Shown: positions 1-43,689 of the stretch, in pieces
Layout of the letters: each line of letters opens with the position of its first letter
Numbering within the stretch: position 1 is the first letter of the stretch
Source of the DNA: Candidatus Omnitrophota bacterium
GTDB taxonomy: Bacteria > Omnitrophota > Gorgyraeia > Duberdicusellales > 4484-171
Assembly (NCBI GenBank): GCA_017994375.1
Contig: JAGOLA010000003.1
Coordinates: 1-43,689, forward strand
Direction of reading: 5' to 3'
Length of the DNA: 43,689 nt
Position numbers and translations under genes: made by a program
Notes under the pieces: model-generated
The model's input: only the letters and a program-made list of their open reading frames with translations
The model's database searches: none
What the model was told of the DNA's origin: nothing

Positions 1-201
1 ATTATAAATAGTGCAAACTTTAGAGAAAGAACCTAATTTTAGGTGTGCATCGGTAGAGGGATAAACCAAAAGAGCTTTTGTAATATCTTGTTTATCTAAA
101 TAAGTGTAAAGCTTATCTTTATCGGTCCATACTCCCTTATAAAAGTCGCTATAGTCTGATAACTCTTTTGGTATATAGTGAATATGACTATCGCACAACA
201 T
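1..201 (-). CDS. Amidohydrolase-like protein, N-terminal part only (cut by window edge)
   Basis: An open frame of 67 codons starts at an ATG at 201-199 and runs off the left edge. It begins MLCDSHIHYIPKEL; the HxH pair at residues 6 and 8 right after the start is the first metal-binding motif of TIM-barrel amidohydrolases (amidohydrolase-2/TatD-like). The later stretch KALLVYPSTDAHLKLG suits the next beta strand and helix. It begins 9 bases after the radical SAM stop, so it is probably the next gene of the same transcript. No strong ribosome site stands just before the ATG. The family includes decarboxylases and hydrolases acting on aromatic acids, which would suit a polyketide cluster, but that is inference. 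The remaining metal ligands lie outside the window. Confidence 0.62.
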   Translation of the reverse strand, partial: MLCDSHIHYIPKELSDYSDFYKGVWTDKDKLYTYLDKQDITKALLVYPSTDAHLKLGSFSKVCTIYN

Positions 202-210
202 AAATATAAA

Positions 211-1668
211 TTAAATGTGTTTTTCTCCCTTCATAGCGCCTTCTTCCCACTTACTGACTCCGCGCATAACATCTTCGAAACAAAGTTTTGCTAAAGGGTC
301 AAAATTGCTAGTCATAATTCTTTGGATTCTTCCGGGTTTTGAGAAAAATTCTCTCATACACCAGGAACCAAGCCTTCCGTAATCTTCGATAGTCAAATAT
401 TTAGTAGGCATAACCGGGTGTAAAAAGTCCCACTTAAGAAAATCAATTTTTTTGATATCTATCTCCCCGCGTTTTGTTCTTTGCCTCCAAATAGGCGAAT
501 TAGGAGCCGGGGTAACGTAGCCAACCCAAAGAATATCCGGGTCGACCTCATCGGTAAATTCGTACCGTTGTTTAATAGATTGTTCGGTGTCATCATCAAA
601 GCCCATCATAATGTCAGCGACAATGGCAATATCTTGAGCCCGTAAGATATCTATAGTTTTTTTAATTTGGTCAATGGTGATGCCTTTGGCGATCTTTTTA
701 AGTTCTTCCGGAGTAGTTACCTCAATACCAAAAACCCCCATAAACATTCCGGTTTCTTTCATAAGAGGGAGGATTTTTTCGCAATTAACCCAATCCACGG
801 CTCTTCCCAAAGAAACCCATTTAATAGGGTTGCTTTTTTGTTTTTTTAATTTACAAAATTTTTCTACCCGGTCAGGATTAACATTAAAATTATCATCCTG
901 GATTACTACTACTTTTGTGCCCATCTTGTGCAAAAGTTCAAGTTCTTCGATAACACGCTGGGGAGATTTGGCCCGCCAAGTTAAAAAATCATTTGGCGAA
1001 CGCGGATCGTACTGATCCCATTCATAACAAAAAGTGCAAGCCGAAGGACAACCGCGCGAAGTCATCATCTCTACGAACGGTTTCCAAAAAGTATGCCCTA
1101 CGTACTTCTCCATAGGAAATAAATCATAAGCTGGGAGTGGTAACTTATCTAAATCCTGTAGCAAAGGTTTATGCGGACCCATTACTGGTTTACCATCTAT
1201 GCGGCTAGTTATTCCTGCTACTTCTTTCATGCTCTTACCTTTATCGATAGCATTAATTAAGTCATAAAAAGACTCTTCTTCTCCCATAACGACATAGTCA
1301 ATGGCCGGATTGCTCTCCAAGGTTTCGACTGGCAAGGCGGAATACCAGAGGCCTCCGACAATAATTTTGGTTTTAGGAAAAACTTGTTTAATACGCCGGG
1401 CCGCTTCGTTAAAATGCCATATCTCTCCAAAGCCTACCGAGCAATGAATCATATCGCCCATCACTACTACATCGGGATTTTTTTCTTTAACCTTTTCGGC
1501 AATATTTTCGATAGAGATGCCGAAAGCTGTGGCGTCTAAAACTTCAAGGTTATCATAACCTTTTTCGCGAATATATGCTCCCCATTGAGCATATAATTGG
1601 TTAGGAGCAAAATGGATACCATGTGTAGCCCAGGCGCCGACTTTCGGCATTACGAATAAGATTTTCAT
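211..1668 (-). CDS. B12-binding-domain radical SAM enzyme
   Basis: 485 residues. The N-terminal part (about 1-170) has the Rossmann-like layout of a cobalamin-binding domain, including DVVVMGD near 66-72, IIVGGLWYSALP near 102-113 and VVMGEEE near 126-132, but no clear DxHxxG cobalamin-ligand motif. The radical SAM core follows with the CxxxCxxC cluster motif RGCPSACTFC (Cys207, 211 and 214). The architecture is that of BchE-like cyclases and class B methylases. The start has an excellent ribosome site (GGAGG, then TAAGGA, then ATG). It lies downstream of the reductase, transporter and polyketide genes on the same strand, so a tailoring role such as C-methylation or oxidative ring formation on the polyketide is likely but unproven. 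A 168-base gap with hairpins separates it from the reductase gene. Confidence 0.88.
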   Translation of the reverse strand: MKILFVMPKVGAWATHGIHFAPNQLYAQWGAYIREKGYDNLEVLDATAFGISIENIAEKVKEKNPDVVVMGDMIHCSVGFGEIWHFNEAARRIKQVFPKTKIIVGGLWYSALPVETLESNPAIDYVVMGEEESFYDLINAIDKGKSMKEVAGITSRIDGKPVMGPHKPLLQDLDKLPLPAYDLFPMEKYVGHTFWKPFVEMMTSRGCPSACTFCYEWDQYDPRSPNDFLTWRAKSPQRVIEELELLHKMGTKVVVIQDDNFNVNPDRVEKFCKLKKQKSNPIKWVSLGRAVDWVNCEKILPLMKETGMFMGVFGIEVTTPEELKKIAKGITIDQIKKTIDILRAQDIAIVADIMMGFDDDTEQSIKQRYEFTDEVDPDILWVGYVTPAPNSPIWRQRTKRGEIDIKKIDFLKWDFLHPVMPTKYLTIEDYGRLGSWCMREFFSKPGRIQRIMTSNFDPLAKLCFEDVMRGVSKWEEGAMKGEKHI

Positions 1669-1751
1669 TCCTTACCTCCTATAGTTTTTTATAACAGCGT
1701 AACTGATTATTTTATTCCTAAACTCTAATTTACTATAACAACAACACATGG

Positions 1752-1798
1752 ATCCAATAATGTGCCTTCGGCACATCTTTGCTTCGCAAAGATTGGAT
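1752..1798. repeat. Compact multi-hairpin element
   Basis: Two perfect hairpins with TTC triloops sit side by side: a 6-bp stem TGTGCC/GGCACA (1761-1775) and an 8-bp stem ATCTTTGC/GCAAAGAT (175-1793 numbering: 1775-1793). They are flanked by an outer pair ATCCAAT (1752-1758) and ATTGGAT (1792-1798), so the whole can fold as a three-way junction. It lies between the SDR gene and the radical SAM gene, both on the minus strand. There is no T-tract, so it is not a classical terminator. It could be a processing or attenuation structure, or an interspersed genomic element. Confidence 0.6.
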
Positions 1799-1809
1799 AC
1801 ATTTAAATC

Positions 1810-1837
1810 TATGAACTACCAACTACGAACTCTGAAC
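1810..1837. repeat. Four degenerate 7-bp repeats
   Basis: Four consecutive heptamers read TATGAAC, TACCAAC, TACGAAC, TCTGAAC. The consensus is T-N-N-G-A-A-C, and the spacing is exactly 7. The last unit runs into the TAG stop of the SDR gene on the minus strand. The same heptamers recur at 4262-4336 and 10496-10537. Only one arm is present here, so it does not form the long hairpin seen at those sites. Confidence 0.75.
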
Positions 1838-2613
1838 TATTTATCGGGATGTTCCTGCTTAAACGGAATAACCGGCTTAGTCCACGGTGTTTGCTGATTT
1901 ATTACTGCAATTTCAAGCGGACAGACATTAGCCGGAACAGTTAAGGCAAACCTTACCGCATCCTCAATTGCTTGTGTAGTCATTAAGCGTGACCTATCGG
2001 TAGTAACTTCTTGTAATTTACCGGTTAAATCGGTATCGGTTACACCGGGTAGAATCGAAGTAACTTTTATTCCATGATCACGTATCTCCCAAAATAAACC
2101 TTTAGAAAAAGCCCGAAGCCCTACTTTCAATGAACTATAGACAATAAAATTTCTCGGCAACGGATCGCAGAGAGTCGAGCCCGAAACCATATTAATTATT
2201 GCACCGGACTTATTCTTTATCATATCGTTTATTACCAAACGAATCAAACGTACATAGCCTAAATAATTGGTATGCGCCAACCTTTCGAGATCTTCAAGAG
2301 GTTGTTTTTCAAAAGGATACTGGCTGGATACACCGGCATTATTTATCAGAATATCGATATCCCCAAATTCTTTCTTACTCTTGTTTACTAAATTTTCTAA
2401 ATCTTCCAATTTGGTAACATCACAAGGAATGCCTAAGACATTAACTTTATATTTTTTCTTTATTTCTTCGGCGGCCTCTTTTAAAGGCCCTTCGCCTCTG
2501 GCAGCAATAGCGACGTTTACGCCTAAACTTGCTGCCACACAAGCGAGAGCTTTTCCTATACCACGACTAGCACCGGTTATGATAGCGTTCTTACCCTTAA
2601 GATTGGCTTTCAT
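1837..2613 (-). CDS. Short-chain dehydrogenase/reductase (probable polyketide ketoreductase)
   Basis: 258 residues, the usual length of classical SDR enzymes. The NAD(P)-binding TGASRGIG is at 13-20, the NNAG motif at 91-94, and the catalytic Ser144, Tyr159 and Lys163 (YSSLK) are all present. The Arg in TGASRGIG favours NADPH. The start follows a strong ribosome site (AAAGGAGG). The family contains fatty-acid and polyketide ketoreductases as well as many unrelated oxidoreductases. The position, downstream of the ketosynthases and next to the exporter, supports a role reducing a polyketide carbonyl. It is the only SDR in the cluster and so the best candidate for a ketoreductase. The stop codon lies inside a heptamer repeat. 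Confidence 0.88.
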   Translation of the reverse strand: MKANLKGKNAIITGASRGIGKALACVAASLGVNVAIAARGEGPLKEAAEEIKKKYKVNVLGIPCDVTKLEDLENLVNKSKKEFGDIDILINNAGVSSQYPFEKQPLEDLERLAHTNYLGYVRLIRLVINDMIKNKSGAIINMVSGSTLCDPLPRNFIVYSSLKVGLRAFSKGLFWEIRDHGIKVTSILPGVTDTDLTGKLQEVTTDRSRLMTTQAIEDAVRFALTVPANVCPLEIAVINQQTPWTKPVIPFKQEHPDK

Positions 2614-2626
2614 CTCTATTCCTCCT

Positions 2627-3748
2627 TTATATTTTTATCACTAAATATTTTGTACAAAGTAACAGTATAAGTAAACCAGACCCAAATAAGATAAATCCCG
2701 CTGTAAAGCTTTTCTGCATAATCAGACCTGAAATAGCAACTCCTAAACCCCCGGAGATAAAACGTACGCTACTATTTAAGCTGGCAGCTTCCGGTAAAAA
2801 TTTCTTAGGTAAATCCGTAAGTATAGTAGAAATACCGGCATGATTGAATGTCCAGCCTAAACCCCAAATAACCATAAGCAATCCTAAAATAAGAAACGGT
2901 ATCTTAAAGATTAATAAGAAAACACTAGCAATCATTAATATTATCCCTAAGTTTATAGTTTTAATTCTTCCCATTTTATCGGATAAAAAACCGCCGATGG
3001 TTTCGCCAAAAATACCGCTTAAACTAGTTAAAGTAATAAGGGCACTTATCGCTAATTGCCCTAAATTATATTGCGTGAAAAAATAAACCGAAAACCATTG
3101 CTGTAGGCCGTGATAAAGTAAGCTTACAATAAATATATAGGTAAATACCTGCAGAATAACTTTATCTTTGAACGGCTTAATATAATCAATAACGAATTTT
3201 TTATTTTCCGGAGTAAAATCCGGCAGATAAAAATATATTATCGCTAAGAGCAGAAATCCACTGATTGCCGGTAACAGGAAAATAGAGCGCCAGGGCAAAA
3301 TTCCGCTTAAAATCAGCCCTAAAAGCGAAGCTATAAATGTAGAGGCAAAAAATATACCGACCATTCTTCCCTTTTTTTTGCTCTCAAAAGACTGTGCTAT
3401 TAAAATTAAAGCCAGCGGTATCACTGAAGCTCCGAAAAAGCCCATGAAAAATCGGGCTGAAAAAAGCGTAATAATATTATTTGATAAAGCTGCCACCAAA
3501 TTCGCCAAAGAGAAAAATAATAAACATACCAGTTCTATTTTTTTAGCATCGAAAACACGTATCAAGGGACCGTAAAAAAGAGCTGCTATCCCATAGGGTA
3601 TCATGTAAATCCAAATGATTCTTCCGGCAATAAAGCCAGAAACACTAAAATCCGTAGCAATAGAAGGGACCAATGCCGCTGTTGCTGCTACATTAAACGA
3701 TAAAATCGCACCCTCCAAACATAGAATTATAAAAGTTAATTTATTCAT
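2627..3748 (-). CDS. MFS transporter
   Basis: 373 residues, almost wholly hydrophobic, with about 11-12 predicted membrane spans. The loop GGFLSDKMGRIKT is the mid-protein copy of the MFS signature GxxxDxxGR. The last residues, ending in LLCTKYLVIKI, lack a soluble tail. At 373 residues it is slightly shorter than the 400 typical of drug:proton antiporters. It lies 13 bases upstream of the SDR gene and is followed on its own 5' side by a 58-base gap with a decamer repeat, and no clear ribosome site precedes the ATG. Export of the cluster product, also giving self-protection, is the natural inference; the substrate cannot be read from sequence. Confidence 0.85.
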   Translation of the reverse strand: MNKLTFIILCLEGAILSFNVAATAALVPSIATDFSVSGFIAGRIIWIYMIPYGIAALFYGPLIRVFDAKKIELVCLLFFSLANLVAALSNNIITLFSARFFMGFFGASVIPLALILIAQSFESKKKGRMVGIFFASTFIASLLGLILSGILPWRSIFLLPAISGFLLLAIIYFYLPDFTPENKKFVIDYIKPFKDKVILQVFTYIFIVSLLYHGLQQWFSVYFFTQYNLGQLAISALITLTSLSGIFGETIGGFLSDKMGRIKTINLGIILMIASVFLLIFKIPFLILGLLMVIWGLGWTFNHAGISTILTDLPKKFLPEAASLNSSVRFISGGLGVAISGLIMQKSFTAGFILFGSGLLILLLCTKYLVIKI

Positions 3749-3759
3749 TTCTTATATTT

Positions 3760-3800
3760 ATTCGTGTAAATTCGTATGCAATTTGTGCGTATTCGTGTTA
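3760..3800. repeat. Degenerate 10-bp repeat, four units
   Basis: Units ATTCGTGTAA, ATTCGTATGC, ATTTGTGCGT and ATTCGTGTTA follow one another, with one extra A at 3780. They fill the gap between the aromatase stop and the transporter start. The period is 10 bases, unlike the 7-base period of the other repeats in this window. No dyad symmetry is obvious, so a role as a terminator is unlikely. Confidence 0.6.
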
Positions 3801-3806
3801 AATAAA

Positions 3807-4244
3807 TCATTTGGTTTCTCTTTCTATTACGTCTTTAAATATTTTTAAATTATCTTTAGAGTGTTTATTGATAAAACCTTCTACCTGCTCATCGTTAAAT
3901 TTAGCCTTCTCATCCATTTCAAAATGTTGGATCCAGGTCATTTCCATACCGGCTGGCCTTGGAGTATAAAGCCAGATGATCTTCATAAACTTAAAAGGAA
4001 ATTTAGGCTCCTCGCGTTCGGCATAGGCAAGGTATCGGTCTTTAAAAAGCAGCCGCCAAGACTGCCAGGTGCGGTCTTCATCATCGGTAAGCTTAAAAGT
4101 AATTTTATTACCTTCCTTTTTTACTACTTCGGCTTTTTTATATTCGCCGCCGAATAACTCTGTCCAACGCCTAATATCATTGGAAATATCAAAAATTTTC
4201 TCGTAAGGAGCGTTAATTATTATCGAATTTACTGTATGACCCAT
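3807..4244 (-). CDS. Polyketide aromatase/cyclase (TcmN/WhiE-type, SRPBCC fold)
   Basis: 145 residues from the ATG at 4244, chosen because AGGGAGG stands six bases before it; the longer frame to 4295 would translate a DNA repeat. The protein opens MGHTVNSIIINAP and continues NDIRRWTELF. This is the typical start of single-domain aromatase/cyclases of the WhiE ORFVI and TcmN N-terminal type (xGHTxNxIxIxAP, then NDVxxWPxLF). Further matches are MKIIWLY near 87-93, MTWIQHFEM near 102-110 and FINKHSKDNL near 124-133. These helix-grip enzymes bind the nascent poly-beta-ketone and direct first-ring folding and dehydration. Together with KS-alpha, CLF and ACP upstream, this is the strongest pointer to an aromatic product. 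Confidence 0.88.
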   Translation of the reverse strand: MGHTVNSIIINAPYEKIFDISNDIRRWTELFGGEYKKAEVVKKEGNKITFKLTDDEDRTWQSWRLLFKDRYLAYAEREEPKFPFKFMKIIWLYTPRPAGMEMTWIQHFEMDEKAKFNDEQVEGFINKHSKDNLKIFKDVIERETK

Positions 4245-4261
4245 TATAAACCTCCCTTTTA

Positions 4262-4336
4262 GTTCGTAGTTCATAGTTAGTAGTTCGTAGACCATAATAT
4301 ATTTTGTCTACGAACTCCGAACTCACAACTACGAAC
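4262..4336. repeat. Long inverted repeat built of 7-bp units
   Basis: The left arm (4262-4289) is GTTCGTA, GTTCATA, GTTAGTA, GTTCGTA. The right arm (4309-4336) is TACGAAC, TCCGAAC, TCACAAC, TACGAAC. The arms are imperfect reverse complements of about 31 bases (GAC/GTC next to the loop included) around an AT-rich loop. The right arm contains the stop codon (4329-4331) of the cyclase-family gene, and the left arm touches the leader of the aromatase gene. A stable hairpin between two translated genes could tune mRNA processing or relative expression. Confidence 0.85.
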
Positions 4337-5138
4337 TTTTATTTAAAATTGCCACTACTCTCGCCCAAGCGGCGCCAGTACACTTAATTTTTACCGGAAA
4401 ACAAATAATCTTAAATCCAAAATCGGGCAACTTTTCTAAACCAGCTAACCGTTCTATATGAATGAATTCCCGTTTTCTTCCGTAAAAGTGGGCTGGATAT
4501 AACTTTTTGGGATCTTTTGTCTTTAAAAATTCTTTAAGCATAAATTTATAAGGCCGGTCTATACCCATAGTATCGACACCAAATATTTTTATACCGTTAT
4601 CTAGAAGAAAATCTATTGCTGATATATCTATGCCGGGATAGTCGCTAAAATATTTAGGCCCACCGTAAAACTTATCTGCGCCTGTATACAACAAAACTAT
4701 ATCCAATGGTTTTAATTTATAATTTATTTTTTTTAATGCATCTTCCAAGTCGGCGGCTCTTATTGTTTCGTTCGGCTTTTTATAAGAAACATCGAGCCTG
4801 ACACCATCTTGATAACACCACTCAAGAGGTATTTCTTCCGCAGTCTTTGATTCTCTTCCTTCTGATTTTGAGCCGTAATGAAAAGAATAATCTAGGTGCG
4901 TTCCGATGTGGACCGGGGAATGGACAACTTCTAAAGACAAGAATTCCTCATCCGGTAAGTCCTCTTTTTTGACAATTCGCTTACCTAATATATATTGCAG
5001 TTTGCCTTTTAGGGTTTTACCCATTAAAACCCGGTTGAATTTAGCAACACCAGCCTTATGAGACACCCGTTCGATTTCGACGTGATGTACTTCAAAAACT
5101 TTATCGTCAATTGCTAAACTTAAGTCAATTATATTCAT
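4329..5138 (-). CDS. Metal-dependent cyclase-family (kynurenine formamidase-like) hydrolase
   Basis: 269 residues. The motif HIGTHLDYSFHYG in the first half corresponds to the HxGTHxDxPxHF metal site of the 'putative cyclase'/kynurenine formamidase family (PF04199). The stretch GVDTMGIDRP in the second half is the conserved strand carrying an Asp typical of these enzymes. An insertion (ILGKRIVKKEDLPDEE) precedes the metal site. Members hydrolyse amides or lactones and some were first annotated from polyketide clusters. It begins 7 bases after the ACP stop without an independent strong ribosome site, suggesting translational coupling. Its last residues (NKSS) and stop come from the heptamer repeat, so the C-terminus was fixed by repeat insertion or growth. 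Confidence 0.8.
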   Translation of the reverse strand: MNIIDLSLAIDDKVFEVHHVEIERVSHKAGVAKFNRVLMGKTLKGKLQYILGKRIVKKEDLPDEEFLSLEVVHSPVHIGTHLDYSFHYGSKSEGRESKTAEEIPLEWCYQDGVRLDVSYKKPNETIRAADLEDALKKINYKLKPLDIVLLYTGADKFYGGPKYFSDYPGIDISAIDFLLDNGIKIFGVDTMGIDRPYKFMLKEFLKTKDPKKLYPAHFYGRKREFIHIERLAGLEKLPDFGFKIICFPVKIKCTGAAWARVVAILNKSS

Positions 5139-5145
5139 TTGCTTA

Positions 5146-5379
5146 TTATTGTTTCTTCTTTTCTATCGCATCTACAATTTGTAACGGCGTCGAATTCTTA
5201 GTAATTTCGTTGGCTAAAACTTTTATTCCAAAGCACTTATTTATAGCTACTACTAATTCCACCATCTCGGTAGAATCAACGCCGATAGAATCATAAAGTG
5301 CCTGATTTTCTATTAACTCTTCTTTATCTACATCTAGAGTCTTACTGATTAAATTTAATACTTCTTCTTTTAAATTCAT
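5146..5379 (-). CDS. Acyl carrier protein of the polyketide synthase
   Basis: 77 residues, acidic and helical, the standard ACP length. The phosphopantetheine attachment motif is GVDSTEMVEL with Ser36 in the DS pair. The canonical DSL is DST here. The hydrophobic pattern of helix II (MVELVVAINKCF) and helix III is intact. GGAGG stands four bases before the ATG. The gene sits directly after the CLF gene (10-base gap), the classical KS-alpha, CLF, ACP order of type II polyketide clusters. It would be primed by a phosphopantetheinyl transferase that is not in this window. Confidence 0.93.
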   Translation of the reverse strand: MNLKEEVLNLISKTLDVDKEELIENQALYDSIGVDSTEMVELVVAINKCFGIKVLANEITKNSTPLQIVDAIEKKKQ

Positions 5380-5389
5380 TTTGCCTCCT

Positions 5390-6625
5390 TTATTCTCCCT
5401 CTACAGCTAAAACGGTATTTATGCCACCGCGCCCCCTGGCAATGATTAAAGCTTTTTTAATTTTCCGGTCAATAGCTTTATTAGGCGTATAATCTAAATC
5501 ACAATAAGGATCTTTCATCTCGTAATTTACAGTAGGTAATACTAAATTATTATTCATCGAAAATAAAGTTGTAATTAAATCTAACGCGGTCTGGGCACCT
5601 AACAAATTACCATACATACTTTTCGGCGCGCTTAAAGAAATATGTTCTAATTCTTTACCAAAGACATTTTTCAGAGTTTGAGTTTCTAAATAATCCCCTA
5701 TGGTTGTAGCTTCAGCATCAAGACAAATATAATCTATTTCTTTTTTTGACCAACCGGCATCATTAAGGCATTCTTTTATTGCGTATTCAAAACTTTCACA
5801 GCTAGGGTTATAACGAGCGTAATGGTAGCCGTCGGAAGAAAAACCTACCCCTCTGATATAACCGTAAATATTTACACCTCTTTTTTTAGCGCGTTCTTCT
5901 TTTTCAAGATTAACGATGCCGGAACCTTCGGCTAAAACAAAACCATCGCGATATAAATCGTAAGGTTTATAAGCTTTTTTAGGATTAAGATTATTCTTCG
6001 ATAACTGCCCGCAAGTATTGGCACATAGAAGGGCATAAGGCGTAATTGGTGCTTCCATTCCTCCAGCAAGTACGTAATCGTTTTTATCTTCGATAATATT
6101 CTTGGCTGCATACCATATAGCAAGAGCTGATGAAGCTTTATCAGCTACGATAGTTTTACTGTAACCTTTAAACCCATAGTAAATTGTAATTTGGCCTTGA
6201 GGTGCTGCCGGAAACCACGCCGAAGCCATATAAGGAGAAACGCCCTCTCTACCTTCAATATACATGTCGCGTAGTTCTGTTTCGGCAAAGAGCCAACCAC
6301 CGATAGCATTACCCATAAAAACACCGATACGTTTTTTATCGACGTTATTTAAATCTATTTTGGCATCTTGTAAAGCTTGTTCGCTGGCAACAAGTGCCAT
6401 ATGAGAGAAAACATCGATTTTTTTTACTAGACGGCCTGGTAAATGCGAGTAGTGGTCTAATTCATGGACTTGTCCGGCTATCCGAGAAGGATAAAGCGAA
6501 GCATCAAAGCGTTTAATCTCATCGATATAGGATTCTCCTCTCTTTAAATTAGCCCAAAAAGTTTCTTTCTTAAGCCCTGCCGGCGAAACAACTCCGATAC
6601 CTGTAATTGCTACCCGTTCTTTCAT
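5390..6625 (-). CDS. Ketosynthase-beta / chain-length-factor-like protein
   Basis: 411 residues with the thiolase fold of FabF-type ketosynthases but without catalytic residues. Aligned with the neighbouring KS-alpha, the nucleophile Cys is Lys163 (in TIVADKASSALA), the first His is Asp303 (ICLDAEATT) and the second His is Asn340 (KSMYGNLLGA). The structural Lys335 is kept. Loss of the Cys defines chain length factors, which pair with KS-alpha and set polyketide length; actinomycete CLFs usually have Gln at the Cys position. Its ATG directly abuts the KS-alpha stop (TAGATG), with AAAGGAG inside the end of KS-alpha, so the two are translationally coupled as expected for a heterodimer. Confidence 0.9.
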   Translation of the reverse strand: MKERVAITGIGVVSPAGLKKETFWANLKRGESYIDEIKRFDASLYPSRIAGQVHELDHYSHLPGRLVKKIDVFSHMALVASEQALQDAKIDLNNVDKKRIGVFMGNAIGGWLFAETELRDMYIEGREGVSPYMASAWFPAAPQGQITIYYGFKGYSKTIVADKASSALAIWYAAKNIIEDKNDYVLAGGMEAPITPYALLCANTCGQLSKNNLNPKKAYKPYDLYRDGFVLAEGSGIVNLEKEERAKKRGVNIYGYIRGVGFSSDGYHYARYNPSCESFEYAIKECLNDAGWSKKEIDYICLDAEATTIGDYLETQTLKNVFGKELEHISLSAPKSMYGNLLGAQTALDLITTLFSMNNNLVLPTVNYEMKDPYCDLDYTPNKAIDRKIKKALIIARGRGGINTVLAVEGE

Positions 6626-7882
6626 CTATTTAACTCCTTTATAACGTTTAAATACCAATGACGAGTGTATTCCGGAAAATCCGCTACTGGTTTTTAAAAT
6701 ATAGTTGGGCATGAGTTGTCTCTTTACATTCGGAATATAATCCAAATCACATTTTGGATCCGGTTCTTCCTGGTTTATAGTCGGCGGCAAATAGCCTTTT
6801 TCAAAAATCATTGCGCACAAAACGCTTTCAACAGCATTTGCCGCGGCTAAAGGGTGGCCAATCATTGATTTTATGGAACTTATCGGAACTTTGTAAGCAT
6901 AATCTCCAAAGACTGCCTTGTAAGCATTGGTTTCAAAAACATCATTCTGACGGGTTGATGAACCGTGGGTATTTATGTAATCTACATCTTCGTTCTTAAT
7001 GCCGGCATCTTTTATCGCATCTTTAATACAGCGCTCCATAGCTTCGCCGTCTTCGGGTAAATCCGTCATATGAAAAGCATTACAGCTTGTGCCATAACCG
7101 ATAATTTCTCCATAAATATGCGCACCTCTTTTCTTGGCATGCTCTAACTCTTCAAGTATAACTACACCGGCGGCTTCAGAAATTACAAAACCGTTTCGTT
7201 TATTATCAAATGGCCGGCTTGCTTTATGCGGTTCATCATTATTCTTAGCCAAAACATTTACAACATCAAAGGCAGCAAAAGTAATGGGGCAAACCGGTGC
7301 TTCGCTTCCTCCGGCAATAATTATGTCCTGTCTTCCTTCCCGAATCAGCTCAAAAGACAATCCCAAAGAATCTGTCGCGGCAGTACAACCGGTTGAAAGT
7401 GTACAATTAAGCCCTTGGGTATGATACATTGCTCCTACTTCAGCGCTGGGAGTATTAAACATCGCGGCATCATAAAGATAAGGCCGGCCTTTACGCGGGT
7501 CTATCGGCCTTTTCCCCCAATCAGTCACTAAAAGAAATTCTTCTTCCATAAAACGTGTGCCGCAAATAGCGTTTGCCAGAATTACACCGAAACGTTTGGT
7601 GTTTATTTTCTTAATATCTATGTTGGAATCTTCGACTGCCTGTTTTGCGGCCGCGATGGCGAACTGCACATATCTGTCCATACGATAATGATCTTTTATC
7701 CCGAATTTTAGCGGATCAAAACTTAAATCCTGCGAAGCTATCTTTGATACGAATAAACTTACGTCAAAGTTTTCTACTCTTTCTATGCAAGGTTTTCCCT
7801 CTATTATATTGTTATAAAACTCTTCTTTACTTTCTCCGGCAGCGGAAATAACTCCTAAACCGGTAATTACTACACGCCTCAT
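6626..7882 (-). CDS. Ketosynthase-alpha of a type II polyketide synthase
   Basis: 418 residues. The catalytic Cys166 sits in LSTGCTAATDSLG, closer to the KS-alpha form STGCTSGLD than to the usual FabF form. His306 (NTHGSST), Lys338 and His343 (KSMIGHPLAAA) complete the active site. The C-terminal GFSGIHSSLVF matches the family's GFGGxNxxLxF loop. AAGGAG precedes the ATG by six bases. It condenses malonyl-ACP units in complex with the CLF encoded next door. A housekeeping FabF is the alternative, but the adjacent Cys-less partner, ACP and aromatase make the polyketide role far more likely. No acyltransferase is fused or adjacent. Confidence 0.92.
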   Translation of the reverse strand: MRRVVITGLGVISAAGESKEEFYNNIIEGKPCIERVENFDVSLFVSKIASQDLSFDPLKFGIKDHYRMDRYVQFAIAAAKQAVEDSNIDIKKINTKRFGVILANAICGTRFMEEEFLLVTDWGKRPIDPRKGRPYLYDAAMFNTPSAEVGAMYHTQGLNCTLSTGCTAATDSLGLSFELIREGRQDIIIAGGSEAPVCPITFAAFDVVNVLAKNNDEPHKASRPFDNKRNGFVISEAAGVVILEELEHAKKRGAHIYGEIIGYGTSCNAFHMTDLPEDGEAMERCIKDAIKDAGIKNEDVDYINTHGSSTRQNDVFETNAYKAVFGDYAYKVPISSIKSMIGHPLAAANAVESVLCAMIFEKGYLPPTINQEEPDPKCDLDYIPNVKRQLMPNYILKTSSGFSGIHSSLVFKRYKGVK

Positions 7883-7884
7883 TA

Positions 7885-8463
7885 CTATCTCCTTGTAACT
7901 TTAAATACAATATTTCCTCCGTCAGGACAAGTTACGGTATCTATGGAATCGGGATTATTCATAAAATGGAATTTGGCTCCGAAATTAAGGGCGAACAAAG
8001 CCGGAAAAGCCGTATGCCAAGCTGCTCCACAAAATCCCTCGATACACTTTAAGCCCTTTACTTGCCACTTATCGCCGACTTTATAGCCATAAGCACATTT
8101 ACCTTTGGCTTTTACTACTTCTATTTCCATATTCTTAGGATTAGGCCCTTTATGGTTAGGGTCTTTGGGTACGGTTATAACCTTACCTTCTTTATCCAAA
8201 AGCTCGGCCTTAAATTCCAGCTTACCGCCATCTGGACAAGTTACCTTTAAAGATTTCTGGTTATCCATAAAAGGAAACTGGGCTCCAAAACTTAAAGCAT
8301 AAATTACCGGGAAAAGAGCGTGCGCTAATCCTAAGCAAAAGTATTGGGGAGGATGGGTAAAATCTTCTAAGATAAGTTCATCGTTCTTTTTGTAGTTGTG
8401 GTAACAGTGTCCAGCTACATTTATCACCGTCAATTTTAACCGTGGGAAAGGGGTATTAACCAT
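7885..8463 (-). CDS. Tandem TIGR04076-family protein
   Basis: 192 residues made of two similar halves. Each has the TIGR04076 pattern: a strand, GxCxxxYKxxD, a segment with one Cys and small residues, then FPxxxALxFGAxFxFM and VTCPDGG near its end. First half: GHCYHNYKKND, CLGLAHALFP, VTCPDGGKLEF. Second half: GKCAYGYKVGD, CGAAWHTAFP, VTCPDGGNIVF. Three Cys per half (GxC, CxxA, TCPDGG) recur in register and could bind metal or do redox chemistry; no biochemical function is established that I know of. Start follows GGAGG in the end of the upstream gene. It lies 2 bases before KS-alpha, so it is clearly part of the polyketide operon. Confidence 0.8.
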   Translation of the reverse strand: MVNTPFPRLKLTVINVAGHCYHNYKKNDELILEDFTHPPQYFCLGLAHALFPVIYALSFGAQFPFMDNQKSLKVTCPDGGKLEFKAELLDKEGKVITVPKDPNHKGPNPKNMEIEVVKAKGKCAYGYKVGDKWQVKGLKCIEGFCGAAWHTAFPALFALNFGAKFHFMNNPDSIDTVTCPDGGNIVFKVTRR

Positions 8464-8464
8464 A

Positions 8465-9463
8465 TTAATAAACCTCCGTTTCTCTCAATAATTCTTCTTT
8501 GCTTAAAAATTCTGCGCCTTTTTCGATCTTATGGACCAATTCCACTATTTTTTTATTTAAAGGCGCTTTTAAATTATTTTCCTGCGCTAACTTGGTTATC
8601 TCTCCGTTTATATAATCTATTTCCGAAGGTTTGTTTCTTTTTATGCTCTGCAAAATAGAACCGTATAAAGGTTCTTTGCTTAAAGAGCCCATTACTTTAG
8701 AAAAGATATTAGCGGCTTGATTAATATCCATGGAGGCTAATCCTTCTATCCTCTCTTTAGGATAAGTCGGCAGGCTGTTTAACTTTATCCCTGATTCAGC
8801 CACGATTCGATAGGCTTCTTGATTAATTTTTATGGCTAACTTGGCTAAATCCATATCCGAGAAAACTTCCTGCATAGATTGTCCTAAACAAGCGGGTATG
8901 CAATTATTTAAATTTATAAATAGCTTAAGATACTTGGCTCCTTTTATATCTAAAGACTCGGAAATTTCAAATATACCCTTTAGACAATTCAATACTTCTT
9001 TAAAACTACTCATTTTCTGGCCAAAAATATTTCCGACTATCAAAGCACCATCAAAATTATTTATTATTCGGTTTGGAGGGTAAAAAGTTGCTCCGAACAT
9101 AACAATAGAAGTAATAATTTTATTTTCGGGAAAGTATTCCCTTAAAATATAATCGGCCCGTAGGCCGTTTTGTGTGCTGAATGCGGTTGCTTTTTTTAGG
9201 TAAGCTAAATTATCTTGTACCATCTGTTCAAGATCGTTTATCTTGCTGGCAAAGATAGCTAAATCTACCTCTTCGTCTAATTTTGTATCGGCCTTTACGC
9301 GAATAATCTCATCCAACCCGCCCTTGCTGATGATTAAACCCTGCTGCTTAAAGACGTTTTTTTGATAATCGCGGACTATACCGGTTACATCTTTATCCTT
9401 ACGGGAAAGATACCCCAAAAATAAACCACCAATCGCTCCACAACCTAAAACTGCTATCTTCAT
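8465..9463 (-). CDS. Ketopantoate reductase-family NAD(P)-dependent dehydrogenase
   Basis: 332 residues. The N-terminal GCGAIGG (8-14) is the dinucleotide-binding turn of the PanE/ApbA fold. The middle has the Lys-containing segment GAKYLKLFINLNNCIPA, matching the catalytic Lys and Asn helix, and SEIDYINGEI near 280 gives the conserved Glu/Asn segment. True PanE makes pantoate for coenzyme A. Here the gene is locked between a PCP_red-like gene and TIGR04076 (1-10 base gaps) in the polyketide operon, so a role in reducing a 2-keto acid or polyketide intermediate is more likely. Pantoate supply for phosphopantetheine remains possible. Confidence 0.78.
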   Translation of the reverse strand: MKIAVLGCGAIGGLFLGYLSRKDKDVTGIVRDYQKNVFKQQGLIISKGGLDEIIRVKADTKLDEEVDLAIFASKINDLEQMVQDNLAYLKKATAFSTQNGLRADYILREYFPENKIITSIVMFGATFYPPNRIINNFDGALIVGNIFGQKMSSFKEVLNCLKGIFEISESLDIKGAKYLKLFINLNNCIPACLGQSMQEVFSDMDLAKLAIKINQEAYRIVAESGIKLNSLPTYPKERIEGLASMDINQAANIFSKVMGSLSKEPLYGSILQSIKRNKPSEIDYINGEITKLAQENNLKAPLNKKIVELVHKIEKGAEFLSKEELLRETEVY

Positions 9464-9472
9464 GCAAAAATA

Positions 9473-9733
9473 CTATTCCTTAAGGTATTTTGAATAATCT
9501 AAACCGTGTCTGTTCAATAGCTTCTTCATCATATCTTTAAACGCCGGGGGGACTTCCTCAAAGAAAGCAAGCACTAAATCGTCAAGCTCTACACTATCCG
9601 AGCCCCTTTGTTCTGCCAGCTCAACCGCTTTCTCTTTAACTAAACGTTTAGCGATAGTGCGATGAAACTGCGGCAAGTCATTAGTTATCGCTTCATATTT
9701 TTTAAGACACTCTTCGTTCCACTTAATATCCAT
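9473..9733 (-). CDS. Small PCP_red-like helical protein
   Basis: 86 residues from the ATG at 9733, chosen because AGGGAG lies six bases upstream; a longer frame to 9757 would overlap the phosphorylase gene and lacks a ribosome site. It is helical, with WNEECLKKYEAI, then LPQFHRTIAKRLVKEKAVELAEQRG and VELDDLVLAFF. This resembles the PCP_red domain (C-terminal domain of light-independent protochlorophyllide reductase subunit B) and the related DUF2621, with the W...IP.F.R...E..A...G pattern. The function of free-standing copies is unknown. It lacks any Cys. Its place in the polyketide run suggests an accessory or protein-docking role. Family assignment is from pattern memory only. Confidence 0.6.
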   Translation of the reverse strand: MDIKWNEECLKKYEAITNDLPQFHRTIAKRLVKEKAVELAEQRGSDSVELDDLVLAFFEEVPPAFKDMMKKLLNRHGLDYSKYLKE

Positions 9734-9743
9734 CTTGATCTCC

Positions 9744-10481
9744 CTATAAATTATCAACTACCTCAAAAGCTAAATCAGTCATCTTTAGCTCAGCTTGAAA
9801 AAAACGAAAGTCAGCGAACCCTAATTGGCCGGTAATTAAATTATCGGATACGGCCATAATCGAACCGATTTTTTTCTTATTAAGATTAGCTACGGTTACA
9901 AATGGCGAAGTTACCATATCTACTGCTATAGCTCCTTTAGCTATGTAAGAGTTAACAATATCTTTGGTTTCCCGAAATATAGCATCAGTAGTCCAGACCG
10001 GACCTTTATGTATTGTTCCGGCAACTTTAAAAACTTTTTCAATAGCATCATTAATATCCGGGCTAGTCTTAGGCACAAAATTATCATCAACATAATAACG
10101 CGTTGCACCATCTCCTCTTATTACTTCTGTAGTCAATACATAGTCTCCGATATTGATATCTTCGCGTAAAGCTCCACAGGAACCAAGCCGGATAAAAGTG
10201 TTAATTCCTCCGGCACAAAGTAATTCCGACACCAAAGCCGAATCCGGGGAGTAAAAACCGCCGTTACCAACAGTAATCTTTTTGCCTTTATAGGTACCGG
10301 TCCAGAAAGTATAGCCTAAAAAGGTAAAATTTTTAACGCTGTTTTCAAGGTGTTTAAGGCACATCTGGGCGCGGTGCTGTTGCCCACTTACCAAAGCAAT
10401 ATCCCCAAAATCACCCTTTTTAAATTGCAAGGAATAAAGCAGTTCTTGGGGATTCATATGGATTTCTCTTTGCATCATCAT
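9744..10481 (-). CDS. Nucleoside phosphorylase-superfamily protein, divergent
   Basis: 245 residues of the PNP/uridine phosphorylase fold. Seen: the phosphate-loop-like SGQQHRAQ (canonical GDPxRA), IRLGSCGAL (canonical R-G-[ST]-xG), GDYVLTTEVIRGDGA, and VSDNL with the catalytic Asp. The usual ribose-binding VEMEA segment is replaced by VDMVTSPF, losing the key Glu. Three ATGs in a row follow GGAGG; the second, at 10478, has the best spacing. The loss may mean a different substrate, so this need not be nucleoside salvage. It sits between the ligase and the PCP_red gene in the polyketide run. Confidence 0.78.
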   Translation of the reverse strand: MMMQREIHMNPQELLYSLQFKKGDFGDIALVSGQQHRAQMCLKHLENSVKNFTFLGYTFWTGTYKGKKITVGNGGFYSPDSALVSELLCAGGINTFIRLGSCGALREDINIGDYVLTTEVIRGDGATRYYVDDNFVPKTSPDINDAIEKVFKVAGTIHKGPVWTTDAIFRETKDIVNSYIAKGAIAVDMVTSPFVTVANLNKKKIGSIMAVSDNLITGQLGFADFRFFQAELKMTDLAFEVVDNL

Positions 10482-10495
10482 AAACCTCCGGTTTA

Positions 10496-10537
10496 GTTCG
10501 TAGTTATGAGTTCGTGGTTCAACTACGAACTCTGAAC
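10496..10537. repeat. Inverted heptamer repeat overlapping a stop codon
   Basis: Units GTTCGTA, GTTATGA, GTTCGTG, GTTCAAC then TACGAAC, TCTGAAC, all 7 bases apart. The second set is the reverse complement of the first, so a hairpin can form. The acyl-CoA ligase stop TAG (10523-10525) and its last codons lie inside. It is the third member of the family also seen at 1810-1837 and 4262-4336. Confidence 0.8.
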
Positions 10538-12028
10538 TAGTTTGAGCTTATCAACTTTTCCAGTTCTATTTCTAGGCAAATCTTTGACCACCTCAAAGTA
10601 GTGAGGAATCTTAAAATGAGCCAGGTGGATTTTTAAGAATTCCTTTAATTTCTGTTCGTCTAACTTTGCCTCTTCAGTAACGATAAAAGCCTTAGGTACT
10701 TCTCCTCTTAAGCTATCAGGGACGCCAACAACCGCTACCTCTTTTATCTTGGGGTATCGACGTATTTTTTCTTCTACTTCGGCTAAAAAAACTATTTCTC
10801 CGGCTACTTTTATCATTTCTTTTTTTCTGCCGACGATGTAAAAAAAACCTTGCCGGTCATAATAAGCAATATCGCCGGTTTTTAGCCATCTTTCCGGAGT
10901 CAAAACTTGCCGAGTTAATTCTTTTTCCTGGTAATATTCTTTCATTACTGCCCGACCCCTAACCCAAAGCTCGCCTCTTTCTTCAGGGCCTAAAGAATTT
11001 TCTTGCTCATTAACTATTTTTACTTCCATATCAGCAGTAAATTTGCCGATGCTAGAAATATTATCAGAATCCGGTGATAATAAAGTATTAGGGGCCGCGG
11101 TCTCGGTCATGCCCCAGCCGTTAGAAAGGCGGGCCCGAGGATAAGCTTTGTGGAATCTTTTGAGTAAAACTTCCGAAGATGGGGCGCCAAAGACAACGGC
11201 GTAACGTAAAGAAGACAAATCGAACTTATCGTATTCTTTCAAAGAAAGTATGGCCACATACATAGCTGGAACAATACAGAAAATAGTAACTTTATGGCTT
11301 TGAATGTTCTTAAGAAATTCTAAGGGCTGAAACCTCTCCATTAAAACTAAAGTGGAAGCGAAGTTAACCATCAGCAGAATATAATCCAAACCGCCGATAT
11401 GAGAAAAAGGTACACCGCCGCAGAGAAAAACATCTTTAGCGGTAACCTTTAGAAAGTAATCTATTATTTGAGAAGGATTGTCTAAATGAGCATAGTCTAA
11501 TAATACCCCCTTGGGATGACCGGTGGAACCAGAGGTATAAAATATCGCAGCGGCATCTTGCGGTTCTAACTTAACATAAGGGGTATCAGATTTATATTCC
11601 GAGATTATCTCGTCCCAAAAAGGGATCTCTTCTACTTTCTCTTTAGAAATGATAATAATATCTAAGCTTGGGCAACTGTCTTCGATTTGTGCCAGGTTTA
11701 TCTCTTTTTTAGGTTGGGTAATTAAGACTTTGGCTTGGCTATGATTAATAAAATTAATTACCTCTTCTTGAGTTAGCATAAAATCTAAAGGCACTACCGT
11801 AAGGCCAATGCTAAAGCTGCCTAAAAAAGAAAATAAAGCTTGAGGATTGTTAGGAAGATATATTGCTATTCGCTCGCCTTTAGTCAGGCCGGCAGCTAAG
11901 AAATAGTTGGCTAACCTAAAAGTGATGTCCTTTACCTGCCAAAAATTAAATTGTTTATCTTCAAAAATAAGAGCGGTTTTTTGGCTATTTTTATCGGCCT
12001 GTTTTAGGAGTAAATCTTTAATATCCAT
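10523..12028 (-). CDS. Acyl-CoA synthetase / AMP-dependent ligase
   Basis: 501 residues, full length for the ANL superfamily. Motifs in order: A3 FYTSGSTGHPKG, A5 GWGMTETAAP, A7 LKTGDIAYYDRQG, A8 GRKKEMIKVAGE and the catalytic A10 Lys in PRNRTGKVDK. It would adenylate a carboxylic acid and load it on CoA or on a carrier protein. As the first gene of the run it may activate a starter acid for the polyketide, or a side chain; the acid cannot be told from sequence. The product ends in QSS from the heptamer repeat. A 26-bp palindrome stands 20 bases upstream of the ATG. Confidence 0.88.
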   Translation of the reverse strand: MDIKDLLLKQADKNSQKTALIFEDKQFNFWQVKDITFRLANYFLAAGLTKGERIAIYLPNNPQALFSFLGSFSIGLTVVPLDFMLTQEEVINFINHSQAKVLITQPKKEINLAQIEDSCPSLDIIIISKEKVEEIPFWDEIISEYKSDTPYVKLEPQDAAAIFYTSGSTGHPKGVLLDYAHLDNPSQIIDYFLKVTAKDVFLCGGVPFSHIGGLDYILLMVNFASTLVLMERFQPLEFLKNIQSHKVTIFCIVPAMYVAILSLKEYDKFDLSSLRYAVVFGAPSSEVLLKRFHKAYPRARLSNGWGMTETAAPNTLLSPDSDNISSIGKFTADMEVKIVNEQENSLGPEERGELWVRGRAVMKEYYQEKELTRQVLTPERWLKTGDIAYYDRQGFFYIVGRKKEMIKVAGEIVFLAEVEEKIRRYPKIKEVAVVGVPDSLRGEVPKAFIVTEEAKLDEQKLKEFLKIHLAHFKIPHYFEVVKDLPRNRTGKVDKLKLVQSS

Positions 12029-12047
12029 AACTAAATATTAGTAAAAT

Positions 12048-12073
12048 TTAAATAGTAAAATTTTACTATTTAA
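12048..12073. promoter_or_regulatory. 26-bp perfect AT-rich palindrome upstream of the polyketide run
   Basis: The halves TTAAATAGTAAAA and TTTTACTATTTAA are exact reverse complements. It occupies most of the 55-base gap between the RNA methyltransferase stop (12084) and the ligase start (12028), and further copies of TAGTAAAATTT lie just beside it. It could be an operator for a regulator encoded elsewhere, or an AT-rich transcription terminator for the upstream gene. The zero-length loop favours a protein-binding site. Confidence 0.6.
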
Positions 12074-12083
12074 CTAATTTTAG

Positions 12084-13229
12084 TCAAGATTTTTTTGGCC
12101 TTAAGCCAACTAGGGTTTCAAGATGAAGAGTATGCGGAAAGAAATCAAAAAGCTCAATAAAATCAAGGGTGTATTCTTCTTTAAAGCTCTCTAAATCAGT
12201 AAATAGGCTCTTAGGATTACAAGATGAATATAGCACACCTTTGGGTTTAAGCCTCAAAATCGCCCTTTTAACCTTATGGGAAAGGCCAGAACGAGGCGGA
12301 TTTATAACTACACAATCGACTTTATCAAAAGGTTTAGCTTCGATATTAAGGAACCTTCTAACATCAGATGCAAAAAAAGAGATATTTTCGATATTATTTA
12401 TTTTGGCGTTACATTCAGCCAACTTAACCATATCAGAACCAACTTCAACTCCCCAAACTTGTTTAGCCAAAGGCGCTAAGCATAAGCCGATAGAACCGGC
12501 TCCGCAGAAAAGATCCAAAACAGTTTGGTCTTTTCCTAAAGTAGCGTAGTGTTTTATCTTATCATAAAAATTAACCATCATTTTAGGGTTAACCTGATAA
12601 AAACTATCGATACTAACGTTAAACCAGATGTCAGCGATTTTTTCTTTAATAAATTCGTTACCGTAAATTAATTCTTTTCGATCGAATACTACCGCATCCG
12701 ATAAAGAATCATTGATTATATGATAAATGGATTTAATTTTAGAATTAAGCTTTAAAGAAAGTAGCTCCTCTATTAATCTTTCTTTATCCAACTCTTCTTT
12801 ACTACTAGTAACTAAGCCAACCATGATTTCGCCAGTAAATTTAGTTTCCCTAATAATCAAATTCCTTAAAAATCCTTGATGGTTATATTTGTTGTATACC
12901 GAATAATTCTTGTCTTTAACAAAAGACTTAACAGCTCCGATAATACTTCCTAAATCTAAAGAAAAAATAAGGCACTCCTCAATATTAACTACCTTAGCCT
13001 TTTCTTTCTTGCTATAAAGGCCGCAAGATGAATCTTCGGCAAAACTAAATTCCATTTTATTACGATAATACCAAGGTTCACCATAATTTATAGGCTTTAT
13101 TGGAGTATTGATATTTAAGGAAGACAGCAATTCTTTGAGCTTGTCTTCTTTAAGCTCTAATTGTTTAGAGTAAGGAATATCTTGAAGGCAACAGCCTCCG
13201 CATTCATTAAAGTGTTTACATATTTTCAT
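12084..13229 (-). CDS. 23S rRNA (uracil-C5)-methyltransferase, RlmD/TrmA family
   Basis: 381 residues. The N-terminus has the iron-sulfur cluster cysteines (ICKHFNECGGCC, fourth Cys in NIEECLIF). The SAM-binding motif is VLDLFCGAGSIGLCLA, the DxxxxNPPRSGL motif follows, and the catalytic Cys is in YSSCNP. A short N-terminus without a TRAM domain distinguishes it from E. coli RlmD and resembles RlmC/RumB-like or RlmCD-type short forms. It methylates U at C5 in 23S rRNA, or in tRNA in the TrmA branch; the exact target is not readable. It is separated from the polyketide run by a palindrome. Confidence 0.87.
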   Translation of the reverse strand: MKICKHFNECGGCCLQDIPYSKQLELKEDKLKELLSSLNINTPIKPINYGEPWYYRNKMEFSFAEDSSCGLYSKKEKAKVVNIEECLIFSLDLGSIIGAVKSFVKDKNYSVYNKYNHQGFLRNLIIRETKFTGEIMVGLVTSSKEELDKERLIEELLSLKLNSKIKSIYHIINDSLSDAVVFDRKELIYGNEFIKEKIADIWFNVSIDSFYQVNPKMMVNFYDKIKHYATLGKDQTVLDLFCGAGSIGLCLAPLAKQVWGVEVGSDMVKLAECNAKINNIENISFFASDVRRFLNIEAKPFDKVDCVVINPPRSGLSHKVKRAILRLKPKGVLYSSCNPKSLFTDLESFKEEYTLDFIELFDFFPHTLHLETLVGLRPKKS

Positions 13230-13314
13230 AATTTTAAGTTTTGCAGGTTTATACTAGGCAAAAAACAATTTTAGAGGAAAGCTTTGAGGTCAAAAAGCAA
13301 GGTATTTTGCCTCT

Positions 13315-13815
13315 CTAAGTTATTAATAGACTCTTTAATTGTTTTCGCTGGCTTTTCTTAATGGTAGTTAGAGGGTACCCTATAGTAATTACAGCTTCTA
13401 ATTCTAAAAGCTTAGAAATTTTTAATAATTTTTTTATTGCTTTTCGTTGGTTTAAGATTTCTCCCAGCCAACAAGCGCCTAGATTTTGAGAGTGAAGATA
13501 AAGAAGCATGTTCTGGATACAAGCGCCTATAGCCATAAGGTCTTTTTCATAGTTATAAGAAGAATTTTTATCTATAAATACTAGAATAGCTTTATTGGAA
13601 CTTTTGATAATATGACCGTAATTAGTAAATTTGGCGAGGGCATCCTTTTTTTCTTTCTCTAAGACCATAAACCGCCAGGGCTGGTTATTCAACCCCGAAG
13701 GCGCCCAACGTCCAGCTTCTAAGATATTTTCAATAATGTTTTTGGAAATAGCTTTTCTGGTAAATTTTCTTATCGACCGGCGATTTTTTATCAATTTCAA
13801 GATTTTATTTTTCAT
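13315..13815 (-). CDS. Nitroreductase-family FMN flavoprotein
   Basis: 166 residues, a short member of the family. RRSIRKFT at the N-terminus is the FMN-phosphate binding Arg motif; WAPSGLNNQPWRF follows with the conserved Ser and Asn-Gln-Pro segment; ACWLGEI and EAVITIGYP close the fold. These homodimers use NAD(P)H to reduce nitro groups, quinones or flavins. It stands alone in the minus orientation, with its own promoter in the divergent gap shared with the ATP pyrophosphatase gene. Substrate unknown. Confidence 0.85.
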   Translation of the reverse strand: MKNKILKLIKNRRSIRKFTRKAISKNIIENILEAGRWAPSGLNNQPWRFMVLEKEKKDALAKFTNYGHIIKSSNKAILVFIDKNSSYNYEKDLMAIGACIQNMLLYLHSQNLGACWLGEILNQRKAIKKLLKISKLLELEAVITIGYPLTTIKKSQRKQLKSLLIT

Positions 13816-13861
13816 GTTTAAGCAGTTAGAAAATGCCTGTAATTATTTTCTATTTTTTGTT

Positions 13862-13889
13862 ATTATAGACCATATATAATACAATACAA
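13862..13889 (-). promoter_or_regulatory. Sigma70-type promoter for the nitroreductase gene
   Basis: On the minus strand TTGTAT (13889-13884), a 16-base spacer, and TATAAT (13867-13862) form a near-consensus promoter 47 bases upstream of the ATG. A second TATAAT reads on the plus strand at 13875-13880, but I see no good -35 for it. Confidence 0.5.
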
Positions 13890-13932
13890 GTAGTTGTTAC
13901 TAGTTTAGTTTTTGCCAGAATCAAAAATAAAA

Positions 13933-14589
13933 ATGAATCTTAGGAAAGAAAAATTTTTTTGCTCTTTTAGCGGCGGTAAAGATTCTTGTCTTGCTCTCTA
14001 TAAAGCAATACAACAGGATGCTAAACCTCAATATCTTCTAACCATGCTGGATGAGGTGGGTAAAAAATCCCGCTCTCATAGAATTCCTAAAAATATAATC
14101 GAACAACAGGCTAAGAGTTTAAAGATACCTGTAATCTTTCGTAGAGCTTCTTGGGATAGTTATGAAGAAGAATTTATTTCTGGTTTAGGAGAAATAAAAC
14201 AAAAAGGTGTAGCTATTGGCGTGTTTGGGGATATCGATATCCAAGCGCATCAAGATTGGGTAGAGCGAGTTTGCAGAACTTGTGGAATCAAAGCCTACCA
14301 ACCTCTCTGGCAAAAAAATCGCCAGGAATTACTCAATGAATTTATTAAATTAGGATTTAAGGCAAAAATAATTGTTTTAAAAGCCGATAAACTTAATAAA
14401 AGCTTCTTAGGAAGGGATATCGATTATAAAACTATGGCTGATTTAGGGGCCGCCGGGGTTGATCCTTCAGGAGAAGAAGGAGAATATCATACTATAGTTA
14501 CTAATGGGCCGATATTTTCTTCGGAAGTTTTGATAAAAGAGGCGGGACGGACAAATCATGAAGGTTATTGGTTTTTGGAAATTACTTAG
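13933..14589 (+). CDS. Dph6-like ATP pyrophosphatase (adenine nucleotide alpha-hydrolase family)
   Basis: 218 residues from ATG 13933; an upstream TTG at 13912 is an alternative, and neither has a clear ribosome site. The PP-loop SFSGGKDSCLALYKA near the start is diagnostic of N-type ATP pyrophosphatases. The downstream GVFGDIDIQAHQDWVERVCRTCG and DPSGEEGEYHT match the diphthine-ammonia ligase (Dph6, PF01902) family. Bacteria lack diphthamide on EF-G, so bacterial members must act on something else; the real substrate is unknown. It is the only plus-strand gene in the first 34 kb. Confidence 0.85.
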   Translation: MNLRKEKFFCSFSGGKDSCLALYKAIQQDAKPQYLLTMLDEVGKKSRSHRIPKNIIEQQAKSLKIPVIFRRASWDSYEEEFISGLGEIKQKGVAIGVFGDIDIQAHQDWVERVCRTCGIKAYQPLWQKNRQELLNEFIKLGFKAKIIVLKADKLNKSFLGRDIDYKTMADLGAAGVDPSGEEGEYHTIVTNGPIFSSEVLIKEAGRTNHEGYWFLEIT

Positions 14590-14599
14590 AACTTATTAA

Positions 14600-15505
14600 C
14601 TATGCCCACCAATAGCCTAATTCTTGCAATACTCTCGGACTTTTTTGCCAATCAGCTAAAACTTTAACCCAAATATCTAAAAAAGATTTTTTATCGAGAA
14701 TTTTTTCGATATCCAATCTAGCTGTCTGACCTATTTCTTTAAGTAAAGCTCCCCTTCGGCCGATAACTATTTTTTTCTGAGAATCCCGTTGGACATAAAT
14801 ATTGGCCTTTATATAAACTATCTTTTTTTTATCTTCGATTTCACTTACCTCCACTGCTAAAGTATGGGGTAATTCTTCTTTTAAAGTAAGGAAAAGTTTT
14901 TCTCTTATGATATCGGCTATGCGGAATTTAAGCGGAAAATCCGTAAGATAACCTTTATCGTAATAAGGGCAGGAGTAGGGTAAATTATCGATTAATAACT
15001 CTTTTAACTTATCAAGATTTTTTCCGGTTTTGGCCGAAAGCGGAAGGTAATATAACAATAAATCTTTCTTGGTCTTTTTATTTTCCCAAAAATTAATATA
15101 GTCGCTAATAAATTTATCGTTTAGATCAATTTTATTTAAAACCATAATAATTTTAATTTCCTGGTTAAGTAAAATATCCATCAGCTTTTCTTCTTCCGGC
15201 CCTAACTTTCTAGTAGCATCTACTACATAGATAATCAAATCACAACCATCCAAAGCTCTTTTAGCAATCGTGTTTAAATGTAAAGCTAACTTATCTTTAA
15301 AAGAGTGTATGCCGGGAGTATCTACAAAAACTAACTGGGTGTTTTTTAAGTTTAGAATACCTTTTATTTGATGGCGAGTTGTCTGTGGTACTGGTGAAAT
15401 AATGCTGATTTTGTTTTTTAATAAGGCGTTAAGGAGTGTGGATTTACCGACATTGGGCCGGCCGATAATAGTAATAAACCCGGATTTAAAATTAGATTCT
15501 GGCAT
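14600..15505 (-). CDS. era: GTPase Era
   Basis: 301 residues, the standard length. G1 GRPNVGKS (15-22), G3 DTPGIH, G4 NKID and the switch region PVPQTTRHQIKGIL are all present. The C-terminal KH domain shows IVIGRRGALLKEIGQTAR, the GxxG RNA-binding loop. Era binds the 3' end of 16S rRNA and aids small-subunit maturation. It converges with the ATP pyrophosphatase gene (10-base gap). No strong ribosome site precedes its ATG; a 32-base gap separates it from the TPR gene. Confidence 0.96.
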   Translation of the reverse strand: MPESNFKSGFITIIGRPNVGKSTLLNALLKNKISIISPVPQTTRHQIKGILNLKNTQLVFVDTPGIHSFKDKLALHLNTIAKRALDGCDLIIYVVDATRKLGPEEEKLMDILLNQEIKIIMVLNKIDLNDKFISDYINFWENKKTKKDLLLYYLPLSAKTGKNLDKLKELLIDNLPYSCPYYDKGYLTDFPLKFRIADIIREKLFLTLKEELPHTLAVEVSEIEDKKKIVYIKANIYVQRDSQKKIVIGRRGALLKEIGQTARLDIEKILDKKSFLDIWVKVLADWQKSPRVLQELGYWWA

Positions 15506-15537
15506 TATTTAAGTTAGCTCAAAACTACCAATAGTTG

Positions 15538-15927
15538 TTATTTTATTATTTTAAGTTTATTAAAGAATTTATCAAATCCTGGCAGCTTACGTATATTTTC
15601 TAAATCCGGATCCTTTAAGATATATTCAAATTCGTCATAGCCAAGCAAAACAGCTTTCTTTAGATAAACCATGGCCTCTTTAACTTCGCCTAATAAAGAT
15701 AAGCTACAGGCTAAATTATAGTGAACTATCGGGTCTTCGGGCCGCAAATCGGCCAATTTTCTATCTACTGCTAAGCCCTCCCGATATAATCCTTTTTTAG
15801 TGTAAATATCGCCCAAAGAAATCAAAACTTCTACGAAATTCGGGCGTCCCTTAAGTAGATTCTCATAAAATCTCATCTCAAGAGGTTTGCGCCGCGAAAC
15901 TCGGTTTAATTCTCTTTTTTCATCCAC
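15538..15927 (-). CDS. Small TPR protein
   Basis: 129 residues with about three tetratricopeptide-like helix pairs: NFVEVLISLGDIYTKKGLY, then EDPIVHYNLACSLSLLGE, then AMVYLKKAVLLGYDEFE. The ending, DPDLENIRKLPGFDKFFNKL, matches the 'DPDLxxLRxxPxF' tail often found after TPRs in PVC-group and deltaproteobacterial proteins. Basic N-terminus without signal peptide, so cytoplasmic. It overlaps the upstream lipoprotein gene by 8 bases and is probably co-translated with it, as an adaptor for the same system. Confidence 0.75.
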   Translation of the reverse strand: MDEKRELNRVSRRKPLEMRFYENLLKGRPNFVEVLISLGDIYTKKGLYREGLAVDRKLADLRPEDPIVHYNLACSLSLLGEVKEAMVYLKKAVLLGYDEFEYILKDPDLENIRKLPGFDKFFNKLKIIK

Positions 15928-18274
15928 CGGCTTTCTCTAGAATAATTTCTTCGCGTAAATAATATATAGCTTCTTTAAGATAGTTTTTAAACTCTTGGTA
16001 GTCTTTAATATCTACGAATCTCTTCTTAATAATAAGCTCTTGGGAAAAATCAATGCTCTTAGGATTATCCGCATAAGAAATATTTAGTTTAAACCAAGGA
16101 TTATCCAAAACCTTAGAAGAAGGTAAGTATTTAACTGCTAAATTATCGGGAAGAACAACTTTTACCTTAGCCTCTCTGGCATAAAAACCCTCAAAATCTA
16201 TAGGATAATCCCTTTCTTCTTTACTGATTAGATTATAGTCCAAACCTAATTGGTCTAAAGGCGGTATAATCCGTAAATTTTTGGCTGGATTAAGAAATTT
16301 TTCGCTTACAAAATTATAAGTAAGTACCGGGTTGCTATCAAAATTATCGCGGTTTTCTATATTATAATCTACTAACCGGGAAAAAGGCGAGATCGAAGTC
16401 ATTTTCGCCCGGATGTCCTCTTCGATGAGAGCGGGATGAGTATATTTTAAGTACCAGCGATAACCGGAAGCAAAAAAACCTTGAGAAACAACCGACCGAA
16501 AAATAGTGGCGTTTTCATCAGCATCAAGGTTAACATCCATGGTATATAAAACCTTATTTTCTTTGTTTTGAGTAGTCTTGGTTATAAGCCAATTATCGTC
16601 TAAGAACACTAGCACCGTTCTATCCTGGTCAGATAGCGGTATTTCTCCAAACGGCGTAGTTTCCGAAGTCGGATCCATAAAAATTAATTGACCTTCTAAA
16701 TCTAGGGCGCAAATAGCGTGATTAAAACTTAGGGAAGGAAAATCGATATCTGTCGAATAGGTATCACGTGTAGGAATAAGCACTGGATAAGCTTTTAGGC
16801 CGGCGGCTTTAAACATAGCAACTAATAATATACTCTGGTCTTTACAATCGCCGTAACGATTTAATAATACTTCTTGGGCCGAATGCGGTTCGTAACCGCT
16901 GTCCCCGTATTCAATAGCCACATAACGAATATTTTTGGCTACATATTCGTAGATCTTTCTGGCTCTATCCAAATCACTCTTGGAATCTTTTGTTACCTCT
17001 TTTATCAATTCTTGGATATCATCAGTCGATTCCACTTTATCTAAATAAAGGGATTTCCACCACTTATAAATCTGGTCCCAAGACGAAAAACTAGAAATTA
17101 AAACTGCCGGATTAACTAAAGAGTCCGAGGGCATACTATATTCGGGAATAATTGACTTTATATTATTAAAATACCAACTATACACCTTTTTGTTTTTAAT
17201 TTCTGAATTGGGCTCTAAGTTGATTCCTTCGGCATATTCTTGGTTGAAAAATTTAAATTTTACCTCTTTATCTTTAGGAACAATCAGCTCTAATTTGGCT
17301 TTAAATATCGGGGAACTTTCTCTTAAGCGGTAAATAAAGCTGAAATTATCTTTATCTACCAATTTTGACGAATAAATTTTAAGCTTATATTCGATGATAG
17401 CACCGACATCTACCGATGGCATAGAGATAATAAAAGCCCGGGAGTTACTATAGAGAGGAAAATTTAAATAACGGCTTACATCGCGGGTATCTTTTCGGCC
17501 GGCATAAACTACTTTCCCGTCAGCGGTAATCGTGCGGGCAAATTCTAATTCTACTCGTTCGTAAGTCGAGTCGTAGCCGATATCTATCTCGGCTAATTCC
17601 TTACCTCTTTCCTGTAAGACCTTTTCTACTACTTGTACCGTAGTTATAGAAGTATTATTAGAAGTTATTTCTATACTCTCATCGGCCAAAAGCACTGCGC
17701 TAGCATCATCTAACTGGCTTAAAAAATCAGTGGCTTCTTCAGCTAATTGCGATACCAAAACTGGAATAACATTTTGTTCTTGGCGAGTTTTGATAATTTC
17801 TAACCTGGCTTGAGCCTTTGTTTTATAGGGAGTCCCTACTTTATTATATATTTTTATAGCTTTAGGGAATAAGTTCTTTTCTTCCAAAACCTGTCCGTAA
17901 AGATATAAAAACTCCGAGTCTTCGGGCAAAGATTCTAACTGTTCTATTGCTTCAATAGCATAATCATAATCTTTTAGCCGGATTAAAGTCTTTATTAAAA
18001 ATTCTTTGGCTTTAGGCGAATCGATATTTTCTAAAAGTTTTCTAGCTTTTTTATAGTCTTTAAAATTATAGTAAAAAAGCGCTAATTTTACCTTAAGGGC
18101 TAAATTTTGAGGGTTCTCGCGGATTAATTCTTCGTAGCGTTGGGTTAATTCATTATAATCTTGGCTAAATTTTTCTAAAGAAGAAGTCCTGTCTTGTTCC
18201 TGTTGTAAAGAACAGGAAAATAACGCCAAAATAAATAATAATCCTGTTAGTCTAAGCAATAATTTTAAGAACAT
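15920..18274 (-). CDS. Lipoprotein with TPR, DUF3857 and transglutaminase-like domains
   Basis: 784 residues. The signal peptide ends in a lipobox (ALFSC, Cys21), so it should be lipid-anchored on the outer side of a membrane. TPR-like repeats cover about 40-190. A DUF3857 beta domain follows (about 205-400, including VEKVLQERGKELAE, EFARTITADGKVVYAG and GAIIEYKL). The transglutaminase core has the triad: Cys in NRYGDCKDQS (near 477), His in SFNHAICAL and Asp in FMDPTSE. A C-terminal beta-rich region closes it. DUF3857-transglutaminase proteins are widespread in Bacteroidota and PVC bacteria; substrates are unknown. Its first 23 bases overlap the DUF1805 gene. Confidence 0.88.
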   Translation of the reverse strand: MFLKLLLRLTGLLFILALFSCSLQQEQDRTSSLEKFSQDYNELTQRYEELIRENPQNLALKVKLALFYYNFKDYKKARKLLENIDSPKAKEFLIKTLIRLKDYDYAIEAIEQLESLPEDSEFLYLYGQVLEEKNLFPKAIKIYNKVGTPYKTKAQARLEIIKTRQEQNVIPVLVSQLAEEATDFLSQLDDASAVLLADESIEITSNNTSITTVQVVEKVLQERGKELAEIDIGYDSTYERVELEFARTITADGKVVYAGRKDTRDVSRYLNFPLYSNSRAFIISMPSVDVGAIIEYKLKIYSSKLVDKDNFSFIYRLRESSPIFKAKLELIVPKDKEVKFKFFNQEYAEGINLEPNSEIKNKKVYSWYFNNIKSIIPEYSMPSDSLVNPAVLISSFSSWDQIYKWWKSLYLDKVESTDDIQELIKEVTKDSKSDLDRARKIYEYVAKNIRYVAIEYGDSGYEPHSAQEVLLNRYGDCKDQSILLVAMFKAAGLKAYPVLIPTRDTYSTDIDFPSLSFNHAICALDLEGQLIFMDPTSETTPFGEIPLSDQDRTVLVFLDDNWLITKTTQNKENKVLYTMDVNLDADENATIFRSVVSQGFFASGYRWYLKYTHPALIEEDIRAKMTSISPFSRLVDYNIENRDNFDSNPVLTYNFVSEKFLNPAKNLRIIPPLDQLGLDYNLISKEERDYPIDFEGFYAREAKVKVVLPDNLAVKYLPSSKVLDNPWFKLNISYADNPKSIDFSQELIIKKRFVDIKDYQEFKNYLKEAIYYLREEIILEKAGG

Positions 18275-18539
18275 CTTTTATAGGTTGGCCTCTATAAATA
18301 CCGAGCTGCTTGGCCGCATAAGTAACAGAATGGGTCTTGGCTTTTAAAGCTTTTGCAATAGTAGAGACCTTAACTATTTTTACGGCAACTTCCTTAAATT
18401 TGTTAGCGGCGGTAAGATTTAAATATCCGCACATAATATACCCTTTGCTCCCCAGTAAAATAATAAGATTCTTATGGCTAAGTTTAATTAATATTGCCTG
18501 GATATATTTCTTACCTACTTTAATTTGGCGTGATTGCAT
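18252..18539 (-). CDS. DUF1805 (YunC-like) protein
   Basis: 95 residues. The segment GYIMCGYLNLTAANKF followed by VKVSTIAKALKAK and YAAKQLGIYRGQPIKDVL matches the DUF1805 pattern G.xMCGYLNLxxAEKxGD...V..V.tiedlL...v..vt..A..lGi..G. The conserved Cys (MCGYL) is present. Small single-domain proteins of this family occur in Bacillus and many archaea; the function is unknown. It lies between the aminotransferase (2-base gap) and the lipoprotein gene. Confidence 0.75.
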   Translation of the reverse strand: MQSRQIKVGKKYIQAILIKLSHKNLIILLGSKGYIMCGYLNLTAANKFKEVAVKIVKVSTIAKALKAKTHSVTYAAKQLGIYRGQPIKDVLKIIA

Positions 18540-18540
18540 C

Positions 18541-19695
18541 TTATTGGTTATTTTTTCTTAAAAATCGCTCTATACGCGATACTGCTTCTTTTAAGTTATC
18601 TAAAGAATTAGCGTAAGATATCCTTACGAAAGAATCAAATTCTTTTCCAAAAGCTTTTCCGGGAACAACAGCCACCTTCTCTTTAAAAAGAAGTTTTTTA
18701 GCAAAATCCAAAGAATTTAGGCCGGACTTAACTATTGAAGAAAAACAATAAAAAGCTCCCTGCGGATTGATAGTATCCAAGCCTAACCTATTTAGCTCTC
18801 TGACTATAAAATCTTTTCTCTGTTTATATTCAGCGACCATTTTTTTAACTTCTTTTTGGGTATACAAAGTTTCGCAAGCAGCAACTTGAGAAACAATCGA
18901 AGTGCAAAGTGCCGAATAAGAGTGTATTTTTGTCATCGCAGAAATAATTTCGGCATCAGCACAAACAAAGCCGACCCTAAAACCGGTCATAGCATATCCT
19001 TTAGAAAATCCGTTAAGTAAAATGGTTCTGGATTTAGCTTTTTTATCTAAAGAAGAAAAAGGCACATGCTGTTGATTATAAGTCAATTCTTCATAAATCT
19101 CATCGCTAATAATAGTTATCTTCTTTGACTTAAGTACTCTCCAAATAGCTTTAAGTTCAGTCCGGCTGTAAGTGACACCGGTAGGATTAGAAGGATAATT
19201 TAATATTATGGCTTTGGGATTATACCGTAGCAAATTTTCTAATTGCCGAAGATTGATCTTAAAACCTTCTTCTTTCTTGGTGATGAGGTATAGCACTTTT
19301 CCATTATTAATTTCGGTTAAAGCCGGATAAGCAACATAGTGAGGACTTACTACAATTACTTTATCCTTTGGCTCAGCAACCGCCCTTAATGCTAAATCTA
19401 AGCCTTCGCTTACCCCCGAAGTAATTAAAATCTGCTTCTGAGGGTCATAACTTAGCGAATGTTTATTTTTATAGTAAAGAGAAATATTCTGCCGTAAAAC
19501 AAAAAGGCCGCTGTTGGAAGTATAAGAAGTAAGACCTTTCTCTAAAGCCGTAATAGCCTTTTCTCTTATTCTCCACGGAGTAATAAAATCCGGCTCGCCC
19601 ACCCCTAAAGATATAACTTCAGGCATGCCTAAGACTAAATCAAAAAATTCTCTGATACCTGATGGAGGAACTTTTTTTATTTGTTTAGCAATCAT
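18541..19695 (-). CDS. Class I/II aminotransferase (PLP-dependent)
   Basis: 384 residues, fold type I. LNYPSNPTGVTY is the cofactor-binding NPTG segment, ISDEIYEELTY carries the Asp/Tyr pair, and NGFSKGYAMTGFRVGFV has the PLP Schiff-base Lys and the following Arg. VRISYANS near the end gives the Arg that binds the substrate carboxylate. Similar to alanine/aspartate-type enzymes of the AlaT/YugH group. The Lrp-type regulator gene lies directly upstream in the same orientation, an arrangement known from Bacillus alaR-alaT, so amino-acid-responsive control is likely. Exact substrate uncertain. Confidence 0.9.
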   Translation of the reverse strand: MIAKQIKKVPPSGIREFFDLVLGMPEVISLGVGEPDFITPWRIREKAITALEKGLTSYTSNSGLFVLRQNISLYYKNKHSLSYDPQKQILITSGVSEGLDLALRAVAEPKDKVIVVSPHYVAYPALTEINNGKVLYLITKKEEGFKINLRQLENLLRYNPKAIILNYPSNPTGVTYSRTELKAIWRVLKSKKITIISDEIYEELTYNQQHVPFSSLDKKAKSRTILLNGFSKGYAMTGFRVGFVCADAEIISAMTKIHSYSALCTSIVSQVAACETLYTQKEVKKMVAEYKQRKDFIVRELNRLGLDTINPQGAFYCFSSIVKSGLNSLDFAKKLLFKEKVAVVPGKAFGKEFDSFVRISYANSLDNLKEAVSRIERFLRKNNQ

Positions 19696-19703
19696 AATTT
19701 TCG

Positions 19704-19776
19704 TCGTGCGTCATGCGTTATGCGTATTATGTTTTAACTCTAACGCTGTACGCAATACGCGGTACGCGTTACGTAA
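19704..19776. repeat. GC-richer inverted repeat of 7-bp units
   Basis: Left arm heptamers: TCGTGCG, TCATGCG, TTATGCG, TATTATG (19704-19731). Right arm: AACGCTG, TACGCAA, TACGCGG, TACGCGT, TACGTAA (19742-19776). The period is 7 as at the other sites, but the core word is GCGT/ACGC rather than GTTC/GAAC. Arms are partly complementary. It fills the whole gap between the Lrp stop and the aminotransferase ATG, leaving no classical ribosome site for the latter. Confidence 0.8.
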
Positions 19777-19778
19777 TG

Positions 19779-20261
19779 TTAGTATGTAATTGGTAGACGG
19801 CTGTTTTTCCCTTTTTTTACTAAAATTACCCCGTCTTCTTTATATTTTTTGAGCATAAAATGAGTAGCTGTACCTCTTACCGAGCTTAAAGGAGCTAATT
19901 TTTCGGCCACAAAACCAGCTACGGTATGAATATCTTCGCCTTCTACTACTAATAATAAATCGTAGGTTCCGGAAAGAAGATAACAACTTTTTACCTCTTC
20001 AAACTGATAAATTCTTTCGGCAACTAAATCAAAACCCACATCTTTTTGAGGGCTTACTTTAACTTCGATCAAAGCTACCACTCCTTTTTCGCCTTTCAAC
20101 TTGTCTTTATTGATAATGGTTTTATATTTAACAATTACTCCTTTTTTCTCATAATTCTTTATGACCTGACTAATCTCTTTCTGTTTTTTGCCGGTTAAGC
20201 GCTGTAAATCTTCTAAACTAGTTCTAGCATTATTTTCTAAAATTTCTAATATCTCTTCCAT
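19779..20261 (-). CDS. Lrp/AsnC-family transcription regulator
   Basis: 160 residues. An N-terminal winged helix (ILEILENNARTSLEDLQRLTG and KEISQVIKNYEKKGVIVKYKTIIN) is followed by a RAM/AsnC ligand-binding domain (ALIEVKVSP, VKSCYLLSGTYDLLLVVEGED, VRGTATHFMLKKYKEDG). The turn SGTYDLLL is the family signature. It probably binds an amino acid and controls the aminotransferase gene just downstream, and itself. AGGGAGG lies upstream of the ATG. A promoter and a palindrome stand in its leader. Confidence 0.9.
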   Translation of the reverse strand: MEEILEILENNARTSLEDLQRLTGKKQKEISQVIKNYEKKGVIVKYKTIINKDKLKGEKGVVALIEVKVSPQKDVGFDLVAERIYQFEEVKSCYLLSGTYDLLLVVEGEDIHTVAGFVAEKLAPLSSVRGTATHFMLKKYKEDGVILVKKGKNSRLPITY

Positions 20262-20300
20262 CGCTTTCCTCCCTGCCTGCCGGTAGACAAGCTTTTTCTA

Positions 20301-20317
20301 AGTTTTAGCTAAAAACT
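20301..20317. promoter_or_regulatory. Palindrome in the Lrp-gene leader
   Basis: AGTTTT and AAAACT are exact inverted arms around AGCTA, about 13-30 bases after the predicted start of transcription. It is a candidate autoregulatory operator for the Lrp-type protein. Confidence 0.45.
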
Positions 20318-20336
20318 AATAGCTTCTTTTTTGCCT

Positions 20337-20365
20337 ATAATACCATAGCTAGCTTGTTGCTGCAA
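20337..20365 (-). promoter_or_regulatory. Sigma70-type promoter for the lrp-aminotransferase operon
   Basis: On the minus strand TTGCAG (20365-20360), a 17-base spacer and TATTAT (20342-20337). The predicted start near 20330 gives a leader of about 70 bases before the ATG at 20261. Confidence 0.55.
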
Positions 20366-20380
20366 TCTCTTAAAAAGTCG

Positions 20381-21202
20381 TCATTTAAGGGCGTTTACCT
20401 CTAAAATACGGTTTAATTTTATCCTTAAAGTCTCAGTTTTAGACTTTTGATACAAAAGATAATAATATTTATTATCTTGAAGGATGCGTAAGGGAATTAT
20501 ATCTTCTTCTTCGATAGTATTATTAGGGGAAAAGAATCTTATCTTTAAAGTAGTTACTTTTTGGATAGCATCTTGTAATAGCGTTGTCTTTCTGTCCTCG
20601 GCCACTTTAAAAATGTCGTTGGCAAAACCGTATAAAGATAAGATTTGTCCTAGCTGGTTTACTTTTTTCTCTTTTAAAATATCTTGGAGTTTAAAAAAAA
20701 CTCGGCATGCTAAATTCGCATCGTTTAGCGCCCGGTGTAAAATGCCTTCGATAGAAATATTAAAGTATTTAGCTGTGGTGGCTAAATCATAACGAGTTAA
20801 CTTTAATATATCTCTAGCCATAGCAAGAATATCTATAGCTGGTAAGTCTAAAGGCGAATATTCTATTTTCTTTAATTGGTAATTAATAAATCCTAAATCA
20901 AAACTAATATTATAAGCGCATAGCACCGAGTCAGCCAAAAAAGCAATAAGCTTAGTAGCTATATCCTTAAAATAAGGAGCGTTTTTTAAATCTTCGTCCG
21001 ATATTTTATGGACTTGATAAGCTTCTTTAGGCACGGGTTTACCGGGATTCACTAAAGAATGAAATTTTCCGATAACCTTTCTGTTTTTAATTTTAAAAGC
21101 CCCTATTTCACAAATAGCGTCGCCGGTAATAACATCTAAACCGGTAGTCTCTAAATCAATAAAGACTAAATCATATTCTTCAATATCTTTAAATAAATCC
21201 AT
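20381..21202 (-). CDS. DnaQ-like 3'-5' exonuclease (DEDDh)
   Basis: 273 residues. Exo I FIDLETTGLD, Exo II in AYNISFDLGFIN and Exo III HRALNDANLACRVF give the Asp, Glu, Asp, His and Asp residues of DEDDh nucleases. After about residue 180 comes a C-terminal domain (VAEDRKTTLLQDAIQKVTTLKIRFFSP and later) that looks like the WYL-like beta segment attached to such exonucleases in several phyla. It could be a pol III epsilon-type proofreader or a repair or RNA-processing nuclease. It lies 8 bases downstream of the YjbQ gene. Confidence 0.85.
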   Translation of the reverse strand: MDLFKDIEEYDLVFIDLETTGLDVITGDAICEIGAFKIKNRKVIGKFHSLVNPGKPVPKEAYQVHKISDEDLKNAPYFKDIATKLIAFLADSVLCAYNISFDLGFINYQLKKIEYSPLDLPAIDILAMARDILKLTRYDLATTAKYFNISIEGILHRALNDANLACRVFFKLQDILKEKKVNQLGQILSLYGFANDIFKVAEDRKTTLLQDAIQKVTTLKIRFFSPNNTIEEEDIIPLRILQDNKYYYLLYQKSKTETLRIKLNRILEVNALK

Positions 21203-21210
21203 AGAATAAC

Positions 21211-21621
21211 TTAGCTTACTATTTTAAGTACAATCTTCCTTTGCCGGGGGCGAGTATCGAAATCTATTAAAACTACCTGCTGCCAAGTGCCTAAATCTAA
21301 CTTACCCGAAGTCACCGAAACAAAAAAATTAGTCTTGATAAAAGCACTTCTTAGATGGGAGTGGCCATTATCATCCGACCAAGTAAAGTTGTGGCTATAA
21401 TCTTTACGATAAGGAATAATCTCTTCGATAATTTTTTTAAAGTCTTTTACTAAACCCGGCTCATACTCCAAAGTAGTGAGGGCTGCAGTCGAACCAATAA
21501 CTGATAAAAAAATAACGCCATCGACTATTTCTTCTTTCCTTACAATATCATTTAAATGAGAAGTAATATCAATGATATCGCCGTTTCCTTTGGTATTTAC
21601 TTTTATGGAGGCAGTTAACAT
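21211..21621 (-). CDS. YjbQ/UPF0047 family protein
   Basis: 136 residues, full length for the family. GHSHLRSAFIKTNFF and GKLDLGTWQQVVLIDFDTRPRQRKI match the signature HLxxxLxG..xxVPVxxGxLxLGTWQxIxLxExDGPRxR. The segment EEIIPYRKDYSH holds the conserved His region. Members have thiamin phosphate synthase side activity in vitro and are of unsure physiological role. Placed between a tRNA-binding protein gene and a DnaQ-like gene. Confidence 0.88.
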   Translation of the reverse strand: MLTASIKVNTKGNGDIIDITSHLNDIVRKEEIVDGVIFLSVIGSTAALTTLEYEPGLVKDFKKIIEEIIPYRKDYSHNFTWSDDNGHSHLRSAFIKTNFFVSVTSGKLDLGTWQQVVLIDFDTRPRQRKIVLKIVS

Positions 21622-21632
21622 AACTGGGGCTG

Positions 21633-21953
21633 TTAATGTATCGTACTTCCTTGCGGTATCTCCTTGTCCGGCATTAAGAGTCCTAAATCATCTTTACCTT
21701 GAGCTGCTAATAACATTGCTTCGGATAAAGCTCCTCTTATGTTCTTAGGCTCTAAGTTTGCCAAAACAACTACCAATTTATTTATCAAACTATCTGTTGA
21801 ATAAAAAGGTCTTATTCCGGCTACCACCTGGACGACTTTCTCGCCGATATCTACTTTTAAGAGATAAAGCTTTTCGGCATCAGGATGGACTTCTACTTCT
21901 AAAATTCTGCCTATTCTTAAATCCAGCTTCAAAAAATCATCAAAATTAATCAT
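21633..21953 (-). CDS. tRNA-binding domain protein (MetRS C-terminal/Trbp111/CsaA-like)
   Basis: 106 residues making one OB fold: FLKLDLRIGRILEVEVHPDAEKLYLLKVDIGE is the diagnostic N-terminal stretch (KxDLRVxxI...xHPxAxKL), and VVVLANLEPKNIRGALSEAMLLAA the diagnostic second half. Identical domains end methionyl-tRNA synthetase or stand alone as tRNA-binding Trbp111 or the chaperone CsaA. A free-standing copy suggests either a MetRS beta subunit or a structure-specific tRNA binder. AAAGGAG precedes the ATG. Its leader carries a long hairpin at the predicted 5' end of the mRNA. Confidence 0.9.
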   Translation of the reverse strand: MINFDDFLKLDLRIGRILEVEVHPDAEKLYLLKVDIGEKVVQVVAGIRPFYSTDSLINKLVVVLANLEPKNIRGALSEAMLLAAQGKDDLGLLMPDKEIPQGSTIH

Positions 21954-21972
21954 TTATCTTCTCCTTTAATGA

Positions 21973-22022
21973 GGCCATGACTTACGGAACGAGTTTTATG
22001 GGTGAACGTAAGTCATATGGCC
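21973..22022 (-). promoter_or_regulatory. Long hairpin at the predicted mRNA 5' end
   Basis: Arms 21973-21986 (GGCCATGACTTACG) and 22007-22022 pair over 14 bp with a 2-base bulge and a 20-base loop. The arm lies just at the predicted start of transcription from the promoter at 22028-22055, so the mRNA would begin with a stable stem. It ends about 12 bases before the AAAGGAG of the tRNA-binding protein gene. Confidence 0.6.
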
Positions 22023-22027
22023 GAATT

Positions 22028-22055
22028 ATTTTACCAAGTGCCATAATTAAAGCAA
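22028..22055 (-). promoter_or_regulatory. Promoter for the tRNA-binding protein / YjbQ / DnaQ genes
   Basis: On the minus strand TTGCTT (22055-22050), 16-base spacer, TAAAAT (22033-22028). The -35 is inside a perfect 8-bp hairpin. Confidence 0.5.
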
Positions 22056-22069
22056 ATAGTTTATTTGCT
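22051..22069 (-). terminator. Possible terminator hairpin at the end of the long operon
   Basis: Perfect 8-bp stem AGCAAATA/TATTTGCT with a 3-base loop, followed on the minus strand by TTAATTA. The stem is AT-rich and the T-run short, so termination would be weak. It overlaps the -35 of the next promoter. Confidence 0.35.
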
Positions 22070-22115
22070 CCTTAAATACTCTTGACTAAAGGGGTTATAG
22101 CAAAAGAAGGCTTTT

Positions 22116-22430
22116 TTAATTAATTAAGGCGATATCTTTAAGTATTATCCAAAGTAATATGATAATAATTACTGCCGAAGTGATATAGAAGTCGTTAAAA
22201 TAAAAAAATTCTTTTATCCGCGCTAAACGATGATGCTGTTTATCGGGAAGATTATACTTTTTCTTGATAGCCGGTTTAACTTTTGATAGGTCTTCGCGCT
22301 TAAATCTTAAGAATTCTCCGGCTACTCTGAAATGAGGAATTAAATTAGCATCTGCTAATTGAATTATCTCCTTCTCCGAGATACCCAATATTCTGGAAGC
22401 CTCTCTAGTAACGAGGAGTTTTTCTCGCAT
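22116..22430 (-). CDS. Excisionase-like HTH protein with a C-terminal membrane anchor
   Basis: 104 residues. The N-terminal 60 have the MerR/excisionase winged-helix pattern: LLVTREASRILGISEKEIIQLADANLIPHFRVAGEFLRFKREDL. A basic linker (KPAIKKKYNLPDKQHHRLARIKEF) leads to one membrane span near 82-98 (ITSAVIIIILLWIIL). A DNA- or protein-binding domain tethered to the membrane next to a bactofilin-HTH fusion suggests a link between cytoskeleton, membrane and a shared ligand. Function unknown. Confidence 0.75.
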   Translation of the reverse strand: MREKLLVTREASRILGISEKEIIQLADANLIPHFRVAGEFLRFKREDLSKVKPAIKKKYNLPDKQHHRLARIKEFFYFNDFYITSAVIIIILLWIILKDIALIN

Positions 22431-22459
22431 CTTTAAAAAGCTTATTCTTATTTACTAAC

Positions 22460-22954
22460 CTATATAGCTCTTTGGGCCAACCAATCTTCTACTTGTTTGC
22501 GGTTAAATAATAACCTGGTGCCTTCTCTTTCGGTAGGTATTTTACCGTCATCTACCCACTCCATAATTTTATTCTTTTCAATGGAAAGATAATCAGAAAG
22601 CTCTTCTAAAGATATTTTATCTTCAAACATTTTACACTTTCCTTTAAAAACAGCACCTTCTTCGATAGAGAGCTTCGGTGTTTCGATATCGCCAACTACT
22701 TGAGCGGTAGCGGTAAACCGTAAAGCTTCGGTTGCTCTTATCTTACCTTTAACAACTCCTGAAATAGTTATATCTTCACCACAGATATCTGCTGTCACCT
22801 CGGCATCTTTACCTACTGTTAATTGGCCTTTGGTAAACAAACTGCCTTCGAATCTTCCATTTATTCGTAAATTCACCGCATCAGAAAAAGTCAAATTTCC
22901 TTGCATAGCTGCGGTAACATCAAGAATTTTTTCTTCTTCTTTTCGTCTTGCCAT
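22460..22954 (-). CDS. Bactofilin fused to an excisionase-like HTH domain
   Basis: 164 residues from the ATG at 22954, preceded by a perfect AGGAGGTGA; a GTG at 22963 lies inside that ribosome site and is rejected. Residues about 10-110 form the bactofilin (polymer-forming cytoskeletal, DUF583) beta helix: GNLTFSDAVNLRINGRFEGS, KGQLTVGKDAEVTADI and GVVKGKIRATEAL. The last 50 residues, from SLEELSDYLSIEKNKIMEWVDDGKIPTEREGTRLLFNRKQVEDWL, are an excisionase-type HTH. Bactofilins polymerise without nucleotides and scaffold cell-envelope machines. An HTH at the filament end could recruit DNA or a partner. The next gene encodes a second such HTH with a membrane anchor. Confidence 0.88.
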   Translation of the reverse strand: MARRKEEEKILDVTAAMQGNLTFSDAVNLRINGRFEGSLFTKGQLTVGKDAEVTADICGEDITISGVVKGKIRATEALRFTATAQVVGDIETPKLSIEEGAVFKGKCKMFEDKISLEELSDYLSIEKNKIMEWVDDGKIPTEREGTRLLFNRKQVEDWLAQRAI

Positions 22955-22990
22955 TTTTGTCACCTCCTCTCTATAAAATATTTAGTTTCG

Positions 22991-23422
22991 TTACTGTTTT
23001 TCTATTTTTCTCTCCACCTTTTTTAATAAAGAGAGAACAAAATAAGAAATCGCTGTAGTTATTAAAGCAGCACTAAGATAGCCGCAACCTACTGCTAAAC
23101 CAATAGCTGAACTAACCCAAATGCTAGCTGCCGTAGTCAAACCGTGAATGCCTTCGGTGCTTCTTATAATTGTTCCTGCTCCTAAAAACCCGATACCAGT
23201 TACTACACCGGCGGCGAGACGAACCGGATCAAGAGAAGATTTATTTTGATAGGCATCGTAAATATAAAGAGAAGTCAACATAATTAAAGCCGATCCTACG
23301 CAAACCAAAATATGCGTACGTAAGCCGGCACCACCGCCTTTTCTTTGCCGTTCTAAGCCAATGATGCTGCCCAAGGCAAAGGCTAAAATAAGTCTTACAA
23401 AAGTAGAATAAAAATTGACCAT
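22991..23422 (-). CDS. MgtC/SapB-family membrane protein
   Basis: 143 residues with four hydrophobic segments. LGSIIGLERQRKGGGAGLRTHILVCVGSAL is the conserved MgtC N-terminal region (GxxIGxERxxxxxxAGLRTxxLVxxGAAL), and RLAAGVVTGIGFLGAGTII the second conserved block. It lacks the soluble C-terminal domain of Salmonella MgtC. Members are tied to magnesium limitation and membrane energetics. The tsaD gene ends one base upstream of its start, so it belongs to the same transcript. Confidence 0.9.
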   Translation of the reverse strand: MVNFYSTFVRLILAFALGSIIGLERQRKGGGAGLRTHILVCVGSALIMLTSLYIYDAYQNKSSLDPVRLAAGVVTGIGFLGAGTIIRSTEGIHGLTTAASIWVSSAIGLAVGCGYLSAALITTAISYFVLSLLKKVERKIEKQ

Positions 23423-24412
23423 TTAATTAGCTTGTGCCTCCAAATTTAAATTACTCTGTATGCCAATCTTATTATACAGATAAAATCCTAATCCAGCAAC
23501 CATAGCGGCATTATCTGTAGAATATTTAAAAGGAGCGATAGCAAAATCTAAATCTTTTGTCTTTAAATCCCTAAAGCGTTTCCGCAAATAGCTGTTAGCT
23601 ATTACTCCTCCGCCGCAAACAATGCGCTTAATCTTAGTCTTTTCTTTAGCTTCTAAAATTGTCTCAATAATTGTTTCTAAGGCTGCGTATTGAAAAGAAG
23701 ATAACAGCTGCTGACGTAATTTCGAATCAAATAATCCTCTCTTCTCCATCTCCTTCTTCTTATAGATAAGCGCGGTTTTAATCCCACTAAAGCTCAAATC
23801 TAAACCTATTTTACCACATTTGAAAGAAAAATCTTTTTTATATTTAGGATTAAATATTTTATCGATTATCGGCCCGCCGGGATAGCCCAAGCCATAAGCT
23901 TTAGCAATTTTATCAAAAACTTCTCCGCAGGCATCGTCGCGGCTGGAGCCTAAAATCTTTACGCGGTTAAAATCTTGAACTTGGTAAAGCTCGGTATGGC
24001 CTCCGGAAATAACTGCTCCCAAAAAAGGAAATTTCAACTTTTGAGGTTGGTCTAAAAACGGCGCAAAAAGATGGGCATAAAGGTGATTAATACCGATAAA
24101 AGGTTTGTTAAGAGCCAACGACAACGCTTTAGCAAAATTAAGGCCTACTACTAACGCGCCAATTAAACCCGGCTTATGAGTAACGGCAATTAAATCTATC
24201 TTGTTCAGAGGAAGTTTGGCTTTCTTTAAAGCTGCCAGCAATACCTTATCGATATTTTTAAGATGGGCACGGTTAGCTATTTCGGGGATAACGCCGCCGT
24301 ATTTTTTATGTTTTTTCAAAGAAGATATCGTAATGTTAGAAAGAACTTTATAATTTTTTAGAACGGCACAAGAAGTTTCGTCGCAAGAAGTTTCTATGCC
24401 TAAAGTATACAC
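23423..24412 (-). CDS. tsaD: tRNA N6-threonylcarbamoyladenosine transferase TsaD
   Basis: 329 residues. The N-terminal GIETSCDETSCAVL, the metal motif INHLYAHL (HxxxH), ISGGHTEL, and GLDLSFSGIKTA with VVCGGGVIANSYLR-type sequence near the end (CGGGVIANSYLRKRF) are all diagnostic. TsaD moves threonylcarbamoyl from TC-AMP to A37 of ANN-decoding tRNAs with TsaB and TsaE, which are not in this window. It lies between the carboxy-terminal protease and mgtC-like genes. Confidence 0.96.
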   Translation of the reverse strand: MYTLGIETSCDETSCAVLKNYKVLSNITISSLKKHKKYGGVIPEIANRAHLKNIDKVLLAALKKAKLPLNKIDLIAVTHKPGLIGALVVGLNFAKALSLALNKPFIGINHLYAHLFAPFLDQPQKLKFPFLGAVISGGHTELYQVQDFNRVKILGSSRDDACGEVFDKIAKAYGLGYPGGPIIDKIFNPKYKKDFSFKCGKIGLDLSFSGIKTALIYKKKEMEKRGLFDSKLRQQLLSSFQYAALETIIETILEAKEKTKIKRIVCGGGVIANSYLRKRFRDLKTKDLDFAIAPFKYSTDNAAMVAGLGFYLYNKIGIQSNLNLEAQAN

Positions 24413-24437
24413 TTTTTCTCCTAAAATAAAAGGTAAA

Positions 24438-25679
24438 CTATTGCGCTTGAGACTCTTTTCCGTTACTAGACAATACTAATAAGCCTCTTATTAAATCTAA
24501 CGCTCTAATAATTTGATAATCCTTCTGGTAATCGAACTCTTCGCTTCTTTCTTCTTTTAATTCTTCAAAAATATCTTTTTTTGCTTCTTCGTTTATCAGC
24601 TTACTTACAATGATATCCGGTTCAATGCCTTTTTCATGAATGCTAGTACCATTGGGGGTATAGTATTTGGAAGTAGTAAGGCGCAAAGCCGAGCCATCGG
24701 ACAAAGGAACTATAGTCTGCACCGAACCTTTGCCAAAGGTCTTTTCTCCCAAAAGGATAGCCCGATTATTTTCTCGTAATGCCGCGGCCAGAATTTCGCT
24801 GCCGGAAGCACTGCCTTTATTTATTAAAACTACAATCGGCATATCTAAATATTTTTTTTCTAAAGGTTGAGATTTGTATACTTTTTCTGGTTCATTCCGT
24901 GATTTAGTGGAAACTATAGCTTCTTCATCCTTAGTAAAACGACTAGCGATATCTACTGCTGAACTTAAAAGACCACCGGGGTTATTTCTTACATCGACTA
25001 TCAAAGCTTTCAAGCCATCTTTCTCTAATTTAGCTAAGGCTTTATCCAAATCAACGGCGGTATTTTCTCGAAACTCCGCTATTCTCACATAACCGATATT
25101 ATCTTCTAAAATAATCGCTCTTTTTATATCTTTTATATTAATTACATCTCTAGTCAAAGTTATATCTTCTAAGTTTTTGCTTTCTTCTTTTAAAATGGTT
25201 AAAGTCACTTTTGTCCCCGGCTTACCCCGCATTTTCTTGACGGCATCATTAAGAGTAATATCTTTTGTTAATTCTCCGTCTATTTTGATTATCATATCGC
25301 CGGCTTTAATTCCGGCATTCCAAGCCGGTGTATCTTCTATGGGAGAAACGACTGTAAGAAGGCCTTCTTTTATGGTTATTTCAATGCCTAAGCCCCCGAA
25401 TTTTCCACCGGTCTCTACTAGAAGATTTCTATAATCATCCGGTTTCAAAAACTGGCTGTAAGAATCTAAAGAAATAAGCATTCCCTCCATGGCACCATAA
25501 ATTAAATCCTGGGCTGACTTATCTTCGACATATTCTTTTTCGATAACGGCTAATCCTTCCGAGAATATCTCTAGCTCTTTATATAGTTCATCTTTCTCTT
25601 TTCCAAAACTAAAACCCATTTTATAAGAAAATATAATGGCCCATAAGGCTATTAATAAAAGTAAAATCCTCTTTTTCAT
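24438..25679 (-). CDS. ctpA: S41 carboxy-terminal processing protease (CtpA-like)
   Basis: 413 residues. An uncleaved or cleaved N-terminal signal (KKRILLLLIALWAIIFSYKMGF) targets it across the membrane. A PDZ domain (GGLGIEITIKEGLLTVVSPIEDTPA and KAGDMIIKIDG) is followed by the catalytic Ser in NKGSASGSEI and the general-base Lys in GEKTFGKGSVQT. It should trim or degrade periplasmic proteins. Its start overlaps the gatB stop by 4 bases (ATGA), an unusual coupling with a tRNA-amidation gene. Confidence 0.92.
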   Translation of the reverse strand: MKKRILLLLIALWAIIFSYKMGFSFGKEKDELYKELEIFSEGLAVIEKEYVEDKSAQDLIYGAMEGMLISLDSYSQFLKPDDYRNLLVETGGKFGGLGIEITIKEGLLTVVSPIEDTPAWNAGIKAGDMIIKIDGELTKDITLNDAVKKMRGKPGTKVTLTILKEESKNLEDITLTRDVINIKDIKRAIILEDNIGYVRIAEFRENTAVDLDKALAKLEKDGLKALIVDVRNNPGGLLSSAVDIASRFTKDEEAIVSTKSRNEPEKVYKSQPLEKKYLDMPIVVLINKGSASGSEILAAALRENNRAILLGEKTFGKGSVQTIVPLSDGSALRLTTSKYYTPNGTSIHEKGIEPDIIVSKLINEEAKKDIFEELKEERSEEFDYQKDYQIIRALDLIRGLLVLSSNGKESQAQ

Positions 25680-27097
25680 TGGCTTAACCTCCTCTCCAAT
25701 ATGCTTTTTGCTATTTTGGGATTAGCTTTACCTTTGGTTTTTTTCATTACCTGTCCTAGTAAAAATTGGATAGCTATGCTTTTACCCTCTCGGTATTCTT
25801 GCACCGGCTTAGGATTTTCTTTAATAATCTCATCGATGAAGTACTCTAGCTCATCTTCTTTAGATAATTGCGTCAGCTTTTCTCTCTCGATAATATCGTT
25901 AATGTCATCGTTGGTGGTAATACAAAGAGAGAGAACTTTTTTAGCCGTTAAATTATTTAGCTTTCCTTCGGAAAAATATCTTATTAATGTAGAGAAATTT
26001 TGAGGAGATATTTTTACCGAGTTATAATCACCGGATAAACTGTTTATCTGTTCCAAAAAAGGACCAATAAGCCAATTAGATACTTCTTTAGCTTTAGGAT
26101 AAATATTTATTATCTTTTCAAAAAAACCAGCTAACCAATAATTATTTATAAGTATATCAACTTCTTTTTTATCTAAATCGGGATAATTATTTAGATATCT
26201 TTTACCGCGTTCCAGCGGTAATTCACCCACCTGGTTTTTTTGTTGCTCGATGAGTCCATCCGATATTGAAAAATTTAAAAGATCTGGTTCGGGAAAATAA
26301 CGGTAATCATGAGCTTCTTCCTTGCTGCGCATAGCTAAAGTCTTAAGTTTTTCGGCATCCCATAATCTGGTATCTTGCTTTATAGTCTCTCCTTTGGTTA
26401 AAAGCTCTCTCTGCCTTCCGGTTTCAAATTCCAAAGCGGTCCTGACACCTTTAAAAGTATTCATATTTTTTAATTCTACCTTAGTTCCTAATTTGGTAGC
26501 ACCGGATTTTTTTAAAGATATATTGGCGTCGCAACGTAAAGAGCCCTTTTCCATATCGCAATCAGAAGCATCGATATATTGAAGAATTAATTTTAACTGT
26601 CCTAAATAGTTAAAAGCTTCTTGGGGACTGCTGATATCGGGTTCGGATACTATCTCTAATAAAGGTATGCCGGTCCGATTAAAATCTACCAAGGAATATT
26701 GGTTTTGGTGTATTAACTTTCCGGCATCTTCCTCTAAATGCACTCTGTTAATTCTTATTCTTCGGCCGGATTCTAACTCTAAATAACCATCCTTTCCTAA
26801 AGGCATTTGATATTGAGAAATTTGATAATTTTTAGGCAAATCCGGATAAAAATAATTTTTTCGTTCAAAATATATCTCTTTATTAATTTTGCAATTAAGG
26901 GCTAGACAAACTCGTACTGCTAATTCCAAAACTCTTTTATTAAGTACCGGCAAAACTCCGGGATAGCCGCAACAAACCGGGCAAATATTGTTATTAGCAG
27001 GGCTATCGAAATTCGTAGAGCAAGTACAAAAAATCTTAGCTTCTGTCTTTAGTTGGGTATGAACTTCTAAACCGATAACGACTTCAAAGCTTTCCAT
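25676..27097 (-). CDS. gatB: Aspartyl/glutamyl-tRNA amidotransferase subunit B
   Basis: 473 residues. FEVVIGLEVHTQLKTEAKIFC at the N-terminus, the zinc-type cysteines (CSTNFDSPANNNICPVCCGYPG), DFNRTGIPLLEIVSEPD and the C-terminal YqeY-like helical tail with GQVMKKTKGKANP are all typical. With GatA and GatC it converts Glu-tRNA(Gln) and/or Asp-tRNA(Asn) to the amide forms. A 22-base gap follows gatA. Confidence 0.97.
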   Translation of the reverse strand: MESFEVVIGLEVHTQLKTEAKIFCTCSTNFDSPANNNICPVCCGYPGVLPVLNKRVLELAVRVCLALNCKINKEIYFERKNYFYPDLPKNYQISQYQMPLGKDGYLELESGRRIRINRVHLEEDAGKLIHQNQYSLVDFNRTGIPLLEIVSEPDISSPQEAFNYLGQLKLILQYIDASDCDMEKGSLRCDANISLKKSGATKLGTKVELKNMNTFKGVRTALEFETGRQRELLTKGETIKQDTRLWDAEKLKTLAMRSKEEAHDYRYFPEPDLLNFSISDGLIEQQKNQVGELPLERGKRYLNNYPDLDKKEVDILINNYWLAGFFEKIINIYPKAKEVSNWLIGPFLEQINSLSGDYNSVKISPQNFSTLIRYFSEGKLNNLTAKKVLSLCITTNDDINDIIEREKLTQLSKEDELEYFIDEIIKENPKPVQEYREGKSIAIQFLLGQVMKKTKGKANPKIAKSILERRLSQ

Positions 27098-27119
27098 TTT
27101 TTAATATTATTGACAATAC

Positions 27120-28577
27120 CTATCCTGTTTTATCCGCCAGGGACGGTATTTTTCTATGAAAATCAGTAACTTGTTGATAATACGAACCTAATTTTATTAG
27201 AGTGAGCTCATCAAATTCTTTTCCTATTAACTGCGCTCCAATCGGTAAATTCTCTTTAGTAAACCCACAAGGAAAAGATACTGCCGGTAGACCAGCTAAA
27301 TTAGCCGAAATAGTATAAATATCCGATAAATACATACTTAAAGGATCACTTGCCTTCTCACCAATCTTAAAAGCCGCGGTAGGAGAGGTGGGGGTGAGGA
27401 TAAGGTCTACTTCTTTAAAAGCCTGTTCAAAATCTCTCTTTATCAAGCTTCTACTTTTAAGCGCTCTTAGATAATAAGCCTCATAATATCCGCTGGAAAG
27501 ACTATAGGTACCTAAAAAAATTCTTCTTTTAGCTTCGCTGCCAAATCCTTTTTGCCGGGTTTCTTTATAGAGTTCATTAAGATTATCATTATAAACTTGC
27601 AAACCGTATTTGATACCGTCAAACCTCTGTAAATTAGAACTAGCCTCGGAAGAAGCGATTATATAATAAGTAGCTACAGCATATTCGGTGTGGGGCAGGC
27701 TTACTTCTATAAATTTAATTTTTTTCTTCTTAAAAATAGCTATTAATCCTTCAATTGCTTCTCTTATCTCGTTATTTAAGCCTTCGCCAAAATACTCTTT
27801 AGGAATGCCTACCTTAAGGTTATCGATACTACCTTGTAAACCTTTAGTGAAATCCGGCACTTCTTCGTAAGCCGAAGTAGAATCCTGCTCATCGAAACCG
27901 CAAATTATATTTAAAAGGTGGGCACAGTCGATGAAATTAGTGGTTATCGGACCGATTTGATCTAAGCTGGAACCAAAAGCGACTAAACCATAACGAGAAA
28001 CTCTACCGTAGGTAGGTTTCATTCCGACTACTCCGCAGAAACAACACGGTTGCCGTATTGAACCGCCGGTATCCGAACCTAAAGCAAAAGGTACTAAGCG
28101 GGCAGCTACGGCAGCGGCCGAACCACCACTTGAACCGCCGGCAACACAAGAGGTATCCCAAGGATTTTTAGTAACCCCGTAACACGAATTTTCGGTAGAA
28201 GAACCAAAGGCAAATTCATCCATATTAGTAGTGCCAAAGATTCTTAATCCGGATTTCTTCAAGCGTTTTGTTACCGTGGCGTCATAAACCGAGATATGAG
28301 AGGATAAAATTTTAGAAGCACAGGTAATCTTTTTACCTTTTATACAGATATTATCTTTTATAGCTATTGGCAATCCGGCATATAAAGATTTTCCTTCTAA
28401 ATCGGACTGTTCATATATCTGGACAAAACTATTCAACAAAGGGTCGATTTTTTTTGCTCTTTCTTTAAAAAAAGAATATACTTTCTGCTCATCCATACTT
28501 TTGGTTTTTATTTTATCGGCTAGCTCTAAACCAGTAAGGTTAATTATCTGTTCCATTTTAAAATCTTTAGGGTTCAT
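27120..28577 (-). CDS. gatA: Aspartyl/glutamyl-tRNA amidotransferase subunit A
   Basis: 485 residues of the amidase-signature family. The cis-Ser/Ser/Lys triad is seen: Lys in PIAIKDNICIKG, Ser in AGGSSGGSAAAVAARL, and GSDTGGSIRQP. It releases ammonia from glutamine for the GatB kinase/transferase. It overlaps the gatC stop by 4 bases. Two in-frame ATGs exist; the upstream one overlaps gatC and fits coupling, the second (28556) would give the more typical family start. Confidence 0.97.
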   Translation of the reverse strand: MNPKDFKMEQIINLTGLELADKIKTKSMDEQKVYSFFKERAKKIDPLLNSFVQIYEQSDLEGKSLYAGLPIAIKDNICIKGKKITCASKILSSHISVYDATVTKRLKKSGLRIFGTTNMDEFAFGSSTENSCYGVTKNPWDTSCVAGGSSGGSAAAVAARLVPFALGSDTGGSIRQPCCFCGVVGMKPTYGRVSRYGLVAFGSSLDQIGPITTNFIDCAHLLNIICGFDEQDSTSAYEEVPDFTKGLQGSIDNLKVGIPKEYFGEGLNNEIREAIEGLIAIFKKKKIKFIEVSLPHTEYAVATYYIIASSEASSNLQRFDGIKYGLQVYNDNLNELYKETRQKGFGSEAKRRIFLGTYSLSSGYYEAYYLRALKSRSLIKRDFEQAFKEVDLILTPTSPTAAFKIGEKASDPLSMYLSDIYTISANLAGLPAVSFPCGFTKENLPIGAQLIGKEFDELTLIKLGSYYQQVTDFHRKIPSLADKTG

Positions 28578-28858
28578 TCTATAACTTTCGGTACTTTAAA
28601 GTAATTTTTCTCTCGCTGCGGAGAATTACTCAAAATATCCTCTTTAAAAATCGAAGGGCTGGCCTTATCTTCCCTAAGGATATTTCTGTGAATATGCGTA
28701 CCTCGCATTGGTTCTATACCTTCAACTTTTAAGTTTTTTAACTTATCGATATACTCGATGATCTTAGATAATTGAGTAGCTAAATAATTTTTTTCCTCTT
28801 CGGTTATTTTGATTCTGGCTAAATTGGCCACATACTCTACTGTTTTTTTATCTACCAT
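28574..28858 (-). CDS. gatC: Aspartyl/glutamyl-tRNA amidotransferase subunit C
   Basis: 94 residues, usual size. VEYVANLARIKITEEEKNYLATQLSKII and VEGIEPMRGTHIHRNILREDKASPS match the family (…VxxLAxLARLxLxExE… and …PTxHxxxxxNxLRxDxxxxs). It wraps around GatA to stabilise the complex. A 70-base gap separates it from rpoD upstream. Confidence 0.95.
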   Translation of the reverse strand: MVDKKTVEYVANLARIKITEEEKNYLATQLSKIIEYIDKLKNLKVEGIEPMRGTHIHRNILREDKASPSIFKEDILSNSPQREKNYFKVPKVIE

Positions 28859-28928
28859 AAAACTCCACTTTAAAAAATAATTCTGTTAAATCTACCTTTA
28901 ATTTTTAAATTCCAATAGATTTTATACA

Positions 28929-30476
28929 TTAATTATGGGGGCGCAATTTGCTGCTAAAAAGAGTGAGCTCTAAGAATGTCTGTAGGCGGCGTGAGCGGCT
29001 AGGATGCCTTAATTTTTTCAAAGCTTTAGCTTCGATTTGCCTTATTCTCTCGCGAGTTACTTTAAAAATTGCGCCTACTTCTTCCAGAGTTTTTGGGCCT
29101 CCGTCTCCTAAACCAAATCTTAGAGTAAGAATGTTTTTTTCTCTTTCGGTCAAACTGGTCATGGCTTGTCCTAACTCTTCTTTCAACATTGAGAATACCG
29201 TTGCGTTAGCCGGAGATACCGCTTTTTTATCTTCAATAAAATCACCGAAAGAAGTATCGCCGTCGTCCCCTATCGGCGTATGTATAGAAATCGGCTGCTG
29301 GGATACTTTAATGATGTCTTTTATTTTAGAAACCGGCAGTTTTAACTCTTTGGATAACTCTTCGGGAGCCGGCTCCTTACCTTTCTCTTGGATAAAAAGC
29401 CGCGAAATCCTAATTATCTTATTAATAGTCTCGGTCATATGAACGGGTATCCTAATTGTCCTGGCCTGATCAGCTATAGCCCTAGTGATAGCTTGTCTTA
29501 TCCACCAAGTAGCGTAAGTAGAAAATTTATATCCCCGTTTATATTCAAATTTTTCTACGGCCTTAATAAGACCGATATTTCCTTCTTGAATTAAATCTAA
29601 AAAAGAAAGACCTCTGTTTACATACTTTTTAGCTATACTAACTACTAAACGTAAATTTGCTTCTACCAAGGCTTTTTTAGCATGATTATAAAGCCGGCTC
29701 TTTTCTAATATAGCCCTCATTCTATCTTTAGCTTCTTCCTGGCCAAAGCCGATTCTTTTTAGCAACTTTTTTCTTTCTCGGTTTAAATTATCCTTTTCTT
29801 TGCGTTTGCTTTTCGAATTCCCTTTGATATTATTTATTCTTCTTTTGATCTTCTCGGCCTGTCGAACAATATCCTGAATCTTACGGATTATTTCTTCGAC
29901 TATTCCGATAGTGAAATTAAATTCGCTAAGAACCTTTTTTTGGCTTTCTATTTTTGTTGTTCTAGAAAGTTTCCCGTAAAGCTTTCTCAGTCTTTCAATT
30001 TCTTTATCTCGGCTTTTTATCTCTCCTTTAACAAAATCATCGGGATTAAGTTGCCCTTTGATCAACTGCTTAGTTATATCAATAAAAGTATTTCGTGCGA
30101 TAACTGCCGAAAAAACTTCATCGCGTAATACTTCTTCAGTATCTTCTATTTTTTTAGCCAATCTTATTTCTTCATCCCTAGAAAGCAACGGTATCTGGCC
30201 CATTTGCTTAAGGTACATTTTAACCGGGTCATCTACCGGCTGAGACGTCGAAGCTATCGTCTTTCTTCTTTCCTTCTCCCACTCTACTACCTCTTTAGCT
30301 TCTAAAACATGGATATCTTCGCTATCAAGACATTCTAAAACATTGTCTAACTCTTTGACGTTTATTATGTCTTCGGAAATAAAATGGTTTATCTCATCAT
30401 AGGTAAGATAACCTTTTTTCTTCCCTAAACTGATTAATTGATCGATACTCCTTTCTAATAACTTCTTTTTAACCAT
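28929..30476 (-). CDS. rpoD: RNA polymerase primary sigma factor
   Basis: 515 residues. A short region 1.1 ([21 protein letters not shown]), region 1.2 ([17 protein letters not shown]), a nonconserved region, then 2.1-2.4 ([45 protein letters not shown]), region 3 and 4.2 ([18 protein letters not shown]) are all present. The complete 1.1/1.2 marks the housekeeping factor. Overlaps dnaG by 8 bases: the macromolecular-synthesis arrangement dnaG-rpoD. Confidence 0.97.
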
Positions 30477-32241
30477 TTCTTACCTCTTTATCTATTTTCC
30501 CATATTCACTTAATAGCTCTGCTAATATTTTCTTATCACCCTTAGTCTCAGCGTCTTTAATCTGACTTTTTAGTTTTCTTTTCAGCTGGATAATTCCTTT
30601 TTTTCTTAATTTAAGCAGGCTTTCTTTAAAAAGATTTTTGTCTAAAGGAATGTCATCGTCCATCAATATTTTAGATACAAAATTATTTACTTCTTTATCA
30701 TCGATTATGCTTAACAACCTTTGGGACGGATTACTTACCTGACTAGAATAGTTGTCAAAAAAGAAAGATATGGTTTTTTGAGCCAAATGTGAACTAAAAT
30801 ACTCTTCTTTTAAATTTTTTCTCATGACATTGAAAGCCTTAGAGTTAGTAAGCATAAATTTAAGAAGGATCTTTTCGGTAAGAGGTAAGGGCTCTTTGTC
30901 GATAGTTAAACTGCTTGAAGTTATATTTTCGGCCGCAGGAATCCGCCGACGATAGTCCTTATCTTTAGAAAAAACCCTTTGAAATTCGGCAATAACAACT
31001 TCTTCTTTTATTTTTAAAGCAAGAGAGAGCTTCCTGATATATTCGTGTTTTTGAACTTCGCTATCTAGTTTGTTTATACTAATCAGCATCTCATTAGCTA
31101 TCTTGCTTTTACCGTCTATACTGTTAATATCGTATCTGGTACTTAAATTTTTTAACTTATAATCAAAAAAATCTTGCCGTTGTTCTAAAATTTGTCGGAA
31201 ATATTCTTTGCCTTTTTGCCTAATTAAAGAATCCGGATCATGCCCTTTGGGCAAGTTCATAACTTCTACTTTTAAACCGTTCTCTAACAATAAATCTAAA
31301 GACCTTAAGGTTGCTGCTTGCCCAGCCGAATCAGAATCGTAAGCTAAGATTACCCTGGAAGTATATCTTTTGATTAAACTAATTTGCTCATAAGTTAAAG
31401 CCGTGCCTAAGGAAGCTACAATATTAGTTATCCCGCTAATAAAAGGCATTATCATATCCAGGTATCCCTCGACGACAATAACCGAGTCGGACTTTACTAT
31501 TTCTTCTTTAGAAAAATTTAGGCCGAATAAATGATCTCTTTTGCTATAAAGAGGGTTTTCTAAAGAATTTATATATTTAGGCGCTCCAGTTATATCCCGG
31601 TATATTCTGGCACCGAAACCAATAACCCGCGAGCGAATATCTACTATAGGGAAAATTATTCTTTCTTGGAATAAGTCGCGATATCTACCGGCGCTGGAGG
31701 TAATTAAAGAAGCTTTTTCCAAGATTTCTAAGGTAAAACCGTTCTTTCTCAAATAATTCAATAACTGGCTGCCAGCCGGAGCATAACCAATAAGAAACTT
31801 ATCGATAGCACTAATTTCAATACCCCGTTTATTTAGATAGGTGATTACGGCTTTATAATTTGTCTCGTCTTTTAGATTATGATGGTAAAAATCAGCAGCT
31901 TTTTTTGTAGCTTCATAAAGAGTATCTTTTAACTTAAAAGACTCTCCTTTCTGATAGGGAATTACCAAGCCTAATCTTTTAGCCAAGATTTCTATAGCTT
32001 CCGGAAAACTAACTTTTTCTATAAGAGTTAAAAACTGTATCACTCCTCCGCCTTGATTACAACCGAAACAATGGAAAATCTGCTTTTGAGGGCTGACGAT
32101 GAAAGAAGCGGTTTTTTCGCCGTGGAAAGGACAAAGAGCCTTAAAATTACGGCCGGCTTTTTTCAAAGGGATATAATTAGAGATTACCTCTACAATATCT
32201 GTTTTGGTTTGCACTTCTTCTATAAACGACTGCGGTATCAT
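30469..32241 (-). CDS. dnaG: DNA primase
   Basis: 590 residues. The N-terminal zinc finger is [15 protein letters not shown] then [10 protein letters not shown] (CHC2 type). The TOPRIM core has [15 protein letters not shown] and [12 protein letters not shown]. The RNA polymerase domain and a C-terminal helical part for helicase binding follow. It synthesises RNA primers at the fork. dnaG directly precedes rpoD. Confidence 0.97.
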
Positions 32242-32282
32242 GGTAATTTTGTTTTAAAAATAGAAATGAGTTGATTTTACCG

Positions 32283-33242
32283 TCATTTTTTACGCTGGAA
32301 TCTTTTAAAACCCGAGAATTCAAAGATGTTTAATTTTTCTTTTTTCTCCAGAAAATCCAGCATAATGTTTAGACCAATAGTATCAGAGGCTATATGTGAA
32401 GCAAAAATTACGCTAATGTTAAATTCTCTACATTTTTTTACGTGCTCTTCGGATTGATGCATAGCGATGATAGTATCTACACCGCAAGAGGCAAGTTCTT
32501 TATAGATATTTTGCGGGCCTTCGGTGCCGCCGGTAAACTCTAAATGGATATTTTTACAACGAGAATTATTGTTTCCGATTACTATCTTAGGAGGATTATT
32601 ATTTTTAGCGGCTTCTTTATATTCGGGAACAGCTAATAAGATGTCCATTATTTCCCCTAAAGTCGAAGGTTTAACCTTATCGATAGTTTTTCTTAGATAA
32701 GAATACGCCAAATTATCACAAGGAGTATGCATACATAAAAAATTCATATTCAGTAAGCGTGCGGCATCAATTGTTCTTAAATGGTTGGCGGCACTTACTC
32801 TTCGCTCTACTTCTTTCTTGCGTTCATTAAGGAGGTTTTCGGAGATACTCAAAGATACGCCTTCTTTAGCAAAGACATCTACCTGTAAATCCATCACCTC
32901 ATAAAAATTAGCATAAGCCCGGCCTTGGGGGTGGTGGGAAACTACCAAATCGATCTTTTTACCATTTTCTTTTAATTTATCCGCTAAAAGAAATTCGGCC
33001 ACATCTACGTCTATTCCTACAATTATTGATTTTATATTACTTTGAGGATCTCCCCAGAGAATGCGGGTATCAGCAAAAGGATTAGATAAAACTTCCTTAT
33101 CAAAGTATTCTTTTTCTTCTTTAGCTAATTTATCATACTCTTTTCTTCTTTTTTTAAGAATGTCGGCGATAACTTTACGTTCACGGACATCAGCTTCTAT
33201 ACCTCTTTCGACAACTTCTTGATAAAAACTGCTTAACTTCAT
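32283..33242 (-). CDS. NIF3-like (DUF34) metal-binding protein
   Basis: 319 residues. LVVSHHPQGR holds the double His of the di-metal site, and TPCDN the Thr/Asp segment; ASHIASDTIGLN near the end takes the place of the family's GHxxSE motif. A 60-residue charged N-terminal extension with KKRRKEYDKLAKEEKEYFDK precedes the core. The family is called NGG1-interacting factor 3 and has been linked to GTP cyclohydrolase I type 2 in error; the real activity is unknown. It sits between cvpA and dnaG. Confidence 0.8.
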   Translation of the reverse strand: MKLSSFYQEVVERGIEADVRERKVIADILKKRRKEYDKLAKEEKEYFDKEVLSNPFADTRILWGDPQSNIKSIIVGIDVDVAEFLLADKLKENGKKIDLVVSHHPQGRAYANFYEVMDLQVDVFAKEGVSLSISENLLNERKKEVERRVSAANHLRTIDAARLLNMNFLCMHTPCDNLAYSYLRKTIDKVKPSTLGEIMDILLAVPEYKEAAKNNNPPKIVIGNNNSRCKNIHLEFTGGTEGPQNIYKELASCGVDTIIAMHQSEEHVKKCREFNISVIFASHIASDTIGLNIMLDFLEKKEKLNIFEFSGFKRFQRKK

Positions 33243-33281
33243 CTACTACTCCTTTTTAAAAGCCTTTAATCTAAAAACCCT

Positions 33282-33869
33282 TTAGGGAGATTGGCAATAA
33301 TCAACTACGTCATTATTTATCTCTAATTTGGTCAAAGCAATCTTATTATAAATATTAGCTAAAATTAAATAAGTTTTTGGAGAAATATTTTTTAATATTT
33401 TATAAGATAAGGCCTGGGAAATATTCTTGGTATCGAAAGGAGCTAAACATATCATAAATATAAGAGTGCTTGATACTAAAGTAGCTCTGGCTATCCCAAT
33501 AAAAAAAGCCAGCCAGCTTTCAGCAGGAGAAACGTTATCTTCACTTTTATTGCCTTTAAAAACCAGTCTGGTTATTTTAAAAATCGATATTATGAGCATC
33601 CGTAAAAAAACAAACACTACTCCTGTGGCTAAAAGTATCGCCAAAAAAGAAATAGAATAAATATTCTCTGAACTTATAAAAGGAAGACTCTTAGCTATCT
33701 TCTCTCCCCCAAAGGAATAGTATTGAAAGGCAAAAATAATCCCAACCAGTATCCCTATCAACTTAAAACTTTCTGATAAGACCTTGCGGGATAGAGCTAT
33801 ATATATAATCCTTAAATAGATAATTAAAAAGATTATATCTATTAGATGAACTTTGGAAAGTATTCCCAT
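33282..33869 (-). CDS. cvpA: CvpA-family membrane protein
   Basis: 195 residues with four hydrophobic segments (about 8-25, 35-50, 65-95, 120-145). The opening VHLIDIIFLIIYLRIIYIALSRK resembles the CvpA N-terminal helix (xDxxxLxxxxxxxxxGxxRG), and an Ala/Thr-rich helix (ARATLVSSTLIFMICL) matches the last one. Required for colicin V production in E. coli, general function poorly known. First gene after the promoter at 33886-33914, so it opens the operon that includes dnaG and rpoD. Confidence 0.72.
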   Translation of the reverse strand: MGILSKVHLIDIIFLIIYLRIIYIALSRKVLSESFKLIGILVGIIFAFQYYSFGGEKIAKSLPFISSENIYSISFLAILLATGVVFVFLRMLIISIFKITRLVFKGNKSEDNVSPAESWLAFFIGIARATLVSSTLIFMICLAPFDTKNISQALSYKILKNISPKTYLILANIYNKIALTKLEINNDVVDYCQSP

Positions 33870-33885
33870 TTAGAATTTACCTTAG

Positions 33886-33914
33886 TATATAGCATATCTA
33901 GCCCAAATTGTCAA
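33886..33914 (-). promoter_or_regulatory. Strong sigma70-type promoter of the cvpA-dnaG-rpoD operon
   Basis: On the minus strand TTGACA (33914-33909), a 17-base spacer and TATATA (33891-33886). The -35 is consensus and the start lies about 10 bases upstream of the cvpA ATG. Confidence 0.7.
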
Positions 33915-33927
33915 CCCTTTGGGCTAG
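33898..33927. promoter_or_regulatory. Perfect 10-bp inverted repeat spanning the -35 box
   Basis: CTAGCCCAAA (33898-33907) and TTTGGGCTAG (33918-33927) are exact inverted copies around a 10-base centre that holds the -35 hexamer. Two turns of helix separate the half-site centres, as for a dimeric repressor or activator. Confidence 0.6.
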
Positions 33928-34060
33928 CGCTAAAGTAAGCTTTATAGGCCTTTTTTTCTAGATTTTTTAAACCTCAAAACCTTTGATTAACTAGCAAAAA
34001 ACAGTCGTAACTCCCTAAAATATATTGCTTTTTAATTATCTCTATGTTAGACTAAAAAAA

Positions 34061-35359
34061 ATGAAAAAAGTTTTTTTGGTATTTTTTCTTCTTTTTTTAA
34101 CTTTCCCCTATCCTAGCTATCCCCAAACTAAGATAAAAGTCCTAAACATAAGCGGTGATATCATCAGCCCGGTAACATTAGAATACTTAAAAGAAGGCTT
34201 AAATGCCTCTAGAGAAGAAGAATCTTTGCTTATTATTGCTATTGACACTCCGGGAGGGCTTCTTAAATCTACCGAAGAAATAGTAAAGTTGATTTTGAAT
34301 TCGCCGACGCCTATCATTACCTATATTTATCCTAAAGGTGCACGGGCAGCTTCAGCCGGCGTATTTATCGGCTATTCTTCTCATATCTTAGTTATGGGGC
34401 CATCTACACATATCGGTGCTGCCCACCCTATTGTCGGACTAGGAAGCTGGGGTAATTTAGACCCTAAAATCCAAGAAAAAATTACCAACGATACTTTGGC
34501 TTGGGCCAAAAATATCGCCGAAACCCGTAAAAAACCTTTTTCTTTTTTAAAAAACGCTATTGAAGAAAGTCTCTCAATAACAGAAACCGAAGCTTTAGAG
34601 AAAGGGGTATGCGATTTTATAGCCGAGGATATCGAGGACCTTATTAAAAAAATAGACGGCTTAACTGTAGAAACTTCTAAAGGGCGAAAAAAAATTACAA
34701 CTCAAAGTTACTCTCTTCAAACAATCGACCTTAACAAGAGAAATAAAATTCTAAATGCCTTAATAGATCCTAATATTGCTTATTTATTATTAACTCTGGG
34801 ATTTTTGGGTTTAATCTTTGAAGTTACGCATCCCGGGTTTGGTTTCCCCGGTATTGCCGGAACAATCTGCCTTATTTTAGCTTTTTATGCTCTTAGTATT
34901 TTACCGGTTAATTATGCTGGTATCGTGTTGATAATTTTAGGTTTAATATTCTTCATAACCGAGGCTTTTACCCCTACTTTCGGTTTATTCGCTTTAGGAG
35001 GCGCTGTCTCTTTTTTCTTCGGTTCAATAATGCTTTTTAATCAGCCTAAATTTATTAGCGTTTCGTTAAAACTAATTATTCCTCTTATTATATCCTTAGG
35101 AGTTTTTAGCCTTTTTATATTAAGCAAAGTTATAGCTATAATGCGCCAGAAGCCAAGCACCGGGAAAGAAGCTTTAGCAGGTAAAATAGGCGAGGCCCTG
35201 ACAAAAATAACTGCCGAAAAAACCGGTAAAGTACTTTTAGAAGGCAGTATCTGGAAGGCTAAAACCGAAGATAACATAAATAAAGGAGACGAAGTCTTAG
35301 TAATGAAATCAAAGGGTCTTACCTTATATGTGAAATCCGCCGATAGAAAAGGAGGTTGA
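34061..35359 (+). CDS. NfeD-family membrane serine protease (ClpP-like)
   Basis: 432 residues from ATG 34061, where a signal peptide begins ([20 protein letters not shown]); a TTG at 34025 is less likely. The ClpP-class protease domain has the catalytic Ser in [13 protein letters not shown] and a Lys in [10 protein letters not shown]. Three or four membrane spans follow (about 230-350), then a C-terminal NfeD OB-fold ([25 protein letters not shown]…KGDEVLV). The long form of NfeD cleaves stomatin-like proteins in Pyrococcus, and here a stomatin gene follows 2 bases later. Confidence 0.92.
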
Positions 35360-35361
35360 AT

Positions 35362-36105
35362 ATGTTTACAGTATTTCTGCCTTTAGTAGTTATTTATATT
35401 ATTTCCTGCATAAAAATTGTTAGAGAATACGAAAGGGTAGTAATCTTTCGGTTGGGTAGAGTGTTAAAAGAACCCAAAGGTCCTGGTGTATTCTTTGTTT
35501 TAAGGCCAATTGACGAAATAAGAAAAGTAGATTTACGAACTGTTACTCTTGATGTCCATCCTCAAAAAATTATTACTAAAGATAATGTTTCAGTCGAAGT
35601 TAATGCTGTGGTTTATTACCGGGTGATGGATCCGATCAAAGCAATAATAGAAGTTGAAAACTATGAGTATGCTACCAGCCAAATATCTCAAACTACTTTA
35701 AGAAGCGTGGTCGGCCAATCGGATTTAGATGACCTTCTCTCTAACCGTGACAAAATAAACAACTCTCTACAAGAGATTATTGATAACCAAACTGACCCTT
35801 GGGGAATTAAAGTCTCGGTAGTAGAAGTAAAAGACGTTAACCTTGACGAAGAGATGAGAAGAGCTATGGCCCGCCAGGCCGAAGCCGAACGCGAACGAAG
35901 AGCAAAAGTAATCTCAGCTGAAGGCGAAGCCCAAGCTGCCAGTAAATTAAAAGAGGCGGCCATGGTCATAGAAGATCACCCTATGGCTCTCCAGATGAGG
36001 TATCTACAATCTATGGTTGAAATATCTTCAGATAAATCAACTACAATAATTGTGCCTCTTCCGCTGGAATTCTTTAAAGTCTTTTTGGAAAAAAAGCAAA
36101 AGTAA
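35362..36105 (+). CDS. Stomatin/SPFH-domain membrane protein (slipin)
   Basis: 247 residues from ATG 35362, six bases after GGAGG that ends nfeD. One N-terminal membrane span ([16 protein letters not shown]), then the SPFH domain ([50 protein letters not shown]-type loops). The C-terminal coiled coil is [28 protein letters not shown]. Such proteins form ring-shaped membrane scaffolds and partner NfeD. Confidence 0.95.
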
Positions 36106-36137
36106 AATAATTTTTAAGACACCCGATAATATAGCCG

Positions 36138-37265
36138 ATGAGAATCCAAGATTTTACTATCGCCTTTAGCCAGCAGGAACAAGAAGAAGCTATAAAGGAA
36201 ATTTCTTTAAAAATAAAGTTACTTTTCCCTAAAGAGATAAAGTATTTAATTCTTTTATATACTCCGCAATACCATCCCGCTAATATTCTTAAAACTGTCC
36301 GTTTAACTCTTAAGCCTAACCAAATTTTAGGGATACAATCCCCTCTGTTGATATTCGAAGGAAATATTATCTCTAAAGGAATAGTAGCCTGCTGTCTGAA
36401 TAAAGAATCTTTGGATATAAAGAGCTCCTTTTTGGCAAGTAAACAAACCAAAGATATTGCGGCAATATTAAATACTTTTTTTAAAGAGCTAAGAGGTAAA
36501 AAATACCACTTCTTTTCTTTTGTATCAGCCAATATCGAACTTTTATCTTATTTAAAAGAAATGAAATTATCTTTAGGTAAAATATTCAATTTTTCAGGAG
36601 CTGGCTATACCAAACGATACTCTTCTTATAATACTTATATCGTAGATAACAATGTGAACGATTTTTCGGTTAATTTTGCCATAAGAGGGGCGCAAATAGA
36701 TTTTATTCGTCTAGAAGGCTTTACTCCTTTGGGTAAATCTTTTAAAATAACCAGAATATCTCCAGAAAGAAATATTATTATGGAAATAGACAATCAGCCG
36801 GCAATAAACGTCTACCGGCATTATCTAGAAGAAAAATTTAATACTTTTATTAAAAACCGCCTCTTTACTTTTTATCCTTTGGGAATTAAATCAGATGGCG
36901 CTTTACGTTTAATCAAAGTATTAGAATCCTTGGAAGACGGTTCCTTGCTTTGCTTAGGCGAATTGAAAGAAAAGACAGATGGTAATATAATGTTTCTTAA
37001 TACCGATTCGTTATTGGCCAAAGAACATATCATGCTTTCTCCCTTTGCCAATGAGGAAGGCGGTTTAGCTTTTATTATCAATTCTTTGTCGCGGAAAAAG
37101 ATATTGATAGAAACTGCCGAAGAAGAAATAAAAACAATAAAGAAAACTTTGGGTGATAAGTTTAAAATGTTAGGGATATTTTCGGATTACTACTTTTTCT
37201 CTGATTATGAAAAAGGGGACATTAACGCTGAAACAGGGAATATTCTTTTAACAGTCTGGCAATGA
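36138..37265 (+). CDS. FIST-domain sensor protein
   Basis: 375 residues, no signal peptide or membrane span. The N-half has SPLLIFEGNIISKGIVACCL; the C-half has FTPLGKSFKITRI and NIIMEIDNQPAINVYRHYLEE, the FIST_C signature (GxxPLGxxFxIT…xIxEIDGxPAxxxY). The late MFLNTDS and FANEEGG are in the closing strands. FIST domains bind small ligands, probably amino acids, in signal transduction. Its stop overlaps the kinase ATG, so it is likely the ligand-sensing partner of that kinase. No ribosome site is evident. Confidence 0.8.
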   Translation: MRIQDFTIAFSQQEQEEAIKEISLKIKLLFPKEIKYLILLYTPQYHPANILKTVRLTLKPNQILGIQSPLLIFEGNIISKGIVACCLNKESLDIKSSFLASKQTKDIAAILNTFFKELRGKKYHFFSFVSANIELLSYLKEMKLSLGKIFNFSGAGYTKRYSSYNTYIVDNNVNDFSVNFAIRGAQIDFIRLEGFTPLGKSFKITRISPERNIIMEIDNQPAINVYRHYLEEKFNTFIKNRLFTFYPLGIKSDGALRLIKVLESLEDGSLLCLGELKEKTDGNIMFLNTDSLLAKEHIMLSPFANEEGGLAFIINSLSRKKILIETAEEEIKTIKKTLGDKFKMLGIFSDYYFFSDYEKGDINAETGNILLTVWQ

Positions 37266-38707
37266 ATTTTTTTAGCTCTCTATTTATTTTTTCGTTCATC
37301 ATCATGGGTCTTAGCATTTATCTGATGCAAAAAAACCAGGCTATTTCTCTGCTTAGAAGAAGGTTAGCCTATCTTGAAAATACTATCCGGGAATTAGACG
37401 AACAAGCGAAGTTAATTATTAAAAGCGATATGGAATTAAAGCTTTACCAACAAGAAATAGACGATAAGTTGAATAAATTAACTTTGATAAGAAACTTAAT
37501 AGTCTCCTCTATCCACACTTTAGATAGAGAAAAGATATTTTTCCAGATAAACGAAAAAGTGATAAATGATTTGGGGTTCAAAAAAGGCGTAATCTTAGAT
37601 TATAATAACTGGGACATAAAAATTAATGTTGGCTTCGAGCCCGACGAAGTAATGGAAATAAAGAATATTTTGCAATACAAAAAAGATTTAATAAAAGAAA
37701 CCCAGCTAATACGTCCCGATAACGAAAATTATAAACAGTTATTATCTTTACTGGGCACTAATGAAGTTTTAATTACTCCGATAAAAGTAAGACAAAATAT
37801 TTATGCTATCTTTTTAGTCTCTAACCTCATTCTTCACGCTGAAGTAGAGAAACCCGAGGAAGAAACTCTCTTAATTATAGGTATGTATCTTAGCCAGTGT
37901 CTTGATAATATAAGTCTATTCGAAGATCTCTACCATACTAAAGACAGTCTCGAAAAAAGAATCAAGGAAAGGACTAACGAATTAGTCAGAAGCTTAAGAA
38001 CAATCGAAGTTATCAGCAAAATGAAATCGGACTTTATATCCAGCGTATCCCATGAATTAAGAACTCCTTTAACTTCGGTAAAAGGGTTTTCATCATTGTT
38101 AGTAGAAGAGAAATTTGGAAAGCTTCCGGAAAATGCCAAGGAAAGGTTAATAAAAATAGATGAAAATGTAGATAAGCTTATGGAAATAGTAAATGCCCTC
38201 TTGGATATTTCTCGTATCGAATCCGGACGTGTAGATATAAAGATTGTACCGGCAGAAATTATTCGCCTGATAAAGGATACTACCGATTTTCTCTCTCCTC
38301 AAATGACAGCTAAAAATTTGACTTTGACTTTAGAATTACCCGAGAAATTAAACGTCTATATGGATAAGAACTTAATCGAGCGAGCTTTAACTAATATTAT
38401 AAGTAATGCCATAAAATTTACTCCCCAGGGAGGAAAAATAAAGATCGGATGTAAAAAGGAGGTTGATAAAGCTTTGATTTTTATATCTGATAGCGGTTAT
38501 GGGATAGAAAAAGAAGCTATGGATAAAATATTCCAAGAATTTTACCGAGTAAATAATCCTATCATTAAAGGGATAAAAGGTAGCGGTTTAGGCCTTTCTT
38601 TAGTCAAAAGAATTATCGAAACTCATAAACAAAAAATATGGCTGGAATCCGAACCCGGCAAGGGGACTACTTTTTATTTTACTTTAAAGGTGGTTCAAGA
38701 TGCCTAA
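37262..38707 (+). CDS. Membrane-anchored sensor histidine kinase
   Basis: 481 residues. An N-terminal span (about 4-20, LFIFSFIIMGLSIYLM) and a coiled coil lead to a GAF-like domain (about 75-225). The dimerisation helix holds His264 in SSVSHELRTPLTSVKGF. The ATPase has N-box RALTNIISNAIKFTPQGG, G1 ISDSGYGIE and G2 KGSGLGLSLVK. It should phosphorylate the response regulator encoded immediately downstream with an 8-base overlap. FIST protein and kinase overlap by 4. Confidence 0.94.
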   Translation: MNFFSSLFIFSFIIMGLSIYLMQKNQAISLLRRRLAYLENTIRELDEQAKLIIKSDMELKLYQQEIDDKLNKLTLIRNLIVSSIHTLDREKIFFQINEKVINDLGFKKGVILDYNNWDIKINVGFEPDEVMEIKNILQYKKDLIKETQLIRPDNENYKQLLSLLGTNEVLITPIKVRQNIYAIFLVSNLILHAEVEKPEEETLLIIGMYLSQCLDNISLFEDLYHTKDSLEKRIKERTNELVRSLRTIEVISKMKSDFISSVSHELRTPLTSVKGFSSLLVEEKFGKLPENAKERLIKIDENVDKLMEIVNALLDISRIESGRVDIKIVPAEIIRLIKDTTDFLSPQMTAKNLTLTLELPEKLNVYMDKNLIERALTNIISNAIKFTPQGGKIKIGCKKEVDKALIFISDSGYGIEKEAMDKIFQEFYRVNNPIIKGIKGSGLGLSLVKRIIETHKQKIWLESEPGKGTTFYFTLKVVQDA

Positions 38708-39629
38708 ATTAAAAGTATTAATTGTCGATGATGACCCGGATATTCTAGACCTTCTTACGGCCACTTTAGAAAGCGAATTCGATTTATCTAAAGCTGCTAC
38801 CGGAAAAGAAGCTTTAGATAAGCTTAAAAACGACACCCCTAATTTAGTAGTATTAGATTATATGCTTCCCGATATTGAAGGCCCCCAAATATGCAAGATT
38901 TTAAGAAAAGACTCTCTTTTAATGAATTTGCCGGTTCTTATGCTTACCGGCAAAGGAGAAGTAGAACATAAAGTGCAAGGCTTAGAAGCCGGGGCCGATG
39001 ACTACATGATAAAGCCTTTCGTACCCCAGGAACTTATTGCCCGGATAAGAATGCTGATAAGACGTTCCTCTACTAATTTAGATGCCAACCCCTTAACAAG
39101 ACTACCGGGAAATGTCTCTATTAATAAGGAATTGGAAGAAAAAATAAAAAGCAATGAGAAATTTGCCGTTCTTTATATTGATATTGATAATTTTAAAGCT
39201 CTTAACGACTATTATGGTTTTGAAAAAGGAGACGAAGTGATTAAAGAAACCTCCCGGATAATCATTAACTCTATCCAAAAAAAAGGTTCAGCCAATGATT
39301 TTGTCGGCCATATCGGAGGAGATGATTTTGTGGTAGTAACTACGCCGGAAAATGCTGAGGAAATAGCCAAGAAAATAATCTCTGATTTTGATAGTGTTTC
39401 CCCAAAATTTTTCGAAGAAAAAGACCGGGTAAAAGGATTTATCGAATCTAAAGGCCGGGATAACCAAATCCATAAATTTACCTTTCCGACTATATCTATA
39501 GGAATAGTTACTAATGTTCATAACAATTTTACCCATACCGCTCAAGTAAACTCTTTGGGAGCAGAAATAAAGGGTCTGGCTAAAAAATTCTTCGAAAGCA
39601 AGTATATTTTTGACCGGCGAAAATCTTAA
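38700..39629 (+). CDS. Response regulator with receiver and degenerate GGDEF domain
   Basis: 309 residues. The receiver has the acidic pair in LIVDDDPD, phospho-acceptor Asp53 (VLDYMLPD), Thr in MLTGKGE and Lys in YMIKPF. The second domain starts with YIDIDNFKALNDYYGFEKGD (classical GGDEF start) but the signature is GGDDF instead of GGDEF/GGEEF, and the RxxD inhibitory site is missing. The Glu that takes part in catalysis is Asp, so cyclic-di-GMP synthesis is doubtful. It could instead bind GTP or serve as an output adaptor. Confidence 0.9.
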   Translation: MPKLKVLIVDDDPDILDLLTATLESEFDLSKAATGKEALDKLKNDTPNLVVLDYMLPDIEGPQICKILRKDSLLMNLPVLMLTGKGEVEHKVQGLEAGADDYMIKPFVPQELIARIRMLIRRSSTNLDANPLTRLPGNVSINKELEEKIKSNEKFAVLYIDIDNFKALNDYYGFEKGDEVIKETSRIIINSIQKKGSANDFVGHIGGDDFVVVTTPENAEEIAKKIISDFDSVSPKFFEEKDRVKGFIESKGRDNQIHKFTFPTISIGIVTNVHNNFTHTAQVNSLGAEIKGLAKKFFESKYIFDRRKS

Positions 39630-39645
39630 CTCCACTCTGGTTTTA

Positions 39646-39666
39646 TTAACAAAACTTTATTGTTAA
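39646..39666 (+). terminator. Possible weak terminator after the response-regulator gene
   Basis: Stem TTAACAA/TTGTTAA with a 7-base loop lies 17 bases after the stop. It is AT-only in the stem apart from one G-C pair and has no clean T-run, so the call is tentative. Confidence 0.25.
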
Positions 39667-39693
39667 GTAATTACTTTCAATAAGGGTTAAATA

Positions 39694-39722
39694 TTGCCAG
39701 AATAAAATTTGTATGATATAAA
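39694..39722 (+). promoter_or_regulatory. tRNA-Leu promoter
   Basis: TTGCCA (39694-39699), a 17-base spacer and TATAAA (39717-39722). The predicted start at about 39730 leaves a 27-base 5' leader before the tRNA. Confidence 0.6.
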
Positions 39723-39756
39723 TAGGGTTCGGTTTAGTAACTTAGATAAAACTTTT

Positions 39757-39840
39757 GCGGAAGTGGCGGAATTGGCAGACGCGCTAGCTTGAGGGGCTAG
39801 TGGCAGAGATGTTGTGGGGGTTCAAATCCCCCCTTCCGCA
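39757..39840 (+). tRNA. tRNA-Leu (anticodon GAG)
   Basis: The acceptor stem pairs GCGGAAG with CTTCCGC, discriminator A at 39840; the CCA is not encoded. The D-arm region is GGCGGAATTGGCAGACGC, the anticodon stem CTAGC/GCTAG with loop TTGAGGG (anticodon GAG at 39791-39793), a long class-II variable arm and T-arm GGGGG TTCAAAT CCCCC. The long variable arm and anticodon identify leucine. Confidence 0.97.
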
Positions 39841-39884
39841 TAATTCGCATAGCGGCATCGTACCTACTGCGTAGGAGTGTAAAA

Positions 39885-40523
39885 TTAACGTTGGTGGCGT
39901 AAAACAACTATTCTCTTAAAAGAGTTTATACTATCTCTATTGATATCTAAGATATCTTTTTCCTCCCAAGCCTTATCTTTTAAAAATTTATCTACCTTAT
40001 CAATATTAAACCCCAGTTTTTTAGTCTTAAAATGCATCGGAACAGTTATTTGGGGAGAAATATTTTCTATTAACTTCTGGGCATGGCCAGCATCAATAGT
40101 AAAAGTTCCCCCTACCGGAATTAAAGCTACATCTATATCCTTAAAATAATCATAGTTGATATCAAGTGTGCCTAAGTCGCCGAAATGAGCTATTTTTAAA
40201 TTTTCCGTTTCAAAAATAAAAATTATATTATGACCTCTTTCTCGGCCTTGGGACTCATCATGAAAAGATGGTACGCCTCTAACTAGAACCTCTTTTACTT
40301 TAACTTCTTTGCAAGTGTCTATGATCTTAGCGCTTTTAAAACCAGCGCAATAATTATGGTCGGTGTGTTGATGAGACACCGTTACGATATCGGCAGAAAT
40401 ATTCAAAGCCGAATAGCCCACCGCTCCTCCATAACCACCAGGTTCATAAGGATCAGTTATTATTTTCGTTCCCAAAATAGTCTCTAGTAAAAAACAAGAA
40501 TGGCCCATCCAGCTTATCTTCAT
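39885..40523 (-). CDS. MBL-fold metal-dependent hydrolase (UPF0173)
   Basis: 212 residues from the ATG at 40523, seven bases after GGGAG and overlapping the nnrE stop (ATGA). A longer frame to 40592 would run far into nnrE and is rejected. KISWMGHSCFLLET opens the UPF0173 family, with metal motif VSHQHTDHN (HxHxDH), SFHDESQG, AHFGDLG and VPMHFKT. Related to YtkL and UlaG-like lactonases; substrate unknown. Confidence 0.88.
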   Translation of the reverse strand: MKISWMGHSCFLLETILGTKIITDPYEPGGYGGAVGYSALNISADIVTVSHQHTDHNYCAGFKSAKIIDTCKEVKVKEVLVRGVPSFHDESQGRERGHNIIFIFETENLKIAHFGDLGTLDINYDYFKDIDVALIPVGGTFTIDAGHAQKLIENISPQITVPMHFKTKKLGFNIDKVDKFLKDKAWEEKDILDINRDSINSFKRIVVLRHQR

Positions 40524-41203
40524 AGACACTCTCCCTTTTTTTCCAATATCTCCTTTGAAATGCCGATATCCACAACAAATATTTTTCCGCAAAGATGGGG
40601 TCCTTGATTCAAAAAGAATCCTTTCTTGGGAGCAAGAAAACTTACGGTATAATCTGCTTTTACAGCTTCCCCTAAAATTTTTCCATCATCCGGAGATAAG
40701 CCAGAAGGAATATCGCAAGAAATTACCTTTTTGTTACTCTGATTAATTAAGAGTATAACCTTTTTTAAAAAAATGCTTATCTCGCCTTTAATCCCGATTC
40801 CTAAAATCCCATCGATAACAAAATCACTCTCTTTAAGGAGCTTTTTAAAGCCATTAAGGCTTTGGTTAGTCTTAAGGTTATAAATAGGAGTGTTTATTTT
40901 TTCTAAAATATCTTTTTGTAATTGGGCTTGCTGACCTAAAGGTTTATCTTTAAGAATTACTACTTTAGCTATATAACCTCGGCTCAATAATTTTCTGGCG
41001 CAACTTAAAACATCGGCTCCGTTATTACCTCTACCGGCAATTACTAAAACTTTTTTGCCTAAATTTAAACTGTTGATAATACTAAAAAGATTACTGGCAG
41101 CATTTTCGATTAAAACAATTTCGTCTATACCTAAACTTTGGGCTTTTTGGTCTAAATAACGTAATTTTTGAGCCGATAGCCCTTTTTCTTGGGATATTTT
41201 CAT
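40520..41203 (-). CDS. nnrE: NAD(P)HX epimerase (YjeF N-terminal domain)
   Basis: 227 residues holding only the YjeF_N domain. LVIAGRGNNGADVLSCARKL is the diagnostic GxGNNGGDG-like loop (here GRGNNGAD), and VIDGILGIGIKGEI and SCDIPSGLSPDDG follow. It repairs damaged NAD(P)HX by epimerisation; the dehydratase half (NnrD) that is often fused is absent. It overlaps the MBL gene by 4 bases. Confidence 0.9.
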   Translation of the reverse strand: MKISQEKGLSAQKLRYLDQKAQSLGIDEIVLIENAASNLFSIINSLNLGKKVLVIAGRGNNGADVLSCARKLLSRGYIAKVVILKDKPLGQQAQLQKDILEKINTPIYNLKTNQSLNGFKKLLKESDFVIDGILGIGIKGEISIFLKKVILLINQSNKKVISCDIPSGLSPDDGKILGEAVKADYTVSFLAPKKGFFLNQGPHLCGKIFVVDIGISKEILEKKGECL

Positions 41204-41271
41204 TGGACTTTAAATCTGATTTTTAAAGAGTAGGCAGTGCTTTTTAGACAATGAGTAGAAATAAGAAATAA

Positions 41272-42243
41272 TTAATGTGTTTGATCTGGATTATTCTTCT
41301 TTTTAAATAAATCTAAGAATTTATCCTCATATTCCTTGTAAACGTTCCAATGGTCTAATTCATCTTTTAATTTACTGGCTAAAGCAATGTCTTTTCTGGC
41401 TTCTTTAAAAAGATTTTCGATTTTTTCCCGCGCTGACTGCGGCAACTTAGTATAGGCCGCTAAATCTTTTTTGATCCTATCGATATCTTCTTCACTCACC
41501 GGATTTAAGCCCGATGAAGGAGCTTCTCCTTTTAAATAAGCTAAAAGTTTTTCTATTTCGCCTTCGATAAACTTTGCCCGTTCTTTTAAAGGGGTGAGAT
41601 TTAAATCTATTTTTAGATACTTATTAATTACTTCTAAAATACTAGCGGTAGCTTTAGGATTTTCTATTTGAACAGTATAAAAAGGAATTTCTCCTAAAAG
41701 GCAAATTCCTTTGACTCCTTTTTTCTTGGCCATACCTAAAATAATACCATTAAGCCCGCTTATCTGGCCTTCTTGCAAAATCTTTAAGCCGGTTTTTGCC
41801 AGCTCTTTGTTAAGGCTTTCTTGTGTCGAAGCCGCCCAAACTTCAGAATCATTCTTATGGTCTATAGCTTCCGGTTTAGCGGCAAAAGTAAACATCAATT
41901 TAGCCCGGTATTTCTTAACAAAATTTATTATCATAAGCGATAGGGCTTCGGCATATTCTAAAGGCGGTTGGATTTCTCCTAAAAAAATAATTATATCCGG
42001 TGAATTCTTGCCTTTATAATAATAAAAAAACCCCGCCGGCGGAGTAGGCATGTCAATTACCCCTTTGTCAACAGATACTGCTGCCGGTTTAAAAAAGCGT
42101 TGGACTTCTAACTTAGCAAACACCTTAAAACCTAAAGCTTCCCTTAGAAAAACAGCTGCTCGATAAGCCACTTCTCCCATGCCCGGCCAAGCAGCAATAA
42201 AAATAGGACTCTTTAGTTTAGGCGTCGATATCTCTTTAATCAT
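41272..42243 (-). CDS. PAC2-family protein
   Basis: 323 residues. The N-terminal 220 show the PAC2 fold of proteasome-assembly chaperones: LKSPIFIAAWPGMGEVAYRAAVFL, ISGLNGIILGMAKKKGVKGICLLGEIPFY, ENPKATASILEVINKYL. A C-terminal helical part is rich in Lys and Glu. Bacterial members (with ATP-grasp-like or unknown roles) are found in PVC and actinobacterial genomes. No proteasome gene is visible, so a chaperone role cannot be assumed. Confidence 0.82.
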   Translation of the reverse strand: MIKEISTPKLKSPIFIAAWPGMGEVAYRAAVFLREALGFKVFAKLEVQRFFKPAAVSVDKGVIDMPTPPAGFFYYYKGKNSPDIIIFLGEIQPPLEYAEALSLMIINFVKKYRAKLMFTFAAKPEAIDHKNDSEVWAASTQESLNKELAKTGLKILQEGQISGLNGIILGMAKKKGVKGICLLGEIPFYTVQIENPKATASILEVINKYLKIDLNLTPLKERAKFIEGEIEKLLAYLKGEAPSSGLNPVSEEDIDRIKKDLAAYTKLPQSAREKIENLFKEARKDIALASKLKDELDHWNVYKEYEDKFLDLFKKKNNPDQTH

Positions 42244-42286
42244 AGTATTTAATGTATCATATTTTAATAAAAAATAAAATTATTTC

Positions 42287-43534
42287 TTAATTTATATCTT
42301 TTCTGTGTAATAAATCTAAGAAATCCTTTATTCTCTTTTCTTCCCCCGCGGCTTTAGGAAAGTAATATTTTTTTACAACCCCATAATTCTGCTCTACATA
42401 CCCGCCAAAATCATGGGGATATTTATAATCTTTAGCATGTGTCTTAAGATGCGGCGGTACCTGTTTAGTCTCTTCTTTTTCCACATCATCAGAAGCTGTC
42501 TTGATAGCTAAATAAGAAGCGTTGGATTTATCCGATGCCGCTAAATAAATAGTGGCTTGAGCTAAGATTAAATTTGCTTCCGGAAGGCCGACGAACTCTA
42601 CAGCTTTAAAACAGCTGGTAGCTAAAACTAAAGCAAAAGGGTTGGCATTGCCGATATCTTCAGAGGCTAAAATGACTAACCTTCGGGCGATAAACCGCGG
42701 GTCCTCACCGGATTTAAGCATCTTCGCTAACCAATATAAAGCACTATCAACGTCACTGCCTCGGATAGATTTTATAAAAGCAGAAATAGTATCATAGTGA
42801 TAGGTATCTTTTCGGTCATAAAAATTTTTTTTCTGGATACACTCTTTAGCAACTCCTAAATCGAATATCGCCTCTTTTTGTTGCTCAAAATCAATACTTA
42901 AAGCTCCTATTTCCAGAGCGCTAAGAGCACTGCGGGCATCTCCGCCAGAAGCTACAGCTAAGTATTCCAAAGCCTCAGTAGTAACTTTTAAATTTAAAGA
43001 CCCTAAACCGCGTTTGTTATCTTTAAGGGCTCTCTTAAGGAGCGCAACAATTTCTTCTTTGCCCAAAGGCTCAAACTTAGTTACTAAAGAACGCGAGATA
43101 AGAGACGGGATAATATAATAATAGGGGTTATAAATAGTTGCACCGATTAATATTATTCTTGAAGTTTCGGTGTCCGGAACCAAAATTTCTTGTTGAAGCT
43201 TATTGAATTTATGTATCTCGTCTAAAAAAATAACCGTTTTTTTGCCTTCTTCGGTCTTTTTTTTAGCTTTTTCGATTATTTTCTTTAAAGCTCCTACCGA
43301 AGAAAAAGCGGCATTCAAATACTCAAAATCGGCTTCCAATTCTTTAGCTATTATAAAACCTAAACTGGTCTTACCTGAACCTACCGGACCCCATAATATT
43401 AAAGAGCTAATCCTCTTGGCAATAATTGCCCGCCTTAATAATTTATCTTGGCCTAAAACTTGTTTTTGACCAACGAATTCATCTAAGCCTTCAGGTCTTA
43501 ACCGGACTGCTAAGGGAAATTCTGATTTTTGCAT
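42287..43534 (-). CDS. rarA: Replication-associated recombination protein A (RarA/MgsA)
   Basis: 415 residues of AAA+ clamp-loader-like ATPase. RLRPEGLDEFVGQ opens the family, with Walker A GPVGSGKTS (Lys55), Walker B VIFLDEIHKF, sensor GATIYNPYYYIIPSLISR and the C-terminal domain with SFIKSIRGSDVDSALYWLAKML, PHDFGGYVEQ. It acts at stalled forks and in recombination. A TATAAT lies only seven bases before the ATG. Confidence 0.95.
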   Translation of the reverse strand: MQKSEFPLAVRLRPEGLDEFVGQKQVLGQDKLLRRAIIAKRISSLILWGPVGSGKTSLGFIIAKELEADFEYLNAAFSSVGALKKIIEKAKKKTEEGKKTVIFLDEIHKFNKLQQEILVPDTETSRIILIGATIYNPYYYIIPSLISRSLVTKFEPLGKEEIVALLKRALKDNKRGLGSLNLKVTTEALEYLAVASGGDARSALSALEIGALSIDFEQQKEAIFDLGVAKECIQKKNFYDRKDTYHYDTISAFIKSIRGSDVDSALYWLAKMLKSGEDPRFIARRLVILASEDIGNANPFALVLATSCFKAVEFVGLPEANLILAQATIYLAASDKSNASYLAIKTASDDVEKEETKQVPPHLKTHAKDYKYPHDFGGYVEQNYGVVKKYYFPKAAGEEKRIKDFLDLLHRKDIN

Positions 43535-43562
43535 TTTTAATTATAGGTTATCCCTTTCGGGA

Positions 43563-43638
43563 TAATTCAACTACAGCCTCACTTCGTTCGGCTAAGTTTC
43601 TAATTCAACTACAGCCTCACTTCGTTCGGCTAAGTTTC
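43563..43638. repeat. Perfect tandem duplication of a 38-bp unit
   Basis: Copies at 43563-43600 and 43601-43638 are identical. The unit starts TAATTCAACTACAGCC and ends GGCTAAGTTTC, and holds a short hairpin AGCC/GGCT around TCACTTCGTTC. It lies just upstream of rarA. A third hairpin (TTATCCC/GGGATAA, 43548-43565) abuts the copy nearest the gene. The remaining bases to 43689 hold only a terminator. Confidence 0.9.
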
Positions 43639-43641
43639 ATT

Positions 43642-43673
43642 AAAAAAACCCCGCCGTGAGTCCGTCACAGGAG
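43642..43673 (-). terminator. Rho-independent terminator of the gene to the right of the window
   Basis: On the minus strand a GC-rich stem (CTCC TGTGA ... TCACGGCGGGG, with one bulge) is followed by seven T residues at 43648-43642. It should end a minus-strand transcript entering from beyond 43689, separating it from rarA. Confidence 0.6.
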
Positions 43674-43689
43674 TTCGCTATCAGCCCTT

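Follow-up and report, generated by a model that had tools for sequence, protein, structure and literature searches.

A gene carried by a Candidatus Omnitrophota MAG is, as read from its sequence, the chain-length factor (CLF, or KS-beta) of a type II polyketide synthase, with a lysine, Lys163, occupying the site of the catalytic cysteine. The gene lies within a 43,689-nucleotide stretch of DNA (GenBank assembly GCA_017994375.1, contig JAGOLA010000003.1), hereafter the window. Its relatives across the Omnitrophota carry a basic residue at the same site, and the best explanation, favoured here with some reserve, is that of a non-catalytic CLF in which the Lys or Arg would serve as a structural charge plug and not as a catalytic lysine.

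Identity of the protein as a chain-length factor

The plus strand across the gene is riddled with stop codons, and the CLF reading frame is found on the minus strand (Table 1), the first-pass annotation having named no strand. When the protein was aligned pairwise with the neighbouring KS, Cys166, His306, and His343 of the latter fell opposite Lys163, Asp303, and Asn340 of the CLF, in agreement with the residue numbers given by the first-pass annotation, and the lysine of the KS at position 338 was found to be kept in the CLF as Lys335. No other Cys takes the place of the nucleophile, the six cysteines of the CLF being located at positions 201, 205, 276, 286, 301, and 375; with Lys163 at the active site, the protein displays the hallmark of a CLF, namely a KAS-type protein devoid of the active-site Cys. 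Alignment with the actinorhodin CLF (1TQY chain B) placed Lys163 on Gln, Asp303 on Asp, and Asn340 on Arg, so that the protein departs twice from the canonical Gln-type CLF of the Actinobacteria, residue 163 not being Gln and residue 340 not being Arg.

The designation as a CLF was upheld by the tree, the sequence motifs, and the synteny alike. Omnitrophota (n = 12), actinobacterial, and Bacillota CLFs were recovered as one clade (support 100/100) and the KS-alphas as a separate clade (100/99), both standing apart from FabF, while the 12 Omnitrophota CLFs formed a single clade of their own (100/99). Adding the Azospirillum CLF and a partial AntE sequence, both of which sat on long branches, left the support for the CLF clade at 100/100. 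A pan-CLF profile run against the PDB returned the actinorhodin CLF, 1TQY_B, as its top match with 515 bits, the best FabF reaching 378. Structure prediction gave a KAS II fold, a level at which fold searching does not tell a CLF from FabF. In the predicted model, Lys163 opens the nucleophile-elbow helix (residues 162-178), and the lone CLF is modelled with low confidence at 108-119, 129-140, and 193-229, the segments that form the dimer interface and the cavity in this fold. Such low confidence is as expected of a protein in need of a partner and would equally fit a shallow alignment.

That the protein might instead be a divergent homodimeric ketosynthase or a FabF paralog was considered and rejected as scarcely credible. 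Single-sequence searches do score FabF chains over 1TQY_B, and the best NCBIfam model for the CLF is fabF, yet below its cut-off. This alternative is nevertheless confronted with catalytic sites that hold neither Cys nor His, with the strongly supported CLF clade, and with two motifs, AWFPAAPQGQ and RGRGG, common to the protein and real CLFs; moreover, a complete KS adjoins the gene, and elsewhere the genome contains FabD and a separate FabF-like gene in fragments.

The gene cluster and its conservation

The CLF belongs to a cluster of 13 genes spanning positions 211-12028, all on the minus strand and transcribed in the order AMP-forming ligase, nucleoside-phosphorylase-family protein, DUF2621-like protein, ApbA-like reductase, double TIGR04076 protein, KS, CLF, ACP, PF04199 cyclase, SRPBCC cyclase, MFS transporter, SDR oxidoreductase, and B12-binding radical SAM protein (Table 1). 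The CLF is accordingly adjoined by both a complete KS and an ACP, and the minimal PKS with cyclases/aromatase in a row is the arrangement of an aromatic type II PKS. Matches to a malonyl transacylase (FabD, PF00698) and a PPTase (PF01648) were located elsewhere in the same genome. The double TIGR04076 protein contains repeated Cys and phenylalanine-rich motifs.

Table 1. Positions in the window of the CLF gene, its dead-site codons, and the other genes of the cluster.
Feature	Position	Strand	Remarks
B12-binding radical SAM protein	211..1668	-	BchE and HpnJ the closest NCBIfam models, each far under cut-off
SDR oxidoreductase, candidate ketoreductase	1837..2613	-	
MFS transporter, likely exporter	2627..3748	-	PF07690
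SRPBCC polyketide cyclase/aromatase	3807..4295	-	PF10604, E=3.4e-8
Putative (metal-dependent) cyclase	4329..5138	-	PF04199, E=2.3e-28
ACP, 77 aa	5146..5379	-	GVDS motif; PF00550, E=1.4e-9
CLF (KS-beta), 411 aa	5390..6625	-	Pfam ketoacyl-synt N and C; CLF clade 100/100
N340 codon, second-His site	5606..5608	-	Arg there in actinobacterial CLFs
D303 codon, first-His site	5717..5719	-	from pairwise alignment with the adjacent KS
K163 codon	6137..6139	-	opposite the KS catalytic Cys and the actinorhodin CLF Gln
KS-alpha, 418 aa	6626..7882	-	intact C166, H306, H343, and K338; TAG stop abuts the CLF ATG
Probable CLF ribosome-binding site, AAAGGAG	6634..6640	-	within the KS end; sequence reading
Protein with two TIGR04076 domains	7885..8463	-	E=4.9e-29, two stretches
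ApbA/PanE-like reductase	8465..9463	-	PF02558 and PF08546
Small protein	9473..9757	-	weak DUF2621 and PCP_red likeness, below cut-offs; kept in the cluster
Nucleoside-phosphorylase-family protein	9744..10481	-	PNP_UDP_1
AMP-forming acyl-CoA / acyl-ACP ligase	10523..12028	-	

None of the cluster proteins matched an oxygenase family, which, taken with the presence of the radical SAM protein, points to tailoring that is probably oxygen-independent; the Omnitrophota cluster is probably anaerobic.

The arrangement is largely kept in relatives. Upstream of the CLF and on the same strand, the KS was retained in 56 of the 57 loci with enough flanking sequence, the ApbA-like gene in 55/57, and the DUF2621-like gene in 53/57; downstream, likewise on the same strand, the 38 loci with room contained the ACP in 36, both cyclases in all 38, and the SDR gene in 35. 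Less often kept are the TIGR04076 gene (29/57), the AMP-forming ligase (31/57), and the MFS gene (30/38), and the position of the radical SAM gene varies, being found on either side of the cluster. Two related loci show several tandem PF04199 cyclase matches 3' of the CLF, and the SRPBCC cyclase matches of one of them are also tandem; these may be true duplications or pieces of alignment.

Conservation of a basic residue at the cysteine site

Residue 163 was surveyed in 81 Omnitrophota CLFs, comprising the best 80 named loci and the window, with pairwise identities of 51-96%. Arg was found in 58 and Lys in 23, with no third residue; the codons in use were AAA/AAG for Lys and AGA/AGG/CGN for Arg, and about seven changes between the two residues are needed on the tree of the 81. 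A further 20 lower-scoring Omnitrophota CLFs from whole genomes all have Arg. Combining both samples, which may overlap by a genome or two, roughly three-quarters of about 100 CLFs have Arg and one-quarter Lys. Lys163 was encountered only at an identity of at least 72% to the window, Arg being the common state. The first-pass description of Lys in place of Cys is hence exact for this genome, although too narrow for the family, and the special role it had entertained for Lys as such finds no support, given that Lys and Arg interchange freely and give way to no other residue. Repeated interchange of this kind argues for a conserved positive charge as opposed to a nucleophilic or Schiff-base Lys. 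Asp162, Asp303, Lys335, Trp111, and Leu118 are invariant in the 81, and position 340 is Asn in 80 and Ser in one. No link was found between Lys/Arg at 163 and Lys/Arg at 175.

For the comparison beyond the Omnitrophota, which for other phyla such as Chloroflexota, Acidobacteriota, Desulfobacterota, and Cyanobacteria covered plasmids and the PDB, a panel of 28 full-length CLFs was compared at positions 162, 163, 303, and 340. In line with the first-pass annotation, actinobacterial CLFs mostly have Gln at the Cys site (10 of 11, the remaining one having Glu), and all 11 have Arg at the second-His position. Bacillota plasmid CLFs have a basic residue at the Cys site in four of four cases (R, K, R, and R), as does the Azospirillum CLF (R). 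The view of the window CLF as a divergent branch can therefore be retained as far as the Omnitrophota form a clade, but not with regard to the residue itself, the same basic residue being present in Bacillota and Azospirillum. The Glu variant was seen in the CLF region of an Embleya sp., in an unannotated stretch, and adds a further natural variant at this site.

Throughout the panel, Lys or Arg at 163 was always accompanied by Asn, His, or Ser at 340, and Gln or Glu at 163 always by Arg at 340, with Asp or Glu present at both 303 and 162 in every member. There is nothing unusual for a CLF in an acid at the first-His site, Asp or Glu being present there in every full-length CLF examined. The mutual exclusion between 163 and 340 suggests one basic partner of an acidic residue, placed at either site. 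As the swap follows lineage and may amount to one or few events, it should be taken as a hypothesis and not as statistics, and it is weak as evidence of covariation, Asn340 also being nearly constant within the Omnitrophota.

Proposed role of residue 163 and competing explanations

In the proposed mechanism, the CLF would act as the partner in an obligate KS-CLF heterodimer, the condensation being carried out by the neighbouring KS, whose Cys-His-His is intact; the CLF itself would be catalytically dead and would shape the cavity that sets the chain length. The coupling of the two genes, with the KS stop abutting the CLF start, and the low model confidence at the interface point indirectly to such a pairing. 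Lys or Arg163 would fill the unused pocket and pair with the conserved acidic Asp303, most likely via a salt bridge, thereby taking on the role probably held by the second-His Arg in the actinobacterial enzymes with their Gln at the Cys site. The basic partner thus appears to have moved between the Cys and second-His sites. Priming could fall to the KS-alpha or to an ACP that the AMP-forming ligase has charged, and the positive charge may have a separate role in priming. A basic plug would not be universal, because AntE has Asp at the site.

A competing proposal, which is unlikely although it deserves consideration, is that the basic residue does the job proposed for the actinobacterial Gln, holding the malonyl carboxylate or thioester and helping to decarboxylate malonyl-ACP to the acetyl primer. 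The position is that of the CLF Gln called intrinsic to starter-unit decarboxylation (PMC6638757), a positive charge could bind a malonyl carboxylate, and the basic residue is strictly conserved; the two His that aid decarboxylation in KS enzymes are, however, Asp and Asn here, and the AMP-forming ligase of the cluster suggests that decarboxylative priming may be unneeded, as in the case of AntG, for which direct ACP loading was proposed (PMC6638757). It has also been considered that the positive charge could aid the binding of the phosphopantetheine phosphate or of the acidic ACP at the CLF, in keeping with the ACP being bound by positively charged KS-CLF surfaces (PMC12664062). This is improbable for a residue at the buried nucleophile position instead of the channel mouth and flanked by the invariant acidic Asp162 and Asp303. 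Least of all would Lys163 be expected to be a chemically reactive lysine, whether as nucleophile, Schiff base, or carbamate; its predicted place at the head of the nucleophile-elbow helix would suit such chemistry, yet most relatives carry Arg and the two residues have repeatedly replaced one another. A structural charge plug remains the preferred reading.

With respect to the cavity, the gate residues Phe109, Thr112, and Phe116 of the actinorhodin CLF are taken here to correspond to Trp111, Ala114, and Leu118 of the window CLF. Trp at the first gate position is common to the window, Bacillota, and Azospirillum CLFs and AntE, and this shared gate makes a chain of about octaketide length conceivable, albeit only as a guess from the sequence.

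Distribution in Omnitrophota and wider implications

The MAG is 1.43 Mb in size and 89% complete, and the named relatives of its CLF are nearly all from Candidatus Omnitrophota MAGs. A CLF ortholog was detected in about 139 of 384 Omnitrophota genomes, a figure obtained from 150 matches at E<=1e-85 after subtraction of 11 FabF-like ones at about 40% identity; within the window's own family, 19 of the 25 genomes searched have one. Two MAGs, labelled Planctomycetales and Deltaproteobacteria, also carry an Omnitrophota-type cluster and are probably misnamed bins, or possibly cases of transfer.

KS-CLF pairs of Candidatus Omnitrophica were already catalogued by genome mining (PMC10132072), the text of which does not treat the active-site residues or the conserved operon, and “ladderane” clusters were reported in Omnitrophota (PMC9902471), which might concern the present PKS cluster. 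No account of a Lys/Arg CLF class or of the conserved Omnitrophota operon was found in the open-access literature searched. While Omnitrophica KS-CLFs were thus known before, the basic residue, its conservation, and the operon are apparently new as far as found. The small-genome, uncultured Omnitrophota often retain this type II polyketide pathway, apparently without prior characterisation, again as far as found.

It is tentatively put forward that CLFs could be divided into charge classes by the site of the basic partner, the Cys site in Omnitrophota, Bacillota, and Azospirillum and the second-His site in Actinobacteria, and that an aromatic polyketide pathway, probably oxygen-independent, may exist throughout the Omnitrophota. 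If the class with a basic Cys site were ancestral, the textbook Gln would be an actinobacterial novelty and its decarboxylation role would not be general. Whether the residue replacing the Cys in CLFs is a priming decarboxylase or a structural plug has so far been debated chiefly on the basis of actinobacterial enzymes with Gln; the large natural Lys/Arg set, together with one Asp case, opens the question to comparison and simple mutants.

Comparison with known systems

Actinobacterial CLFs, among them that of actinorhodin (ActI-ORF2, 1TQY chain B), belong to the same fold family and clade as the window CLF, with which they share the loss of the catalytic Cys and His, an Asp in place of the first His, Lys335, the AWF-A---GQ and RGRGG motifs, and an adjoining KS and ACP. 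They differ in having Gln (in one case Glu) at the Cys site, Arg at the second-His site, and usually Phe instead of Trp at gate position 111.

The type II PKS plasmids of the Bacillota Priestia megaterium, Apilactobacillus kunkeei, Lactobacillus gasseri, and Staphylococcus saccharolyticus encode CLFs that, like that of the window, combine a basic Cys-site residue (Lys or Arg) with a Trp gate, at 32-37% identity to the window CLF (three measured); some of these CLFs are annotated as FabF. Their clusters also contain a KS, CLF, ACP (or a small ORF instead), an AMP-forming ligase, and PF04199-type and SRPBCC cyclases. In contrast to the window CLF, these CLFs have their first-His site filled by Glu and the second by His or Ser. 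The clusters also include methyltransferases and, for the most part, genes of the cupin or ferritin-like kind; the Omnitrophota cluster has radical SAM, ApbA-like, and TIGR04076 genes in their stead.

Photorhabdus AntDE, the anthraquinone KS-CLF (PDB 6SMO/6SMP), likewise comprises a divergent, non-actinobacterial CLF with a Trp gate (GGW), and its cluster includes a CoA-ligase-type gene, AntG, as the window cluster includes an AMP-forming ligase. Non-actinobacterial CLFs were reported to branch apart (PMC6638757). AntE differs from the window CLF in its aberrant C-terminal third and in the Asp at its Cys site, the latter confirmed in the S2 Fig legend of PMC6638757. Since the AntDE pair is functional with this Asp, yielding octaketides (PMC6638757), a CLF can function with a residue other than Gln, and Gln is not indispensable in general.
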